From positions 62,001 to 126,000 of the forward strand of contig JAPOPC010000018.1 in assembly GCA_026713105.1 (NCBI GenBank): a DNA stretch of 64,000 nt, in the 5' to 3' direction. The DNA comes from Acidimicrobiaceae bacterium (GTDB lineage Bacteria; Actinomycetota; Acidimicrobiia; Acidimicrobiales; Poriferisodalaceae). Each line of letters opens with the position of its first letter. Within the stretch, counting starts at the first letter, position 1. The notes beneath the pieces are model-generated. The model was not told the DNA's origin. It did not search any database and was given only the letters and a program-made list of their open reading frames with translations. Position numbers and translations under genes: made by a program. Shown here one piece after another: positions 1 to 64,000 of this stretch.

Positions 1-2249
1 CAGTTCTCGCACAGCCAACCCCGCTTGTCGGCGATGGTGACCAGCCGGGTCTCGGGATTGACCGCCACGGGATAGCCCACGGCCTCCAGCATCGGCATGT
101 CCGATGCTGCATCGGCGTACGCCACCCCTTGGGCCAGGTCAAGCCCTTCGGCGGCCGCCCAGTCGACCATCATCTGGGCGCGCACCTCGCCCGTGGGCGG
201 GACATCGATCATCTCGCCGGTATAGCGCCCGTCGCGGCTGTCGATGCGCGCCGCGATGATGTGGTCGAACAGCGGTGCCAGTGGCTGGACCGCCAGCTCC
301 AGCGCGCCGGTGATCAGCACCGTGCGATGGCCCGCGGCCCGATGCTCTCGTACGCGCCGCAGACCGGCGGGAAATGCCTTGGTCATGAACAGATGGCTGA
401 GCATCTCGGCTGCGTCGGCATCGAGCTGACCTACCGACGCCCCCTTGTAGCGCCGGTAGAAGTGGCGCAGGAAATCGGTGCGGTCGCGGCGATCTCGCCG
501 CCACAGCCCAGGAGTCTCTGCCAGGGTGCGCAGGGCGAATCGCACGCGCTGGGGCGTGTCGAGCCTGCGGGTAGCGAGCCACGCGTACGTCTCCACGACG
601 TTGCTGGCGATCAGGGTGTTCTCGAGGTCGAATGCGGCGAAATGGCGGTTTGGGTCGAGTACCGCGGTCCGCAGGCGCTCGTTGCGGCTCGGCCCGATGC
701 GGGGCTGAGGTGTGGTCTTGACGCGTGCCTGGGCGATGACGGTCGGCAGGTGCACGTCGGCGATGTAGGTGGGCCAGTCGATGACGCGGGGGTCGAAGCC
801 GAACCTGTCTCGGTCGGCTTGAGGCAGCGATTCCCACAACTCGGTGGTGCGGTCGATTTCGTACAGCGCTTCGCACTTGCCGTAGGCGCCGTACAGCAGC
901 ACGTAGTCACGGATCTGCTCGAGTCCGGCTCGCCGCTGCGCAAGCCGGATGGTGAATTCGTTGCGGCCGCGCATCGGGAGGCGATGCACCACCTTCTCGG
1001 CCGTGTTGAACAGCGACATTGCCCGGTCGAGCTGTTCCTCGAGCCCGTTCGCGCCGGCGTAGCGCCACTGGGTGCTGGCGGTGGGATGACCCTTGGAGTC
1101 ATAGACCGGGTGATCCTGGAACCACTGCATGGTCGTCTCGGTCAGCACCTTGAAGCGCAACGGATTCACCGCTCCCGAGGCCACCTGGAAGATCTCGGGC
1201 TCGGGTACTGGTCCGCGTGCCGCGACGGCGATGATCGCCGCGGCAACCATGTCGACGGGGATGACGTCGATGATGCCTTCGGGGTAGCCCGGGAAGGTGT
1301 CGAGCTCACCCTTGGCGAACGATACGAACAGCGGCTCTGCCATACGGAAGCCGCGGATCCAGCCGGGTGAGGGCTCGGACAAGGCAGATTCGATGATGGA
1401 CGGCCGCACGATGGAGATCGGCACGTCGCCCTGCAGCTCCACCAAGGCCTGCTCGCCCAGCGCTTTCGAGTAGGTATAAACGTCGGGCCATCCCAGCGAG
1501 GTCGCGCGGCTGCGGCCTGCGGTCACCATCTCGGCATCCACCCATTCGCGCCGCAGCTGCTCAGTCTTGGCCGCGAGCAACGGCAGGCCGGCGGGGCCGA
1601 GTTCTTCGCGGGCGTCTCGGTGGAAGCGGCGAAGGCGAGCCGGGGTGCGACTCGAGGCGTCAAGATCGGCGCGGGTGCGCCGGGCCGCAGATACCTCCGC
1701 CCGCCAGTCAACATCCATCGAGAACGGGGTGTCGGCCAGGAAGACTTCCGCCGCCGACCCACGCCGGTTCCCGGCGACATAGCACGTCGACACGGCGATG
1801 ACGTGCGGGGTGGTGCCTTGGAGCTGGCAGGCCTCGAGCAGTCGGTTCGGGCCCAGGAGGTTGATCTCGATCGATGCATCGAGCGGGCTGTCGAAGCTGA
1901 CGCTTGCGGCCGAGTGGATGACGACATCGCAGCTGCAGAACAGCTCGAGGTCTTCCGGCGACAGCCCCAACCCGTCGACGCTCACGTCACCGGACACGAC
2001 CGTGATGCGGCGACTGCAGATGTCGTCGAAGTCGGCGCCCCAGGCGGTGCGAAGCCGTTCGAACGCATCGTTGCGCAGGATCTCGCGTTCGACGCGCCGG
2101 TTCACATCCCTGCGGCGACCCGGACGCACCAGCAGTACCAAGTCGCAGTCGGGCACCGAGCGCAGCAGCCGCTCGACGAGCGCCGTACCCAGAAAACCGG
2201 TTGCACCGGTGATGGCAATGCGCTTTGCAGCCAACGCGTCGGCGATCAC
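1..2249 (-). CDS. Fatty acyl-CoA reductase-like SDR fused to HAD-IB domain (partial, runs off left edge)
   Basis: The frame is open from a GTG at 2249 to the window edge (749 codons seen, C-terminus missing). The N-terminal half is an extended SDR of the male-sterility/fatty acyl-CoA reductase type: nucleotide-binding GATGFLGTALVERLLR near residue 12 and a Y-x-x-x-K (YTYSK, Tyr258/Lys262). A reductase C-terminal 'sterile' region follows, with FGFDPRVIDWPTYIADVHLP. From about residue 535 comes a HAD-IB (SerB-like) domain: FDLENTLIASN as motif I, LITGALELA as motif II, DAASDMPMLEAVG as motif IV near residue 716. The family would reduce fatty acyl-CoA/ACP; the HAD role is unknown. Motif I is D-x-E-x-T instead of D-x-D-x-T, so phosphatase activity is doubtful. 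It lies 55 nt downstream of the lipoprotein gene and may be cotranscribed with it. Family is confident, substrate is not. Confidence 0.85.
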   Translation of the reverse strand, partial: MIADALAAKRIAITGATGFLGTALVERLLRSVPDCDLVLLVRPGRRRDVNRRVEREILRNDAFERLRTAWGADFDDICSRRITVVSGDVSVDGLGLSPEDLELFCSCDVVIHSAASVSFDSPLDASIEINLLGPNRLLEACQLQGTTPHVIAVSTCYVAGNRRGSAAEVFLADTPFSMDVDWRAEVSAARRTRADLDASSRTPARLRRFHRDAREELGPAGLPLLAAKTEQLRREWVDAEMVTAGRSRATSLGWPDVYTYSKALGEQALVELQGDVPISIVRPSIIESALSEPSPGWIRGFRMAEPLFVSFAKGELDTFPGYPEGIIDVIPVDMVAAAIIAVAARGPVPEPEIFQVASGAVNPLRFKVLTETTMQWFQDHPVYDSKGHPTASTQWRYAGANGLEEQLDRAMSLFNTAEKVVHRLPMRGRNEFTIRLAQRRAGLEQIRDYVLLYGAYGKCEALYEIDRTTELWESLPQADRDRFGFDPRVIDWPTYIADVHLPTVIAQARVKTTPQPRIGPSRNERLRTAVLDPNRHFAAFDLENTLIASNVVETYAWLATRRLDTPQRVRFALRTLAETPGLWRRDRRDRTDFLRHFYRRYKGASVGQLDADAAEMLSHLFMTKAFPAGLRRVREHRAAGHRTVLITGALELAVQPLAPLFDHIIAARIDSRDGRYTGEMIDVPPTGEVRAQMMVDWAAAEGLDLAQGVAYADAASDMPMLEAVGYPVAVNPETRLVTIADKRGWLCEN

Positions 2250-2304
2250 GACGTGTTGTTTAGCCCCATCGGGGCCCAGGTACGCGCACGACGGCTCGAT
2301 CCGT

Positions 2305-3312
2305 TCACGTGGACGGTTCTCCGGGCTGCTCCCCAGCGTGCTCTGCGAACAGCCGGGCGCACGCGCGAACCGCCCGCCAACCGCACGACAGGGCGTATCG
2401 CTCGTAGTCGCTTCCCGGCGGACCGAAGGTGGCCAAGTCACGGCATGCCGTTGCATCGGCAGCGCCGCAGCGCTCCCACAGCAGATCCAAGTACTCGTCG
2501 TTTCCGGGCGCCGGGTCTTGCGGTGATCGGCCGGCCAGCGCGGGCGGGATGCCATCGTCGCCCACCACCAGCGCGCAGTCTCGGGTGGTACGGCCGCCGC
2601 AGGTCCAACCGAAGCTGGCATACGCCGATCCCCCCGGCGCGGACAGCACGAGCTGCGCGCAGGCGCGGCTGCTTGCGTCCGCGCATGCCGCCCACCAGCC
2701 GTCCAGTTCGGGAATGTGCCCCGGAGCCGGCGAGGTGGGATCGAATTCGACGCCCAACAGGCCTGCGTCGGCGCCGAGTTCGCCGAGCAGCACACCGCAG
2801 TGCAGGTTCTCGCGGCCCCCGCAGCTGAAGGCGAAGGCCTCGTAGTCGCTGCCCGCCGACGACTCGTACAGCAACGCGTTGCAAGCAGCAGCCGAGCCCT
2901 GCCCGCACGCCACCCACAAGTCGTCGAGCGCCTCGTCGTCTCCGGGCGGGGCGTCGCTGGGATCGAAGAGCGCGGGCGCACGCACGAGCGCCGCGGGCAA
3001 CGCCGCGTCGCGTTCCTCTGCAGGGGTGCGCACGCGGGTGTCTGGCGTCGCTGCGGACCCTGAAGCGCCGCTGTCGAGCGCGCAGATGTCCCTGGCGATG
3101 TCCGCGAGCGGTTCATCGGCGGGTTCGAGCGGCAGCGACAGTTCTGCGGCATCGCTCAGACCGAGGGCGGCGGCCAGACGGTCGCGCTCGCACGCCGTGA
3201 GATCGCCGTCGCCAGGCGAATCGTCGCCGCCCGCTGGCGGTCCCGATCCGCTGCAGGCAGCCGACAGCAGAACCGCCGCGGCACACGCCGCGATCACTCG
3301 CCGCAAGGTCAC
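2305..3312 (-). CDS. Lipoprotein with three cysteine-rich repeats
   Basis: Predicted secreted lipoprotein of 335 aa. From the GTG at 3312 the N-terminus is a short basic stretch, a hydrophobic core and a lipobox LLSAAC, so Cys20 would be lipidated. An ATG at 3366 in the same frame would add 18 residues before the signal peptide and is less natural. A Gly/Ser/Asp-rich linker follows. The rest holds three repeats of about 50-55 residues, roughly at 131-184, 199-249 and 262-314, each of the pattern L-x-x-x-W-x-x-C ... AC-x-x-L ... GS-x-Y-x-x-[FY] ... CG-x-R ... C. Each repeat carries four regularly spaced cysteines, which suggests disulfide-bonded extracellular modules. No known enzyme motif is visible. 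It follows ddl on the same strand. Confidence 0.75.
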   Translation of the reverse strand: MTLRRVIAACAAAVLLSAACSGSGPPAGGDDSPGDGDLTACERDRLAAALGLSDAAELSLPLEPADEPLADIARDICALDSGASGSAATPDTRVRTPAEERDAALPAALVRAPALFDPSDAPPGDDEALDDLWVACGQGSAAACNALLYESSAGSDYEAFAFSCGGRENLHCGVLLGELGADAGLLGVEFDPTSPAPGHIPELDGWWAACADASSRACAQLVLSAPGGSAYASFGWTCGGRTTRDCALVVGDDGIPPALAGRSPQDPAPGNDEYLDLLWERCGAADATACRDLATFGPPGSDYERYALSCGWRAVRACARLFAEHAGEQPGEPST

Positions 3313-3390
3313 GCCAGCTTCGAGACGGTGCTGTCGAGCCGCTGCGCTGGCGGTGCGGCCAATCATCGGCGCAGTGTCACGCCAGCTTCG
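3308..3390. repeat. 15-bp direct repeat duplicating the 3' end of ddl
   Basis: The 15-mer gtcacgccagcttcg occurs at 3308-3322 and 3376-3390. The right copy contains the ddl stop codon (3377-3379). The left copy supplies the GTG start proposed for the lipoprotein gene. Confidence 0.8.
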
Positions 3391-4501
3391 CGGCGATGGA
3401 CCCCACCGATCGCAGGGCCGTGCCGTCGGCGCCTTGCGTCACGAACCGGCGAGTGGGCCCGTCGAGCGCTTCGGCGATGAGATCGTCAAGCAGCTCGACG
3501 AGGCTGTCTCCCTCGTGGGACCAGAAGTACCAGCTCAGCGAGCCGGGGATCGGGTTGATCTCGTTCACCCACAGCCCGGCGGGGTCGTCGCTGCCGTCCC
3601 ACAAGAAGTCGATGCGCATGACCGACCGGGCCATCACGAGGTGGCTCACCTCGACCGCAGCAGTGCGGAGCGCCGACTCGATCGCGGGGGGCAGCGTGGC
3701 GGGCAGCTCGCGAGGCGCTGTCGCCATCCCGCCCCCGCCGGTGAGGTACTTCTCGGCGTAGGTGTAGATCGTGCTGTCGCTGCGCAGCGGCCGCTCCACC
3801 GCGCTCAGCCGAAGCTCCGGCCAGGTGCGCACCGAGATGTTCAGATCGATGATGTCGCTGAGGTACCGCTGCACGACAGCGCCGTCGCGCAGCAGCGGCG
3901 ACGACCGTGCCAATGCCCGCGCCGTCGCGAGGTCAGCAACGATCTCGATACCGATCGATGAGCCGCCGAAACGCGGTTTCACGATGAGAGGTCCCTGCGA
4001 CAGCTCGCCCGCGGCGGCGTCGCTGGGCAGGTCTTGGGTGAGCAGCCGCAGCGGCAGCGTTGGGAGGCCTGCCGCTTCAGCGGCGCCGCTGAACGCCAGC
4101 TTGTCCATGCAGATTGCCGCGCTGAGCTGTCCCGGACCGGTGTAGGCCAATCCCGCCAGATCCAGCAAGGCCGGCAAACCGCCGTCCTCGCCGGGACCGC
4201 CGTGACAGCAGTTGACCACGACGTCGACCGGCAGCGGTCGACGACGCCGATCGGCTCGCACGAACCCGCCGCCGGGGCGGGCGGCCAACTCGACCTCGGA
4301 CGCCGAGCGCGGCAGACCCTCTGCAAAGGCCGACGCCTCGATATGGGCCGGAACTTCGTGCCATGTGCCGACCGGCGACCAGTACAGCGCTACCGGGTCG
4401 CGCCCAGACTCAGCGAGTGCGTGCACTGCCTGCAGCCCCGTGAGAATCGAGATGTCGTGCTCAGGCGACGGGCCGCCGAAGCAGACACCAGCACCGGTCA
4501 T
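3377..4501 (-). CDS. ddl: D-alanine--D-alanine ligase family protein
   Basis: ATP-grasp ligase of 374 aa that would join two D-alanines for peptidoglycan. The N-terminus has the family signature GGPSPEHDISI. The central part has ICMDKLAFSGAAEAAGLP, matching the conserved M-D-K segment, and IVKPRFGGSSIGIEIV, the ATP-grasp K-P-x-x-x-G-S-S-x-G loop. The C-terminal part has MRIDFLW and WVNEINPIPGSL, the metal-binding acid-N-E-I-N-x-x-P-G motif. Length fits Ddl enzymes. It lies 65 nt downstream of a MurF-like gene whose product would use the dipeptide, so the two form a functional pair in cell-wall precursor synthesis. Confidence 0.9.
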   Translation of the reverse strand: MTGAGVCFGGPSPEHDISILTGLQAVHALAESGRDPVALYWSPVGTWHEVPAHIEASAFAEGLPRSASEVELAARPGGGFVRADRRRRPLPVDVVVNCCHGGPGEDGGLPALLDLAGLAYTGPGQLSAAICMDKLAFSGAAEAAGLPTLPLRLLTQDLPSDAAAGELSQGPLIVKPRFGGSSIGIEIVADLATARALARSSPLLRDGAVVQRYLSDIIDLNISVRTWPELRLSAVERPLRSDSTIYTYAEKYLTGGGGMATAPRELPATLPPAIESALRTAAVEVSHLVMARSVMRIDFLWDGSDDPAGLWVNEINPIPGSLSWYFWSHEGDSLVELLDDLIAEALDGPTRRFVTQGADGTALRSVGSIAAKLA

Positions 4502-4566
4502 GGGCGCGCCCCCAAGGTTCTCAACCGCTCGGCCATGTGGGCCATGTTCTCATGGGAGCGAGGTGA

Positions 4567-6252
4567 TCAGGGGTAGTGGTCGGGGAGGTCGTTCTCGTAC
4601 AAGACGGCATCGCCGGAGCCGAGATGCGCACGCACCCAGTTCACTGCTGATTCGAGGTCTGCCATGCAGCGAACTGTGGCGCGATCGTCCGTGCGATCGT
4701 GAATGAGGTTGCGCATGTGGCGGCCTCGGGTTGCTCGCCTGGCAGTGGCCTGATCCCAGCCGGCTGCTCCGCCCAGCAACGCAGTCCGGTTCGTCCGACC
4801 GACGATGATGACGTCGTCGGCAATCTGCGCGGCCTGCTCGCCGAGCCGGCGGTTCTCGTGCGCTTGGCTGCGGCCGAGCTCGACCATCCCCGGCGTGACC
4901 ACGACGCGCCGGCCGGCGTCGGTATTTGCCAGCATGGACAGCGCCGCCCGCGCGCCTGCGGGATTGGAGTTGTAGGTGTCGTCGATCACCATGACGCCGG
5001 CGGGGCTCCGCGCGGCGGTGCGGCGGTGATCGGGAGTCGGCAGGTCGCCGAGCCGGCTTGCGATGTCGGCATCGGAGACCCCCAGTACCGATGCTGCGGC
5101 CACGGCGCACGCCACATTCGCCGGCGCAGCGCCGCCGAGCGGACCGACAGCGATTTCCCTGCCGAACAGCGTGATGCGGCGCGACACGGCAGCCTCATTG
5201 ATCGACACGTCGTACCCGGCGACGGGAGCATCGCTGCGGGACCCCGAGCCCGAACCGCTCGTCGTTGCAGTCCCGTCGCCGTTGGCATCGGCTGGCAGCA
5301 CAGTCACGTCCGCGGCCGGATCCTGCGTCGAGCACCGGATGATGCGCAGACCCGAAGCGGCCAACCGATCAGCCTCGGCCCGCAATCCGTAGGCGTCGAT
5401 GTTGAGAATTGCCGTGCGGCTCGTCGCGAAGATCTCGGCCTTGGCTGCCACGATTCGGTCGAGGCTGCCGAAGCGCTCGAGGTGGACCGGACCGATGGAA
5501 GCCAGGATTGACACCGACGGGCGCACCCAGCGGGTCATCGCCGCGATTTCTCCGGCGCCGAAGGTGCCCATCTCTGCGATGAACACTTCGGTGCCAGGCA
5601 CCAAGTGCTCGTTGACGCTGCGACATATCCCCGCTGTGTTGTTGAAGCTGGCCGGAGTCGCCACGACCGCCCGCGACCCTTCCACGAGCTGGCGCAAGTA
5701 GCCCTTGATGGTGGTCTTGCCATACGAACCTGTCACCGCCACGCGTACCGGATCGACATGGTCCAGGCGCTGCTGCGCGCGATGCACCCAGCGGCGCGAC
5801 AGCAAAGCTTCGAGCGGCGCCAGAATGGCCAGCGACGCGTCCACCCACAGCGGCATGCCGAACAACAGCACGGCAATGACCGGCTCGGCCAGACCCACGA
5901 GCAGACCGACGCCGACCAGCACGAGCCACAGCAAGACCAGTGTCGTCGCCACGGTGGCCAGCCGGCGGGTCCACGCCAACGGGCTGGTCCGCCCGCGAAG
6001 CTCGAGACCCTGGGGCCCGAGCGCGACGGCTGCAGCCGTAATGGCGGGTGCCCACCAGAATGTGCCGCTCAGCACCACGCCGACAGCGGCCGTCAGTGCC
6101 AGCACGCGGTTGTTCGTGTCGAGCAGCCACCAGCGCCGGGCGAAGCGCGACGTCCGCCCGACTCCGTAGTGCTCGCGCTGGGCCACTCTCAGCCAACGCG
6201 CGGCCGCGACCAACCCAGCCACCACCGATGTCCACAGCAAGATCTGGTTCAT
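4567..6252 (-). CDS. murF: MurF-type Mur ligase with N-terminal membrane segments
   Basis: Protein of 561 aa. Residues 1-150 hold several hydrophobic segments (around 51-69, 100-120 and 124-147), then a Mur ligase. The ATP-binding loop GSYGKTT is at 175-181. A substrate/Mg segment reads FNNTAGICRSVNEHL, followed by AEMGTFGAGEIAAM and IGPVHLERFGSLDRI. The C-terminal domain carries VIDDTYNSNPAGARAAL, typical of MurF (D-D-x-Y-N-x-N-P). MurF adds D-Ala-D-Ala to UDP-MurNAc-tripeptide in the cytoplasm. The membrane N-terminus is an addition to the usual roughly 450-residue enzyme and would tether it to the membrane. It starts 10 nt after the alpha/beta hydrolase gene ends and is followed by ddl. 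Confidence 0.85.
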   Translation of the reverse strand: MNQILLWTSVVAGLVAAARWLRVAQREHYGVGRTSRFARRWWLLDTNNRVLALTAAVGVVLSGTFWWAPAITAAAVALGPQGLELRGRTSPLAWTRRLATVATTLVLLWLVLVGVGLLVGLAEPVIAVLLFGMPLWVDASLAILAPLEALLSRRWVHRAQQRLDHVDPVRVAVTGSYGKTTIKGYLRQLVEGSRAVVATPASFNNTAGICRSVNEHLVPGTEVFIAEMGTFGAGEIAAMTRWVRPSVSILASIGPVHLERFGSLDRIVAAKAEIFATSRTAILNIDAYGLRAEADRLAASGLRIIRCSTQDPAADVTVLPADANGDGTATTSGSGSGSRSDAPVAGYDVSINEAAVSRRITLFGREIAVGPLGGAAPANVACAVAAASVLGVSDADIASRLGDLPTPDHRRTAARSPAGVMVIDDTYNSNPAGARAALSMLANTDAGRRVVVTPGMVELGRSQAHENRRLGEQAAQIADDVIIVGRTNRTALLGGAAGWDQATARRATRGRHMRNLIHDRTDDRATVRCMADLESAVNWVRAHLGSGDAVLYENDLPDHYP

Positions 6253-6262
6253 AGGACGGGAT

Positions 6263-6943
6263 TCATTTGGGCGCTGCGAGGCGCCGGCTTACCGCAGCGG
6301 CCAGCGCTGTCGGCGCTTCGGTGGGCACATGGTGACCCACGCCATCAAGAACAGTCAGCAGTGCGTCGTCGAGCATCTCGGCTGCTCGTTGCGCCGTCTC
6401 GACGGGTACTTGATCGTCTTGACGGCCCCACACGAGTTCGACCGGCTGGGTGATGCGGCCGAGCTGGTTCTCGTAGGTCTCGTTGACAGCGGTGACCAGC
6501 ACGTCACGCATGATGCCTTGCGCAGCCCGGTAGTCGGAACTGCCGTAGTGCTGTCGCATGCGCTCCATCGTGCCGTTGCCGAGCAGGCCACGACGATGCA
6601 AGCCCCGAGCGAGCCGGAATCGCAGCGCCGGCCGGGCTGCGGGGCGGTCGATGCGTCGCAGCAGCGGCGCCCCGCACAGCACCAATGAGGCGATTGCATC
6701 AGGTCGCCGAGCTGCCAACTCGACGGCGACGCGCCCTCCAAAGCTGTGCCCCAGCACGACGACGCGCGGTGCGCAGTCGTCCAGCACGGGTTCCACCAGG
6801 TCGGCGTAGGCGGAGGCGCCGCCGGGTGCGGTTGGCACCGGGCTTGCACCGAACCCAGGCAAGTCGAGCGCAATCGCGTCGGTGCCAGCCAGGCATTCGA
6901 GCAAGTCGCGATGGGTGCGTCCCCAGCCGTGCAAACCAAGCAC
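6263..6943 (-). CDS. Alpha/beta hydrolase fold protein
   Basis: Small alpha/beta hydrolase (226 aa from the GTG at 6943). An oxyanion-loop segment reads GLHGWGRTHRD, the nucleophile elbow is LGHSFGGRVAVEL (Ser in G-H-S-F-G), the acid lies in VWGRQDDQVPV and the catalytic His in DGVGHHVPTEAP, so the triad is complete. The frame stays open upstream into the end of leuA, and the proposed start lies unusually close to the HG motif. The true start is therefore probably a non-ATG codon nearer 7000, overlapping leuA. Substrate unknown; it sits between leuA and murF in a tight same-strand run. Confidence 0.8.
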   Translation of the reverse strand: MLGLHGWGRTHRDLLECLAGTDAIALDLPGFGASPVPTAPGGASAYADLVEPVLDDCAPRVVVLGHSFGGRVAVELAARRPDAIASLVLCGAPLLRRIDRPAARPALRFRLARGLHRRGLLGNGTMERMRQHYGSSDYRAAQGIMRDVLVTAVNETYENQLGRITQPVELVWGRQDDQVPVETAQRAAEMLDDALLTVLDGVGHHVPTEAPTALAAAVSRRLAAPK

Positions 6944-7008
6944 TGCTACGGGCTCAGCACCGAGGCGACTGCCGAACAGGGCGCCGCCGGCAAAGCCGGT
7001 GAGGGGGC

Positions 7009-8859
<1,851 letters not shown>

Positions 8860-8922
8860 CTAGGTAAGAAGGAGCAGCCCGGTTGCGGAATGCAGTGCGT
8901 GGTGAGTCGAGAAGCGAATCAC
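8860..8922 (-). CDS. leuL: leuA leader peptide (attenuator), leaderless
   Basis: A 20-residue ORF starts with GTG at 8922, encodes MIRFSTHHAL... and ends ...TGLLLLT before TAG. The run of four consecutive Leu codons next to the stop, followed by an intrinsic terminator and then leuA, is the signature of transcription attenuation. When charged tRNA-Leu is scarce the ribosome stalls on the Leu codons, allowing an antiterminator to form. A TAAACT box at 8930-8935 lies 7 nt before the GTG and no Shine-Dalgarno sequence is seen, so the transcript probably begins at the start codon. The peptide has no other evident role. Confidence 0.85.
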   Translation of the reverse strand: MIRFSTHHALHSATGLLLLT

Positions 8923-8929
8923 GGAGAAC

Positions 8930-8935
8930 AGTTTA
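8930..8935 (-). promoter_or_regulatory. Predicted -10 box of the leuL-leuA transcript
   Basis: TAAACT on the minus strand, 7 nt before the GTG of the leucine leader peptide. The spacing fits a transcription start at the G of GTG. No convincing -35 element was identified. Confidence 0.55.
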
Positions 8936-8974
8936 CCAGACGGGTCCCGAAACGTAGCGAGCACTAGTGCGCCC

Positions 8975-9053
8975 GCTGGGAGGGCGGATGAGCCCTCTGC
9001 TCCCGCGATCCAGCAGGTCGCAACGTCGCAGAGTTCTCATCCGCCCTCCCAGC
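8975..9053. repeat. Palindromic intergenic element, copy A
   Basis: A perfect 18-bp inverted repeat (gctgggagggcggatgag at 8975-8992, complement at 9036-9053) encloses an inner 6-bp stem (ctctgc 8995-9000, gcagag 9028-9033). Total length is 79 nt. It resembles the elements at 32176-32329 and 54052-54130. Shared flank tagNtgcgcccgctg precedes the left arm. The right arm ends 30 nt from the ppk stop codon, so it would lie in the 3' end of ppk mRNA. Confidence 0.85.
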
Positions 9054-9083
9054 TTGTTGTTCAGCGCGTTTGAGCGCGGTGGA

Positions 9084-11186
9084 CTAGCGGCGGCGGTCGG
9101 CGTGGCGGGCCAGCATCAGCTCGTGCAGATCGGTGCCGCAGTGCTGTGTCCATTCGCCGTCGCTGCCCAGCTTCCAATGAGCGATGCCATCGTCGAGATA
9201 CATGTCGGTGAGCGCGCCCAGCTCGTTGGTGAGCGCGGGCGCTTCGATGGGCGCCAGCGCCTCGACGCGGTAGCGAAGATTGCGCGGCATCGCGTCGGCT
9301 GAGCCCAACAGGATCGTGTAGCCCCGCTCGGCATTGCCGAACCGGTACACCCGGCTGTGCTCGAGAAAGCGGCCCACGATGCTCCGCACAGCGATGTTCT
9401 CGCTCATGCCCTCCACGCCGGGAACCAGGCAGCAGATGCCGCGCACGACCAAGTCGATGCGGCAGCCCCGCTGCGACGCCTCATACAACGCGTCGATCAC
9501 CTCGTTGTCGACGATGGCGTTCATCTTCATGAAGATGTGGCCGTCTGGCTCGGCGGCTTCGGCCTCGATGTGATTGACGAGCGAATTGCCGAGGCTGTGC
9601 GGCGCGACGGCCAGCTTGCGGTAGTCGGTCTTGCGGCTGTAACCGGTGAGCGAGTTGAACAGTGCCGCCACGTCGGCTGCGAAGTCTCGGTCGGAGGTGA
9701 GCAGTCCGAAGTCCTCGTAGATGCGTGCGGTGTCGGCGTTGAAGTTGCCGGTGCCGACAAAGCAGTAGTGGGCGATCCCGCGCGACTCGCGCCGCACGAC
9801 CATCGCCAGCTTGCAGTGGGTCTTCAGGCCCACCACGCCGTAGGCGACGTGCACGCCCGCACGTTCCAGGAGCCGTGCCCACTCGATATTGGATTGCTCG
9901 TCGAAGCGTGCCTTGAGCTCGACGACGACCACGACCTGCTTGCCGCGTTCTGCGGCCCGGATGAGCGAATCCACCAGACGGGTCCGCTCTGAGGTCCGGT
10001 ACATCGTCAGCTTGATGGCCAGCACATCGGGGTCGTCGGCCGCTTGGCGGATGAATGCGTCGAGGCTGGTCGTGAATGACTCGTACGGCAGGTGCACCAG
10101 GACGTCCTGGCGCTTGAGCACGTCAAAGAAATCGACTCTGGCCTCGGGTTCTGCTGCCTCCGCACGCCGGCTCCCGGTGCCGCTGGCGAGCAGGGCGCCG
10201 GCCTTAGTCGTGGCCCGCAGCGGAAGTGGTGTTCTGGGGTTGTGCGGAGGCGTCTTGAGGTCGTCGCGGTCGATCTCGTACAGCTCGAACAGATCTGACA
10301 GGCCGAGGAGCCCCTTCGAGGTGTAGACGTCGTCGAGGGTCAGCTTCAGCTCACGGGTCAGCATGTCGAGGGCGTCGTTGCTCAAGTCCGGGGCAGCCTC
10401 GAGGCGAACCGCACCGCCGAAACGGCGCTGGCGCAGCTCGAGTTCCATGTGCTTGAGCAGGTCGTCGGTCTCGGTGTCGTCGATGTCGAGATCTGCATCC
10501 CGGGTGACGCGGAACGTGCTGTGGCTGAGCAGCTTCACGCCAGGAAACAAGTCACCCAGGTGCCCCGAGATGACCGATTCCAGGGTGATGAATCGGTGCT
10601 CGTCGGGCAGTGCCAGAAAGCGGGGCAGGATCGGCGGCACCTTCACACGGGCGAACGACGGGCCGCTGGCGGAGTGCTCCACAAATACGGCGAGGCTCAG
10701 TGAGAGATCCGAGATGTAGGGAAAGGGGTGCGCGGGATCGACGGCGAGGGGTGTCAGCACCGGATAGACCTGCTCGCTGAACAGCTCAGCTACCCACGCG
10801 CGATGAGTGGCGTCGAGGTCGTCGGGCTCGACGAAGGAGATTCCTTCGGCAGCCAGCGCTGGCCGGAGTTCGTCCTCGAACAGCGATGAGGCGTCCCGGA
10901 GTTGCTCGGCCGCTGCCGCCCGGATTCCCTTGAGCTGGGCCAGAGGCGTCAGGCCGTCGGGTCCGGCCCGCCGCACACCCGCCTCAATCGAGTCGAGCAC
11001 GGTGGGAACCCGCACCTGGAAGAACTCGTCGAGGTTCGATGCGTGGATTGCGACGAACTTGATGCGCTCGAGAAGCGGCAGCTCACGATCACGTGCGAGT
11101 GCCAGGACGCGATGATTGAAGTCGAGCCAGGACAACTCTCGATTGAGGTAGCGCTCGGGTGATCGGTCCCCGTTGGCGGCGGACAT
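9084..11186 (-). CDS. ppk1: Polyphosphate kinase 1
   Basis: Makes polyphosphate from ATP, reversibly. The 700-aa length is typical of Ppk1. The N domain starts RYLNRELSWLDFNHRVL and continues ERIKFVAIHASNLDEFFQVR. The first phospholipase-D-like domain carries VHLPYESFTTSLDAFI, KLTMYRTSERTRLVDSLIRA and VELKARFDEQSNIEWA. The presumed phospho-histidine lies in GLKTHCKLAMV. The second domain carries FVGTGNFNADTARIYEDFGL and IDLVVRGICCLVPGVEG. All expected blocks are present. The upstream region (11187-11386) has three DnaA-box-like 9-mers. The gene is followed by palindromic element A. Confidence 0.95.
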   Translation of the reverse strand: MSAANGDRSPERYLNRELSWLDFNHRVLALARDRELPLLERIKFVAIHASNLDEFFQVRVPTVLDSIEAGVRRAGPDGLTPLAQLKGIRAAAAEQLRDASSLFEDELRPALAAEGISFVEPDDLDATHRAWVAELFSEQVYPVLTPLAVDPAHPFPYISDLSLSLAVFVEHSASGPSFARVKVPPILPRFLALPDEHRFITLESVISGHLGDLFPGVKLLSHSTFRVTRDADLDIDDTETDDLLKHMELELRQRRFGGAVRLEAAPDLSNDALDMLTRELKLTLDDVYTSKGLLGLSDLFELYEIDRDDLKTPPHNPRTPLPLRATTKAGALLASGTGSRRAEAAEPEARVDFFDVLKRQDVLVHLPYESFTTSLDAFIRQAADDPDVLAIKLTMYRTSERTRLVDSLIRAAERGKQVVVVVELKARFDEQSNIEWARLLERAGVHVAYGVVGLKTHCKLAMVVRRESRGIAHYCFVGTGNFNADTARIYEDFGLLTSDRDFAADVAALFNSLTGYSRKTDYRKLAVAPHSLGNSLVNHIEAEAAEPDGHIFMKMNAIVDNEVIDALYEASQRGCRIDLVVRGICCLVPGVEGMSENIAVRSIVGRFLEHSRVYRFGNAERGYTILLGSADAMPRNLRYRVEALAPIEAPALTNELGALTDMYLDDGIAHWKLGSDGEWTQHCGTDLHELMLARHADRRR

Positions 11187-11269
11187 GACGGCTCAAGCCC
11201 CTGTGCGGTCGATGCAAGGCGCCGTGGGGCGCAGCACCCTGCGCTCGTGAGGGTACGCAATCGGCGTCA

Positions 11270-11367
11270 CTGTCCACAAGGGGCAGCGGAATACCGGCAG
11301 ATAGACCCGATCTTCGGGTCCGGCCTGTGGAAAATTTGTGCACTCTCGGCGGGGCCCCTGTGGACAA
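11270..11367. promoter_or_regulatory. Cluster of three DnaA-box-like 9-mers upstream of ppk1
   Basis: The 200-bp gap between ppk1 and the thiolase-like gene, both on the minus strand, contains ctgtccaca (11270-11278, plus strand), ttttccaca (11326-11334, minus strand) and ttgtccaca (11359-11367, minus strand). The last equals the high-G+C DnaA box TTGTCCACA; the other two differ from it by one and two bases. A 7-bp stem, 3-nt loop hairpin lies at 11304-11320. No replication genes are nearby, so this is not proposed as the chromosomal origin. Confidence 0.45.
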
Positions 11368-11386
11368 CTGCCGGATCGGCTGCGAA

Positions 11387-12865
11387 TCAGGCGGGCGCGA
11401 ATTCGAAGGTGTCGTCGACGACAACGTCGGTGCCGATGAACTCCGACCTGATCATCTCGTCCATGAGCCCTGCGTCGCTGCTGCGGGCCCATTGCCTGCC
11501 GTTGGGAGTGCGCACCGCCGCCAACGCCACCTCGGGTGTCTCCCGACCGTGCATGACGGTGTATGCCTCCACCGTGGCGTCGCCGGTGTAGTCCGCGTCG
11601 AGGTCGACAGAGGGGAACCGGTCGATCTCGTCCTGGCAATCCTGATGACGGAAGCCGGCCTCGGGAGGTGTCGTGGAGTAGACGCCGAACGAGTGCTTGG
11701 TGAGATAGCCGCCGTTCGCCGAGCACAGCCCGATGCTGCCGGGGTTCTCGCGGAGCTTTCCGGCCATGGTGGCAATCGAATGGCCGACGTAGTTGTTGAG
11801 CGGGCCACCCGCGAACGTGAGACCGCCGGTCAGCGTCAAGTCGCGGTCGAGACCCAGGCCCAGTTCGGTGGCCGAGATCTGCACGGCTGAGGGGAAGCAG
11901 GAGTAGAGGTCGACGTAGTCGATGTCGTCGACGCCGACGCCAGCCAGTTCCATGGCCCGCCGCCCGGCCACGCGGATGGCGGGCGAGCTGTGCAGGTCGC
12001 CGCGGTTGGACACGTAGTTGGTGTCACGCCCGTCGGTCCCTGCGAATGGGAACAGCCAGCGATCGGTCGGCACACCCGCGGCCGTCGCAGCCTCAGCGGA
12101 GCACACGATGAGCGCGGCGGCAAGGTCGAGATCCCAATTGGAGTTCATGCACTTGGTGTAGGGGAAGCCGATGAGCCGGTTCGTTTGGCTTGGGTTGCGG
12201 ATCTCGTCCGCAGTCATCGGTGTGCGTACCCAGGCGTAGGGATTGGCGACCGCCGCCTGGTTGAACTTCTCCCACATCGCCGCGACACGATCCCGGTGCT
12301 CGTCCATGGATTCGCCGCGGGAGGCCCGGAACGCCGATTCGAAAACGGGGTACAGGTTGATGGGATCTCGCAGGCCGCGCTCGACTTCCACCTTGTTGTT
12401 CATGACGACGTCGGCGCCGAGCACCTCGTCGGGCACCTTGTCGGTCTGGGAGGTGTAGGGGATTCGCTCGTCGCTACGGCGGGCACGGCGGCGGCTCCAG
12501 ATGCCCTCGGCTCCGGCGATGAGCACGACATCGGCTTTACCGGCCGCAATCCGGTTGCAGGCCATATTCACCAAGGATTGCGGAACGTTGCCGCCGTCGG
12601 TGGACAGCCCGGTCTTGGCGGAGGCGCCGAACCGTTCGTTCAGCAGTGCGGCCGGGTCGGGATACGGCCAGGCGCCCTTCACGACCCACGTGTGCGTGGC
12701 TCGGCTGGTCAGCCCGGGTGCACCTGCGTCTTCGGCGGCCGCAGCCAGCGCCTCGGCCATCATGGCGACAGGCTCGAGCGCTTCGACAGGGACCTCAGGA
12801 CGCTGTTTGAACTGACCGGCGCCTACGAGGACGGGGGTGCGCGGGTCGATCTGGATGTCTGTCAT
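11387..12865 (-). CDS. Thiolase-like acetyl-CoA acetyltransferase family protein
   Basis: 492-aa thiolase-fold protein from the ATG at 12865; an upstream in-frame extension is low-complexity and rejected. The N-terminus TPVLVGAGQFKQR and the block KADVVLIAGAEG are thiolase-type. The region that holds the nucleophile C-A-S-G in ordinary thiolases reads GGNVPQSLVN here, with no Cys at that place. The C-terminal part has DLYSCFPSAVQI and GHSIATMAGKLR, with an extra C-terminal domain ending ...TFEFAPA. The family resembles mycobacterial Rv1867-type proteins found near CoA-transferases, and the window also contains two double CaiB proteins. A catalytic role in thiolysis is doubtful because of the missing Cys. 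Confidence 0.75.
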   Translation of the reverse strand: MTDIQIDPRTPVLVGAGQFKQRPEVPVEALEPVAMMAEALAAAAEDAGAPGLTSRATHTWVVKGAWPYPDPAALLNERFGASAKTGLSTDGGNVPQSLVNMACNRIAAGKADVVLIAGAEGIWSRRRARRSDERIPYTSQTDKVPDEVLGADVVMNNKVEVERGLRDPINLYPVFESAFRASRGESMDEHRDRVAAMWEKFNQAAVANPYAWVRTPMTADEIRNPSQTNRLIGFPYTKCMNSNWDLDLAAALIVCSAEAATAAGVPTDRWLFPFAGTDGRDTNYVSNRGDLHSSPAIRVAGRRAMELAGVGVDDIDYVDLYSCFPSAVQISATELGLGLDRDLTLTGGLTFAGGPLNNYVGHSIATMAGKLRENPGSIGLCSANGGYLTKHSFGVYSTTPPEAGFRHQDCQDEIDRFPSVDLDADYTGDATVEAYTVMHGRETPEVALAAVRTPNGRQWARSSDAGLMDEMIRSEFIGTDVVVDDTFEFAPA

Positions 12866-13023
12866 GGTGAAATGGCCTCGTCTGTGTGAGCTCGGTGGGT
12901 GACCGAGTCGCGACGATAGCGAACCGCCCTTTGTCGGGGCCGAGCGGCGGCTCCCCAGTGTGGTTTGCAGCGACGGCATGTGAATTGACGGGCGGCAGTA
13001 GCGTCGGGACAGGGAGGCCGACG

Positions 13024-13764
13024 GTGGCCCAATTGCCCGATCACTACGCAGCGCTCGGCGTGCGTCCCGACGCTGGTGCGGCAGAGATCCGGCGCGCGTG
13101 GATCCGGGCTGCCCGGGCCAACCATCCAGATCAACGCGGCGACGTCAACCAAGCGCAGACGGAGCGCGCCGACCGCCGCATGCGAGCCGTGAATGAGGCG
13201 TGGCGTGTGCTGGGCCGCGTGGAATCGCGCCGGTCCTACGACGAGGAGCGCGCTGCCGCGGCGCCGAAGCCGGCCGAACCGGCTTCCTCAGCGAGACCGG
13301 CCCCACCCGCAGGCGGCGCGGCTGGCCCCAGCGGCAACCAAGGTGAACCCGCCGACCCGTGGTTCGATGGCGCTCCGACCACCGAGCCCGGAGGTCCGGG
13401 CGGCTTCGTGGTGAGCCACCGCGGCGCGGCACTGGTGGTACGGGTGCTGCCGTGGCTTGCGATTGCGGTCCTGGGCCTGGTGATCTTTGTGGCGAGCGCC
13501 TACATGACCGCCAGCGACGACGTCGACCCTTCCAGGGTTGCATCGCTCGATGTGGGGGAGTGTTTCTGGTCGGCTCCCGATGGAACACTGCACACCGTCG
13601 CTTGCGATTGGCACCAGACCGACGGTGTGCTCGATCAGATCATCACGATGTCACCTGGTGACCGCTGTCGTCATCCTGATGCCGTCGTCCACGAGGCGCC
13701 GATTGCCGGCCGCCGGCTCTGTTTGGTGCCTGTGGACCGCTGGGAGCCGCCTGCTGGCGAGTAG
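13024..13764 (+). CDS. J-domain membrane protein
   Basis: 246-aa protein starting at the GTG 13024, preceded by agggagg. Residues about 7-76 form a DnaJ domain: DHYAALGVRPDAGAAEIRRA and the H-P-D tripeptide at 34-36, ending SRRSYDEERAA. A Pro/Ala/Gly-rich linker follows, then one transmembrane segment at about 138-160 (VVRVLPWLAIAVLGLVIFVA). The C-terminal extracytoplasmic part (161-246) has four Cys and V-x-S-L-D-V-G-E-C-F, similar to small septum-formation/LppU-type domains. The topology puts the J domain in the cytoplasm, where it could recruit DnaK to the membrane. An in-frame upstream extension to 12886 lacks a ribosome site. Confidence 0.75.
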   Translation: MAQLPDHYAALGVRPDAGAAEIRRAWIRAARANHPDQRGDVNQAQTERADRRMRAVNEAWRVLGRVESRRSYDEERAAAAPKPAEPASSARPAPPAGGAAGPSGNQGEPADPWFDGAPTTEPGGPGGFVVSHRGAALVVRVLPWLAIAVLGLVIFVASAYMTASDDVDPSRVASLDVGECFWSAPDGTLHTVACDWHQTDGVLDQIITMSPGDRCRHPDAVVHEAPIAGRRLCLVPVDRWEPPAGE

Positions 13765-13785
13765 GGGCCCTTGCGGTGCTGCTTC

Positions 13786-14631
13786 TCAGCCGTGTTCGGT
13801 AAGGAGGAGGCGGACGCCGAGGTTGTGCTCGGGGGGCACCATGAACATGGCGTCTTGTTGTTCGCCGCCTCCGCAGACGCCGACTCGTTGGGCGCCCGGG
13901 ACGAGGCCCGGTTCGTCGAGCTGGAAATGCAGCAGCTGCAGCCGGCCTGGTCGGTTGCCCATCCAATGGGCCAAGTCGGGCTCGGTGGGCTGGATGAGCT
14001 TGAGGTTCCACGGACCTGAATGCAGGTCCACTCCGACCCCGACGTTGGGGTCCTTCCACTCATCGGTCTGTTCCATGCCGAGCGGTCCCCGGAACAGCGC
14101 GGCGGCAGCCTGCACATCGGCCACGAGGTGGACCACCGTTGCCAGCGACGTGGTGCGTTCGTGGTGGGTGGGCGGCAGCGGCGGTGCGTCGTCCCAGCCT
14201 CCGCCGTCATCCCACGCGATCTGGATGACGATCCCCCAGCTGTCCTTGGGGTGCAGGAAGGCTTCTTTCCACAGTGGGTTGTCCTCGTTGACGCCGATGA
14301 CGTTGTAGCCCGTTTCAGCCAGCGCTCCTACGGTGCCGGCGAAGTCGGGCGTCTTGAACGTGAAGTGGTGCGGGCCTGGGCCGTTGCGGGCCATGAAGCG
14401 GCGCAGGAAGTCGCTTCCCTGGTGCTCGATGGGCTCGAGGATCTCCACCCGCGCGCCACGGTCGAACGCCACCTGGCAGAAATAGAAGTCGTCGCCGGCT
14501 TGGGACGCCGGGTCGTTGTCCGGTCCGCCGATCCAGCGACCGCCCAGATCGCGGCCGTAGCGGATCACGTTGTCCCAGGCGCGGTCGCTGACCACCGCGA
14601 CGTGGTCCATGACGAGGGTGTCGGTCGGCAT
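13786..14631 (-). CDS. VOC (glyoxalase/dioxygenase fold) family protein
   Basis: 281 aa with two vicinal-oxygen-chelate modules. The first begins MDHVAVVSDRAWDNVIRYGRD and carries QVAFDRGARVEILEP and GPGPHHFTFKTPD, resembling methylmalonyl-CoA epimerase-like and extradiol-type folds. The second begins TTSLATVVHLVADVQAAAAL and carries LIQPTEPDLAHW. Metal ligands would be His11, the second His of PHHFTFK and an acid in each half. The reaction cannot be assigned. It is the last gene of a minus-strand run (oxidoreductase, SDR, sulfatase, VOC) with 11 nt to the sulfatase gene, so a shared catabolic role is likely. Confidence 0.75.
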   Translation of the reverse strand: MPTDTLVMDHVAVVSDRAWDNVIRYGRDLGGRWIGGPDNDPASQAGDDFYFCQVAFDRGARVEILEPIEHQGSDFLRRFMARNGPGPHHFTFKTPDFAGTVGALAETGYNVIGVNEDNPLWKEAFLHPKDSWGIVIQIAWDDGGGWDDAPPLPPTHHERTTSLATVVHLVADVQAAAALFRGPLGMEQTDEWKDPNVGVGVDLHSGPWNLKLIQPTEPDLAHWMGNRPGRLQLLHFQLDEPGLVPGAQRVGVCGGGEQQDAMFMVPPEHNLGVRLLLTEHG

Positions 14632-14642
14632 GGCGTCGCAGG

Positions 14643-16268
14643 CTATGCGGGAATGAAGGACTCGCTCACGTTGGGCGAGGCAGGGGGCGGGTGCAGGGGC
14701 ATGCCGCGGGCGAGGTCGTCGGCTTCCATGAGCGCCTCTGCCAGCCGCTCGTACATGTCGGCTCGCCGGGCCGGGTCGCTGCGGCCCAGGGGAGCGACTT
14801 CGTCGGGGTCGGCTGCGGTGTCGAAGAGCTGCTCGGAACCGTCGCTGTGGCGGGTCAGGCGCAGGTCGGCGGTGACCAGCGTGCGGGTCTTTGCCGGGGT
14901 CAAGATGTCCATCGTCAACGCACCGGGAAAATCATCTTCGATGAGCACCTCGTCGCGCACCGTCGCCGAGTCGTCGTCCAGCACCGGCACGAGGCTGCGA
15001 CCCCCGATGCCCTCGTAGCCGTGCACGCCGGCGAGATCCATCAGCGTCGGGCCCAGGTCGATGCTCCCTGCCAGCGATTGGGTGCGGCCCGGTGAACGCC
15101 TCGGGTCGGCAATCACCAACGGCACGGCGAGCGTGCCGCGGTAGTGCATGAAGCCCTTCAGCATTAGCCCATGGTCGCCCATCATGTCGCCGTGGTCGCT
15201 CGTGAACACGATGATGGTGTTGTCGGCTTGGCCCAGCCGATCCAGCGCAGCCAGGATCTGGCCGATGCCGTCGTCGATCATCTCGATCATTCCGTAGGTG
15301 GCAGCCAGAGCCTCCCGGAGCATCTGATGATCGCCGGCCACGCCGCACGGTGTGACCCAGGCTCGCTGGGCCGAAGGGTGCATCCGGCTGATGGCCTGCA
15401 CATAGCGGGGGGCGCCGTCCAGCGGATCCTCGATGGAGGCGGGGACCTCCATGTCGTCGGGACGGTGGCGGTCGAACCATTCACCGGGAGGCGTCATCGG
15501 GTGGTGCGGGTCGGGATATGAGGCCCAGGCCAGCCAGGGGCCGCCCCGCCTCGCGGCATCGGTGATGAAGTCGATGGTGCGCTCGGTCACGAACGTGCTG
15601 GAATGAAGCTCGGCGCTGTAGGGCGGCTCGTATACCTGCCACCAGCGCTCGGAGCGACGACGGGCGGGCGAATCGGCCGTCAGCGGCACCATGAGATCTT
15701 CGAGGCGGCCGCCGCGATCCAGCGCCCACAGCAGGTGGTGCCCGGTGACCCGAGCGCCGTGGTCGATCGCCAACTCGACGTGTTCGAAGCCATAGAAGCT
15801 GTCGGGAAATTCGGGTGCCCCGCTCGTGTAGCGCTCGGCATCTTCGAGCGTGTCCCAGCCCGAGGGCCAGTAGTCGTCGACGGCACCCCCGGATTGGCGC
15901 GACGGGAACACAGCGTTACGTGACATGCCGTGCTGCAGGTGCGACTTGCCGATGAGTGCCGTGCGGTAGCCCGCCGCCCGGAACTGACGCACGTGGGTGT
16001 TGGCGCCAGGTTCCAGCGACCGGTCATTGAACACCACGCCGTGAGCACTCGGCATGCGCCCGGTCATGATCGTCGAGCGATTCGGCATGCAGACCGGGTT
16101 CGCGACCCATGCATTGTCGAAGACCGTGCCGCGTGCTGCCAGTGCATCGAGGTGTGGCGTGCGTACCACCTCATTGCCCCCGAATCCGGTGTGATCGGCT
16201 CGATGCTGGTCGGTGATGATGAACAGCACATTGGGCTGTGCCGGAGCGCCGTTTGTGGCAGCGGTCAT
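14643..16268 (-). CDS. Sulfatase family hydrolase (formylglycine type)
   Basis: 541-aa alkaline-phosphatase-superfamily sulfatase. The N-terminus NVLFIITDQHRADHTG carries the metal Asp20. The modification motif C-x-P-x-R is present (VCMPNRSTIMTGR, Cys60), so an aerobic formylglycine-generating enzyme would activate it. A later metal site is VFTSDHGDMMGDHGL. No signal peptide is seen, so the enzyme should act in the cytoplasm on an imported sulfate ester or phosphonate-like substrate. Choline-sulfatase-like enzymes share this layout, but the specificity cannot be read. Same-strand neighbours are an SDR and a luciferase-like oxidoreductase. Confidence 0.85.
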   Translation of the reverse strand: MTAATNGAPAQPNVLFIITDQHRADHTGFGGNEVVRTPHLDALAARGTVFDNAWVANPVCMPNRSTIMTGRMPSAHGVVFNDRSLEPGANTHVRQFRAAGYRTALIGKSHLQHGMSRNAVFPSRQSGGAVDDYWPSGWDTLEDAERYTSGAPEFPDSFYGFEHVELAIDHGARVTGHHLLWALDRGGRLEDLMVPLTADSPARRRSERWWQVYEPPYSAELHSSTFVTERTIDFITDAARRGGPWLAWASYPDPHHPMTPPGEWFDRHRPDDMEVPASIEDPLDGAPRYVQAISRMHPSAQRAWVTPCGVAGDHQMLREALAATYGMIEMIDDGIGQILAALDRLGQADNTIIVFTSDHGDMMGDHGLMLKGFMHYRGTLAVPLVIADPRRSPGRTQSLAGSIDLGPTLMDLAGVHGYEGIGGRSLVPVLDDDSATVRDEVLIEDDFPGALTMDILTPAKTRTLVTADLRLTRHSDGSEQLFDTAADPDEVAPLGRSDPARRADMYERLAEALMEADDLARGMPLHPPPASPNVSESFIPA

Positions 16269-16323
16269 TGCGATCTCCCGTTGATGGCGTGGGCAGTGAG
16301 GCAGCGGAGGCTTCGCGGACGCG

Positions 16324-17082
16324 TCAGCCGAAGTTCATGGCACCGGGGTTGCCGCCGTCCACCACCACGGTCTGGCCGGTGATGGAGTCGGCTTCGCACA
16401 GCATGACGCTGGCATTGGCGATGTCGATCGGGCTGCCCACCTGGCCGAGTACCGAGGCCCGCCGGGCGCCCTCGGAGATCTCGTCGGGCAGCCGTGCCGC
16501 CATGCGAGTGCCCTCGACGAGACCCGGGGCCACGCAATTGACCGAGACGGTGGGCGACAACGCGACCGCAAGGCAGTGGGTGAGGTGGATCAGCGCGGCC
16601 TTGGAGCAGCTATAGGCGATGCTGCTGGAGCCCGGCAACAGACCGCCTACGGAGGCGATGTTGACGACGCGTCCCCCGCCGTCTGCCTGCAGCAAGCCGG
16701 CCAGCGCGCGGGTGAGCAGGAACGGGCCGCGCAGGTTGGTCTCCTGCACCCGATCCCAGGTAGCTGAGTCGAGCGTTTCGAGCTGCCGGAAGGGGATGCC
16801 GATATTCCATGCAGCGTTGTTGATCAGCACATCGCAGCGGCCGTGGGTGGCGATTGCCGCCGCTGCTTCGTCGATCGAGGTTTCGTCGCGCTGGTCGAGT
16901 TGCAGCACGCTGGCCGAGCGTCCCGCGGCTCGCACCAGGTCGGCGCTCGCCTCCGCCCGCTCCTGATCGCCGACGTAGGTCACGATCACGTCAGCGCCTG
17001 CGGCGGCCAGCGCCTCGCAGATGGCGCGGCCGATGTCGCCCGAGCCTCCGGTGACGACGGCCAGCTTGCCTGTCAAGTCCAT
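16324..17082 (-). CDS. SDR family oxidoreductase
   Basis: Classical short-chain dehydrogenase/reductase of 252 aa from ATG 17082. The cofactor motif is VTGGSGDIGRAI near the N-terminus, then LINNAAW (N-N-A-x motif) and the catalytic triad IASVGGLLPGSSSIAYSCSK: Ser in IAS, Tyr and Lys in Y-S-C-S-K. The C-terminus VAPGLVEGTRM and GQTVVVDGG are typical of FabG-like enzymes. An NAD(P)-dependent alcohol/ketone conversion is expected. The 22-residue in-frame extension upstream is rejected because AAAGG lies just before ATG 17082. It starts 13 nt after the luciferase-like gene, so the two are probably cotranscribed. Confidence 0.85.
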   Translation of the reverse strand: MDLTGKLAVVTGGSGDIGRAICEALAAAGADVIVTYVGDQERAEASADLVRAAGRSASVLQLDQRDETSIDEAAAAIATHGRCDVLINNAAWNIGIPFRQLETLDSATWDRVQETNLRGPFLLTRALAGLLQADGGGRVVNIASVGGLLPGSSSIAYSCSKAALIHLTHCLAVALSPTVSVNCVAPGLVEGTRMAARLPDEISEGARRASVLGQVGSPIDIANASVMLCEADSITGQTVVVDGGNPGAMNFG

Positions 17083-17095
17083 GAGCCGCAGCCTT

Positions 17096-18148
17096 TCAGT
17101 CGGCGACCATCTCGGCCATTGCTTCGAGCAGCTGCGGACGACCCGCAATCTGCAGGGTCGTGACCACGGTGTCGTCCCAACGGCGCAGGTCGCGTGCGAT
17201 CTTGTCCATCGGCCCGATCAGCGCCACTTCTTCGACCAGCTCCACGGGGATTGCCGCGGAGGCTTCCTGCTTGCGCCCCTCGAGGTACAGGTCTTGCACC
17301 TCGTCGGCGACGTGCTGGTAGCCCATCCGGCAGAACACGTCGTAGTGGAAATTGGCGTTGCGAGCGCCCATGCCGCCCATGTACAGCGCCAGCATCGGCC
17401 GCACCCGGTCGGCGGCCCGCTCGATGTCGTCGTCGGGCACCACGCTCACCATGCACACCACCTCGAAGTCGGCGTCGTCGGGAATGCGGCCGTCGGTGCC
17501 GATCTGGGGCTTGCCGGCGGCGGCGAAGCCCGAGTTGAGGGCGTCGACGTAGAACTGGTTGTCCTTGGGGGCGAAGAAGATGGGCAGCCACCCGTCGCAC
17601 AGCTCACCGGCCAATGCCACGTTGCGGGGCCCTTCCGCACCGAGGTAGATCGGCAGGTCAGGCCGCAGCGGATGCACGGTCGATTTCAGCGCCTTGCCCA
17701 AGCCTGTGCCGCCCGGGAAGGGCATCTGGTAGTGGTCGCCGCTGAAGCTGACGGGCTTGTCACGCTCGAGGATCGCCCGGATGATCTCGATGTACTCCCG
17801 GGTGCGTGCAAGCGGTCGGGGGTACGGCTGGCCGTACCAGCCCTCGACGACCTGCGGCCCGCTCACGCCGAGTCCCAGGATGAACCGGCCGTCGCTCAGG
17901 TGGTCCATCGTGATGGCCGCCATCGCGGTGGCCGCGGGCGTCCGGGCCGAGATCTGCACGATTCCCGTGCCCAGGCCGATCTGCTCGGTGTGGCTGCCCC
18001 ACCACGCGAGCGGAGTGAGGCAGTCCGAGCCGTACGCCTCGGCAGTCCAAAACGAATGGAAGCCCAGTCGGTCTGCAAGCTGCAGCGTCTCGAGCGCGTC
18101 GGGCGGAGGCCCTGCTGACCAGTATCCGGCTCCGGTTGCAAGCTTCAT
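17096..18148 (-). CDS. LLM class F420-dependent oxidoreductase
   Basis: 350-aa luciferase-like monooxygenase-fold protein starting MKLATGAGYWSAGPP at 18148. Visible blocks are LADRLGFHSFWTAEAYGSD, IGLGTGIVQISARTP, MDHLSDGRFILGLGVSGPQV, PIYLGAEGPRNVALAGELCD and a C-terminal segment typical of mycobacterial F420-dependent enzymes (IGPMDKIARDLRRW). The fold binds F420 or FMN and oxidises or reduces small organic substrates. It heads a minus-strand run with SDR, sulfatase and VOC genes and is divergent from a PrpF-type gene across 88 bp. Cofactor preference is inferred from family resemblance only. Confidence 0.85.
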   Translation of the reverse strand: MKLATGAGYWSAGPPPDALETLQLADRLGFHSFWTAEAYGSDCLTPLAWWGSHTEQIGLGTGIVQISARTPAATAMAAITMDHLSDGRFILGLGVSGPQVVEGWYGQPYPRPLARTREYIEIIRAILERDKPVSFSGDHYQMPFPGGTGLGKALKSTVHPLRPDLPIYLGAEGPRNVALAGELCDGWLPIFFAPKDNQFYVDALNSGFAAAGKPQIGTDGRIPDDADFEVVCMVSVVPDDDIERAADRVRPMLALYMGGMGARNANFHYDVFCRMGYQHVADEVQDLYLEGRKQEASAAIPVELVEEVALIGPMDKIARDLRRWDDTVVTTLQIAGRPQLLEAMAEMVAD

Positions 18149-18236
18149 GTCACGCTGCCTTGTCGATCTCGGGGTTTCTGCGGTGCCCAGTATGGGCGCT
18201 GGCGACGAGACGCACCGAAGGTGGCAGGCTGAGGCC

Positions 18237-19373
18237 GTGCCGACGCTGCAGCGAGCGATCCCGTGCGTGCTGATGCGGGGAGGCACGTCGCGGGGGCCCT
18301 TCTTTGCCGCCGGGGGCTTGCCTGGCGATCCGGCGCTGCGAGACGCGGTGCTGGTGGCCGTCATGGGGACTCCCGCGGGTCGCCAGATCGACGGGCTGGG
18401 CGGCGGCACGACGGTTACCAGCAAAGTGGCTGTCGTGGGGCCGTCGGATCACCCCGATGCCGACGTGGACTACCTGTTCGCCCAGGTCGACCCGGTGTGG
18501 GGCACGGTTGACACCAAACCGACCTGCGGGAACATGCTGGTCGGGGTAGGGCCGTATGCCATCGAACACGGTCTGGTGGCGGCAGGAGACCCGTCCACGT
18601 CGCTGGTGGTTCGCAACGTCAACACCGGCAGCTTCATTGACGTGGTCTGCTGCACGCCCGGCGGCGAGTTGACCTACGAGGGCGACTGCGCGATCGACGG
18701 GGTAGACGGCACGGCGGCGCCGGTGGAGTTGCGGTTCCGCGGCATCGAGGGTTCGGTGACTGGCTCGATGTTGCCGACCGGGTGCGTGAGCGAGCCCATC
18801 GTCGCGGGTGGAGTCGAGGCGGAGGCGACCCTCATCGACGTGGCCATGCCGATGGTGATGGTGCGGGCCAGCGAAATTCGCCGAAGCGGCCATGAGGCAC
18901 CGGAGGAATTCGATTCGGATCCCGAGTTCATGGCGACCATGGAGGCGATCCGCCGTGTCGCGGGTGAACGCATGGGTCTCGGCGACGTTTCCCGCAGTGT
19001 CGTGCCGAAATTCGGCTTGCTGTCAGCGGCCCGTGACGGTGGCACGATCACCTCGCGCTACTTCACCCCGACCCAATGTCATCCCGCCCACGCGGTGTCG
19101 GGTGGGATCTGTGTGGCTGCGGCCGCAGCCGTGCCGGGGACGGTGGCTGCGTCGTTGGCGTCGCCGACAGGTCAGGGTGGCGACAGAGGGTTTGCCGCTG
19201 ACGGCGCGCCGGTCGACATCGTGATCGAGCACCCCAGCGGCTCACTCGAGGTGAGCCTGGTGACTGCGCCGGGAGCCGACGGGTTGCAGGTCGTCTCGGG
19301 CGGCGTGACGCGAACTGCCCGCAAGATCATGTCCGGAACCGTCTACGTGCCTGAGCAGGTGTGGTCGGGCTGA
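18237..19373 (+). CDS. PrpF-type isomerase/tautomerase (paralogue 1)
   Basis: 378 aa, diaminopimelate-epimerase-like fold of the PrpF family (aconitate isomerase, 4-oxalomesaconate tautomerase). The signature IPCVLMRGGTSRGPFF is near the N-terminus, then DGLGGGTTVTSKVAVVG, CGNMLVGVGPYAIEHGL and MLPTGCVSEPI. Start GTG 18237 gives the expected N-terminus; the upstream frame lies antisense to the oxidoreductase gene. A second PrpF at 23666 sits inside the lig operon, so this copy may act on a different allylic acid or be a spare tautomerase. It is transcribed away from the luciferase-like gene and convergent with the P450. Confidence 0.85.
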   Translation: MPTLQRAIPCVLMRGGTSRGPFFAAGGLPGDPALRDAVLVAVMGTPAGRQIDGLGGGTTVTSKVAVVGPSDHPDADVDYLFAQVDPVWGTVDTKPTCGNMLVGVGPYAIEHGLVAAGDPSTSLVVRNVNTGSFIDVVCCTPGGELTYEGDCAIDGVDGTAAPVELRFRGIEGSVTGSMLPTGCVSEPIVAGGVEAEATLIDVAMPMVMVRASEIRRSGHEAPEEFDSDPEFMATMEAIRRVAGERMGLGDVSRSVVPKFGLLSAARDGGTITSRYFTPTQCHPAHAVSGGICVAAAAAVPGTVAASLASPTGQGGDRGFAADGAPVDIVIEHPSGSLEVSLVTAPGADGLQVVSGGVTRTARKIMSGTVYVPEQVWSG

Positions 19374-19405
19374 GTCGTTCCTCGGCGTAGCCGCCGTCGA
19401 ACCGT

Positions 19406-20716
19406 TCAGTCCCAGTCGAGCCAGAGTTCCTCAGGTCCTCGGAAGGTGATGTTGGGGAAGGTCCAGTAGTCCTGCGGCACCAGCCGCAGCGAGGGCACCC
19501 GCTGGGTCAGGATCTCCAGCGCGATCCGTGCTTCCATGCGGGCCAGGTTCGCCCCCAGGCAGAAGTGGATGCCCTTGCCGAAGCTGATATGGCGGTGCGG
19601 GTCGGGACGGGTGAAGTCGTAGTCGTTGACGTCGAACCGGTCGGTTTCGGCGAACGCGCACGGCTCGCGGTTCGCCGCTGCGAAGTTCAGGAAGACCCGC
19701 GTCCCTGTCGGCAACTGCACGCCGCCGAGTTCGGTGTTGCGGGTGGTGACGCGGCGCCAGGCCACTTGGCTGGAGTCGAACCGCAGGGTCTCTTCGACCG
19801 CCGTAGGGATCAACGACGGGTCGTCGCACAGCGCTTCCCATTGATCTCGTCGCGGCAGCAGGCACCGCAGCGTGTTGCACAGCAGGTTCGTGACCGGATC
19901 GTGGCCGGCGAAGGAGATGCCGTAGATGATCGACTCGACTTCTCGATATGCGAGTCCGGTGCCTCCGGCGGGATCCGGGTCGGCATCGTGGGCGTCGAGC
20001 AGCTCGGAACAGAAGTCGTCGGTGCGGTTGCGGTGGCGCTCGGCCACGAACTCACGGCAGTAGCGCCAGTACGCCAGCATCCCCTCGGCCATATGGGCTT
20101 GCTCGGCTGGGGTCGGTTTGCCCCAGGCGAATGCCTTGCGGTTGACGCACCACGATTTCAGCATGAGATCGTCGGTGGGCGGGAACCCGATGAAGCGGAA
20201 CACGATCTCCGCCGGCAGCGGGAACGCGACGGCCGTCACGTAGTCGGCCGGTGCGGCTCCGGCCAGCATCTCGTCGATCAACTCGGTCGCCCGCGATGCC
20301 ATGTAGTCCTCGAGCGTGCGCAAGCGCCGCACCGAGAACCCGGCACGGGTAAACGCGCGGATGCGTCCATGATCGGGTTCGGCCCGGTTCGACATCACCG
20401 CCTGGGGGTCATAGTCGGGCACGGCGAGCACCTCTGCAGCCTCAGGCGCCAGCGGGAAGATCGGGTCCTGCACGTTGGACGAGGCATAGGTGTCGGGGTC
20501 CATGAAGACCGCCTCGATGTCGTCCATGCGGGTCACGACCACGTGGCCCATCTCGGCGGCATAGAAGACCGGGTGGTCCTCGCGCAGCTGCGCGGCGATC
20601 GGATACGGATCGGCCAAGTACTCCTCGCTGAGCGGCGACCAGCTCTCGTGCACGGGGCAGCCCGGCGGTGGCGGAGCCAGCCGATCCGGTGCGGTGTGGT
20701 ACGAGTCTGTGCTCAT
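19406..20716 (-). CDS. Cytochrome P450
   Basis: Soluble bacterial class I P450 of 436 aa. The haem-ligand loop is FGKGIHFCLGANLAR with Cys386. The K-helix E-x-x-R is EETLRFD. The I-helix segment is SFAGHDPVTNLLCN, where the usual acid-Thr pair reads D-P-V-T. The perf-type region and C-terminus are intact. It would hydroxylate or O-dealkylate a small molecule with a separate ferredoxin and reductase, neither of which is nearby. Its position beside a protocatechuate-cleavage cluster makes an aromatic substrate, such as a methoxylated acid, plausible but unproven. Confidence 0.9.
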   Translation of the reverse strand: MSTDSYHTAPDRLAPPPPGCPVHESWSPLSEEYLADPYPIAAQLREDHPVFYAAEMGHVVVTRMDDIEAVFMDPDTYASSNVQDPIFPLAPEAAEVLAVPDYDPQAVMSNRAEPDHGRIRAFTRAGFSVRRLRTLEDYMASRATELIDEMLAGAAPADYVTAVAFPLPAEIVFRFIGFPPTDDLMLKSWCVNRKAFAWGKPTPAEQAHMAEGMLAYWRYCREFVAERHRNRTDDFCSELLDAHDADPDPAGGTGLAYREVESIIYGISFAGHDPVTNLLCNTLRCLLPRRDQWEALCDDPSLIPTAVEETLRFDSSQVAWRRVTTRNTELGGVQLPTGTRVFLNFAAANREPCAFAETDRFDVNDYDFTRPDPHRHISFGKGIHFCLGANLARMEARIALEILTQRVPSLRLVPQDYWTFPNITFRGPEELWLDWD

Positions 20717-20783
20717 TGGGCTGCCTCCCTGCGGACCGTCAGGCGCTCGCCCGCCTCGGCAACGCCTATCATCGTCGGCCCGC

Positions 20784-20857
20784 GGGCGATTGGCTCAGAT
20801 GGTTAGAGCGCTGCCTTCACACGGCAGAGGTCACTGGTTCGAGTCCAGTATCGCCCA
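20784..20857 (+). tRNA. tRNA-Val (anticodon CAC)
   Basis: Cloverleaf visible: acceptor stem gggcgat/atcgccc, D-arm with ggctcagatggttagagc, anticodon stem ctgcc/ggcag with loop ttcacac (anticodon CAC, reads GUG), T-arm ctggttcgagtccag, discriminator A20857. The 3' CCA is not encoded. Confidence 0.95.
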
Positions 20858-20887
20858 CTTCATCGGCCCTGCATGAGGCGCCACAGC

Positions 20888-21751
20888 TCAGCCGTGTTCG
20901 GCGAGGTGGCTGAGCAGCAGCTCGGTAAAGACGCCGGGCGCCTCGTCGGTGACGAAGTGGTTGACACCGTCGATTTCCTCGAAGCGGTACGGGCCGGTCA
21001 CGTGGCCGGCCGTGTTCTCCGCTGCCATGCGGCCTACGGTGACGTCCTCGTTGCCCCAGACGTACATGGTGGGGACGGCGGTCGGCGGGGTGCCGTTGGA
21101 TTGGATCCTTGAGGGACCCATTGCCCGATACCAGTTGACGGCGGCGTCGAGGGCATCCCGCTCGCCGAGCGTCGAGAGGTAGGCGTCGATGTCGGCCTCG
21201 GGAACTCCGTTGCGAGCCATCGCTCGCCGCAGGGGACCGGCGGCGTCGACGAGCAAGTTGTCGGTTGCCTCGGAACGCTGGAACGCCGGGTGATGGCGGG
21301 AGCGATGGGGTTGCTCGGGGTCATCCCGCATCGCTGACATGAATGCCACGGGATGGGGCCGCGAGATAGCACTCAACGAGATGACTCGCTCGGTGTGGTG
21401 CGCGGCGATGAACCAGCCGAGCGCGCCTCCCCAGTCATGCCCGACGATGTGAAACCGATCCGCTCCGAGGCTGTCAGCGATGCCCAACGCATCGGCGATG
21501 AGCAACTCAACGCGGTAGTTGTCGATCCCGTCGGGACGGGCGCCTGCCGAATAGCCCCGCTGATCGGGGGCGCAAGCGCGGTACCCGGCTGCCGCTAGCG
21601 CGGGCAATTCGGCACGCCAGGTGTGGCGCGTCTGGGGAAACCCGTGCAGCAGCAGTACCGCGGGGCCGTCCGCCGGGCCGGCGACATCTGCGGTGAAGTG
21701 CAGCCCGTTCGACTCGATCACGGTCGTGTTGACGCCGTTGGTGCTCGTCAT
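20888..21751 (-). CDS. Alpha/beta hydrolase (epoxide hydrolase/dehalogenase-like)
   Basis: 287 aa. The oxyanion motif is LLLHGFPQTRHTWRAEL, the nucleophile elbow VGHDWGGALGW has Asp as nucleophile (G-H-D-W-G-G), and the C-terminal His lies in IDGVNHFVTDEAP. An Asp nucleophile is typical of epoxide hydrolases, haloalkane and fluoroacetate dehalogenases. The residue pattern HGFPQ/RGYSAG favours the soluble epoxide-hydrolase group. Substrate unknown. It is divergent from ligJ with about 155 bp between the start codons and may share the regulatory region of the lig operon. Confidence 0.85.
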   Translation of the reverse strand: MTSTNGVNTTVIESNGLHFTADVAGPADGPAVLLLHGFPQTRHTWRAELPALAAAGYRACAPDQRGYSAGARPDGIDNYRVELLIADALGIADSLGADRFHIVGHDWGGALGWFIAAHHTERVISLSAISRPHPVAFMSAMRDDPEQPHRSRHHPAFQRSEATDNLLVDAAGPLRRAMARNGVPEADIDAYLSTLGERDALDAAVNWYRAMGPSRIQSNGTPPTAVPTMYVWGNEDVTVGRMAAENTAGHVTGPYRFEEIDGVNHFVTDEAPGVFTELLLSHLAEHG

Positions 21752-21906
21752 CGCTACGGCCCTTTCGGCGGAGTGAGGTGACGCACAGCATGCCGCAACA
21801 GTTGGACGTTTCGCTGGGAGTCAACGAATATGGTCGCCCCTGGCAGCCAAAGGCTGCGAGCGCCGCTGGAGCGTCGCGGGGATCGATCAGGGGAGGGGAG
21901 GTCGCG

Positions 21907-22971
21907 GTGATCATCGACTGCCACGGCCACTACACCACAGCGCCTCCGCAGCTCGGCGAGTACCGCGACGCCCAGCGCGCCGCGCTCGAAGTCGATCCCG
22001 ACGTCGTCGGCGCCAAGGGTGTGCTGAACATCAGCGACGACGAGATTCGTCACAGCATCGAGCAGAATCAGCTGCGGCTGCAGCGTGAACGCGGCTCGGA
22101 CCTCACGATATTCTCGCCGCGAGCATCGTGGATGGGCCACCACGAAGGCAACGAGCACACGTCTCGCTTCTGGTCTGAGCACTGCAATGAGCTCATCCGC
22201 CGGGTCTGCGACCTGTTCCCGCAGAACTTCGTGCCGGTCTGCCAGCTGCCGCAGTCGCCGGGCGTGCCGATCGACAGCTCGGTGCGTGAGCTGTATCGCT
22301 GCGTCGACGAGATGGGCTTCATCGGCTGCAATGTCAGCCCTGACCCTTCCGGCGGCTATTGGACGGGGCCGCCGCTCGGCGACCGCTACTGGTGGCCGCT
22401 GTGGGAGGCCATGGCCGAGCTGGACGTGCCGGGCATGATCCACGTCAGCGGGACGTGCAACCCCAACTTCCACGCCACCAGCTCGCACTACCTGGGGTCG
22501 GACACCACGGCGTTTGTCCAGATGATGATGAGCGACCTGTTCGCCGATCACCCCGATCTGCGCTTCGTGATCCCCCATGGCGGGGGAGCGGTGCCCTACC
22601 ACTGGGGCAGGTTCCGGGGGATGGCCCAGGACATGGGGCTGGGGCTGCTCGACGAGCGGCTGCTGGGCAACGTGTACTTCGACACCTGCGTGTATCACCA
22701 GCCCGGCATCGACGTGCTGGTCAAAGTGATCCCGCCCCAGAACATCCTGTTCGCGTCCGAGACGGTCGGCGCGGTGCGGGGTATCGACCCGACCACCGGC
22801 TTCCACTACGACGACACCAAGCGCTACATCGACGCAGCCGATCTCACCGACGACTCCCGACGCATGATCTTCAGCGAGAATGCGTTGCGGGTGTATCCCC
22901 GTCTGGCCGGCGCGCTGGAAGATCAGCAGGGCCGATCACCGGCAACTGCACCGGCAACTGAGGAGGTTTGA
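21907..22971 (+). CDS. ligJ: 4-oxalomesaconate hydratase
   Basis: 354-aa amidohydrolase-superfamily protein closely matching Sphingomonad LigJ by eye. It starts (M)IIDCHGHYTTAP and carries ERGSDLTIFSPRASWM, QLPQSPGVPIDSSV, VSPDPSGGYW, MIHVSGTCNPNFH, FVIPHGGGAVPYHWGRFRG, YFDTCVYHQPGID and FASETVGAVRGIDP. In the protocatechuate 4,5-cleavage pathway it hydrates 4-oxalomesaconate to 4-carboxy-4-hydroxy-2-oxoadipate. The start GTG 21907 is chosen because a strong ggggaggggagg precedes it and the N-terminus matches the family; the frame runs on to 21778 without that support. The stop overlaps the next ATG (TGATG), so translation is coupled to ligK. Confidence 0.92.
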   Translation: MIIDCHGHYTTAPPQLGEYRDAQRAALEVDPDVVGAKGVLNISDDEIRHSIEQNQLRLQRERGSDLTIFSPRASWMGHHEGNEHTSRFWSEHCNELIRRVCDLFPQNFVPVCQLPQSPGVPIDSSVRELYRCVDEMGFIGCNVSPDPSGGYWTGPPLGDRYWWPLWEAMAELDVPGMIHVSGTCNPNFHATSSHYLGSDTTAFVQMMMSDLFADHPDLRFVIPHGGGAVPYHWGRFRGMAQDMGLGLLDERLLGNVYFDTCVYHQPGIDVLVKVIPPQNILFASETVGAVRGIDPTTGFHYDDTKRYIDAADLTDDSRRMIFSENALRVYPRLAGALEDQQGRSPATAPATEEV

Positions 22972-23669
22972 TGTCTTCAGGATCCGCCCACGGCCGCCAC
23001 GTCGTGGTCCGTACCATCGAACGTGCCCCTGGCGCGGACATTGCGGGACTGGGCGATGCGGGCACTGCGACTGTGCACGAGGCGATCGGACGCCGCGGCT
23101 ATCTCGGGCCTGAGCTGCGCCCGATCCAGCAGGGCGTCAAAGTGGCCGGCTCGGCGGTCACCGTGCGCTCGCACCCGGGCGACAACATCATGATCCACGC
23201 TGCGGTGGAGGTCTGCCAGCCGGGAGACCTGCTGGTCGTCACCAACACGGCCCCGTCGACTCATGGCATGTTCGGCGACCTGCTGGCGTCCTCGCTGATG
23301 TCACGCGGTGTCGTCGGGCTGGTCATGGATGCCGGTGTACGCGACACCATGGACCTGCGGGCCATGGGCTTTTGGGTGTGGACCCGGCACGTGTCCTGCG
23401 AAGGCACCGTCAAGGCCAGCCCAGGATCGGTCAACGTACCGATCAGCATCAACGGCGTGATCATCGAACCGGGCGACGTGATCTGCGCCGACGATGACGG
23501 CGTCGTCGCTGTGCCACGCGACGAAGCCAATTGGGCGTTGGAGCGGTCCAACGCTCGGCTTGAGACCGAAGCCGAAACCCGGGCCCGCCTGCAGGCGGGC
23601 GAGCTGGGACTCGACATGTACGGGCTGCGCCAGAAGCTGGTCGAGCTGGGCGTGGAGTGGATCGAGTGA
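22971..23669 (+). CDS. ligK: 4-carboxy-4-hydroxy-2-oxoadipate aldolase (RraA-like)
   Basis: 232 aa of the RraA/HMG aldolase fold. The motif GLVMDAGVRDTMDLRAMGFW contains the catalytic D-x-x-x-R-D, and VNVPISINGVIIEPGDVICA plus DDDGVVAVPRDEA are typical of class II pyruvate aldolases of this family. The enzyme would split 4-carboxy-4-hydroxy-2-oxoadipate into pyruvate and oxaloacetate, the last step of the pathway. aggagg lies 4 nt before ATG 22971, which overlaps the ligJ stop. The stop overlaps the GTG of the following PrpF gene (GTGA). Position and family agree, so the assignment is strong. Confidence 0.9.
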   Translation: MSSGSAHGRHVVVRTIERAPGADIAGLGDAGTATVHEAIGRRGYLGPELRPIQQGVKVAGSAVTVRSHPGDNIMIHAAVEVCQPGDLLVVTNTAPSTHGMFGDLLASSLMSRGVVGLVMDAGVRDTMDLRAMGFWVWTRHVSCEGTVKASPGSVNVPISINGVIIEPGDVICADDDGVVAVPRDEANWALERSNARLETEAETRARLQAGELGLDMYGLRQKLVELGVEWIE

Positions 23670-24796
23670 GCCCAAGCCTGCACGAGGCGGCAGCGACCGG
23701 CGTGCGCTGCATGGTCATGCGAGGCGGCACCTCCAAGGGCGCGTACTTCGTTGCCGACGAGCTGCCGAGCGATCCCGACGAGCGCGACGGGATGCTGGCG
23801 CGGATCATGGGTTCGCCCGACGCCCGCCAGATCGACGGCATCGGCGGAGCGCACCCGCTGACGTCCAAGGTGGCGGTCGTTTCGGCGGCGGCTGGGCGCG
23901 ATGCCGATGTGGACTACCTGTTCCTGCAGGTGGGCGTCGACGACGACTCCGTCAGCGATCGTCAGAACTGCGGCAACTTGCTGGCCGGCGTCGGGCAATT
24001 CGCAGTCGAGCGTGGACTCGTTGCTGCCGCCGGCGACGAGGCCCAAGTGAGGATTCGCATGGTCAACAGCGATTCGATTGCTACAGCAACGTTTCCGCTG
24101 GAGGGCGGTCTGCCGACCTATGACGGCGACACGTCGATCTCCGGGGTTCCGGGCACCTCCGCTCAGGTCCGCCTGGACTTCGCCGACACTGCGGGGTCGG
24201 CATGCGGCGCCCTGCTGCCGACTGGTGCCATTGCCGATCTGATTGCCGGCGTCGAGGCGACCTGCGTCGACAACGGCATGCCGACGGTCGTGCTGCGGGC
24301 GGCCGATCTGGACATCGCCGGCGACGAGGCACCGAGAGAGCTCGAGGCCGACCAACCGTTCAGGGAGCGCTTGGAAGACATCCGCCTGCAGGCTGGAGAG
24401 CTGATGAACCTCGGTGACGTGAGTGCAGCCACGGTGCCGAAGATGACGCTGGTGTCAGTTCCCCGGGCAAACGGGCACATCTGCACCCGCACATTCATCC
24501 CGCACCGCTGCCACGACGCCATCGGCGTGCTGGGAGCGGTGAGCGTGGCGACTGCGCTGCGGCTGCCCGGTGGGGTGGGCTCGGAGATGCTGCGTGCCGG
24601 GGCCGATCCCGACCTGGTGGAGATCGAGCACCCGACGGGCACCTTTGCCGCTCGGGTGGAGTTGACCCACGGCCCCCAGGGCCCCGTCGTGGGGCGATCT
24701 GGCATCGTTCGCACCGCTCGCAAGCTCTTCGACGGCCACGTATTTCCCCGGAGCGCAGCATTGCCCACGAGCGCAGGACCCTCCCGAGACGCCTGA
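23666..24796 (+). CDS. ligU: 4-oxalomesaconate tautomerase (PrpF family)
   Basis: 376 aa. It carries the PrpF signature CMVMRGGTSKGAYFVADELP, DGIGGAHPLTSKVAVVS, NCGNLLAGVGQFAVERGL and LLPTGAIADLI, with TFIPHRCHDAIGVLGAVSVA near the C-terminus. In the lig pathway this family interconverts tautomers of 4-oxalomesaconate so that LigJ can act. Start GTG 23666 overlaps the ligK stop codon; a GTG three codons upstream is also possible. It shares the PrpF layout with the gene at 18237 but is clearly diverged. The symbol follows Sphingobium LigU and rests on context. Confidence 0.85.
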   Translation: MSPSLHEAAATGVRCMVMRGGTSKGAYFVADELPSDPDERDGMLARIMGSPDARQIDGIGGAHPLTSKVAVVSAAAGRDADVDYLFLQVGVDDDSVSDRQNCGNLLAGVGQFAVERGLVAAAGDEAQVRIRMVNSDSIATATFPLEGGLPTYDGDTSISGVPGTSAQVRLDFADTAGSACGALLPTGAIADLIAGVEATCVDNGMPTVVLRAADLDIAGDEAPRELEADQPFRERLEDIRLQAGELMNLGDVSAATVPKMTLVSVPRANGHICTRTFIPHRCHDAIGVLGAVSVATALRLPGGVGSEMLRAGADPDLVEIEHPTGTFAARVELTHGPQGPVVGRSGIVRTARKLFDGHVFPRSAALPTSAGPSRDA

Positions 24797-25668
24797 TGGC
24801 CCGCACGATCCTGCCACCGCACCCTTCGCCGCACGCGCCCGCCGCGTTCACGCCACCGCCTGGCGCAACTGATGCGCACTGCCACGTCTTCGGCCCCGCA
24901 CATCGGTTCCCGTTCGCTCCCGAAGCCACCTACATACCGCCGGATGCCGGTATCGACGACTTCGAGGCGCTGCAGGAGCGCTTGGGCCTGTCCCGAGCGG
25001 TATTCGTGCAGGCAAGCTGCCATGGCACCGATAACGCCGCGATGGTCGATGCGCTGGTGCGCGGCGATGGCCGCTTCGCCGGTGTTGCGATGATCGACGA
25101 GTCGTTCAGCGACGCCGACATCGGCGCGTTGCACGACGTTGGTGTCCGCGGCACCCGCTTCAACTTCGTCGCTCACCTCGGCGGCGCTCCCGATATGGAC
25201 GTGTTCTGGCGATTGGTAGGCCGGGTCCGGCCGTTCGGCTGGCACATCGTGCTGCATTTCGATGCGAAAGACCTTCCGTCGTACACCGAGATGCTCGACC
25301 GGATGCCGTGCCCGTACGTGATCGACCACATGGCGCGCGTCGATGCGGGGGCCGGTCTCGACCAGGAGCCGTTTGGCGCCCTGCTCGAGCTGATGCGCGA
25401 TGAGCGAGCGTGGGTGAAGGTGTCGGGCGCGGAGCGGCTCAGCCGCGACGGCACCCCGCCGTACGACGATGTCGTGCCCTACGCCCAAGCGCTCATTGCC
25501 GTGGCGCCCGAGCGGATCCTGTGGGGCACCGACTGGCCCCATCCCAACGTGCGCTACATGCCCGACGATGGCGACCTCACCGACATGCTCGCGGTGTTCG
25601 CCCCCGACGAGGCGACCCGCAACCGGATCCTGGTGACCAACCCCGAGACGCTGTACGACTTCGGCTGA
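24796..25668 (+). CDS. ligI: 2-pyrone-4,6-dicarboxylate hydrolase
   Basis: 290-aa amidohydrolase that opens the lactone 2-pyrone-4,6-dicarboxylate to 4-oxalomesaconate. Family blocks are clear: GATDAHCHVFGPAHRFPF (metal/substrate H-x-H), RAVFVQASCHGTDNAAMVDAL, VRGTRFNFV, YVIDHMARVDA, VKVSGAERLSR and ILWGTDWPHPNVRYMPDDG with the catalytic Asp of T-D-W-P-H-P. Length matches LigI. The ATG at 24796 overlaps the upstream stop (TGATG), completing a ligJKUI chain. The operon ends here; ligAB converge from the other strand 47 nt away. Confidence 0.93.
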   Translation: MARTILPPHPSPHAPAAFTPPPGATDAHCHVFGPAHRFPFAPEATYIPPDAGIDDFEALQERLGLSRAVFVQASCHGTDNAAMVDALVRGDGRFAGVAMIDESFSDADIGALHDVGVRGTRFNFVAHLGGAPDMDVFWRLVGRVRPFGWHIVLHFDAKDLPSYTEMLDRMPCPYVIDHMARVDAGAGLDQEPFGALLELMRDERAWVKVSGAERLSRDGTPPYDDVVPYAQALIAVAPERILWGTDWPHPNVRYMPDDGDLTDMLAVFAPDEATRNRILVTNPETLYDFG

Positions 25669-25715
25669 GCAGATCAACCGCTTGAGGCCCTTGCGGAGCC
25701 GCTGGGGAGCTCGGG

Positions 25716-26570
25716 CTAGTGGGCGTTCTGCAGGATCAGCAGCCCGTTGCTGGTGTTGGAGGTCGGCACGTGGTGCATGCGAAAGACCTCGTCGACGTGG
25801 TCGTCGAGCGCGCCCCGCATCACGAACCACATCACCAGCTCGATTCCCTCCGAACCTGCTTCGCGGATGTACTCGTCGTGCGGGCGCCCGCAGCTGACGC
25901 CTGGCTGAGCAATCAGCTCGTCCATGAAGGCATGGTCGAAGTCGGTGTTGATCAGGCCGGCTCGCTCGCCCTGGAGCTGGTGCGACATGCCACCGGTTCC
26001 GAAGACGGCAACCTTCATCGAGTCTGCGTCTGAGCCGTCATAGCTGTCGAGCGCCCGCCGGATTGCCCGCCCGAGGTCGAAGCATCGCTTGCCAGACGGC
26101 GGCGGGTATTGGATGACGTTGACGCACAGCGGGATAATCCGGCACGGCCATGCATCGGGCTCGCCGAACATCACCGACAGCGGCACCGTGAGGCCGTGGT
26201 CGACGTCCATCTCGTTGGCGATCGTGATGTCGAACTCGTCGCCGATGAGCGACTCCGCGAGGTGCCACGCCAGCTCAGGGTGCCCCTGCACAGTGGGGAC
26301 CTGCCGGGGGCCGTAGCCCTCGTCGGCGGGCTGGAACTCGGTCGCGACGCCGAGCGCGAAGGTCGGGATCAACTTCAGCGAGAAGGCGGAGGCGTGATCG
26401 TTGTAGACGACGATGCAGACGTCGGGCCGCTGGGAGGCCATCCACTCACGGGCGGGCTGGATCTTTTCGAAATAGCTGCGCCAGTACGGCTCCTCCTGCT
26501 TGCCGTGGTCGATGGCAGCGCCGACTGCGGGGACATGGGAGGTGCCGATGCCGCCGATGATGGTGGTCAT
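25716..26570 (-). CDS. ligB: Protocatechuate 4,5-dioxygenase beta (catalytic) subunit
   Basis: 284-aa LigB-type extradiol dioxygenase with non-haem Fe(II). The N-terminus is GGIGTSHVPAVGAAIDHGKQ with His12, followed by VVYNDHASAFSL with the second metal His. The ANEMDVDHGLTVPL segment supplies the His near the active site and FGTGGMSHQLQGERAG the catalytic His region. The C-terminal acid ligand lies in the GIELVMWFVM region. The enzyme cleaves protocatechuate at 4,5 to 4-carboxy-2-hydroxymuconate semialdehyde. It overlaps the alpha subunit gene by 4 nt (ATGA), which ensures stoichiometric expression. Gallate or a methylated catechol are alternative substrates. Confidence 0.92.
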   Translation of the reverse strand: MTTIIGGIGTSHVPAVGAAIDHGKQEEPYWRSYFEKIQPAREWMASQRPDVCIVVYNDHASAFSLKLIPTFALGVATEFQPADEGYGPRQVPTVQGHPELAWHLAESLIGDEFDITIANEMDVDHGLTVPLSVMFGEPDAWPCRIIPLCVNVIQYPPPSGKRCFDLGRAIRRALDSYDGSDADSMKVAVFGTGGMSHQLQGERAGLINTDFDHAFMDELIAQPGVSCGRPHDEYIREAGSEGIELVMWFVMRGALDDHVDEVFRMHHVPTSNTSNGLLILQNAH

Positions 26571-26971
26571 GAGCTGGGACTTTCCGGTGACTCGCCGATG
26601 CGACGGTTGCCCGCAACCGGGCGGCCGCCGTCGATCATCATCTGGGTGAATTCCTGGCTGCTGATGCCCGACATGGACCCGCCGACGTCCTGCATCGACA
26701 GGCCGTCGAAGATGGCCAGCTTGAAGGTGTAGTAGATGTTGCCGCCGAGGCGCAGCATGCCCAGCCAGTCCCGTTCCAGGACGGCTTGGCGCTGGGAGAG
26801 CGTGAGGTCGAAGCCGTCCAAGTAGGTGTGCTCGTCGGCCCCGAAGCGCTCCCGGTTGGCCTCGATGTTGAGGCTCATGCAGAACATGTTCAGGTGATAG
26901 CCCTGCTGGGACCGCCGGCCGTCGAAGACGTAGGTCCCCGGGATGTCGTCGTAGTCACGCACCGCCGCCAT
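26567..26971 (-). CDS. ligA: Protocatechuate 4,5-dioxygenase alpha subunit
   Basis: 134 aa, the small LigA subunit that caps the active site of LigB. It starts MAAVRDYDDIPGTYVFDG; other blocks are QGYHLNMFCMSLN, LSQRQAVLERDWLGMLRLGG and NIYYTFKLAIFDGLSMQ. gaggggg lies 5 nt before ATG 26971, preferred over the in-frame codon at 26989. Separate alpha and beta genes, rather than a LigB-LigA fusion as in gallate dioxygenase, favour protocatechuate as substrate. It is divergent from the ATP-grasp gene at 27084. Confidence 0.9.
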   Translation of the reverse strand: MAAVRDYDDIPGTYVFDGRRSQQGYHLNMFCMSLNIEANRERFGADEHTYLDGFDLTLSQRQAVLERDWLGMLRLGGNIYYTFKLAIFDGLSMQDVGGSMSGISSQEFTQMMIDGGRPVAGNRRIGESPESPSS

Positions 26972-27083
26972 ACCGCCCCCTCGGACCACCGAGGTTATTC
27001 AGTCGTACTGCTCAGCGGTGATTCTGATTGCGCACAGCCGTAGGTGCCACAGGCGGCTAGTTCAACGCGCTATCAAATGTGCC

Positions 27084-28601
27084 ATGGCGGACTTTCGCAG
27101 GCCCGACGCTGAGTTTGCTGCGTATGACGAGGCGTTTGACCGCGATGGCTCCGTCCGGCCGCTCTACGCGGCAATTGTGGACCGCTTCTCCAACTTCGAC
27201 GCAGCCGAGTTGCGACGCCGCGAGGGCATCATCGAGGAGGAGTTCCGCCGCCAAGGCATCACGTTCACCGTGTACGGCGACTCGCAGGGGACCGAGCGGA
27301 CCTGGCCGATGGACCTGTTCCCCCGGCTTATCACCGCGGCCGAGTGGCGTGAGATCGAGCGGGGCTTGGCGCAGCGGGTCACGGCGCTGAACCGGTTCCT
27401 TGCCGACGTTTACACCGGCGAGGGCGCGGCCATGGCCGACGGGGTCGTGCCGGCATGGCTGGTGCAGTCGTCGGACGGTTTCGAGCGCAACGCGTTCGGT
27501 ATCAGCGTGCCCCATGATGCTCACTGCGTCATTGCGGGCATCGACCTGGTGCGCGATGCGCAGGGCCAATACCGGGTGCTCGAGGACAACCTGCGCAATC
27601 CGAGCGGGATCAGCTACGTCATCGAGAACCGGGCGGCGATGACCAGGGCGTTTCCCCTCGTCTGGGAAGACCACACGGTCGAACCTGTCAGCCAGTACGG
27701 CCGGATGCTGCGAACGGCGCTCGAATCGGTAGCGCCAGCGGGGTCCGGCGACAAGCCGCTCATCGTGATCTTGACGCCGGGCATCTACAACTCGGCGTAC
27801 TTCGAGCACGCATTCCTCGCTCGGGAGATGGGCGTGGAGCTGGTCGAAGGCCCCGACCTGGTGGTGGACGAGCACGTCGTGTACCTGCGCACTATCGAAG
27901 GACTGGTTCCCGTCGATGTGATCTACCGGCGCATCGACGACACATTCTTGGACCCAGTGTCGTTCCGCCCCGATTCGACACTGGGAGTGCCGGGACTTCT
28001 CGGCGCAATCCGTGCCGGCACAGTGACGGTGGCCAATGCCGTCGGAAACGGTGTGGCCGACGACAAGGCCATCCACCCCTATGTGACCGACCTCATTCGC
28101 TACTACCTCGGCGAGGAGCCGATCCTCGGAAACGTCGAGACCTACGTGATGTGGGAGCCCGATCAGCGCGCAGCGGCGTTCGAGCGGCTGGACGAGCTGG
28201 TCATCAAACCGGTCGGCGAATCGGGGGGCTACGGCATCGTCATCGGGCGCGACGCCACTGAGGAGGAGCTTGCGAATGCGCGGGCGGAGATCGAGGCGGA
28301 TCCCCGTAACTGGGTGGTCCAGGAGGTGGTGGAGCTGTCGACGCTGGCCTCCATGTGCGATGACGTGCTCGAGCCCCGCCACCTCGATCTGCGGCCGTTC
28401 GTGATCACCGGGGAGCGGACGCAGGTATTCCCCGGCGGCCTGACGCGGGTGGCGATGCGGAAGGGCTCGCTCATCGTGAACTCGTCTCAAGGCGGCGGCT
28501 CCAAGGACACCTGGGTTCTGGCCCCCGGCACCAACTCGGGAGCTGCAGAGCTCGCCGGCGAACCGTCGATGGATGCGGCCGGGCAGGAGTCGGCCCGATG
28601 A
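27084..28601 (+). CDS. Circularly permuted ATP-grasp protein
   Basis: 505 aa of the circularly permuted ATP-grasp family (DUF404/DUF407 type). Visible blocks are GITFTVYGDSQGTERTWPMD, GIDLVRDAQGQYRVLEDNL, NPSGISYVIENR, ILTPGIYNSAYFEHAFLAREM, VDVIYRRIDDTFLDP, NAVGNGVADDKAIHPYV, VIKPVGESGGYGIVIG (ATP-binding glycine loop) and RHLDLRPFVI. Such proteins are thought to make peptide-like bonds, but the substrate is not known. Start ATG 27084 follows TCAAAT by 5 nt. The stop overlaps the next ATG (ATGA), and it heads a three-gene operon with alpha-E and transglutaminase-like genes. Confidence 0.9.
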   Translation: MADFRRPDAEFAAYDEAFDRDGSVRPLYAAIVDRFSNFDAAELRRREGIIEEEFRRQGITFTVYGDSQGTERTWPMDLFPRLITAAEWREIERGLAQRVTALNRFLADVYTGEGAAMADGVVPAWLVQSSDGFERNAFGISVPHDAHCVIAGIDLVRDAQGQYRVLEDNLRNPSGISYVIENRAAMTRAFPLVWEDHTVEPVSQYGRMLRTALESVAPAGSGDKPLIVILTPGIYNSAYFEHAFLAREMGVELVEGPDLVVDEHVVYLRTIEGLVPVDVIYRRIDDTFLDPVSFRPDSTLGVPGLLGAIRAGTVTVANAVGNGVADDKAIHPYVTDLIRYYLGEEPILGNVETYVMWEPDQRAAAFERLDELVIKPVGESGGYGIVIGRDATEEELANARAEIEADPRNWVVQEVVELSTLASMCDDVLEPRHLDLRPFVITGERTQVFPGGLTRVAMRKGSLIVNSSQGGGSKDTWVLAPGTNSGAAELAGEPSMDAAGQESAR

Positions 28602-29593
28602 TCCTGGCCCGGCATGCCGATTCGATGCTGTGGGCAGGCCGCTACCTGGAGCGCGCCGACACCATCGCCCGGTGCGTATCGGTCGAGACCAACGCAGTGA
28701 TGCATCGCCCGCCCACTGAGGCCCGGCTCGCGTCGCGCCGGCTGGTGCAGGCGCTCGGGCTGCAAGACGAGTTCGTGGCAGCCCAGGTCGGCACCGGACC
28801 CTACGCAGTCATGGACTTCCTGGTATCCGATGAGACGAACCCCGGCTCGGTGGTGTCGTCGGTGCAGTCCGTGCGAGAGAACCTCCGCATCGTGCGAGAC
28901 CGCATCCCGGTGGAGCTGTGGGAAGAGGCCAACAGCCTCCACATCCTCATGCAAAGCGCCAAGGCCGTCAGCTCGGGCGCGCGGGAGCAGACCGGCGGCG
29001 AGGTGTCGCGGATGTCGGTCATCACCGCCCGACGGGGGTGCCGGTCGTTGAGCGGAGTGATGACCGAATCGATGATGCGCGACGAGGGCTATGCCTTCAT
29101 GGAGGTAGGCCGCCTGCTGGAGCGCTCGACCCTGACGGTCGAGCTGCTCAAGTCGGGCCTCGGCACCGGCGGCGATGTATTCGACGGCAACCGACTGCTG
29201 GCGTTCACCCATTCGCTGCAGGCGGCTCGCCGTGAGATCGGCCACTCCCCGAAATGGGCCGCCGTCGCCAGATTCCTGCTCCAGCACGCCGATCTGCCCC
29301 GCTCGGTGCTGTGGTGCTTGGGTCGGGTGGAGCAACGACTGGAAGATCTCGCAGCCGCGGCCGGGGCGGTTGCGATGCCACGACGCCGGGCCGGTGCCTT
29401 GCGGGCCCACCTGGAGTACGGCGAACTCGACGGACTGCTGGCCGCGGCACCCGACGCAGAGTTGTCCGAGCTGGGCACTTCGCTGGCCACGCTGGCAACT
29501 GACGTGCATGCCAGCACTGTTTCCGGATCCGGTCAGGTCGAGGTGCACGCCCAGTTTGTGCGCCCAGGTGACGGCGGGGGCGCGGCGTCGTGA
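28598..29593 (+). CDS. Alpha-E domain protein (DUF403)
   Basis: 331 aa, mostly helical. It starts MILARHADSMLWAGRYLERADTIARC, the family signature with a conserved R-Y-x-E-R-A-x-x-x-A-R. Other blocks are VQSVRENLRIVRDRIPVELWEE, YAFMEVGRLLERSTLTVELL and DLPRSVLWCLGRVEQRLEDL. Proteins of this family nearly always sit beside a circularly permuted ATP-grasp gene and a transglutaminase-like gene, as here, and are presumed to work with them; no reaction is established. It overlaps both neighbours by 4 nt, so the three products are translationally coupled. Confidence 0.88.
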   Translation: MILARHADSMLWAGRYLERADTIARCVSVETNAVMHRPPTEARLASRRLVQALGLQDEFVAAQVGTGPYAVMDFLVSDETNPGSVVSSVQSVRENLRIVRDRIPVELWEEANSLHILMQSAKAVSSGAREQTGGEVSRMSVITARRGCRSLSGVMTESMMRDEGYAFMEVGRLLERSTLTVELLKSGLGTGGDVFDGNRLLAFTHSLQAARREIGHSPKWAAVARFLLQHADLPRSVLWCLGRVEQRLEDLAAAAGAVAMPRRRAGALRAHLEYGELDGLLAAAPDAELSELGTSLATLATDVHASTVSGSGQVEVHAQFVRPGDGGGAAS

Positions 29594-30576
29594 GGCTCGA
29601 CATCGCCTACCGGCTGCACTTCCAGTACGACGCTTCGGTGTCGGAGTCGCAGAACGAGATTCGCGTCCGCCCGCGCGATGACCGCCGCCAGCAAGTGCTG
29701 TCGTACCGGCTGACGACGACACCGGCGACACGGGTCTTGCAGACACGCGACTACTTCGGGACGACCGTCGATCATCTCGGAGTGCGAGGTCCTCACCGTG
29801 AACTGCTGGTGGTTGCTGAGTCGTCGGTGGAGACAGCGCCGATCGAAGGCGACCCACAGTCGGTGAGCTGCGAGCGGCTCGCCGATGTGGACTTCGTGAA
29901 CGCCCATGTGGAGTACATGGCTCCGTCCCAGCACGTCCAGTGGGGAGATCTCATCAACGAAGTTGCAACGTGGGCGGTCCGCTCGGCCCCCGATGACGTC
30001 TGCGCTCGTGTGCTCGCCATCGTGCAGGCGGTGCCGACTGTCCTGACCTACGAACGCGGCTCGACCTCGATCGGTGTGACGCTGGAGGAATTGGTCGACG
30101 GCGGCGGGGGCGTCTGCCAAGATTTCGCGCACCTTGCCGTGGGCATGCTGCGCTGCGTCGGCATACCTGCCCGCTACGTGTCGGGCTACCTGTTCGCAGT
30201 CGACGAGACGAGACCCGAAGGTAACGGCGCCGATGGCGTGGCACCCGCTGCGGTATCGGTGCAAACCCACGCATGGATCGAAGCAGCGGTACCGGGCTTC
30301 GGTTGGTACGGGCTCGATCCCACCAACGGCGGTGCGGTCGGCGAGCGCCACGTGGTCATCGGCCATGGGCGCGACTACAACGACGTCGCTCCTGTGCGCG
30401 GCGTCTTTCACGGTGCGGCTGAAGCCGAGGTTGATGCCGAGGTGATCATCGCTCAGCCCACGGCGCCCGCCTCGATGGTGACCGAGCCGATTCGTCGCCG
30501 CTCCAACGTGGCCGTCGCGCCCCCGACTGCGGCGGTGGCGGACCACCAGCAAGCCGCCCAGCAACAGCAGCAGTAG
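29590..30576 (+). CDS. Transglutaminase-like cysteine protease family protein
   Basis: 328 aa. An N-terminal bacterial transglutaminase-associated beta domain (MRLDIAYRLHFQYDASVSES, with NEIRVRPRDD) precedes a transglutaminase core. The catalytic Cys lies in GGGVCQDFAHLAVGMLRCVG, followed by IPARYVSGYLF; His lies in QTHAWIEAAVPGFGWYGLDPTN, where the acid is the Asp of GLDPTN. The triad is complete. Such proteins cleave or crosslink peptide bonds, possibly trimming the product of the ATP-grasp partner. The C-terminal tail is Pro/Ala/Gln-rich and ends in a short poly-Gln run. Start GTG overlaps the alpha-E stop by 4 nt. Confidence 0.88.
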   Translation: MRLDIAYRLHFQYDASVSESQNEIRVRPRDDRRQQVLSYRLTTTPATRVLQTRDYFGTTVDHLGVRGPHRELLVVAESSVETAPIEGDPQSVSCERLADVDFVNAHVEYMAPSQHVQWGDLINEVATWAVRSAPDDVCARVLAIVQAVPTVLTYERGSTSIGVTLEELVDGGGGVCQDFAHLAVGMLRCVGIPARYVSGYLFAVDETRPEGNGADGVAPAAVSVQTHAWIEAAVPGFGWYGLDPTNGGAVGERHVVIGHGRDYNDVAPVRGVFHGAAEAEVDAEVIIAQPTAPASMVTEPIRRRSNVAVAPPTAAVADHQQAAQQQQQ

Positions 30577-30582
30577 CGGGGC

Positions 30583-30614
30583 CCGCTACCAGGGATCGCC
30601 GCTACCAGGGATCG
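30583..30614. repeat. 16-bp tandem duplication at the carboxyltransferase 3' end
   Basis: The 16-mer ccgctaccagggatcg is repeated exactly and without spacer at 30583-30598 and 30599-30614. The right copy contains the stop codon and last two codons of the minus-strand carboxyltransferase gene; the left copy repeats them in the intergenic space. Confidence 0.85.
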
Positions 30615-32137
30615 ATGGGGTGCTTGCGGCCCTCGCGCGGCTGTGGGGTGGGCAGCGTCGCCAGCAGTCGCGCGATCAGGTCGCGAGTCGTGGCTGGGTC
30701 GACGATGTCGTCCAGCAAGAACGACCGGGCGAATTCCAGGCCGGTATTGCGTTCCTTCCACTCCGCGACGCGCCGATCCTGGATCTCGCGCCGGATTGCG
30801 TCGTCTGGCGCAGCCTCGAGCTCGTCGCGGAACACGATGTTCACAGCGCCTTCGAGGCCCATGCCGCCGAATTCCGCAGTCGGCCAGCCGACATACAGGT
30901 CAGGGTTCAACGCGTCGGAACCCATCGCGTAGTAGCCGAGGCCATATGCCTTGCGCAGGATCACGGTCAGGATCGGCACGTCGACAGCGCTGAGCGCCAC
31001 CAGGGTGCGGGCGCTGTGACGCACGAGAGCGGACTTCTCCGCAGCCGTCCCGATCATGAAACCGGGCGTGTCGCACAGGAATAGCAGCGGCAGGTCGTAG
31101 GCGTTGCACAGCTCGACGTGGCGCGAGAACTTGGCCGAGCCCTCGGCATCGATCGCGCCTGCTCCGAACATCGGGTTGTTCGCAAGCACACCGATGGGGT
31201 GTCCGTCGATCCGGCACAGCGACGTTGACAAGCACCGGCCGAACCTGGGGCGCAGCTCCAAGACGGACCCTTCGTCGGCCAGGATCTCCACGATCTTGCG
31301 CACGTCATAGGCACGCCGAGGATTCTCAGGCACCATCGTGCGCAACGGGGTTTGATCCGCCGCGGCCGGCGGCGGAGGAGTCGCCACGTCGGTGAAGTAC
31401 GACAGGTACCTGCGAGCTGTCTGCAGCGCCGCAGTCTCGTCGTCGACGACCAGTTCGATCGTGCCGACCCGCTCGTGCATCGAGACGGGGCCGAGTTCTT
31501 CGGGGGTCAAGTCCTCGCCGGTCGCAGACCTCACGAGCGGCGGCCCCGAGAGGCCCAGCGTCGAGTCCTTGGTCGCGATCACCACATCGGAGGTGCCGGC
31601 AATGTTGGCCTGGCCGGCGAAGCTCGGTCCCGACAGGATCGTGACGATCGGCACCAGGCCTGAGAGCCGTGCGAGCTGGATGAACGTGGTCGCCGTGCCG
31701 CTGTCGTAGAACAGCTCGGTGGCGCGTGCGCCGGCGCCTTCTGACCAGAAGATGACCGGCCAGCGGTTGCGTTCGGCCACCTCCATCATCCGGTCCATCT
31801 TGCGATGGTTGGTCGGGCTCTGGCTGCCGCCCATCACCGTGTAGTCGTAGGTGAAGGCGCACACCGCGACGCCGTCAACGCGTCCGACGCCCATCACCAA
31901 GCCGTCGGCGGGGGCGTCGCCCAGCGAGCGGATCTGAGGCTGTGCGAGCTGTCCGTACTCGACGAACGTCTCAGGATCGAACAGGGCGGCGATGCGTTCT
32001 CGAGCCGTCCATCGGCCTCGTGCGTGCTGGCGAGCCACGGCGGTGGGCCGGGCTTCGTCCAGCGTTGCCTCCTTGGCTGCCATGGCCTTGGCCAGCCGCG
32101 GCGTTGTCGCGTTATCGGATGTGGCTTCATCAGTCAC
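30602..32137 (-). CDS. Acyl-CoA carboxylase carboxyltransferase subunit
   Basis: 511 aa with both carboxyltransferase halves. The N-half begins RQHARGRWTARERIAALFDP, then FTYDYTVMGGSQSPTNHRKMD and GPSFAGQANIAGTSDVVIA. The C-half has NNPMFGAGAIDAEGSAKFSR, PLLFLCDTPGFMIGTAAEKS, VILRKAYGLGYYAMGS and VGWPTAEFGGMGLEGAV. This is the AccD/PCCB type that transfers CO2 from carboxybiotin to an acyl-CoA. No biotin carboxylase subunit lies next to it; one would have to come from elsewhere. The GTG start 32137 follows TAAGTT by 8 nt; the frame extends upstream without a good start. Acyl substrate unknown. Confidence 0.88.
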   Translation of the reverse strand: MTDEATSDNATTPRLAKAMAAKEATLDEARPTAVARQHARGRWTARERIAALFDPETFVEYGQLAQPQIRSLGDAPADGLVMGVGRVDGVAVCAFTYDYTVMGGSQSPTNHRKMDRMMEVAERNRWPVIFWSEGAGARATELFYDSGTATTFIQLARLSGLVPIVTILSGPSFAGQANIAGTSDVVIATKDSTLGLSGPPLVRSATGEDLTPEELGPVSMHERVGTIELVVDDETAALQTARRYLSYFTDVATPPPPAAADQTPLRTMVPENPRRAYDVRKIVEILADEGSVLELRPRFGRCLSTSLCRIDGHPIGVLANNPMFGAGAIDAEGSAKFSRHVELCNAYDLPLLFLCDTPGFMIGTAAEKSALVRHSARTLVALSAVDVPILTVILRKAYGLGYYAMGSDALNPDLYVGWPTAEFGGMGLEGAVNIVFRDELEAAPDDAIRREIQDRRVAEWKERNTGLEFARSFLLDDIVDPATTRDLIARLLATLPTPQPREGRKHPIDPW

Positions 32138-32145
32138 GGTGTCTG

Positions 32146-32151
32146 AACTTA
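32146..32151 (-). promoter_or_regulatory. Predicted -10 box of the carboxyltransferase gene
   Basis: TAAGTT on the minus strand, 8 nt before GTG 32137, with no Shine-Dalgarno sequence between. It fits a leaderless transcript. Confidence 0.4.
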
Positions 32152-32175
32152 GGAGCCGCGCGGGTAGGTGCGCCC

Positions 32176-32329
32176 GCTGGGGAGGCGGCATGAGCCTCGG
32201 CTCCAGCGATCCGGCGGGCGAGAGATCTGCACCGCACCGCATCTCTTGGTCGGCGTCATCAACGCATCGCCATCCATCCGATAGGGAACCCGTTCGCAAC
32301 GTCGCCGAGTCTCCTGCCGCCTCCCCAGC
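32176..32329. repeat. Palindromic intergenic element, copy B (with enlarged loop)
   Basis: Arms gctggggaggcggcatgag (32176-32194) and its near-perfect complement (32311-32329, one mismatch) enclose an inner stem ctcggc (32196-32201)/gccgag (32304-32309). Compared with copies A and C the loop is longer by 75 nt (154 against 79 nt) and contains its own hairpin agagat...atctct (near 32221-32246). It sits between two divergent genes. Shared flanks reach further out: ttaggNgccgcgcgggtagg on the left as in copy C, and a CTA triplet 30 nt from the right arm. Confidence 0.8.
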
Positions 32330-32394
32330 TCTGGCATCTGTGCCTACTGGCTTGAGTCCCTAGAGATCGCGCGGGCAGGGCGCATTCGCGGCGT

Positions 32395-32400
32395 TAGGGT
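32395..32400 (+). promoter_or_regulatory. Predicted -10 box of the M24 peptidase gene
   Basis: TAGGGT, 7 nt before GTG 32408. The spacing fits a leaderless transcript and supports 32408 over the in-frame GTG at 32399. Confidence 0.4.
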
Positions 32401-32407
32401 GCGCGGC

Positions 32408-33820
32408 GTGAAGCCGACTAACGAAGCGTTGGCCGAGCGGCGAGCGCGAGTGGCGAAGCGCTGGGAGCTGGCCGATGAGGTGGTGCTCCTGCGGGCGGGA
32501 GAGCCCGCTGGCTGGTCGGGGACAGATCAGCATTTCGCCTTCCTGCCGCATCCTGACGTCGCATATCTCACGGCGGTGGGATCGCCGGGCACGACGCTGG
32601 CCTTCGATGCCGCGGCCGGCGAATGGGAGCTCTTCGGGCCCCGCTTCACGCCCGAACGGCTCGTGTGGGAGCAGCCGCCGACACCCGTGGGCCGACCGCT
32701 GGACGAGTTGGGCGACTGGCTGGCGGAGCGAGGCGATCGCACCGTCATCGAGCTGGGCGCCGGTGCTGAGATGCCCGAGACGCTGCCGGCTGCGGCCGAG
32801 AAGGCTGAGTCCGACACGCCCGCCAGCAACGGGCAGCCCGCAGAGGCGTCTGACGACTCGACTGACGAACAGGCCGATGCATCGCCGGAAGCGACCGTCC
32901 TGCGACTGGGCGCTGCGATTGCGCTGGAGCGCATGACCAAGGACGAAGCCGAGCTTGACGACATCCGTTGCGCCGCTGCCGCGAGCGCAACCGGATTCGA
33001 CTGGGTGTACGCAAACGCCGCGGTAGGCATGACTGAGCGCGAGATCCAGGTCGGCATGGAGGCACAGTTCTTCGCTGCGGGAGCACCCCGGGTGGCCTAC
33101 GACAGCATCGTTGCCTCTGGCCCGCATGGGGCGTACTTGCACTACGTCTATGCGGGCGACGATCCCCTGCGGCCGGCGACCAGGACGGTGGAAGCCGGCG
33201 ACCTGTTGCTCATCGACGCCGGGGCGCAATTCGGCGGTTACGCCAGCGATGTGACCCGCACGATGGTCGTGGGCGCCGATCCCACCGACGAGCAGGAGTA
33301 CATCTGGAAGCTCGTGCTGAGCGCCCAGCAGCAGACGATCGACATGTGCAGGCCTGGGATCGTGTGGCGCGATGTGCACCTGGCTTCCGCCCGGATCCTG
33401 GGGGCGGGACTGGTCGAGATGGGCGTGCTGCGGGGTGACCCGGCAGAACTCGTGGCCCAAGGCGCGGTGGCGTTGTTCTTCCCTCATGGGCTCGGGCACC
33501 TGCTGGGCCTGTCGGTGCACGACATCACGAGCGTTCCGTACAGCCGAACGCCGAGCGAGGACCCGGTGCTGTCGAGGCTGGGGCCAGAACGAGTCCTCGC
33601 TGCCGGCACGGTCACCACCGTGGAGCCCGGGCTCTACTTCATTGATGCCCTGCTGTGCGACCCGGCCCGGCGGGAGAAGTTCGCAGACAGCGTGGTGTGG
33701 GATCGGGTCGACGAGTTGAGGGGTTTTGGCGGAATCCGGATCGAGGATGACGTGCTGGTGACCGATGCCGATCCTGAGGTGCTGACGGCGGCGATCGCCA
33801 AGCCGATCCGCATCGGTTGA
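32408..33820 (+). CDS. Xaa-Pro aminopeptidase-like M24 metallopeptidase
   Basis: 470 aa. An N-terminal creatinase-like domain (GTDQHFAFLPHPDVAYLTAV) is followed by an acidic, low-complexity insert around residues 123-165, then a pita-bread M24 domain. Metal ligands are readable: IDAGAQFGGYASDVTRTMVV (two Asp), FFPHGLGHLLGLSVHD (His), TVEPGLYFI (Glu) and GGIRIEDDVLV (Glu). The enzyme would remove N-terminal residues before proline or act on dipeptides. The acidic insert between the two domains is unusual for the family. An in-frame GTG at 32399 is an alternative start. Confidence 0.87.
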   Translation: MKPTNEALAERRARVAKRWELADEVVLLRAGEPAGWSGTDQHFAFLPHPDVAYLTAVGSPGTTLAFDAAAGEWELFGPRFTPERLVWEQPPTPVGRPLDELGDWLAERGDRTVIELGAGAEMPETLPAAAEKAESDTPASNGQPAEASDDSTDEQADASPEATVLRLGAAIALERMTKDEAELDDIRCAAAASATGFDWVYANAAVGMTEREIQVGMEAQFFAAGAPRVAYDSIVASGPHGAYLHYVYAGDDPLRPATRTVEAGDLLLIDAGAQFGGYASDVTRTMVVGADPTDEQEYIWKLVLSAQQQTIDMCRPGIVWRDVHLASARILGAGLVEMGVLRGDPAELVAQGAVALFFPHGLGHLLGLSVHDITSVPYSRTPSEDPVLSRLGPERVLAAGTVTTVEPGLYFIDALLCDPARREKFADSVVWDRVDELRGFGGIRIEDDVLVTDADPEVLTAAIAKPIRIG

Positions 33821-33880
33821 ATCCGGAACGGCCGGCGCAGTGCTTCACAGATTGTGCGACGGCCACACGGGTGGCATCCG

Positions 33881-35191
33881 ATGAGCGGGCAGCACTTCGA
33901 CGCCATCGTCATCGGCGCCGGTGTCATCGGCACGTCAGTCACGTGTGAGCTGGCACGGCGCGGCTGGCGGGTGCTGGGTCTCGATCGCAACCCCGGCGCA
34001 GGCCAGGGTTCCACCAGCGCCTCGTCGGCCATCGTGCGGTTCACCTACTCGACCCGCTCGGGCGTGGCGATGTCCTATGAAGGCCTGCAGTACTGGCTGG
34101 ATTGGCCCAATCACATCGGCGCGTGCGACGAGGCGGGCTACGCAGGGTTCACCGAATGCGGGATGGTGACGCTCTTCAGCGGCGAAGGTCCCCACCTGTT
34201 GCCGGTGCCGCACTTCGAGGCGCTCGGCGTTCCCCATGAGATCTGGGACTGCGACGAAACGGTCGCCCGGCTCGTTCCGCTCGATATGTCCCGTTTCGGT
34301 CCGCCTCGCCAACTCGACGACCCTGACTTCTGGGCGCAGCCCACATCGCGTCTCGAGGGCGCATTGTGGACGCCCGAAGCCGGGTATGTGGGCGATCCGC
34401 AGCTCGCTGCCCACAACCTGCGGCTCGCGGCGGAGGCCGCCGGTGCCGAATTTCGCTTCGGGGCAACCATGGTCGGGATATCAGGCTCCGGTCGCGCCGA
34501 GGGCGTGCTGCTCGCCGACGGCACTGAGGTGTCGGCGCCCGTGGTGGTGAATGTCGCCGGTCCGCACAGCAGCGCCGTCAACCGCCTCGCCGGCGTGCTC
34601 GATGACATGTCGATCAGCACCCGGCCGCTGCGCAAGGAGGTGTATCACGTGCCCTCGCCGCCGGGTGTCGACTTCGAGCACCGTGGTGCAGCGATGGCCG
34701 ACGACGATTGCGGCTGCTACGTGCGGCCCGAGGTGGGCAACAATCTCCTCATCGGCTCGCTCGAGCTCGATTCGACGCACTTCGAGTGGCTCGACACCGA
34801 CGAGATCGACGGCTGCTCACAAGACCTCAGCCGCGACCAGTGGGAAACCCATGTGCTGCGGTTCGCCCGGCGGATGCCCGATCTCGGACTGCCGCACCAG
34901 CCGAGAGGCATCGTGGGTGTGTACGACGTGGCCGACGACTGGATCCCGATCTACGACCGCACTTCGCTCGACGGGTTCTACGTAGCGATCGGCACCAGCG
35001 GCAACCAGTTCAAGAACGCGGCAGTCGCCGGCCATTGCATGGCCGAGCTGATCGGTGCGGTCGAAGCCGGCCACGACCACGACGCCGATCCCGTCGTCGT
35101 GACCGGCAAGCACACCGGCTTCGACATCGACATGGGCACGTTTTCCCGCAAGCGAGACCTCCACGGTTCGTCAATGTCCGTGCTCGGCTAA
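33881..35191 (+). CDS. FAD-dependent amine/amino-acid oxidoreductase (DAO family)
   Basis: 436-aa flavoprotein of the D-amino-acid oxidase/sarcosine oxidase superfamily. The FAD-binding motif is FDAIVIGAGVIGTSVTCELA at the N-terminus. SSAIVRFTYSTRSG follows, then NVAGPHSSAVNRLAG in the middle and, near the C-terminus, DDWIPIYDRTSLDGFYVAIG with the conserved G-x-S-G (GTSGNQFKNA). Substrates are typically N-methyl or secondary amines such as sarcosine and dimethylglycine; which one cannot be read. Start ATG 33881 gives the compact N-terminus. The gene ends in a 35-bp tandem repeat and is convergent with the NUDIX gene. Confidence 0.85.
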   Translation: MSGQHFDAIVIGAGVIGTSVTCELARRGWRVLGLDRNPGAGQGSTSASSAIVRFTYSTRSGVAMSYEGLQYWLDWPNHIGACDEAGYAGFTECGMVTLFSGEGPHLLPVPHFEALGVPHEIWDCDETVARLVPLDMSRFGPPRQLDDPDFWAQPTSRLEGALWTPEAGYVGDPQLAAHNLRLAAEAAGAEFRFGATMVGISGSGRAEGVLLADGTEVSAPVVVNVAGPHSSAVNRLAGVLDDMSISTRPLRKEVYHVPSPPGVDFEHRGAAMADDDCGCYVRPEVGNNLLIGSLELDSTHFEWLDTDEIDGCSQDLSRDQWETHVLRFARRMPDLGLPHQPRGIVGVYDVADDWIPIYDRTSLDGFYVAIGTSGNQFKNAAVAGHCMAELIGAVEAGHDHDADPVVVTGKHTGFDIDMGTFSRKRDLHGSSMSVLG

Positions 35192-35271
35192 CGCCAGGCG
35201 CTGTGTGTGATGGTTCGCTCGGCTAACGCCAGGCGCTGTGTGTGATGGTTCGCCCGGCTAACGCCAGGCGA
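35186..35271. repeat. 35-bp tandem repeat at a convergent gene junction
   Basis: Two full copies of a 35-bp unit begin at 35186 and 35221, and a partial third copy of about 16 bp begins at 35256 (core ggctaacgccaggcg). The first copy contains the stop of the flavoprotein gene (TAA 35189-35191). The third contains the stop of the minus-strand NUDIX gene (35258-35260). Confidence 0.85.
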
Positions 35272-36025
35272 ACACTGGCTGTTCGAGCTCGTCGACGCGG
35301 GTGTTGAGGCCGTCGTAGGCGACTGCTCGGAATTGGTAGAGCACGGCGCCGGTGGGGGCGTGGATGAGGTCGCCGCCGATGGGGACCTGCACGACGGGGC
35401 GATCGCTCTCGGGGATGCTGACGAAGCGGGGTGAATCGTCCCGGATCAGCTCGCGCATCGACACGCGATGCACCGAAGCCACTTCTGCGGGATTGGCTAC
35501 CGGTTCTCGGTTGTCCGACAGCCAGAACACGAACGGGCTGATCACGTAGCCCGAGCGGGTTGGGTAGTCGTCGAGCCGGCCGAGCAGGTCGTCGCTGGTG
35601 AGCCGTAGTCCGACTTCTTCGTCGGCTTCCCGCATGGCCGCTTCCAGCGGCGTCTCGCCGGCATCCAGGCGGCCTCCCGGCAGGGCCCATTGGCCGCCGT
35701 GGCCGCGCAGATGCGAACCGCGCCGCGTGAGCAGCACTGCTGCGCCGCCGGCAGTGCCTTCCACGTCTCCGGTCAGCATCGGGTCGTCGGCGGCGCCGGG
35801 AACCGCGGCCAGCATCTCGCGGCGCTCCTCAGCGGTCAAACCGCGGAACGCGGGATCGGCTCCGTGCAGTTCGGCGTCACTGTCCAACACGATCACTGCG
35901 ACTGCGGCGTGCTTGCGGCCCTCACCCGGATGCCGCTGGACGTCGTGTCGGGCCAGGTTCGCCGACAGCCGTTCCCGCAGCGATTCGTCGTGGGCGATCT
36001 CGCCGGTTGACGGTTCAAGCGACAT
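35258..36025 (-). CDS. NUDIX hydrolase (CoA pyrophosphatase-like)
   Basis: 255 aa. The NUDIX box is complete: GGRLDAGETPLEAAMREADE followed by EVGL, matching G-x5-E-x7-R-E-U-x-E-E-x-G-U. Before it lie AAVLLTRRGSHLRGHGGQWA and after it LDDYPTRSGYVISPFVFWL, as in CoA pyrophosphatases of the NudL type, which hydrolyse CoA or acyl-CoA to phosphopantetheine. The N-terminal 90 residues are longer than usual and include an acidic Ala/Glu-rich stretch. Start ATG 36025 is preferred over the in-frame codon at 36148, which overlaps the divergent monooxygenase gene. Confidence 0.82.
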   Translation of the reverse strand: MSLEPSTGEIAHDESLRERLSANLARHDVQRHPGEGRKHAAVAVIVLDSDAELHGADPAFRGLTAEERREMLAAVPGAADDPMLTGDVEGTAGGAAVLLTRRGSHLRGHGGQWALPGGRLDAGETPLEAAMREADEEVGLRLTSDDLLGRLDDYPTRSGYVISPFVFWLSDNREPVANPAEVASVHRVSMRELIRDDSPRFVSIPESDRPVVQVPIGGDLIHAPTGAVLYQFRAVAYDGLNTRVDELEQPVFAWR

Positions 36026-36078
36026 AGCCCGAGAGTCTGGCACCTCGCCCTTACGGCCCGCCGGTAAGCGGGACTCTC

Positions 36079-36084
36079 TACGAT
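36079..36084 (+). promoter_or_regulatory. Predicted -10 box of the NtaA/DszA-type gene
   Basis: TACGAT, 8 nt before GTG 36093, with no Shine-Dalgarno sequence between. It fits a leaderless transcript. Confidence 0.45.
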
Positions 36085-36092
36085 CGCTGGAC

Positions 36093-37448
36093 GTGAACGC
36101 GCAACGCCAGATCGTTTTGGTGGGTTTCCTGCAGGCGCAGAACTGCACGACGATCCCCGCAGCGTGGCGGCATCCGCAAGCCCGGCACGATGTAACCAGC
36201 TTCGACTATTACCGCCACATCGGCGAGGTGCTCGAAGAGGGCTGTTTTGATCTGGGCTTCTTCGATGACCGGCTTGCCATGCCCGACATGTTCGGAGGCG
36301 ACCACCGTCACACCGTGGAGGCCGGCATCCGCTGCGTGAAGCTGGATCCGGTAACGGTGCTCACGGCGATGGGCATGGCAACCAGCAGGCTCGGGCTGGG
36401 CGCCACCTACTCCACGACCTACTACGAGCCGTTCCATGTGGCCCGGGTGTTCGCCACCTTGGACCACCTCACCGGCGGCCGCGCAGCGTGGAACGTCGTC
36501 ACCTCAGTCAACGACAACGAGGCGCGCAACATGGGTCTGGCCCAGGCCCCTGCCCACGACGAGCGCTACGACCGCGCCGACGAGTTCATGGAAGTCGTGC
36601 ACGGCCACTGGGACACCTGGGAGGCCGGCGCCATCGCTGCGGACCGCGACGCTGGGCTCTACGCCCACGGCGACCGGGTGCACCGCCTCGACCACCAGGG
36701 GCAGTGGTTCTCCTCGCGAGGTCCGTTCACCGTGCCGCGCACGCCACAAGGGCATCCGGTGGTCATCCAGGCCGGCCAGAGCGGAAGGGGCACTGCGTTC
36801 GCGGCCCGCTGGGGCGAGCTGCTGTTCGTCAGCCAGGTGCGGCTTGATGCTGCTGTCGAGCATTACGCCGCGGTGAAGTCGCAGATCGCCGAGCTGGGCC
36901 GCGACCCTGACCAGGTGAAGATCACGAACCTCACGTTCCCGGTGGTCGGGCGCACCATGGCCGAGGCGGAAGATCGCCGAGCGGCTTACGACGAGCTGCC
37001 GACGCTGATCGACGACCTGTCCCTGCTGTCGGAGGGGCTGAACTTCGACTTCGCGGCCCGTGATCTCGACGAGCCCCTGTCCGACGATGATCTCGATGCC
37101 ATGACGGGCATCCAGGGCATCCGCAATCAGGTGCTGCAGATCACCGGGCGCGCCAATCCCACCGTGCGCGACTTCGTGCGGATCTCAGGCCGGGGTCGGC
37201 TGGCTCACCCGACCGTGGGCGGGCCGGTCGAGCTGGCCGACTACTTCGAGGAATGGTTCACCGAGCGAGCGGTGGACGGCTTCGTGATCGCCGGCACACA
37301 CATGCCCGGGGCGTTCGAGGACTTCGTCGAGTTGGTCGTGCCCGAGCTGCAGCGGCGTGGCCTGTTCCGAACCGAGTACCGAGGCACGACGCTGCGCGAC
37401 CACCTCGGCTTGCAGGTACCCGAGCCTGGTTCGTGGCGCCTGACCTAG
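36093..37448 (+). CDS. NtaA/SnaA/DszA-type FMN-dependent monooxygenase
   Basis: 451-aa luciferase-family protein of the nitrilotriacetate/dibenzothiophene-sulfone monooxygenase group. It starts QIVLVGFLQAQNCTTIPAAW and carries LEEGCFDLGFFDDRLAMPD, LGATYSTTYYEPFHVARVFA, LDHLTGGRAAWNVVTSVND, GHPVVIQAGQSGRGTAFAAR and IAGTHMPGAFEDFVELVVPE. These enzymes use FMNH2 from a partner reductase and oxidise amines, thioethers or sulfones. No flavin reductase is adjacent. The frame runs on upstream to 35598 antisense to the NUDIX gene; GTG 36093 is the chosen start. Confidence 0.87.
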   Translation: MNAQRQIVLVGFLQAQNCTTIPAAWRHPQARHDVTSFDYYRHIGEVLEEGCFDLGFFDDRLAMPDMFGGDHRHTVEAGIRCVKLDPVTVLTAMGMATSRLGLGATYSTTYYEPFHVARVFATLDHLTGGRAAWNVVTSVNDNEARNMGLAQAPAHDERYDRADEFMEVVHGHWDTWEAGAIAADRDAGLYAHGDRVHRLDHQGQWFSSRGPFTVPRTPQGHPVVIQAGQSGRGTAFAARWGELLFVSQVRLDAAVEHYAAVKSQIAELGRDPDQVKITNLTFPVVGRTMAEAEDRRAAYDELPTLIDDLSLLSEGLNFDFAARDLDEPLSDDDLDAMTGIQGIRNQVLQITGRANPTVRDFVRISGRGRLAHPTVGGPVELADYFEEWFTERAVDGFVIAGTHMPGAFEDFVELVVPELQRRGLFRTEYRGTTLRDHLGLQVPEPGSWRLT

Positions 37449-37462
37449 TCGTCAGCCTGAAT

Positions 37463-37542
37463 TCTGTGCAGAAATGCCGTCGCAGCCGGCTCTTGTGCAC
37501 AGAGAACGCGTCGGCCTTAGGTCTGTGCAGGAATGCCGCCGC
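37463..37542. repeat. Imperfect 21-bp repeat duplicating the deacetylase 3' end
   Basis: tctgtgcagaaatgccgtcgc (split as tctgtgcaga and aatgccgtcgc) at 37463-37483 matches 37522-37542 at 19 of 21 positions. The right copy codes for the last residues of the minus-strand deacetylase (GGIPAQ); the left copy lies beyond its stop codon. Confidence 0.7.
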
Positions 37543-39562
37543 CGAAGCTGCGGGTGTGTGCGGCCAGCTCCCCAGCGGTGGCGGTGTGGATGCTGCCGAG
37601 GGCGGTCACCTCGGACAGGGCGTCGTCGAGGGCTTGGGCCCGGAAAGGCTGGCCCGCCAGCCAGGGACGCAGCGTCAGCATCAGCAGACGCCCTCCTGCC
37701 GGATGCTCTGCGCCGTCGCGGCGCATGCGGGCTGCGGCCTTGGTGACGATCTCGTGCCAGCCGTCCAGTGACACGCGCCGGTGCCACAGTGCGAACTCGT
37801 CGTCGGCCTCGAGGAACAGCGGCACTGACACCATCGGCGCTGCGCCCTGCGGTCCGTGCACTCCTGCCAGCACGCCGTCTGTCGTCATCAGATATGGCTG
37901 CTCGTCGTTGGGCCAATCCAGCACTGCGTCGATCCCGGCCTCTGCCAACAGCGCCGGGGTGCGAAACGACTCGACTCCTTCTGCGGAGAACCACGTCGTT
38001 GGCCGGATGCCCGTCGCAGCCTCGACGGCGTCGATGCTCCGCGCTATCGCGTCCCGCTCTTCGGACTCGGAGTTCCTGGAGGTGACGAGCTGGGTCGCCG
38101 CGATGCCTCGCGCGGCGATCTCGCATCCACGCCCGACGAGGTGTCGTGCCAGCCAGCCGTAGTGCTCCGCGGTCAGCGCGTCGACCGCAACGGTCGCAGC
38201 GACGCCGTGCCGCTCGAGGATGTCCAGCAGGCGAAAGATGCCGACCCGGTGGCCGTATTCGCGGATCGTGAGCTGGGGGTAGTCGGGCGCAGGCAGGCGC
38301 GCCAGCCCGCCGCTGCGGCGGCGCAACGCATAGGCGTCCGGTGGCGGGTCCCACTCGACATGCTCGAGGACGATCACAGCGCCCACTGCGAGCGGGCTGC
38401 GGTTCGGCCATTCGAAGCGGGCACGGCTCGGCAGCGGCGACCAGTCGTAGTAGGGGTGGTCCATGCCGTGTTGGTGATTGGCGGGCCCGAATTCGTAGGA
38501 GACCTGCGCCGCCGGTGTGGCTCGCCGGCTCGAGTCTGAGGTCGCAGAGATGCGCGGCCGAGCCGCCCGGGGCTCCGGCGGCGCCAGCTCGTGGGCGACG
38601 GCGTCGTCGTAGTGATGGTCGAGGTAGTGCTGCGCGATCTGGCTGGCGGTGGTCTGCCACACGTCGTCGTGGCCCATTAGGTAGTCGAGCATCGCCGTGA
38701 GCCCGTCGACCCGGTGCGGCATGCCCATCAGGTACGGGTGCAGCGCCACGCACATCACTCGGCCGCCGGCCGAGTCGTCGGCCTCACGTCGCAGCACATC
38801 GAGCTGGGCACGCGCCATCGCCACGAATTCGTCGGTGTCGTGGTGCTGGGTGAACACCGGCACGTCGTTCAGCTCCATCGAGTACGGCACCGACACGAGT
38901 CGCTGCCCGCCTCGAGTCGCCAGCGGCACGGGCTGATCGTCGTGGAACCAGTCGGCGTGGTAGATCAGCCCCGCTTCGGCCATCAAATCGGGCGTCAGGG
39001 CGGTGTTGGAAACCGCAGGGCCGAGCATGCCCCGCAGCTGCTGACCGGTGTGGCTGCGCAGTGCCTCGATGCACTCGATGTAGAACGCTTGCTCGGCGGT
39101 CTCGTCGATAGAGGAGATGTAGCGCGTGTTGTAGATGCCGTGGGACATGATCTCCCAGCCGCGCTCGACCATGGCTGCGCCGACTTCGGGGTAGTGGTCA
39201 AACACGGCGAGGTTGGTGGAGGCTGTGGCGACGATGCCGTAGCGATCCAGCACCTCGACCATGCGCCAGAAGCCGACGCGGTTGCCGTAGTCGCGATAGC
39301 CGTAGCCCTGTACGTCGGGATGGGGCGAGCGCGTCCAGGTGTTCCGCTGCGGGTCACGCGGCGGAAGGAATTCGTAGTGCTCGACGTTGGGGGCGATCCA
39401 CAACGCCACGCGAGCATCGTTGGGCCACCGGACCCGCGGCCGATCGATGATCGGCAGGTATTTCACGCGGTGCGGCGGCAGGCTGCCCGGCAGCGGTGCG
39501 GTCGGGCCAGAGGCCGCGTTTGCCGAGCTGGCTGCGTCATCCGGATTGGCCGTCTCGTGCAT
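37517..39562 (-). CDS. Double polysaccharide-deacetylase (allantoinase PuuE-like) protein
   Basis: 681 aa made of two NodB-homology/PuuE-like halves. The first (about 30-330) has ALWIAPNVEHYEFLPP, YGYRDYGNRVGFWRMVEVLD, WEIMSHGIYNTRYISSID and VMCVALHPYLMGMPHRVDGL. The second (about 380-680) repeats the order: VIVLEHVEWDPP, TIREYGHRVGIFRLLDILER, CEIAARGIAATQLVTSRN and LLMLTLRPWLAGQPFRAQAL. The His of S-H-G and of L-H-P in the first half are Arg in the second (A-R-G, L-R-P), so the second half has probably lost activity. The family includes cofactor-independent allantoinase and carbohydrate/amide deacetylases. No signal peptide is seen, so it is cytoplasmic. Substrate unassigned. Confidence 0.82.
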   Translation of the reverse strand: MHETANPDDAASSANAASGPTAPLPGSLPPHRVKYLPIIDRPRVRWPNDARVALWIAPNVEHYEFLPPRDPQRNTWTRSPHPDVQGYGYRDYGNRVGFWRMVEVLDRYGIVATASTNLAVFDHYPEVGAAMVERGWEIMSHGIYNTRYISSIDETAEQAFYIECIEALRSHTGQQLRGMLGPAVSNTALTPDLMAEAGLIYHADWFHDDQPVPLATRGGQRLVSVPYSMELNDVPVFTQHHDTDEFVAMARAQLDVLRREADDSAGGRVMCVALHPYLMGMPHRVDGLTAMLDYLMGHDDVWQTTASQIAQHYLDHHYDDAVAHELAPPEPRAARPRISATSDSSRRATPAAQVSYEFGPANHQHGMDHPYYDWSPLPSRARFEWPNRSPLAVGAVIVLEHVEWDPPPDAYALRRRSGGLARLPAPDYPQLTIREYGHRVGIFRLLDILERHGVAATVAVDALTAEHYGWLARHLVGRGCEIAARGIAATQLVTSRNSESEERDAIARSIDAVEAATGIRPTTWFSAEGVESFRTPALLAEAGIDAVLDWPNDEQPYLMTTDGVLAGVHGPQGAAPMVSVPLFLEADDEFALWHRRVSLDGWHEIVTKAAARMRRDGAEHPAGGRLLMLTLRPWLAGQPFRAQALDDALSEVTALGSIHTATAGELAAHTRSFGGGIPAQT

Positions 39563-39612
39563 GCGCCGACGCTAGAGCAGCCGGCACTCGCCTTCCGTGG
39601 ACGCGATGGACA

Positions 39613-39618
39613 TAACAT
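39613..39618 (+). promoter_or_regulatory. Predicted -10 box of the first membrane-protein gene
   Basis: TAACAT, 6 nt before ATG 39625, fitting a leaderless transcript. Confidence 0.45.
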
Positions 39619-39624
39619 CGAGCC

Positions 39625-40581
39625 ATGGCAGGAGACAGAATGCGACCCCGACCTGCTCTGCCGCCGGGAGTCGAGCGGCCCCAATGGCATCACCGACCGC
39701 TCGCGCCCGGTGAGCTGCGACGGATCCCCGATCTCGTCCGTGATTCGTTGTCGCTCATCGGCCGGCGTTGGCGGCCGTTCGCAGAATTCACTCTCATTGG
39801 CGTCGCGGGCTACCTCGTGGCGTTCATCATGCTCTTTCTGGGCTTGAACGCACTGTTCGGTGGCCAGTTCTTCTCCAAGATCTCCGAGTTGACTGACCCG
39901 ACGGCTGAGTTAGTGGTCGACTTTGACGCCTGGCTCAAGTCGTTCGATGTCACCCCGACAACCGGAGCGATCGTCTTGCTCTTCGCCTTCGGCTTGGCGT
40001 GCTGCTTGGGCTTCCTGGTGCAAGACATCGCCATCACTCTCATGGCGCTCGACGACGTCCAGGGGCAACCCGGCAACTTCGGTGAGACACTCGCGACCTC
40101 CATCCGGCGGATGCCCAAGATCTTCGCCCTCTCCGTCGGAATAGGCCTGGTCGTTGGCTTGGCGGGGTGCGGTATCGGTGCCCTGCTGCTGTGGCTCGCA
40201 CTGCCCCTCGGGATCCTCTGGCTTCTGGGGACCTGGGCGGCATTAGTGGTCTTCTTCCCGCTGTTGACCATCTACTTCGTGATGGCCTACGTCGAGCCCC
40301 GCATTCCCTCGCCCCGTCGCTGGTGGCGGCTGATTCGTGGTCGCAAGGCGGCAATCTGGGGACGGGTCATGCTGTTGGGGATAGCGGCCAATGTCGTCGG
40401 TTTCGGGCTTGCTGCGGGGTTGGGTGCGCTGCCACTGCCGGCCTTGTACGGCGACCTCGTCATCAACGCCGTCGTCTTCCCGCTCACTTTCGTGCTGAGT
40501 GCGGTTGTGCACTTGCTGATGTACGCCGATCTCATCACCCAGGACGACGCGGCCCCGCTGGAGGCCGACTCTTTGGGCTGA
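39625..40581 (+). CDS. Multi-pass membrane protein, tandem paralogue 1
   Basis: 318 aa with about six hydrophobic segments (near 55-80, 112-138, 170-186, 190-222, 245-270 and 275-300) and a basic N-terminus. A conserved block FVMAYVEPRIPSPRRWWRLI plus AAIWGRVMLLG recurs in the next gene as FVMAYLEPGFPSFPRWWRLL plus AATWGRSSLIV. An internal L-x-A-L-D-D-V block (ITLMALDDVQGQ / FSLVALDDVEGR) is also shared. No transporter or enzyme motif is seen; the layout recalls glycerophosphodiesterase-type membrane domains. Function unknown. Confidence 0.75.
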   Translation: MAGDRMRPRPALPPGVERPQWHHRPLAPGELRRIPDLVRDSLSLIGRRWRPFAEFTLIGVAGYLVAFIMLFLGLNALFGGQFFSKISELTDPTAELVVDFDAWLKSFDVTPTTGAIVLLFAFGLACCLGFLVQDIAITLMALDDVQGQPGNFGETLATSIRRMPKIFALSVGIGLVVGLAGCGIGALLLWLALPLGILWLLGTWAALVVFFPLLTIYFVMAYVEPRIPSPRRWWRLIRGRKAAIWGRVMLLGIAANVVGFGLAAGLGALPLPALYGDLVINAVVFPLTFVLSAVVHLLMYADLITQDDAAPLEADSLG

Positions 40582-40746
40582 CTCCAGCGGCCCAGTCTCG
40601 ATCCAGCGACACCGGTTGCTGGCTCATCTGCTGGCTAGCTTCGGCCCGTGCCATTGGGGAGGCCACCGCAGCCGGAGATGCCGCATCCCCCTGACGTCGT
40701 TGGGCTTGTACTTCGCGGCGGCATGACTGCTCTGCAGCGGCACGCC

Positions 40747-40752
40747 TAGCAT
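40747..40752 (+). promoter_or_regulatory. Predicted -10 box of the second membrane-protein gene
   Basis: TAGCAT, 6 nt before GTG 40759, fitting a leaderless transcript separate from the first paralogue. Confidence 0.4.
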
Positions 40753-40758
40753 CTCCCC

Positions 40759-41772
40759 GTGGCAGTTGGCGACGGGCGGCACCGGTCCATACCGGCACTG
40801 ATCGGTGACACGTTCAACGTGGTGGGCCGGCGCTTTCGCGAGATCGCGGTCATCGCCATCGTCGCCGCTGCGGTGGCGGTCGTCTCGGTAGCTGGGTTCA
40901 CGACGGCTCTTGACATCGTCAACGAAGAAATCCTCGAGAACCCCAGGTTTGAAGAGTTCATGGACCTGGCAGCGGGCGAGGACAGCGTCGAGGTCGACCC
41001 GGAGGCCGTCGGTTTGTCGGAGGACGATCTCGCCGAGTGGACGCCGGTGAACAGCGATGAGGTCCGCGTGGTCCGGCTCAACACCGAAGATGCCCGACTC
41101 GAGGCTTGGGAGGCGTTCACCGAATCTGTCGACGGGGATCGGTTGGTCAATGCGGCGCTGCTGGTCGCGGCGGGTGTGCTGGTCTCGCTGCTCGGCTGGG
41201 CGACGACCATCGCCTTCTCGCTGGTTGCACTGGATGACGTCGAGGGCCGCTTCTCAACGGTCGGAGGCTCACTGCGGAACGGGCTTGCACGAGTGCCGAA
41301 GGCCATCCTGCTGTCGATCGTCTACTTCGCAGTATTTCTCATCTTGCTGATTGCACTCGGCATTGCGATGTTCGTATTGTCCTTCATGCATCTGTACTTG
41401 GGCCTTACCGCTTTCGTCGTCGGGATCGTGGTGGCCTTCGTGTACTTCATGCCACTGATCCAGATGCACTTCGTGATGGCATATCTGGAGCCGGGATTCC
41501 CCTCCTTCCCCCGCTGGTGGCGACTGCTCGCGGGGAACCTGGCAGCCACGTGGGGGCGTTCGTCGTTGATCGTCCTGGCGAACATCGCAGTCGGATTGAT
41601 CCTGTGGCTTGGCTTGCTTGCACTGCCGAGCCCATACGGGGACTTCATTTCGAACGCGATCGCTGGACCCATTCTCGGTGCGCTGACAGCGATTGCGTTT
41701 ACGTTGATGTATGCGGACCTGTCAGGCCGGTCACGGCCGGATGTGGAGGAGTGGCCGGAACTGGGCGGATGA
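40759..41772 (+). CDS. Multi-pass membrane protein, tandem paralogue 2
   Basis: 337 aa. It shares its overall topology and two sequence blocks with the preceding gene (see 39625). It differs by an acidic extracytoplasmic-type loop of about 75 residues between the first two membrane segments (EEILENPRFEEFMDLAAGED and onward), which is shorter in paralogue 1. Start GTG 40759 follows a TAGCAT box. The acidic loop could bind cations or a partner, but there is no direct evidence. The 177 bp between the two genes holds no other feature I can recognise. Confidence 0.72.
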   Translation: MAVGDGRHRSIPALIGDTFNVVGRRFREIAVIAIVAAAVAVVSVAGFTTALDIVNEEILENPRFEEFMDLAAGEDSVEVDPEAVGLSEDDLAEWTPVNSDEVRVVRLNTEDARLEAWEAFTESVDGDRLVNAALLVAAGVLVSLLGWATTIAFSLVALDDVEGRFSTVGGSLRNGLARVPKAILLSIVYFAVFLILLIALGIAMFVLSFMHLYLGLTAFVVGIVVAFVYFMPLIQMHFVMAYLEPGFPSFPRWWRLLAGNLAATWGRSSLIVLANIAVGLILWLGLLALPSPYGDFISNAIAGPILGALTAIAFTLMYADLSGRSRPDVEEWPELGG

Positions 41773-41872
41773 GCGTCGCCAGTGCGGTCTGCGGGCGTGC
41801 ATTGAGGCGGAATCGGATAACGCCGCTGCTCCCTCGGCAAGTCACCGCCGGCGGGCGTGCTGAAATGTGCCC

Positions 41873-44410
41873 ATGAGTGGGGAAACGAACACGGATGTAC
41901 ATGGGGTGCTGGCTGACTACCGCGTCATCGACCTGACCGACGAGCGCGGCCACCTGGCCGGGTTGATCTGGGCCCAGATGGGCGCCGACGTGATTGCGAT
42001 CGAGCCACCCGAGGGCTCGTCGGCGCGCCGGCTGGGGCCATTCGCGGGCGACGTCGAAGATCCAGGGCGCTCGTTGCACCATTGGTCCTACAACCGGGGA
42101 AAGCGCAGCGTGGTGCTGGATCTGCGCACCTCCGAGGGCGTCGACTGCGCCAAAGCGCTCATCGCCGGCGCGGACGTCGTGTTCGAGTCGTTCGACCCTG
42201 GCGAGGCTGAGGGTCTCGGCCTGGGCCGCGACGTGCTCGCGGAGCTCAACCCGGCCTTGATTCATGTCTCGATCACTGCGTTCGGCAGTGATGGCCCGAA
42301 AGCCAATTGGACCCATTCGGACTTGGCATTGCAGGCCTCAGCGGTGAACATGGCGATCACCGGCGACGCGGACCGGGCGCCGCTTCGCGCAGGCGGCACG
42401 CTTCCGCAGGCGTTCCACAACGCGGCATCCGAAGGCGCCGGAGCGGCGCTGATTGCCATGTGGGACCGTCAGACCCGCTCGGGGCTGGGCCAGCACATCG
42501 ACACGTCCGCCCAGCGGTCCATGAGCCAGGCCTCCATGTCGTCCACGCTCAACACGTCGGTGAATGCGACCGTGACTCAGCGCATCGCCGGCGGCGCCAG
42601 CCTGCAGGGCATCGACATACAGCTCATGTGGCCGTGTGCCGACGGGCATGCCTCGGTGACGTTCCTGTTCGGACCGGGTTTCCGAGCATTCACCGAGAAC
42701 CTCATGGCCTGGGTGCACGAGGAAGGCTTCTGCGACGAGGCCACGCGGGACAAGAACTGGACCGAGTACGCCATGATGCTGCTCGACGGTCGCGAGCCCG
42801 TCTCCGAATACGAGCGGGTCAAGGGGATCCTCACCGATTTCTTCGCCACCAAGACCAAGGCCGAGCTGCTGGACGCGGCGATGACCCGGCGGGTGCTCAT
42901 CACGCCGGTGTGGAACACCGGCGAGGTAGTGGATTCCCATCAGCTCGCCTTTCGTGGGTACTGGGAGGACGTCGATCACAGCGATGTCGTGTCTGACAGC
43001 GACGCTGGTTCATTCGATCCTGCGGCAATTCGCTATCCGGGCGCATTCGCGAAGTTCACCGAGACTCCGCTGGCGAAACTGGGCCGCGCCCCGAGGTTGG
43101 GAGAGCACACCGACGAGGTTTTGGCCGATCTGGACGCCGCAAAGCGCCTGCCGGCAGTACCCGCTGCTATCGCTCCGGTGGCCCATACTTCGCCGCCGCT
43201 TGAGGGCGTCAAGGTGCTCGACTTCATGTGGGCGATGGCCGGCCCGGCGGCTTCGAGGGTCCTGGCCGACTACGGCGCCGACGTGATCCGTGTCGAATCA
43301 GCGAACAAGCTCGATGCGATTCGGTCGATCCAGCCGTTCCACGACGATGTCGGCGATCCCGACGGCTCGGCGCTGTTCAGCAATCTGAACGCCGGCAAGC
43401 GCGGCTTGGCGCTGGACATGTCAAAGCCCGAAGCGATGGAGGTCATCTGGGACCTCATCGACTGGGCAGACGTGATCCTGGAGTCGTTCTCGCCCAAGGC
43501 GATGGCCGGTTGGGGCATGGGCTGGGAACAAGTGCGTGAGCGCCGCCCCGACATGGTGATGGCGTCGAGCTGCCTGATGGGCCAGACCGGACCGCTTGCG
43601 CTGCTTGCCGGCTTCGGAACCATGGCCGCAGCGATCTCCGGCTTCTTCTATCCGGTCGGTTGGCCCGATCGGGCGCCGGCGGGGCCGTTCGCCGCGTACA
43701 CCGACTACACGTCGCCGCGCTGGCTGGTGGCCGCTGTGATGGGGGCGCTTGAGCACAAGCGCCAGACCGGCCGCGGCCAGTACGTCGACATGTCCCAGGC
43801 TGAGGCGGCGCTGCACCTGATGGGGCCTGCATTGCTTGAGCGCACCACCAACGGGCGCATCTGGGAGGCGGCGGGCAACCGCGATCTGGTGTTCGCGCCG
43901 CAGGGTGCGTACCAAACCGCAGCGGGAGGCCCTGCTGGGGACGACTTCGACGACAACTGGATCGCGATCTCCTGCGTCGACGACGGCCAATGGGCTGCGC
44001 TGGCCGCCGCGATGGGTCGTGATGACCTGGCGTCGCTGAGCACCGGCGAGCGCCATGCGCGCCACGACGAACTCGACGAGATCATCTCGGCGTGGACCCG
44101 GGGACGTGACGGCTACGAGCTGATGGCTGAGCTGCAGGCGGCTGGCATCGCGGCGCACATCGTGCAGAACTCGCCGGAGTTCACCATCGACCCGCAGCTC
44201 GTCCACCGCCAGTTTCTCGTCGAGGTCGACCACGGCAAGCAGGGCACGACGACGGTGGAGAACACCCGGTTCGTGCTGTCGCGCACACCGGCATCGGTGA
44301 CCTATGGCGGCCCGACGCTCGGCGAGCACAGCTTCGAGGTGCTGACCGAGACGCTCGTCTATGACGGCGACCGCATTGCCGAGCTGGCCGTAGCCGAGCT
44401 CTTGGAGTAG
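41873..44410 (+). CDS. Double-domain CaiB/BaiF CoA-transferase, tandem paralogue 1
   Basis: 845 aa holding two class III CoA-transferase domains. The first (about 12-410) has DLTDERGHLAGLIWAQMGAD, NRGKRSVVLDLRT, SITAFGSDGPK and SGLGQHIDTSAQRSM. The second (about 440-845) has VLDFMWAMAGPAASRVLADY, NAGKRGLALDMSK, ASSCLMGQTGPLALLAGFG and GRGQYVDMSQAEAAL. The Asp that forms the acyl anhydride in this family (G-Q-x-[IV]-D) is present in both halves. The enzyme would move CoA between carboxylic acids; substrates unknown. TGAAAT lies 6 nt before ATG 41873. A near-identical-length paralogue follows. Confidence 0.87.
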   Translation: MSGETNTDVHGVLADYRVIDLTDERGHLAGLIWAQMGADVIAIEPPEGSSARRLGPFAGDVEDPGRSLHHWSYNRGKRSVVLDLRTSEGVDCAKALIAGADVVFESFDPGEAEGLGLGRDVLAELNPALIHVSITAFGSDGPKANWTHSDLALQASAVNMAITGDADRAPLRAGGTLPQAFHNAASEGAGAALIAMWDRQTRSGLGQHIDTSAQRSMSQASMSSTLNTSVNATVTQRIAGGASLQGIDIQLMWPCADGHASVTFLFGPGFRAFTENLMAWVHEEGFCDEATRDKNWTEYAMMLLDGREPVSEYERVKGILTDFFATKTKAELLDAAMTRRVLITPVWNTGEVVDSHQLAFRGYWEDVDHSDVVSDSDAGSFDPAAIRYPGAFAKFTETPLAKLGRAPRLGEHTDEVLADLDAAKRLPAVPAAIAPVAHTSPPLEGVKVLDFMWAMAGPAASRVLADYGADVIRVESANKLDAIRSIQPFHDDVGDPDGSALFSNLNAGKRGLALDMSKPEAMEVIWDLIDWADVILESFSPKAMAGWGMGWEQVRERRPDMVMASSCLMGQTGPLALLAGFGTMAAAISGFFYPVGWPDRAPAGPFAAYTDYTSPRWLVAAVMGALEHKRQTGRGQYVDMSQAEAALHLMGPALLERTTNGRIWEAAGNRDLVFAPQGAYQTAAGGPAGDDFDDNWIAISCVDDGQWAALAAAMGRDDLASLSTGERHARHDELDEIISAWTRGRDGYELMAELQAAGIAAHIVQNSPEFTIDPQLVHRQFLVEVDHGKQGTTTVENTRFVLSRTPASVTYGGPTLGEHSFEVLTETLVYDGDRIAELAVAELLE

Positions 44411-44459
44411 CGCTTCGGCCGTCACAGACGGCTGTGCGCAGCCGTGGTGAAATGTGCGG

Positions 44460-46982
44460 ATGCATGACGCCCCCGCTGATTCTGAGACCACGTCGATGCT
44501 GAGCCCGTTCCGGGTGCTCGACCTCACCGACGAGCGCGGTCACCTGTGCGGGGCGATCCTCGCCCAGATGGGCACCGACGTGATTGCGGTGGAGCCGCCC
44601 GAAGGCTCATCGGCGCGCCGGCTGGCCCCCTTCGCCGGCGATGTTGAAGGACCCGAGCGGTCGCTGCACCACTGGGCCTACAACCGGGGCAAGCGCAGCG
44701 TCGTGCTCGATGTGCGCACCGACGAGGGCGCTGAGCAGCTCAAGGCGCTGGCGGTCGCGGCGGACATCTTGATCGAGTCGGCCGGTGCCGGTGCCATGGA
44801 CGACCTCGGGCTCGGCTACGACACTTTGTCGCAGGTCAATTCCGAGCTGGTGTACGTGTCCATCACGCCCTTCGGCTCGGACGGGCCGAAGGCGACCTGG
44901 GTGGCGTCGGACCTCACGCTGCAGGCCTCGGCCGTGAACATGGCCATGACCGGCGACTCCGACCGGGCGCCGGTGCGCACCGGGGGACTGCTGCCTCAGG
45001 CGTTCCACAACGCGGCCTCCGAGGCAGCGGGCGCGGCGCTTATCGCCCTGTGGGAACGCCAGACAGTCTCGGGCCTCGGCCAGCACGTCGACATGTCGGC
45101 GCAGCAGAGCATGAATCAGGCCTGCCAGTCGTACGCGCTCTCGACGCCGATCGGAGCCACGCCGCCGGTCAGGCACGCGGGCGGGGTGCTCGTGGAGGGC
45201 CTGCACATCCAGCTGATGTGGCCGTGCGCGGATGGCCACGCCTCGGTCACGTTCTTGTTCGGGCCGGGCTTTCGGGCCTTCACTCAGAACCTCATGGATT
45301 GGGTGTGCGAGGAGGGCTTCTGCGACGAAGCCACACGAGACAAGAATTGGACCGAGTACGCGATGATGCTGCTTGACGGTCGCGAGCCGGTCTCGGAGTA
45401 CGAGCGGCTGAAGCAGGTGCTGGCTGACTTCTTCGCCACCAAGACGAAGGCCGAGCTGCTCGACGCGGCCATGAGCCGTCGGGTGCTCATCACGCCGGTT
45501 TCCACAACCGACGAGGTAATCGACTCGCACCAGCTCGCAGCGCGCGAGTACTGGGAGACCGTCACCCAGGAGGTAGACGGGGACGGCTCCACCGACGTCG
45601 TATACCCGGGGAGCTTCGCCCGTTTCGGTGCGACACCGATGCCGCCACTCGGTCCGCCGCCCAAGCTCGGCCAGCACACCGATGACGTGCTCGCGGAGAT
45701 GGCATCGGCGGCGCAGACTCGTCCGCGAATCGAGGCAACCGGCGCAGACGTGTCCGCTCACACGCCCTCGACAGCCCGCCCGCTGGAGAACGTCAAGGTG
45801 CTCGACTTCATGTGGGCGATGGCGGGCCCCGCAGCAGCGCGTGTGCTCGCCGACTACGGCGCCGACATCATCCGCGTCGAGTCCGAGACGCGGCTCGAGG
45901 TGGCTCGCTCGCTGCAGCCGTTCCGCGACGACATCGGCGATCCTGAGTATTCAGCGCTTTACAACAACATGAACGCCGGCAAGCGGGGCATCTGCCTGGA
46001 CATGTCGAAGCCCGCAGCACTCGATGTCATCTGGGATCTCATCGACTGGGCCGACGTAATCGTGGAGTCGTTCTCGCCCAAGGCCATGGCCGGCTGGGGG
46101 ATGGGCTGGGAGCAGGTCCGCGAACGTCGGCCGGACGTGATCATGGCGTCGAGCTGTTTGATGGGCCAGACCGGACCGCTGGCGATGCTGGCCGGCTTCG
46201 GCACGATGGCCGCGGCCATCTCGGGGTTCTTCTACCCAGTCGGCTGGCCCGACCGCGCACCGTGCGGACCGTTCGGCGCCTACACCGACTACACGTCGCC
46301 GCGCTGGCTGGTGGCGGCTGTCATGGGGGCGTTGGAGCACCGGCGCCGCACCGGCGAAGGCCAATACATCGACATGTCCCAAGCCGAAGCGGCGCTGCAC
46401 TTGATGGCGCCAGCGCTGCTCAACCAGACGGTCAACGGCCGCATGGCTGAGCGGGTGGGCAACCGGGACAGCCACATTGCTCCCCAAGGCGTGTACCAGA
46501 CGGGCGCGACGCAAGCCCATGACGACAACTGGATTGCGATCGCTTGCGTCGACGACAGTCAGTGGCACTCGCTGGCAGCCCAGCTGGGTCGCAGCGATCT
46601 GGGAGACCTGACGCTGGCGCAGCGTCACGAGCGTCACGACGAGCTGGACGACGTCATCGCAGCGTGGACCCGGGGTCAAGACGGCAACGCGTTGATGTAC
46701 CGCCTGCAGGACGTCGGTGTTGCGGCTCACATCGTCCAGAACTCGCCCGAGTACACGGCCGACCCGCAAATCATTCACCGGGGTCAGCAGGTTGAAGTAG
46801 GTCATGCCAAGCAAGGCACAACGATCGTGGACGCATCTCGCTTCGCGCTGTCGCGCACACCCGCGGAGGTGACCTACGGCGGCCCGACGCTCGGCGAGCA
46901 CACCTTCGACATCCTCACCGAAGTCCTCGGCTACGACAGCGACCGCATAGCCGAACTCGCTGTCGCCGAACTCTTGGCCTGA
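44460..46982 (+). CDS. Double-domain CaiB/BaiF CoA-transferase, tandem paralogue 2
   Basis: 840 aa, clearly a duplicate of the preceding gene; long blocks are identical, such as DKNWTEYAMMLLDGREPVSE and the KAMAGWGMGWEQVRERRPD segment. Both domains keep the catalytic Asp (SGLGQHVDMSAQQSM and GEGQYIDMSQAEAAL). Differences concentrate in residues likely to contact the acyl group, such as SYALSTPIGATPPVRHAGG against SSTLNTSVNATVTQRIAGG. The ten bases tgaaatgtgc before the start are shared with paralogue 1, so the duplication included the promoter. The two copies may serve related but distinct acids. The gene ends at a palindromic terminator region. Confidence 0.87.
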   Translation: MHDAPADSETTSMLSPFRVLDLTDERGHLCGAILAQMGTDVIAVEPPEGSSARRLAPFAGDVEGPERSLHHWAYNRGKRSVVLDVRTDEGAEQLKALAVAADILIESAGAGAMDDLGLGYDTLSQVNSELVYVSITPFGSDGPKATWVASDLTLQASAVNMAMTGDSDRAPVRTGGLLPQAFHNAASEAAGAALIALWERQTVSGLGQHVDMSAQQSMNQACQSYALSTPIGATPPVRHAGGVLVEGLHIQLMWPCADGHASVTFLFGPGFRAFTQNLMDWVCEEGFCDEATRDKNWTEYAMMLLDGREPVSEYERLKQVLADFFATKTKAELLDAAMSRRVLITPVSTTDEVIDSHQLAAREYWETVTQEVDGDGSTDVVYPGSFARFGATPMPPLGPPPKLGQHTDDVLAEMASAAQTRPRIEATGADVSAHTPSTARPLENVKVLDFMWAMAGPAAARVLADYGADIIRVESETRLEVARSLQPFRDDIGDPEYSALYNNMNAGKRGICLDMSKPAALDVIWDLIDWADVIVESFSPKAMAGWGMGWEQVRERRPDVIMASSCLMGQTGPLAMLAGFGTMAAAISGFFYPVGWPDRAPCGPFGAYTDYTSPRWLVAAVMGALEHRRRTGEGQYIDMSQAEAALHLMAPALLNQTVNGRMAERVGNRDSHIAPQGVYQTGATQAHDDNWIAIACVDDSQWHSLAAQLGRSDLGDLTLAQRHERHDELDDVIAAWTRGQDGNALMYRLQDVGVAAHIVQNSPEYTADPQIIHRGQQVEVGHAKQGTTIVDASRFALSRTPAEVTYGGPTLGEHTFDILTEVLGYDSDRIAELAVAELLA

Positions 46983-47010
46983 CCGAACAGACCTAGCCAG
47001 AACTGACGCA

Positions 47011-47074
47011 CTCGGAAATTCCGAGCATCTTGTACTCGGTCAAGCCGAGTACCGAGTACTTGACGAAACCGAGT
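47011..47074. terminator. Palindromic bidirectional terminator region
   Basis: Between convergent genes lie two hairpins: ctcgga/tccgag (47011-47025, 3-nt loop) and gtactcgg/ccgagtac (47032-47039 and 47052-47059, 12-nt loop). A further ccgagt at 47069-47074 allows alternative pairing. No T-run is present, as is common in high-G+C terminators. Confidence 0.5.
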
Positions 47075-47075
47075 G

Positions 47076-50000
47076 CTACCAGGTGTCGACCATGGGGCGC
47101 TTCTTGCCCGTGCGTGTCGGTGGCTGGGGAGCGGCCAGCAGCGCCATGCGGATCCAGTCGCGGCTCTCTGCGGGGTCGATCACGTCGTCGATCTCGAAGA
47201 ACGTCGCGGTGTTGACGGCTTTGCCTTGGTCGTACAGGCGAGCGACGCGCTTCTCGTATTCCGCGATGCGCTCTTCGGGGTCCTCGATGGCCTCGAGCTC
47301 GCGGCGGTAGCCGAGCTTCACGAAGCCTTCGAGGCCCATGCCGCCGAACTCGCCCGTCGGCCACGCAACGGTGAACGTCGGAGCCTTGAAACTGCCGCCC
47401 GCCATGGCCTGCGCGCCGAGTCCGTAGCCCTTGCGCAGCACGATGGTCATGAACGGCACCGTCACGTTGGCCGCTGTCACGAACATGCGGGCTGCATGAC
47501 GCACCGTGGCCTCGTACTCGGCCTGAGGGCCGACCATGATCCCGGGCGTGTCGCACAGGAACAGCAGCGGGATGTCATGTGCGTCGCACAGCTGGATGAA
47601 CCGGGCGGCCTTGTCGCCGGTGTCGGCATCGACGGCACCGCCCAGATGGTGGTTGTTGTTGGCCACCACCCCGATTGGGCGTCCTTCGATGCGTGCCAGC
47701 GCGGTGACGCAGCCGGGCCCCCAGCCACGACGCAATTCCATCACCGAGTCCACATCACAGAGCTTGTCGATGACCTCGCGCACGTCATAGGCCCGCAGCC
47801 GGTTCTCGGGCACCACGTGGCGCAGCTCGCGCTGGTCGTGGCATTCCCATTCGTCGACGGCGCCCTGGAAGTACGACAGGTACCGCTTGGCCGCCTCGAT
47901 CGCCTCGGCCTCGTCGGCGACGAGCACGTCGATGACGCCGTTGGGCCATTGCACATCGACCGGTCCGACTTCCTCGGGGCGAAACACGCCCAAGCCCCCA
48001 CCTTCGATCATGGCCGGGCCGCCGACGCCGATATTCGAGCCCTCGGTCGCGATGATCACATCGCAGCACCCGAGCAGCACTGCGTTGCCGGCAAAGCAGC
48101 GTCCGTTGGTCACACCCACTATCGGCACCAGGCCGCTGAGCTGCGCAAAGAACGTGAACGCCCAGCAGTCCAGACCGGAGCCGCCGATGCCGTCGGTGTC
48201 GCCCGGTCGACCGCCGCCGCCCTCGGCCAAGAGCACCACCGGCAGGCGGTTCTGTTCGGCGATCTCGAACATGCGGTCCTTCTTGCGGTGGTTGTTCCCG
48301 CCCTGGGTCCCCGCAAGCACCATGTAGTCATATGACATGACCATGGCCATCGACTTCTCGGGGCCGAACAGGTCGCCGTTGACGCTGGCCACGCCGGCGA
48401 CCATGCCGTCGCCCTGGGTGTTGGCGATCAGATCCTCCATGGAGCGACGGCGCCGCTGCGCGGCCACCATCAGCGGGCTGAATTCCACAAATGTGCCCGC
48501 ATCGACCAGATCGGACATGTTTTCCCGTGCGGTTCGATGCCCTCGCCCGTGGCGTTTGGCGACGGCGTCGGGCCGGTTCTCGTCCAAGCCGAAGCCGCGG
48601 CGCTCGAACACCTCCGCCAGGTCGGGCCGGATGAAGTCGAGGTCGACCGCTGCGGCAGCCTCGGTGACTTCCACGTCGACTTCGGCTTCCTCGACGAACA
48701 GCAGCGAGTGGCCGTCGTACACCGTGTCGCCGGGGGTCACACCGACCATGCGCACGATGCCCGTGACCGTCGAGGTCACCACGTGCTCCATCTTCATGGC
48801 TTCCATTACGGCGACCTGCTGGCCCTCGGCCACCGGGTCGCCTTCGGCCACCGACAGCGAGACGATCGTGCCTTGCAGCGGTGCCGCCACCGCGATGCTG
48901 CCGTCGGGGCCGGTGACCGTCGCCACCGGCACGCCATGCAGCGACGCCGTGCCAGCCGCCATGGCTTGAGCGCGCACTGCATCCGATGCGGCTCGGTCGG
49001 CCGGAGCGTCGTCAATGTCGCCGTGGCGCAAGACCGCCAGCGGGTCGTTGTCGACGACGGCACCCGCTCTGCCGGCGACGCCGGCGGCGGCAACCGCCTC
49101 GACTGGCGTCCACACCGTTGCCGTCTGCGCAGCAGCGGCGCACAGTGCCTCGGCGTGGTCGGCCACGAAGCTGGTGGTGAGCTCGTTGGCGATCACCTCG
49201 GGCCGGTCGAGGAGCGCCGCGAGGAATCCCTGGTTCGTGGCCACGCCGTCGATGCGGAATTCGCCTAGTGCCCGACGCGCCCTGCGCACAGCGTCGGCGT
49301 AGTCGCGGCTGGGGCTGTAGGCGATCACCTTGGCAAGCAGCGAGTCGAAGCTGGGGTTGGTGCCATAGCCCACGTAGCCGTAGGTATCGGTGCGGATGCC
49401 CGGCCCGGTGGGCGGTTCGAACGCGCCGAGCACGCCGCCGCTGGGTCGGGCGGTGCCGTCGGGCTGCATCGTCTCGGTATTGACCCGGCACTGGATCGCA
49501 TATCCCCGCGGCGACGGCACGTCGGGTTGCGTCAGGCCGACATCGGCGAGACGGGCGCCCCCTGCGATCCGAAGCTGTGCGGCTACGAGGTCGACGCCGG
49601 TGACTTCCTCGGTGACGGTGTGCTCGACCTGGATGCGAGCATTCACTTCACAGAAGGCAATCGTGTTCGGGTCGTCGGCATCGATGAGGAACTCCCACGT
49701 GCCCAGGCTGCGATAGCCGACCGCTTTGGCCATCTCGACAGCCGCATCGCAGACGGCTTGGCGAGTCTCGGGCGCCAAGGTGGGCGAGGGAGCGATCTCG
49801 ACGATCTTCTGGTTCTGGCGTTGCAGCGTGCATTCCCGTTCGCCCAGATGCGCCGCCGACTCGCCGTCGCCGACGATCTGCACCTCGATGTGGCGGGCGC
49901 GTTCGATCAACTGCTCGACATAGAGGTCGCCATTGCCGAATGCGGCGGCAGCCTCGCTGGCGCACCGCTCGTAGGCCGCCTCGACTTCGTCAGCCGAACG

Positions 50001-50507
50001 GACGACGCGCATGCCGCGCCCGCCGCCCCCGGCAAGGGCCTTGATCATCATCGGCCCGTGCTCGTCCAAGAAGGCTCGCGCCGCTTCGACCGATGTCGGC
50101 TCGGAGGTGGCAGGCAGCAGCGGCACATGGTGCTGCTGCGCGAGTGCCCGTGCAGCAAGCTTGTCGCCGAAGAGCTCGAGCTGCAGCGCAGTCGGCCCGA
50201 CAAATGCGATGCCAGCGGCCTTGCTCGCCAGCGCCAGGGCCGGATTCTCAGCAAGGAACCCGTAGCCGGGATGGATGGCGTCGCAACCGGTTTCCGCAGC
50301 GACGCGGACAACTTGGTCGGCGTCGAGGTATGGAGCGACGCCCCGCCCGTCAAGCGTGAATGATTCGTCGGCGACACGTGTATGCAGGGACGTGACGTCA
50401 TCGCTGCTGGCGATCGCGACCGTGCTGATACCGAGTTCGCTGGCAGCCCGAGCCACCCTTACGGCAATCTCGCCGCGGTTCGCAATCAATAGCTTCTTGA
50501 GGCCCAT
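47076..50507 (-). CDS. Single-chain acyl-CoA carboxylase (BC-BCCP-CT)
   Basis: 1143-aa fusion of all three biotin-carboxylase activities. The N-terminal biotin carboxylase has KKLLIANRGEIAVRVARAA, HPGYGFLAENPALA, GGGGRGMRVVRS, FCEVNARIQVEHTVTEEVTG and QCRVNTE. The biotin carrier domain has MEAMKMEHVV with biotinyl Lys572. The carboxyltransferase (about 640-1143) has MSYDYMVLAGTQGGNNHRKK, GLVPIVGVTNGRCFAGNAVL, PLLFLCDTPGIMVGPQAEYE and VAWPTGEFGGMGLEGFVKLG. The order resembles the long-chain acyl-CoA carboxylases of mycobacteria, single polypeptides that form large homo-oligomers. The start M at 50507 gives the canonical biotin-carboxylase N-terminus; an in-frame TTG at 50588 is rejected. Substrate cannot be read. 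Confidence 0.9.
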   Translation of the reverse strand: MGLKKLLIANRGEIAVRVARAASELGISTVAIASSDDVTSLHTRVADESFTLDGRGVAPYLDADQVVRVAAETGCDAIHPGYGFLAENPALALASKAAGIAFVGPTALQLELFGDKLAARALAQQHHVPLLPATSEPTSVEAARAFLDEHGPMMIKALAGGGGRGMRVVRSADEVEAAYERCASEAAAAFGNGDLYVEQLIERARHIEVQIVGDGESAAHLGERECTLQRQNQKIVEIAPSPTLAPETRQAVCDAAVEMAKAVGYRSLGTWEFLIDADDPNTIAFCEVNARIQVEHTVTEEVTGVDLVAAQLRIAGGARLADVGLTQPDVPSPRGYAIQCRVNTETMQPDGTARPSGGVLGAFEPPTGPGIRTDTYGYVGYGTNPSFDSLLAKVIAYSPSRDYADAVRRARRALGEFRIDGVATNQGFLAALLDRPEVIANELTTSFVADHAEALCAAAAQTATVWTPVEAVAAAGVAGRAGAVVDNDPLAVLRHGDIDDAPADRAASDAVRAQAMAAGTASLHGVPVATVTGPDGSIAVAAPLQGTIVSLSVAEGDPVAEGQQVAVMEAMKMEHVVTSTVTGIVRMVGVTPGDTVYDGHSLLFVEEAEVDVEVTEAAAAVDLDFIRPDLAEVFERRGFGLDENRPDAVAKRHGRGHRTARENMSDLVDAGTFVEFSPLMVAAQRRRRSMEDLIANTQGDGMVAGVASVNGDLFGPEKSMAMVMSYDYMVLAGTQGGNNHRKKDRMFEIAEQNRLPVVLLAEGGGGRPGDTDGIGGSGLDCWAFTFFAQLSGLVPIVGVTNGRCFAGNAVLLGCCDVIIATEGSNIGVGGPAMIEGGGLGVFRPEEVGPVDVQWPNGVIDVLVADEAEAIEAAKRYLSYFQGAVDEWECHDQRELRHVVPENRLRAYDVREVIDKLCDVDSVMELRRGWGPGCVTALARIEGRPIGVVANNNHHLGGAVDADTGDKAARFIQLCDAHDIPLLFLCDTPGIMVGPQAEYEATVRHAARMFVTAANVTVPFMTIVLRKGYGLGAQAMAGGSFKAPTFTVAWPTGEFGGMGLEGFVKLGYRRELEAIEDPEERIAEYEKRVARLYDQGKAVNTATFFEIDDVIDPAESRDWIRMALLAAPQPPTRTGKKRPMVDTW

Positions 50508-50767
50508 CGATGCCGACTCCCTGTCTGCGACTCTGTCGCCCACCGGCGCAAGCGACCGCGAAATGCTCACGGCGACCGCTGCACGCAATTCCCGCCCGCG
50601 TGTTTACCGCAGAGCACCCTGTTCGCGTCGATTGAGCGCCACGCCAGCTCGAAATCCATGCGGATTCCGACTCTCGAACCGCCCGAAACATGAGCCGCGG
50701 TCCAACCCCAGACTGCAGTGCCTTCATGAAAGTGCACTACCCTCCGGCGGGCCATATGGCCTCAGCT

Positions 50768-52057
50768 ATGACCATTGACACGTTTTCAGGCCTGCTTGAG
50801 GCCTATCGCTCAGTGCGAGCGCACACCGATGCGCTCACCGCACCGCTGAGCGACGAGGATCAGTGCATCCAGACGGTGCCCGACGTGAGCCCCACGAAAT
50901 GGCACCGGGCGCACGTCACTTGGTTCTTCGAGACCTTCGTGTGCAAGCCGCATCTCGACGGTTATCTCGAACACGATCCGGCGTTCGGTTTCCTGTTCAA
51001 CTCCTACTACGAGACCGTCGGCAAGCGGCACCCGCGACCCGAGCGAGGCAACCTGTCGCGGCCGTCGTGCGGTGACGTGTCCGCATACCGCCGTCATGTC
51101 GATGCGGCGATGTGCGAACTGCTCGGTGACGGCGTCGCACCTGAGGTCGCAGACCTGGTGACGCTGGGTCTGCACCACGAGCAGCAGCATCAAGAGCTGA
51201 TCCTGATGGACATCAAGCACGTGCTGTCGTGCAACCCGGCGTTGTGGCCGGCATACCGCACGCCACCAGCACCACAGGTAGCCACCCGGGTGACGCCATG
51301 TACGAGCCAGACCCGCTGGGCGAGCTTCGACGGCGGCGAGGCGAGCATCGGTCACGACGGGTGCGGTTTCTCATTCGACAACGAGGTGCCTCGCCACCGG
51401 GTGCTGATCGAGCCGTTCCGGCTGGCCGACCGCCCGGTGACGTGTGCACAGTGGCTGGAGTTCATGGCCGACGGCGGCTACGACACGCCGACGCTGTGGC
51501 TTTCCGATGGCTGGGGCCAGCGGATGGCCCACGGCTGGGATGCACCGTCGTACTGGCACCTTGGCGACGACGGCTGGCAGGTGTTCACCCTCGAGGGGCT
51601 GAAGGGCGTTGTCGGCGACGAGCCCGTATGCCATCTGTCGCACTACGAGGCTGATGCATTTGCTCGCTGGGCAGGCGCCCGGCTTCCCACCGAGTTCGAA
51701 TGGGAACACGCTTCGGCAGGCGTGCCCCAAGCTGGGAATATCGGGGCCTGCGCCGGCCTGCATCCGGCCCCGGCGCCCGAGTCGCCGGCAGCCGGCGCAC
51801 CGGGGTCGTCGCCGCTCTTGCAGATGTACGGCGACGTCTGGGAGTGGACATCCAGCCCGTACACGGCATACCCCGGCTTTCGTGTCGCCCCCGGTGCGGT
51901 GGGCGAGTACAACGGAAAGTTCATGATCAACCAGATGGTGCTGCGCGGCGGCTGCTGTGCAACGCCCGAGGGTCACATCCGTCCCACCTATCGCAACTTC
52001 TTCCACCCCCACACCCGCTGGCACTTCTCGGGCCTGCGGCTCGCCGCCGACGCCTGA
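50768..52057 (+). CDS. egtB: Hercynine oxygenase EgtB (ergothioneine synthesis)
   Basis: 429 aa from the ATG at 50768; ATGs at 50756 and 50726 are also in frame. An N-terminal DinB-like domain gives the iron-binding His residues: TKWHRAHVTWFFETFVCKP and LGLHHEQQHQELILMD (H-x3-H-x-x-x type). The C-terminal FGE-sulfatase-type domain has HRVLIEPFRLADRPVTCAQW, RLPTEFEWEHAS, GDVWEWTSSPYTAYPGF and MVLRGGCCATPEGHIRPTYR with NFFHP. EgtB uses Fe(II) and O2 to join a thiol to hercynine. Its stop overlaps the egtD start (TGATG), so the two are coupled. No gamma-glutamylcysteine ligase (EgtA) or EgtC is in the window. Confidence 0.9.
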   Translation: MTIDTFSGLLEAYRSVRAHTDALTAPLSDEDQCIQTVPDVSPTKWHRAHVTWFFETFVCKPHLDGYLEHDPAFGFLFNSYYETVGKRHPRPERGNLSRPSCGDVSAYRRHVDAAMCELLGDGVAPEVADLVTLGLHHEQQHQELILMDIKHVLSCNPALWPAYRTPPAPQVATRVTPCTSQTRWASFDGGEASIGHDGCGFSFDNEVPRHRVLIEPFRLADRPVTCAQWLEFMADGGYDTPTLWLSDGWGQRMAHGWDAPSYWHLGDDGWQVFTLEGLKGVVGDEPVCHLSHYEADAFARWAGARLPTEFEWEHASAGVPQAGNIGACAGLHPAPAPESPAAGAPGSSPLLQMYGDVWEWTSSPYTAYPGFRVAPGAVGEYNGKFMINQMVLRGGCCATPEGHIRPTYRNFFHPHTRWHFSGLRLAADA

Positions 52058-53100
52058 TGATCAGCCCAGACCCCGCAGCGCTTCGCTCCGCGACACCCGT
52101 GGTCGACAACTGGCTCGACGCGGGATGGGCAGATCGGGAACTGCGTGCGGATGTCTCGGTGGGCCTGTCGTCGAGCCCCAAGGAGCTGCCTCCCAAGTGG
52201 TTCTACGACGACCGCGGCAGCGAGTTGTTCGACCAGATCACCCGTCTCGAGGAGTACTACCCGACGCGCCGCGAGCGGGAGATCCTCGAATTGGAGGCCG
52301 ACGCCATCGCTGCGGCGTCGGGGGCCGACTGTCTAGCCGAGCTGGGATCGGGCACGTCGACGAAGACGCGCATCCTGCTCGACGCGTTCGCGTCCGCCGG
52401 TCAGCTCCACCGGTATGTGCCGTTCGACAACAGCGAGGCAACGCTGCGCAATGCTGCTGAGGAACTCGTCGAGGCGTACCCGGGCCTTCGTGTGCACGGC
52501 GTCGTCGGCGACTTCGAGCATCACCTCGGCCGCCTGCCCCTTGACGAGGCGGAGCGACCGCCCGAAGCACCTCCACGCGCTCCTGCCATGGTGATACTGC
52601 TCGGCAGCACGATCGGCAACTTCTCGCCAGCACATCGCCCGGCGTTTCTCGATGCTGTCGCCGGTGCGACGCAGACCGGTGACACCTTCTTGCTGGGCAC
52701 AGATCTCGTCAAGGATGCCGACCGTCTCGTTGCTGCCTATGACGACTCGGCAGGCATCACCGCGCAGTTCAATCTCAATGTGTTGTCGGTCCTCAACCGC
52801 CGGCTCGGCGCTGACTTCGACCTCGAAGCATTCGAGCACGAGGCGGTGTTCGATGCCCACAACGAGTGGATCGAGATGCGATTGCGCTCGGTCCGAGCCC
52901 AACGAGTGCACATCCCTGCGTTGGAGATGACCGTGGACTTTGCGGCAGGGGAACCGATGCGCACGGAGATCAGCGCCAAGTTCCGCCCCGAGGGCGTGCG
53001 CGCAGAACTCGGCGCCGCCGGTCTCGTCACCCAACGTATGTGGACCGATGCAGAAGGCGACTACGCCCTCACCTTGGCCCGGCGGGTGCGCCGCGACTGA
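52057..53100 (+). CDS. egtD: L-histidine N-alpha-methyltransferase EgtD
   Basis: 347 aa. SAM-dependent trimethylation of histidine to hercynine, the first step of ergothioneine synthesis. Blocks typical of EgtD: SSSPKELPPKWFYDDRGSEL, FDQITRLEEYYPTRREREIL, LAELGSGTSTKTRILLDAF (SAM site), YVPFDNSEATLR, VILLGSTIGNF and LNRRLGADFDLEAFEHEAVF. All core motifs are present. Start ATG 52057 overlaps the egtB stop; the frame extends upstream within egtB, which is a shadow. Product and neighbour act in sequence. Confidence 0.93.
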   Translation: MISPDPAALRSATPVVDNWLDAGWADRELRADVSVGLSSSPKELPPKWFYDDRGSELFDQITRLEEYYPTRREREILELEADAIAAASGADCLAELGSGTSTKTRILLDAFASAGQLHRYVPFDNSEATLRNAAEELVEAYPGLRVHGVVGDFEHHLGRLPLDEAERPPEAPPRAPAMVILLGSTIGNFSPAHRPAFLDAVAGATQTGDTFLLGTDLVKDADRLVAAYDDSAGITAQFNLNVLSVLNRRLGADFDLEAFEHEAVFDAHNEWIEMRLRSVRAQRVHIPALEMTVDFAAGEPMRTEISAKFRPEGVRAELGAAGLVTQRMWTDAEGDYALTLARRVRRD

Positions 53101-53119
53101 TCTGCCGGCTTGTCTCTGG

Positions 53120-53224
53120 CTACCAGCCGTTGACGTGGACGAACTGGTCGAACGGCTTGCGGCGACCCGGCTTGAAGTCGGTGCCGACGGTGTGAGCCAC
53201 CGGCAGCAGAGCCACCTGCCTCCA
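53120..53224 (-). pseudogene. Nitroreductase C-terminal remnant
   Basis: On the minus strand a 34-codon stretch after an in-frame TAG reads ...VALLPVAHTVGTDFKPGRR and ends ...FVHVNGW then TAG (53120-53122). This matches the C-terminal tail of nitroreductase-family flavoproteins, which end P-V-A-Y-T-x-G-T-D-F-x-P-A-x-R followed by a short loop and a Trp. No N-terminal part is present upstream, where the SCO6745-like gene ends at 53239. It is read as the decayed 3' end of a deleted nitroreductase gene. The assignment rests on a short but distinctive motif. Confidence 0.6.
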
Positions 53225-53238
53225 CTATGAATGGGGTG

Positions 53239-53973
53239 TTAGGCGCCGAGGGCAGCTGCGATGGCAGCCACGCCGTCAGCGAGCGCCTGAGCCTCTCCGT
53301 CGTCAAGAACGGCGTAGATCGGCGCAACGAGATCGTCGGTGAGGGCCTCGGCGGTTTCCCACTTCGCCCGATGCTCGTCGGTGATTTCCGCGTCGTTCGA
53401 CCAGCCGAACATTTCGACGTCATCGGGCCGGCGCACCCGGTGTGCCATCTCGGTCGACAGGCCCGACGCCACGATGGCAACGAGGTGCAGGCTGCCGCGC
53501 AGCTCGCGCAGCACGGCCACGTTCTGGAATGCACGCGCAGCGGGGTCGTCACTGCGTGGCTCAGACGCGATTGCGGCGAAGAGCGCCTGTGCGGAACTGT
53601 CGGCGAGCCCGGCGTCGATCACCTTGTCGGCGGCGGCGTTGAACGCATCGAGGCCTTCGACGCCGTCGAGCTTCGAGGAGCCAAAAGCGCCCGCGCACTC
53701 CATGTAGAGCCGACCGCCGTCTCGCGGCGCCATGGTCTCGCGGGCCGAATTCCAGATCTTCGCGACGAGACCGGGGTTGAAGTAGCCGAAGGCGCTGTGC
53801 ACGACCGTCGGCTCGACATCACCGAGCACCCCGCCGCGGCCCAGCACGTACAGACGGAAGCCGTCGAGGCCTGCCTCCTTGCCGCGGGCCAGTGTTCCAG
53901 GGTCGAAATAGAACATCGAACCCATCGAAGCGATGGGCGGGCACACCTGTTGGACAAGATCTCGTGTTTCCAT
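53239..53973 (-). CDS. SCO6745-type helical protein
   Basis: 244 aa starting METRDLVQQV at 53973; six upstream in-frame residues are not needed. Recognisable blocks are MGSMFYFDPGTLARGKEAGL and DGFRLYVLGRGGVLGDVEPT with VVHSAFGYFNPGLVAKIW. These match the actinobacterial SCO6745 family, a mostly helical protein of unknown biochemical role, sometimes grouped with haem- or DinB-like folds. No catalytic motif can be named. It is flanked by the nitroreductase remnant downstream and by palindromic element C upstream. Confidence 0.75.
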   Translation of the reverse strand: METRDLVQQVCPPIASMGSMFYFDPGTLARGKEAGLDGFRLYVLGRGGVLGDVEPTVVHSAFGYFNPGLVAKIWNSARETMAPRDGGRLYMECAGAFGSSKLDGVEGLDAFNAAADKVIDAGLADSSAQALFAAIASEPRSDDPAARAFQNVAVLRELRGSLHLVAIVASGLSTEMAHRVRRPDDVEMFGWSNDAEITDEHRAKWETAEALTDDLVAPIYAVLDDGEAQALADGVAAIAAALGA

Positions 53974-54051
53974 AGGGCGACAGTGTGGCATCGCGCCGGA
54001 GGGCTTGCCCGGCGCGATGCAGCCTTAGGGGCCGCGCGGGTAGGTGCGCCC

Positions 54052-54130
54052 GCTGCGGAGGCGGCAGAGCCCTCTGCTCCAGCAATCCAGCAGGTTGCAA
54101 CGTCGCAGAGTTCCCTGCCGCCTCCGCAGC
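54052..54130. repeat. Palindromic intergenic element, copy C
   Basis: A perfect 16-bp inverted repeat (gctgcggaggcggcag at 54052-54067, complement at 54115-54130) encloses ctctgc (54072-54077)/gcagag (54105-54110). It is 79 nt long, like copy A. Its right end lies 30 nt from the stop codon of the dienelactone hydrolase, the same distance as copy A from ppk1. The left flank ttaggggccgcgcgggtagg (54025-54044) is shared with copy B. Confidence 0.85.
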
Positions 54131-54160
54131 TATGACGTCTGTGCCTATCCGCTGACGGTC

Positions 54161-54901
54161 CTAGTGCAGGCGGCGGGCGAACATGTCGAGCAGCAGCTCC
54201 CAGTGGCGCTCGGCGGCAGGCTGGTCATACACGGGTCGCTGCGGGAACACGAAGCCGTGGTGGGTGTCGTCGACCCAGAGGGTCTGAGCGTCGGTGCCGG
54301 CGTCGGCGAAGGCCTTGCACAGCCGGTCGTAGTGCGCCCGGTCGACGTAGTCGTCGTGCTCGGCTGACATCACCAGCACTTCGCCGCGGATGTCTGGCGC
54401 CCGAAGGTGGGGCGAGTCGTCGGCGTCCACGGCCAAGCGCACGCCGTGAATAGATGCCGCCGCGGTGATCGTGTCGGGGTAGTCCGCGGCAAGCCAGATC
54501 GCCATCGGGCCGGTCATGCAGTAGCCGGTGGTGCCGACCCGTTCGATGCTGGCAGCCGGGTCTGCGTCGGCGTAGCGCATCAGCGCGGCGGCATCACGCG
54601 AGACCATCGCATTGGACAGGTTCGTCATCAGCTCGAACATGAACTGGCGGCTGGCGGGGTCGTCCCGCTGGACGATGAATCCCGGAACGTCGCGGTAGTA
54701 CAGGTTGGGCAGCAGCACGTAGTACCCGACCGTCGCTATGCGCCGCGCCATGTCGTGCAGTTCTTCGCGCTTGCCGGGAGCGTCCATCAAGAACAGCACC
54801 GTGGGGAACGGTCCCGGCCGGCGCTCGCTCGGCTCGGGATGCACGACGAATGTGCTCATCTCGCCTTCGCCGGTGTCGATCGACACGTGGTCTTCGAACA
54901 T
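54161..54901 (-). CDS. Dienelactone hydrolase family protein
   Basis: 246-aa alpha/beta hydrolase with a Cys nucleophile. It starts MFEDHVSIDTGEGEMSTFVV after ggagg. Key blocks are VLFLMDAPGKREELHDMARR, RVGTTGYCMTGPMAIWLAAD (nucleophile Cys in G-x-C-x-G), VMSAEHDDYVDRAHYDRL (Asp) and VDDTHHGFVFPQRPVYD (His). The triad Cys-Asp-His is complete. Classic members open dienelactone in chlorocatechol catabolism; many have other ester substrates. The frame stays open upstream to 55879 but that part is antisense to the enoyl-CoA hydratase. It is divergent from that gene. Confidence 0.87.
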   Translation of the reverse strand: MFEDHVSIDTGEGEMSTFVVHPEPSERRPGPFPTVLFLMDAPGKREELHDMARRIATVGYYVLLPNLYYRDVPGFIVQRDDPASRQFMFELMTNLSNAMVSRDAAALMRYADADPAASIERVGTTGYCMTGPMAIWLAADYPDTITAAASIHGVRLAVDADDSPHLRAPDIRGEVLVMSAEHDDYVDRAHYDRLCKAFADAGTDAQTLWVDDTHHGFVFPQRPVYDQPAAERHWELLLDMFARRLH

Positions 54902-55019
54902 CGCTGCCTCCTTGCCGCCGGCGTTCCGCCAGCCAGTGCGGATTCGGTGACCTCTGTGTAGTGCGTCGGGGGCGGTTGCGCTCGCGCCGACCGCTGCTGC
55001 TTGCGGGCGACGACCGGCA

Positions 55020-55025
55020 TACGAT
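55020..55025 (+). promoter_or_regulatory. Predicted -10 box of the enoyl-CoA hydratase gene
   Basis: TACGAT, 8 nt before ATG 55034, with no clear Shine-Dalgarno sequence between. It fits a leaderless transcript. Confidence 0.45.
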
Positions 55026-55033
55026 CCCGGGCC

Positions 55034-55849
55034 ATGCAGGCACTGGACTTCGAACCGCAGTACTTCGTCTACGAGGAAATCCGGCCGCGTGTGGCCCGGA
55101 TCACCATCAACCGGCCCGAGGTGCGCAACGCCATCAACACACCGGCGCACAAGGAGTGGTCCGACATCTTGGACCACGCCGCGGCCGATGACGATGTGTG
55201 GTTGATGGTCATCACCGGGGTGGGCCGCCAGGCCTTCTGCGCAGGGCGGGATCTCAAGCACCTGTCGATGGTTCGCCAGTCCGACGAGGCCACGCAGGCT
55301 GCGGACCGCGAGCTGATGAGCCAGGTGACCCGGCTGATCGAGCGCTTCGACTATCCCAAGCCGCTCATCGCCCAGGTGAACGGCGTGGCGCTTGGCGGCG
55401 GCTTCGAGGTGGCGATGGCGTGCGATCTCGTCGTGGCGGCCGACCACGCTCAGTTCGGGCTGACCGAGCCGCTGCGTGGCTTGTATGCCGGCGGCGGGGG
55501 AGTGCACCGGCTGCCGCGCCAGATCCCGATGAAGCTCGCCATGGAATACCTGCTGACGGCTCGCACCATGAGCGCGCAGCGGGCGCTTGAGCTGGGCATC
55601 GTGAACGACGTCGTGCCCTACGACGAGCTCGACGCAGCAACCGATCGGCTGATCGACGACATCATGCGGTGCGCGCCGCTGTCCATCCAGGCCACCAAGC
55701 AGGCTGCGATGCGCGGGCTCGACATGCCGCTCGGCGAAGCGTTCCACCACCCTTATCCGGCAGTCGCCCGCCTGATGGCCAGCGAGGACGTCAAAGAGGG
55801 CCCCCGAGCCTTCGCCGAGAAACGCCAGCCCAACTGGCAAGGCCGCTGA
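55034..55849 (+). CDS. Enoyl-CoA hydratase/isomerase family protein
   Basis: 271-aa crotonase. Visible blocks are RITINRPEVRNAIN, the first oxyanion-hole segment FCAGRDLKHLSMV, and the second VNGVALGGGFEVAMACDLVV followed by AADHAQFGLTEPLRGLYAGG. In place of the paired Glu of hydratases, the first usual position is V-A-M-A-C-D and the second carries T-E-P-L-R-G-L, so one acid is present. The C-terminus EGPRAFAEKRQPNWQGR is standard. It may hydrate an enoyl-CoA or act on an aromatic-acid CoA thioester. Start ATG 55034 follows a TACGAT box. It is divergent from the dienelactone hydrolase. Confidence 0.85.
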   Translation: MQALDFEPQYFVYEEIRPRVARITINRPEVRNAINTPAHKEWSDILDHAAADDDVWLMVITGVGRQAFCAGRDLKHLSMVRQSDEATQAADRELMSQVTRLIERFDYPKPLIAQVNGVALGGGFEVAMACDLVVAADHAQFGLTEPLRGLYAGGGGVHRLPRQIPMKLAMEYLLTARTMSAQRALELGIVNDVVPYDELDAATDRLIDDIMRCAPLSIQATKQAAMRGLDMPLGEAFHHPYPAVARLMASEDVKEGPRAFAEKRQPNWQGR

Positions 55850-55949
55850 TCCGCCGTCGCCGTAGGAGGCGAGCTTCACGCTTCATCCTCGCCGATTACT
55901 TGGTTGAGCAAATTTGCGCAGGAGCATAAGCAGGCGATGGCGGCAAACA

Positions 55950-55980
55950 AGCGCTATTAGCGCTATTACAGCGCTAACAT
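55950..55980 (+). promoter_or_regulatory. Predicted vapBC operator and promoter
   Basis: Three agcgct hexamers at 55950-55955, 55959-55964 and 55970-55975 lie just upstream of vapB. The last one runs into TAACAT (55975-55980), which lies 6 nt before the ATG. Each hexamer is a palindrome, so this is a likely binding array for the ribbon-helix-helix antitoxin and would block the promoter. The transcript is probably leaderless. Confidence 0.6.
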
Positions 55981-55986
55981 GGCGTC

Positions 55987-56229
55987 ATGGCAACGATCCA
56001 GATCAGGCACGTCCCCGACGAGGTCCACGAGAAACTCCAGCGACGCGCAGGCAGCGCAGGCCAATCCCTGCAGCAGTACATGCTCGATTTCGTCTGCCGC
56101 GAGGCGGAGCTTGCGGCTGTAGAGGAGCTGCTCGCTCGCAAGCGCGTCGAAGCGCTTGCGTATGGCGAGATCGAGCTTGACCCCGACATGATCGTGGAGA
56201 TCATCCGTAGCGATCGTGAGTCGCATTGA
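55987..56229 (+). CDS. vapB: VapB/FitA-type antitoxin
   Basis: 80 aa. The N-terminus MATIQIRHVPDEVHEKLQRR is a ribbon-helix-helix DNA-binding domain of the FitA type (beta strand followed by V-P-D-E-V-H-E-K-L). The C-terminal half is a charged helix that would wrap the toxin. It precedes and overlaps a PIN-domain gene by 4 nt (TTGA), the standard antitoxin-toxin order. Autorepression through the agcgct array upstream is likely. Confidence 0.85.
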   Translation: MATIQIRHVPDEVHEKLQRRAGSAGQSLQQYMLDFVCREAELAAVEELLARKRVEALAYGEIELDPDMIVEIIRSDRESH

Positions 56230-56627
56230 TCGTCGTCGACGCCAGCGTTGTCGTGACTGCCGTCGGAGCGGTAGGTGAGCATGCTGAGGACGTCCTGCGG
56301 CGCATCGCCCGCGAGGCGGCCTGCGCCCCCCACCTCCTCGATCTCGAAGTCGTGTCGGCGTTGCGTCAGATGCATCACCGCGGCCTACTTGCGGAGGCTG
56401 CGGCTGGACGCGCAATGTGGCACCTGGCGAGCTTGCGAATTCGGCGATTCCCTCACGCACATCTCATCGCTCGCTGCTGGGAACTGCGAGAAAATCTGAC
56501 GATCTACGACGCGTCCTACGTGGCGCTGGCCGAACTGACCGGAGCGACGCTGCTCACCCGCGATGTCGGCCAGACCCGCGCCCCAGGAATCAGGTGCGAG
56601 GTGGAACTGTTCGCCCCGGCCGCCTGA
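56226..56627 (+). CDS. vapC: VapC-type PIN-domain toxin
   Basis: 133 aa PIN-fold ribonuclease. Acidic residues of the active site are readable: MIVVDASVVV (Asp5), HLLDLEVVSAL (Glu), LTIYDASYVALAE (Asp) and LLTRDVGQT (Asp). VapC toxins cleave tRNA or rRNA and are held inactive by VapB. The start is TTG 56226, overlapping the antitoxin stop, which implies translational coupling. All four acidic positions are intact, so the toxin looks functional. It lies 82 nt upstream of an amidase gene on the same strand. Confidence 0.85.
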   Translation: MIVVDASVVVTAVGAVGEHAEDVLRRIAREAACAPHLLDLEVVSALRQMHHRGLLAEAAAGRAMWHLASLRIRRFPHAHLIARCWELRENLTIYDASYVALAELTGATLLTRDVGQTRAPGIRCEVELFAPAA

Positions 56628-56709
56628 GGCTTCCACGCGCGAGACTGCCCCGTTGACAGCGGGGCTGCGGGCTGGCACAGCGAGCGGTGGCCCCACGACG
56701 ACCGGGGTG

Positions 56710-58185
56710 ATGATGAACGACGCGACTGCGCTGGCCGAGCAAGTACGGGCCGGCAAGCTCGACACTGCAACAACCGTTGAGGACGCCATCTCGCGTTGCG
56801 GGCAGATGAATCCGACGATCAACGCGATCGTCGAGCAGACCTTTGATGCTGCGCGACAACGGGCCGCCGAGCTCGATGCCAGCGGAGCATCGACAGGCCT
56901 GCTCGCTGGCGTGCCGATTGCGTTGAAGGATCTGTTCTGCCCGGCCGAGGGAGAACCCGGCTACCAAGGCAATCGCCGCCTGGCGGAGCTGGACTATCGC
57001 TATCCCGAGACCGGGGTAGTCGCTCGCCGGTTGGCCGAAGCGGGTGCCATCAGCATCGGGCACTCGCACAGCCCCGAGCTCGGCGGCGGCCAGTGCCCCG
57101 CCGCTGCCGAGACGCATCTCTACGGACCCACACGCAACCCGTGGAACACCGACCACACCGTGCTGGGCTCGAGCGGGGGAGCGGCGGCCGCAGTAGCGGC
57201 GGGCATCGTGCGCATCGCCCATGCCAGCGACGGCGGCGGCTCGATCCGCATTCCCGCCAGCGCCAACGGTCTGGTCGGTCTCAAACCTTCTCGGGGGCGG
57301 ATCTCCAACGCCCCCGCCGGGGAGGCCTGGGGAGGCGGCACCACTGACGGGGCCGTTGCCCTCACGGTGCGCGACGCCGCGCTGGCGCTCGATGTGCTCG
57401 CCGGCCCCGAGCCCGGCGATCCCTACGTGCCGGCGCATCGGGCGCCGCCAGCCGGCTACGTCGCCGAAGTCGGCCAGGACCCGGGCGAGCTGCGCATCGG
57501 GGTGAGCTCGACCATCCCCTTTGAAGACACCGACCCGCTGTGCACGCAGGCCACCGAGGCCGCCGCCGGCCTGCTCGACGGCCTCGGCCACCGGTTGGAG
57601 ACAGCGCGGCCCGAGCCGATGGCAACCAACGACTACATGTACGACTACGTGCGCATCATGCGCGCCAGCGCAACGGCAACACTGCGTTCCTTCGAAAGCG
57701 TGCTGGGTCGACCGTGGGCCGAAGACGACGTCGAGCCGGTCGCATGGATCAACTACCAGCGCGGCGCCAAGATCAGCGCGCCAGACGTGCTGGCCAGCCG
57801 GGAGCGCCTGCACAAGTTCACCCGCCGGATCGTGCAGTGGTGGAACGAGGTGCCAGGGCAAGGCGACGGCTTCGACCTGCTGCTGACCCCAACACTCGGC
57901 GTCGTCCCGCCGCGCGTCGGCCATCTCGTCGAGGGCGACGAACGCACGCTCACTAGGCGGCTGGCCAAGGTCACCCCGTACCTGCCGCAGTTCAACGTCA
58001 GCGGCCAGCCCGCCATCTCGGTGCCGTTGGGAACGCCCGAAGGCATGTCACCCGAAGGCCTGCCCATCGGGGTGCACCTCGTTGCCGCACCCGGCCGCGA
58101 AGACGTACTGCTGCGGGTTGCTGCCCAGATGGAACAGGCAGCTCCCTGGTTGCAGCGCCGCCCGTCCGTCCACGCCGCTCACTGA
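56710..58185 (+). CDS. Amidase signature family protein
   Basis: 491 aa. The catalytic Lys is in GVPIALKDLFCPAEGEPGYQ; the cis-Ser is in HASDGGGSIRIPA and the nucleophile Ser region reads VLGSSGGAAAAVAAGIVRI. In most amidase-signature enzymes the nucleophile lies in G-G-S-I-R, which is present. The C-terminus has FNVSGQPAISVPLG and GLPIGVHLVAAPGREDVLLR. It hydrolyses amides or possibly acts as an aryl-acylamidase or 6-aminohexanoate cyclic-dimer hydrolase-like enzyme; substrate unknown. ATGATG at 56710 is the start. Complete and intact. Confidence 0.87.
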   Translation: MMNDATALAEQVRAGKLDTATTVEDAISRCGQMNPTINAIVEQTFDAARQRAAELDASGASTGLLAGVPIALKDLFCPAEGEPGYQGNRRLAELDYRYPETGVVARRLAEAGAISIGHSHSPELGGGQCPAAAETHLYGPTRNPWNTDHTVLGSSGGAAAAVAAGIVRIAHASDGGGSIRIPASANGLVGLKPSRGRISNAPAGEAWGGGTTDGAVALTVRDAALALDVLAGPEPGDPYVPAHRAPPAGYVAEVGQDPGELRIGVSSTIPFEDTDPLCTQATEAAAGLLDGLGHRLETARPEPMATNDYMYDYVRIMRASATATLRSFESVLGRPWAEDDVEPVAWINYQRGAKISAPDVLASRERLHKFTRRIVQWWNEVPGQGDGFDLLLTPTLGVVPPRVGHLVEGDERTLTRRLAKVTPYLPQFNVSGQPAISVPLGTPEGMSPEGLPIGVHLVAAPGREDVLLRVAAQMEQAAPWLQRRPSVHAAH

Positions 58186-58228
58186 TCGAGCGTGAGCTGG
58201 CGCAGCGTCGGTTGCGCTCTCGCGAGCC

Positions 58229-59164
58229 CTACGTCAGCTTGGTGCGGGACTGGTCGAGCACCACGGCGGCGAGCGCGAACATCACCACCGCCATCCCGAC
58301 GAATTGCCACAGCGACACCTGGTCGCCCAAGAACACCCAGGCCATCAGCGTGCTGGTGACGGGGATGGCCAGCGTCATCGTGGAACCCAGCCACGACGGG
58401 ATCCGCACCAGCGACCAGTTCATGAGCATGTGGCTGGCGAGTCCCGGCCCGATGGCCATGATTCCCAGCCACAGCCACGCCCCTGAAGACGGCCAGTCGA
58501 ACACCTGCCCTGAGGCGAGCGCGAACGGCGTTGCCACCAGTGAGCACACCAGCGCGCTGCCGCCCGTGTACTGCGCTGCCGCGATCTTCTGCGTGCTGAG
58601 CTTCGAGCACACGAAGTAGCCCGTCCAGGCGAACAGGGCGCCGAAGGCCAGCAGGTCGCCGTACACGCTCCACTCCGAGAGCCCCGCCGAGCCCAGCACC
58701 ACGATCACGATGCCGCCGATCGCCACTAGCGCCAGCCCCCAATGGCGGCGGCCCGGCTGCTCGTCGAAGATCCGTGGCGCCAGAAAGAGCATGAGCAACG
58801 GCTGCAGCGATGCCACCACTGTGGCATTGGCCACCGTGGTCAGCCGCAGCGCGACGAAGAACAGCATGATGTCGAACGCCAGCGAGAACCCGCCCCAGAA
58901 CGAGATCTTGATCGACGACAGACGCAGCGGGGTGCGGTTCGCCCACAGGAACAGCGCGACCAGGCCCGTGTAGAGCCACATCCGCCAGAACACGACGGCC
59001 AGAGGCCCGAGCTCGGAGATGCCCTTGGAGATCACGCCCGAAGCCGCCCAGCCCACCATCGCCACAGCGGCGGCGGGCACACCGAGTGCACGTTCGGACA
59101 GCGCGGGAGCGCCGCGCCCCCCGTACGGCGCCCCCGGCGCCGCCCCCGATCCGTTGTCGGCCAT
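58229..59164 (-). CDS. EamA/DMT family transporter
   Basis: 311 aa with about ten hydrophobic helices in two EamA repeats. The first repeat runs VGWAASGVISKGISELGPLA to about residue 160 and the second from about 168 (YGDLLAFGALFAWTGYFVCS) to the C-terminus, with the typical LAIPVTSTLMAWVFLGDQVS near the end. The N-terminal 28 residues are Gly/Ala/Pro-rich and cytoplasmic. The family exports or imports small metabolites such as amino acids or nucleosides; substrate cannot be told. It is convergent with the amidase gene. Confidence 0.85.
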   Translation of the reverse strand: MADNGSGAAPGAPYGGRGAPALSERALGVPAAAVAMVGWAASGVISKGISELGPLAVVFWRMWLYTGLVALFLWANRTPLRLSSIKISFWGGFSLAFDIMLFFVALRLTTVANATVVASLQPLLMLFLAPRIFDEQPGRRHWGLALVAIGGIVIVVLGSAGLSEWSVYGDLLAFGALFAWTGYFVCSKLSTQKIAAAQYTGGSALVCSLVATPFALASGQVFDWPSSGAWLWLGIMAIGPGLASHMLMNWSLVRIPSWLGSTMTLAIPVTSTLMAWVFLGDQVSLWQFVGMAVVMFALAAVVLDQSRTKLT

Positions 59165-59278
59165 GTTCGTGCTCCAGCCCCGCCGTTCCAGCTAGCAAGT
59201 CACGGCCGCGGGCATGCCGAGCCGACCCCGGGAATTGCTGTGGCGAACACTACGCCTCGGAGGATTCGCAGGGGCGAT

Positions 59279-59306
59279 GATTCGAGCGCGTCTGCTCGCT
59301 CGAATC
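59279..59306 (-). terminator. Hairpin at the end of the coiled-coil gene
   Basis: A perfect 10-bp inverted repeat gattcgagcg/cgctcgaatc (59279-59288 and 59297-59306) with an 8-nt loop overlaps the stop codon (59305-59307) of the minus-strand gene. No T-run follows. It probably ends that transcript. Confidence 0.5.
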
Positions 59307-59871
59307 AGCCTGAGATGAGCGACACCGCCATCGGCGTGCCGACCGCCGCGAGGATCGAGACGCCGAATGAGACGACGATCCCCACGAGCCACCGAAACTG
59401 GCTCTTCGCTTCAGCCCGATCAGCAGCACGTTCGGCACGGTCCGCTTCACGCAGGGTCGCGGCCTCGGCACGGTCTGCTTCACGCAAGGCTGCGGCCTCG
59501 GCACGATCTGTCTCACGAAGGTCCGCCAAGCGCACGACGGCGGTATCGACCCGTCGGAGCTCGGACTCGACCCGCTGCAGATCGTTCTTCGTCGTAGTTT
59601 CGAGCCGCCGTATTTCGTTCTTCGTCGTGGTTTCGAGCCGCTGCAGGTCGTCTTTCGTCGTGGCCTCAAGCCGCCGCAGATCGTTCTTCGTGGTGGTTTC
59701 GAGCCGCTGTATTTCGTTCTTGGTGGTGGTTTCGACCCGCTGCAGATCGTTCTTGGTGGCCAACTCGTCCAGCGGCACGGTACTCAAGCGGGACACGAGG
59801 TATTCCGCGAGTCGCTCGTCGGTCTCCTCACAGAGCCAATCGTAGAGACGGGATCGATCCCCTTCAAGCAT
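59305..59871 (-). CDS. Membrane-anchored coiled-coil protein with hendecad repeats
   Basis: 188 aa from ATG 59871 after ggagg. Residues 1-38 are a short N-domain (MLEGDRSRLYDWLCEETDER). Residues about 40-105 are six 11-residue repeats of the form K-[ND]-[DE]-[LI]-[QR]-R-[LV]-E-x-T-T (DNA 59557-59754, 33-bp units). Residues about 120-152 are three more 11-residue units, L-R-E-[AT]-D-R-A-E-A-A-[AT] (about 59415-59513). A transmembrane helix (FRWLVGIVVSFGVSILAAVG) ends the protein. Eleven-residue spacing favours a right-handed coiled coil. The family resembles DUF1640/CCDC90-type proteins. It sits upstream of and divergent from the hsd locus; role unknown. Confidence 0.8.
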   Translation of the reverse strand: MLEGDRSRLYDWLCEETDERLAEYLVSRLSTVPLDELATKNDLQRVETTTKNEIQRLETTTKNDLRRLEATTKDDLQRLETTTKNEIRRLETTTKNDLQRVESELRRVDTAVVRLADLRETDRAEAAALREADRAEAATLREADRAERAADRAEAKSQFRWLVGIVVSFGVSILAAVGTPMAVSLISG

Positions 59872-60000
59872 GGACGCCTCCGATACGGCGAGTGCCCCGA
59901 CGGGCAAGAACTATCGGCCGCGCACAGTATTCGGCGGCTCAGCTACGACGAAGTGATTTTCATTACATTCCATGCTCAGCTGCATCCCTGACCCGCTGTA

Positions 60001-60037
60001 CCTGTGGGGACTCACTGGGTGGCTGGTGCCCCACAGG
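60001..60037. promoter_or_regulatory. Inverted repeats upstream of hsdM
   Basis: In the 296-bp gap between the coiled-coil gene and hsdM lies a perfect 9-bp inverted repeat cctgtgggg/ccccacagg with a 19-nt spacer. A second hairpin cccatt/aatggg lies at 60057-60073. They may bind a regulator of the restriction operon or of the divergent gene. Nothing else is recognised in the gap. Confidence 0.4.
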
Positions 60038-60167
60038 CCGCGGCGCGTGGTCTCGGCCCATTCGTTCAATGGGGCAACGCCTTGGCGACCCCACGATGTA
60101 CCCCTCACTACAGTCGCCACCGGGCAATGGCAGCCCGTGTCGTCCAGCGGCGCGATCGGAGGATTGA

Positions 60168-62276
60168 GTGAACGCACAGACTCACGGCGAGTTGGCGAAT
60201 TTCATCTGGGACATCTGCAATCTGCTGCGCGGCCCTTACAAGCGCAACGAGTACCGCAAGGTGATCCTGCCGCTGACGGTGCTGCGCCGTTTCGACTGTG
60301 TGCTCGCTGACACCAAGGACGACGTGCTCGCGGCAGCCAGGGTGCATGCCCGCCAGTCCGAGAACGTGCGCCACCAGCTTGTTTCGGCTGCGGCGCAGCG
60401 GCCGTTCTTCAACACGTCGCCGTTCGACTTCGCCCGGCTGCTCGACGACCCCGACCAGATCGCAGCGAACCTCAACGCCTACATCGCGGCGTACTCGCCG
60501 AACGTGCGAGACATCATGGCCAGCTTCGACTTCGGCACCCAGATCGACCGTCTCGCCGAGCGCCAGCGGCTGTTCCAGGTGATCCAGCGGTTCGCGAACC
60601 TCGACCTGTCGCCTGAGCGCGTGGACAACATGCAGATGGGCTACGTGTTCGAGGAACTGATCCGCATCGGCGCGGAGCAGTCCAACGAGGAGGCCGGGGA
60701 GCACTTCACGCCCCGCGAGGTCATCCGGCTGATGGTCAGCCTGCTGCTGTCGCCCGAGCCGGACCTGGGCAAGGCCAATGTCGTCAAGACCATCTACGAC
60801 CCCGCCTGCGGCACCGGCGGCATGCTCAGCGTCGCGGAGGACTTCCTGCGAAGCCACAACGCCGAGGCGCGGCCGTTCCTGTTCGGCCAGGACATCAACA
60901 ACGAGTCATGGGCGGTGTGTCGCTCGGACATGCTCATCAAGGGCGAAGAGGCCGACAACATCAGGCTGGGCGACTCGTTCACCGCGGACGGCTTCCGGCA
61001 CCGGTCGGACGACTCGCGCTGGACGTTCGATTACATGTTGGCCAACCCGCCCTTCGGGGTCGAGTGGAAACAGCAGCAGCAGGCCATCAAGCAAGAACGC
61101 GACACGCTCGGCTTCCAGGGCCGCTTCGGGGCAGGCCTGCCGCGCATCAACGACGGCTCGCTGCTGTTCCTCCAGCACATGCTGTCGAAGATGGCGCCCG
61201 TCGCATCCGACGGCACTGGGGGCAGCCGCATAGCGATCGTGTTCAACGGGTCGCCGCTGTTCACCGGCGACGCAGGCGGCGGCGAAAGCGAGATCAGGCG
61301 CTGGATCATCGAGAACGACTGGCTTGAAGCCATCGTCGCCCTGCCCGACCAACTCTTCTACAACACCGGCATCTCCACCTACATCTGGATGCTGACGAAC
61401 CGCAAGGAAGACCACCGCCGAGGCAAGGTGCAGTTGATCGACGGCCGCGAGTTCTACGTCAAGATGCGCCGCAGCCTCGGCAACAAGCGCAACGAACTCT
61501 CAGCCGACCAGATAGCGGACCTGACCCGCATCCACGGCAGCTTCACTGACGGCGAGACCCGCGACGTGACCGACGAGGACCCCATCACCCATGAGCCGCG
61601 CACCCGGCCGAGAGTCGTCAGCAAGGTGTTCGACAACGACGACTTCGGTTATCGCAAGATCACCGTCGAACGGCCGCTGCGGCTCAACTTCGCTGCCACG
61701 CCCGAGCGCATCGCCTGCATCGAAGACGAGCGTGCGTTCGTCAACCTCGCCAAGAGCAAGAAGCGTGAAGGGAAGGCTCACGACGCCGAAGTCGCCGACG
61801 GGCTGAAGCGCCAGCAAGCCATCCGCGACACGCTCGCAACCCTCGCTGAGACGACCGGCGGCGTGACCGTCACGAACCGCGACGAGTTCACCGCACGCCT
61901 GCGAGCCGCCGCCGTAGCGCACAGCGTCAAGCTGTCCGCACCCGAGCGCAATGCCGTCCTCGCGGCGCTCAGCGAACGCGACCCCCAAGCCGACATCTGC
62001 GAGGACAACAAGGGCAACCACGAGCCTGACACCGGGCTGCGAGACACTGAGAACGTCCCGCTCGGCGAGGACATCGACGTCTACATGGAACGCGAAGTCC
62101 ACCCGCACGTCCCCGACGCCTGGGTGGACCACGGCAAGACCAAGACCGGCTACGAAATCCCGCTTAACCGGCACTTCTACGTCTACGAAGCGCCCCGACC
62201 ACTCGAAGCCATCGAAGCCGACCTCAAGACGCTCGAATCCGAGATCGGACAGTTGCTCGCCGAGGTCACGGCATGA
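60168..62276 (+). CDS. hsdM: Type I restriction-modification methyltransferase subunit
   Basis: 702 aa, N6-adenine methyltransferase of a type I system. The N-terminal helical domain runs LANFIWDICNLLRGPYKRNE to about 160, then the target-holding FEELIRIGAEQSNEEAGEHF with TPREVIRLM. SAM motif I is IYDPACGTGGMLSVAEDF, and motif IV is N-P-P-F in FDYMLANPPFGVEW. A long C-terminal region follows, with a charged helical part ending LESEIGQLLAEVTA. GTG 60168 is preceded by ggagga. The stop overlaps the hsdS start (ATGA). The length is greater than the roughly 500 aa of EcoKI-type HsdM; longer forms are common in other bacteria. Confidence 0.92.
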   Translation: MNAQTHGELANFIWDICNLLRGPYKRNEYRKVILPLTVLRRFDCVLADTKDDVLAAARVHARQSENVRHQLVSAAAQRPFFNTSPFDFARLLDDPDQIAANLNAYIAAYSPNVRDIMASFDFGTQIDRLAERQRLFQVIQRFANLDLSPERVDNMQMGYVFEELIRIGAEQSNEEAGEHFTPREVIRLMVSLLLSPEPDLGKANVVKTIYDPACGTGGMLSVAEDFLRSHNAEARPFLFGQDINNESWAVCRSDMLIKGEEADNIRLGDSFTADGFRHRSDDSRWTFDYMLANPPFGVEWKQQQQAIKQERDTLGFQGRFGAGLPRINDGSLLFLQHMLSKMAPVASDGTGGSRIAIVFNGSPLFTGDAGGGESEIRRWIIENDWLEAIVALPDQLFYNTGISTYIWMLTNRKEDHRRGKVQLIDGREFYVKMRRSLGNKRNELSADQIADLTRIHGSFTDGETRDVTDEDPITHEPRTRPRVVSKVFDNDDFGYRKITVERPLRLNFAATPERIACIEDERAFVNLAKSKKREGKAHDAEVADGLKRQQAIRDTLATLAETTGGVTVTNRDEFTARLRAAAVAHSVKLSAPERNAVLAALSERDPQADICEDNKGNHEPDTGLRDTENVPLGEDIDVYMEREVHPHVPDAWVDHGKTKTGYEIPLNRHFYVYEAPRPLEAIEADLKTLESEIGQLLAEVTA

Positions 62277-63547
62277 AGCGGCGATACGCCGAGTACCGGA
62301 ACTCAGACGCAGATTGGATCGGCGATATTCCAACCCACTGGGACACGCCAACCTTCCGACACGTTTGCCGCTTGGAATATGGCGACTCGCTGCCGCTGGA
62401 GGTTCGAGAGCCGGGCGGTGTTCCGGTCTACGGATCGAATGGCGTCGTCGGCGAGCACTGCGAAGCCAACACGTCGGCTCCTGCAATAGTCGTGGGGCGG
62501 AAAGGTTCACACGGCAAGGTCAACTTTGCTGAGGTTCAGGCATTCGCGATTGACACCACGTACTTTGTCGATGAAAGGTCGACTGATTCGAATCTTCGCT
62601 GGTTGTATTACGCATTGAGCAGCGCAGGCCTTGATGAGACATCAAAGGATTCAGCAGTCCCCGGTTTGTCCCGCGACGATGCCTACGCCACGCGCCTCCC
62701 GTGTCCCTCGTCGGATGAACAAGTCCGCATCGCCAAGTACCTCGACCACGAGACCGCCCGCATCGGCAAGCTCATCACGATGCAGGAGTCGCTCATCGAA
62801 CGGCTCGACGAGTACCGGACGGCGTTGGTCACGCGGGTGGTGACGAAGGGGCTGCCGCCCGAGGCTGCGGAGGCGGCTGGGCTGGATCCGGCGCCGACGC
62901 TGAAGGACTCGGGGGTGGAGTGGCTCGGGGAGGTGCCTGAGCATTGGGAGGCGGGTCAGTTGCGGCGTATTTTCCGCATCGCGAATGGGGGCACACCGGC
63001 AACGAGCGACGAAGACAATTGGGATGGCGAAATCGTCTGGTTGACGCCCGATGACCTCGGTCGAAATGACGGTAAGGGCATTTCAGGGGGGCGACGGAAC
63101 ATAACGCCGGAGGGTCTGCGGAGCAGCGGTGCTCGACTCGCGCCATCGAGTTCTGTTGTGCTGTCGACCCGAGCTCCCATCGGCCACCTTGCGGTCACGG
63201 ACTTGCCTGCGGCGACGAATCAGGGGTGCCGCACGCTCGTGCCCATGACTGAGACTGTCAGCGGCTTCGCCTACTACTCGCTCATCGCGAGCAGAGTCGT
63301 GCTGCAAGCCGCAGGCAAGGGATCGACATTTATGGAGCTTTCAGCGGCGGACCTCGCGCAGCACCGGCTGCCGCAGCCGCCCCCCGATGAGCAACAGGCG
63401 ATCTCTGACTACTTAGACACTCAATCGCAGAGCATCGACACGTTGCGTGCAAAGGCCGAGTTGTCGATCGAGCGCCTCTCTGAATATCGCTCGGCACTGA
63501 TCTCGGCGGCGGTGACGGGCAAGATCGATGTGCGCGAGGCGACGTAG
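62273..63547 (+). CDS. hsdS: Type I restriction-modification specificity subunit
   Basis: 424 aa with two target-recognition domains and two conserved helical spacers. Domain 1 (about 15-150) opens DADWIGDIPTHWDTPTFRHV and ends near LPCPSSDEQVRIAKYLDHET. Its spacer is ARIGKLITMQESLIERLDEY with RTALVTRVVTKGL. Domain 2 (about 220-370) opens GVEWLGEVPEHWEAGQLRRI and ends RLPQPPPDEQQAISDYLDTQ; its spacer is LSIERLSEYRSALISAAVTG. Repeated motifs at each domain start and end show internal duplication, giving a bipartite DNA target. Both recognition domains look poorer in G+C than hsdM, as expected for exchanged domains. It overlaps hsdM. Confidence 0.9.
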   Translation: MKRRYAEYRNSDADWIGDIPTHWDTPTFRHVCRLEYGDSLPLEVREPGGVPVYGSNGVVGEHCEANTSAPAIVVGRKGSHGKVNFAEVQAFAIDTTYFVDERSTDSNLRWLYYALSSAGLDETSKDSAVPGLSRDDAYATRLPCPSSDEQVRIAKYLDHETARIGKLITMQESLIERLDEYRTALVTRVVTKGLPPEAAEAAGLDPAPTLKDSGVEWLGEVPEHWEAGQLRRIFRIANGGTPATSDEDNWDGEIVWLTPDDLGRNDGKGISGGRRNITPEGLRSSGARLAPSSSVVLSTRAPIGHLAVTDLPAATNQGCRTLVPMTETVSGFAYYSLIASRVVLQAAGKGSTFMELSAADLAQHRLPQPPPDEQQAISDYLDTQSQSIDTLRAKAELSIERLSEYRSALISAAVTGKIDVREAT

Positions 63548-63570
63548 GCGGGTTCTGGGGGTGGTGTGTG

Positions 63571-64000
63571 ATGGCGGTTCAGACTTCTGAGCACGCGTTC
63601 GAGTCAACGGTCGAGTCGATGCTGGGGCAGGCCGGCTGGGCCTCGGTTGATGCCGCGGAGTGGGATGTGGATCGGGCGTTGTTCCCGGATCGGGTCGTGG
63701 CGTTTGTGCGGGCGACGCAGCCGGAGTTGTGGGAGCAGGCCGAGAAGTCCCAGGGCGCTGAGCTTGAGCTGCGGCTGCTGGAGCGGCTCTGCAAGGAGCT
63801 TGACCTGAAGGGCACCCTGGAGGTGCTGCGTCATGGCTTCAAGTTCGTGGGCAAGACGTTCCGGCTGGCGTACTTCAAGCCCGCGCACAGGCTGAACCCC
63901 GATGCGCTGGCGCTGTTCGGTGCGAATGAGTTGTCGGTGACTCGGCAGGCTCGCTGTCATCCGGGCAAGAACGACACGGTTGATCTGCTGCTTGCGCTCA
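63571..64000 (+). CDS. hsdR: Type I restriction endonuclease subunit, N-terminus (partial, runs off right edge)
   Basis: 143 codons to the window edge. It starts MAVQTSEHAFESTVESMLGQ and continues GWASVDAAEWDVDRALFPDR, QPELWEQAEKSQGAELELRL and LARY-like FKFVGKTFRLAYFKPAHRLN with PDALALFGANELSVTRQARC. This is the N-terminal part of HsdR, which carries the nuclease and later the helicase motor. The gene directly follows hsdM-hsdS at 23 nt. A GTG at 63568 is an equal alternative start. Whether it is intact cannot be judged. Confidence 0.85.
   Translation, partial: MAVQTSEHAFESTVESMLGQAGWASVDAAEWDVDRALFPDRVVAFVRATQPELWEQAEKSQGAELELRLLERLCKELDLKGTLEVLRHGFKFVGKTFRLAYFKPAHRLNPDALALFGANELSVTRQARCHPGKNDTVDLLLAL

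Follow-up and report, generated by a model that had tools for sequence, protein, structure and literature searches.

The window, a 64,000-nucleotide stretch of a contig from an Acidimicrobiaceae bacterium, carries three copies of a palindrome whose arms differ from copy to copy and still pair, which raises the question of what keeps them matched. The earlier note offered two answers, namely selection acting to preserve a structure, or an element that copies hairpins. All three copies (A, B and C; Table 1) were confirmed from the sequence where it had placed them and with the arms it had given: the outer arm of copy A is gctgggagggcgg, with its exact complement opposite, and those of copies B and C are gctggggaggcgg and gctgcggaggcgg, respectively. 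The change of the inner stem from ctctgc/gcagag in A and C to ctcggc/gccgag in B was likewise verified. We consider it probable (about 0.7) that the family is a genus-confined MITE-like element that inserts at CTNAG sites and whose arms stay paired by template switching.

Table 1. Positions of the three copies and their parts in the window
Feature	Positions	Strand	Basis or remark
Copy A core, 86 bp (outer stem, inner stem, apical stem-loop)	8969..9054	+	Window sequence, genome match, fold, G015 orthologue (L072), left-half remnant in G020
Left target pentamer of copy B, CTTAG	32148..32152	.	One CCTAG or CTTAG in each of the seven empty alleles
Copy B (206-bp long form, pentamers excluded)	32153..32358	+	Absent in 7/7 relatives with both flanks
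74-nt segment of the long form, hairpin apex of copy B	32219..32292	+	As a query alone, 9 own-genome matches at E ≤ 0.001
Right pentamer of copy B, CCTAG	32359..32363	.	Sequence and empty alleles
Left pentamer of copy C, CTTAG	54024..54028	.	Sequence and relatives' loci
Copy C (131-bp short form, pentamers excluded); core 54046-54131	54029..54159	+	Absent in 10/10 relatives, clean junction in G016 only
Right pentamer of copy C, CCTAG	54160..54164	.	CTA in it serves as stop codon for ORF 54161-55879 on the minus strand

Two forms of the element were distinguished, a short form of 131 bp (copy C) and a long form of 206 bp (copy B), whose apex carries a further 74 nt. The inverted ends are imperfect (GAGCC...GTAGG versus GACTCGAGCC.GTAGG), and the end segments of copy A are too diverged for placement. 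Taken nearly whole, copies B and C each fold as one hairpin, and the predicted RNA folds of copies A and C are more stable than any of 200 shuffles (z of −7.8 for A and −6.7 for C). Copy A lies just past the stop codon of a polyphosphate kinase gene, copy C just 3′ of the stop codon of a dienelactone-hydrolase-family gene, and copy B between divergent carboxyl-transferase and M24 peptidase genes.

Copy C gave 71 matches in its own genome (G000, 94% complete), opposite-strand shadows included; these shadows, which the palindrome casts on the reverse strand, do not enter the copy counts. With a covariance model of 37 copies, 40 distinct short-form places scored 73 bits or more in the host genome, including one truncated at the end of a contig, and a DNA search with copy B returned at least 12 long-form places, copy B included. 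The earlier note had proposed a search of this kind in the host and other Acidimicrobiia, and what it returned is a large family in 11 of 11 genus genomes rather than few or no further copies. At the family level (39 genomes), the 11 genomes with matches are all 11 members of the genus, and the element was absent from the 28 genomes of nine other genera. In a sample of the order searched with stricter filters, 6 of 298 genomes matched, all six of them from the genus; the 272 genomes whose genera are not shown all gave no match. An exact apical pattern found 69 stretches with ten record prefixes in a species-genome collection, all titled as Acidimicrobiia, Acidimicrobiales or Microthrixaceae MAGs, and had no exact match in viral contigs. 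As far as searched, the element is confined to one genus of uncultured Acidimicrobiia. The 148 aligned copies analyzed below are those that were fetched, a subset of all copies in the genus; L061 (the same place as L050), L157 (a contig-edge fragment) and the partial copies L032b, L028 and L039 were dropped before counting, and the long-form copies wB, L038, L129, L089, L156 and L158 were excluded from stem counts. At one host locus (L026/L032, G000:C3:8494-8650), a full copy is immediately preceded by the left half of another, as a partial or nested duplication.

That the element is mobile is shown by orthologous sites that lack it. Seven relatives allow both flanks of site B to be placed. 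The site is empty in all of them, with one CCTAG or CTTAG where the filled allele of the host reads CTTAG, 206 bp, CCTAG. Copy C is missing from its site in all 10 relatives, with a clean junction in G016 and 20–150 nt of other sequence in the rest. At site A, the whole core is present in one of nine relatives (G015) and a left half with the unusual stem of copy A in another (G020); 7/9 have no recognisable element, and three of these seven (G017, G018 and G022) carry about 32 extra nt. Six further sites of the host genome were examined, of which four were readable and two (L030 and L008) unreadable. L031, where the pentamer is mutated, is empty in 5/5 relatives. The element was missing in 5/5 relatives each at L021 and L007, and in 7/8 at L034, where the remaining relative keeps a remnant (right end, G021, by eye) and four of the seven element-free relatives hold a single CCTAG. 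Losses as well as gains of the element seem to occur. A model check of 49 loci at these sites found one copy only, that of G015 at site A. Half-element remnants with one arm lost were recognised by eye, below the reach of the model, in L206 (G020, site A) and L327 (G021, L034).

A CTNAG-like pentamer flanks both ends of the element, as shown at few sites; at B and L034 it occurs once in empty alleles and at both ends in filled ones. The two end pentamers are identical in few copies (L030 and L034), so a preference for this target that involves no true duplication is conceivable; any duplication would be anywhere from 3 to 5 bp long. The element is short, multi-copy and dispersed, has terminal inverted repeats, if imperfect ones, and shows insertion polymorphism between relatives, and its length (131/206 bp) rules out a transposase of its own. 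We read it as MITE-like, non-autonomous and mobile. Copies L070 and L087 lie inside called ORFs.

The covariation that the earlier note had seen in three copies remained evident with more of them. Across 37 copies, of which 36 are distinct, the cells are paired in 97.7% of cases, and two-sided changes affect 12 of 28 pairs, versus 3.5 ± 1.2 in shuffles (0/500 as high, a count that is not a p-value since the structure was derived from the same, related copies) and 1–4 with a sliding partner. Strong covariation ordinarily counts as the leading evidence that an RNA is functional; in this family, much of it may stem from arm copying at the DNA level. Such copying is suggested because G-U pairs are not enriched, the internal loop has been erased in some copies, one apex is inverted and orthologues change on both arms. 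For a structured RNA under selection, the strong covariation and these features point in different directions. G-U accounts for 41 of 237 non-Watson-Crick outer-stem cells (148 copies), by our estimate no more than random single mutations would give. The internal loop is fully paired in 5/148 copies; by eye, the 5′ arm equals the 3′ version in L066, L070 and L134, the 3′ arm equals the 5′ version in L050, and L130 is a mixture. In L134 alone (1/148), which has 27-bp perfect arms, the apex is inverted relative to the ends; in the orientation test 10/148 copies fit the reverse better, nine of them by 3 points or less, and only L134 (17 points) was counted as inverted. Outer-stem mismatch is 3–6% in G000, G015 and G016 and 9–20% in the remaining eight, several of them represented by only 1–8 fetched copies.

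Orthologous loci allow these changes to be followed at fixed places. Of 30 orthologous groups, 28 were used, L012/L074 (a one-side match) and L156/L134 (long versus short) being dropped, and L158 and L115 were omitted from their groups. The 60 orthologous pairs provide 948 stem cells, with 28 Watson-Crick two-sided changes in 7 of the 28 sets, 113 one-sided changes and 15 other two-sided changes. With independent sides we estimate that about 3–4 two-sided changes would be expected, versus the 28 seen in 948 cells, which are not independent events. Copy A and its orthologue L072 differ by five two-sided pairs and no one-sided change. Template switching between the arms probably keeps them paired. 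Template switching is presented as a source of compensatory changes in PMC8794818, and arm homogenisation and spacer inversion are described in PMC8604942. Two-sided paired changes, homogenised arms and an inverted spacer are shared with quasi-palindromes in which the template switches, but the cases described there concern RNA genes and yeast coding genes, whereas the present case is a dispersed bacterial repeat. The 148 aligned copies, of which 69 sit in orthologous sets and also have a paralogue for comparison, form a natural test set for template switching versus selection.

Gene neighbourhoods were assessed with calls from our own codon-usage scorer rather than a standard annotation. Among the 149 copies with both neighbours called, 55 lie between convergent, 45 + 25 between co-directional and 24 between divergent genes; for comparison, the 45 adjacent gene pairs of this one window include 10 convergent and 10 divergent pairs. 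Facing genes on the right stop within 50 nt in 93 of 100 cases, with 38 stops falling where the end pentamer lies and 13 at CTA in the edge of the core, and those on the left in 74 of 80, with 24 in the pentamer zone. The window holds 120 CTNAG sites, and 6 of its 46 called genes have one at the stop. We propose that both forms insert at CTNAG-type sites, with a pentamer at each end, and that the pentamer, whose sequence includes a stop codon in one strand or in both, would allow gene-end insertions to keep their stops. The observed position of surviving copies, often against gene ends, would then arise because this stop codon spares the genes, and the family would represent a repeat whose target preference can make gene-end insertion nearly harmless. 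The element is predicted to fold into one long hairpin from either strand, its arms would be kept paired mainly by template switching during replication (quasi-palindrome correction), and copies may be homogenised at the apex. A broader generalisation, to which we give limited credence, would regard the family as a mobile hairpin that survives by palindrome copying: it would land harmlessly on stop codons, have its arms re-matched, pass RNA covariation tests on that account, and be homogenised at its apex, possibly through cutting of the tip and repair from another copy.

The same positions would also suit a domesticated 3′-end hairpin, which spread as a mobile element and of which many copies are now selected as RNA, acting for example in bidirectional transcription ending or mRNA stability between convergent genes, with a conserved apex bound by a host factor. 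The convergent share (55/149 copies versus 10/45 window pairs) and the very stable folds agree with this account, as does the T-rich ttgttgttc that follows the right arm of copy A on the plus strand, and published work places MITEs and REPs downstream of genes and reports that ERIC can alter mRNA stability. The core itself also agrees with it. Its identity at orthologous loci is 0.87, versus 0.69 for the 37 nt beside it and 0.77 for the codon phase conserved least; the core exceeds its immediate flanks in 24/28 sets and that codon phase in 26/28, figures that lean upward by some amount since the copies were found through the core. Against the whole, mostly coding flank the two are about equal (0.902 and 0.899), the core being lower in 11/28 sets. 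The core is more conserved than simple neutral decay would predict. Its slower evolution, compared in orthologues with the DNA next to it, speaks against a purely selfish element, so use by the host or homogenisation among copies is conceivable. However, 24 of 149 copies, copy B included, lie between divergent genes, only 11 of 154 copies have five or more T within 10 nt after the core, there is no enrichment of G-U pairs, the internal loop has been erased in five copies, and outer-stem mismatch reaches 20% in G022 and 16% in G024 (4 copies each). A terminator scan at copy A flagged none there, but its loop limit of 3–8 nt keeps it from scoring the outer stem, and we do not count it as evidence. 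We judge domestication to be unlikely. Of the two answers in the earlier note, the mobile element is supported by the empty orthologous sites, the inverted ends, the pentamer at both ends and the restriction to one genus, and selection on the structure, weakened by the G-U share, the erased loops and the 9–20% outer-stem mismatch in eight genomes, keeps some support from core conservation.

Apex sequences bear on a further alternative, in which interlocus gene conversion is the main force behind apex uniformity and the exchange of long and short forms. The GACC apical variant is present in 0/39 copies of G000, 0/10 of G018 and 0/7 of G020, and in 16/19 of G015, 14/25 of G021 and 6/8 of G019, and the three genomes free of it in this count group together in an unrooted tree of the 11 genomes (G000 with G018 and G020, support 0.975). 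Mixed apex types occur in 12/28 orthologous sets, one of which (L155) looks like a point variant; the type 'TCC' here means merely 'not GACC', since the pattern also matched the first bases of the core. The apex is nearer to a paralogue in 40 of 69 copies and to an orthologue in 16 (stems, 23 and 41), a comparison biased by cutting the apex at fixed offsets and by the excess of paralogues over orthologues. Moreover, long and short forms share a locus in three cases. The apex follows species more than locus, with exceptions that count against conversion: G000 is not pure (L039, uncounted, has GACC), and the long copy L089 has GATC there. Furthermore, the change from T to GA could be templated by the opposite arm, so that repeated local events suffice, and the 74-nt loss could be a deletion between short GG repeats. 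The switching of apex and form could reflect either homogenisation among copies or local events that recur, and we regard conversion as the main force as conceivable, at somewhat less than even odds. In the core of L107 (G021), a GCGACCA unit is amplified in tandem in the apex relative to its orthologue L114, perhaps by hairpin-tip slippage.

The GTAG in both inverted ends could suggest an element of the REPIN type, mobilised by a RAYT (Y1) transposase. REPs share with this family GTAG in the ends and a described location mainly 3′ of genes, between co-directional or convergent ORFs. In contrast, the present arms are longer than 20–40 bp REPs, both ends lie next to a CTNAG-like pentamer, and Y1_Tnp was found in 0/11 genus genomes by a search that was positive in 5/14 control genomes. 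With no Y1_Tnp in the 11 genomes we rejected this identity, which we hold to be very improbable. Identity with an integron attC site was considered and is presumed not to apply. The other of the few families searched, DDE_Tnp_1, was found in 7 of the 11 genus genomes, none of them G000, G015, G016 or G018. One end pattern searched in 11 genomes gave 29 matches, 26 at already known places, and no autonomous transposon with matching ends. L345, L346 and L347 are lone right ends without a core, each beside a gene end; the genes near them include an alanine racemase, TsaD and a pterin-binding enzyme, and none of the 8 neighbouring proteins was recognised as a transposase, one of the 8 having no Pfam match. 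Because no mover was found with the families and the end pattern searched, the mobile element that we favour is filed as MITE-like with the helper transposase as the missing part.

That the palindrome belongs to no named RNA or repeat family, as the earlier note had remarked, holds as far as tested. An Rfam search of the window placed only a tRNA above the gathering threshold and nothing at the element, an E-value search with copy C gave only below-threshold matches, mostly to microRNA hairpins, and no title among the open PMC papers listed concerned this repeat family. Among known repeats, ERIC/IRU/RU-1 (127 bp, enterobacteria) resembles it by description as a small, non-autonomous repeat of intergenic DNA that has inverted ends and, in one Yersinia case, lies at 3′ gene ends. 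Its termini are described as having a TA motif and a 7-bp TIR (PMC2229807), whereas the present element is GC-rich and has a CTNAG-like site; TA lies inside many pentamers and our ends were placed outside the pentamer (GAG, GAC), so a terminal TA of the ERIC type depends on the ends chosen. YPAL/RU-2 (about 168 bp, Yersinia), as described, shares a composition that is not A+T-rich, the lack of terminal TA, target duplications and targets at or near dyad symmetry. Its duplications range from 3 to 26 bp, whereas a CTNAG-like pentamer that can carry stop codons recurs here.

Other repeats were noted in the window. A 33-bp unit is repeated in tandem at 59563-59790, appearing as five overlapping 96-nt copies with a spacing of 33, and a perfect 35-bp tandem duplication lies at the end of a called gene (35182-35251). 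Two adjacent large called genes, at 41873-44410 and 44460-46982, are of similar length and 75–82% identical in blocks, and look like a tandem gene duplication.
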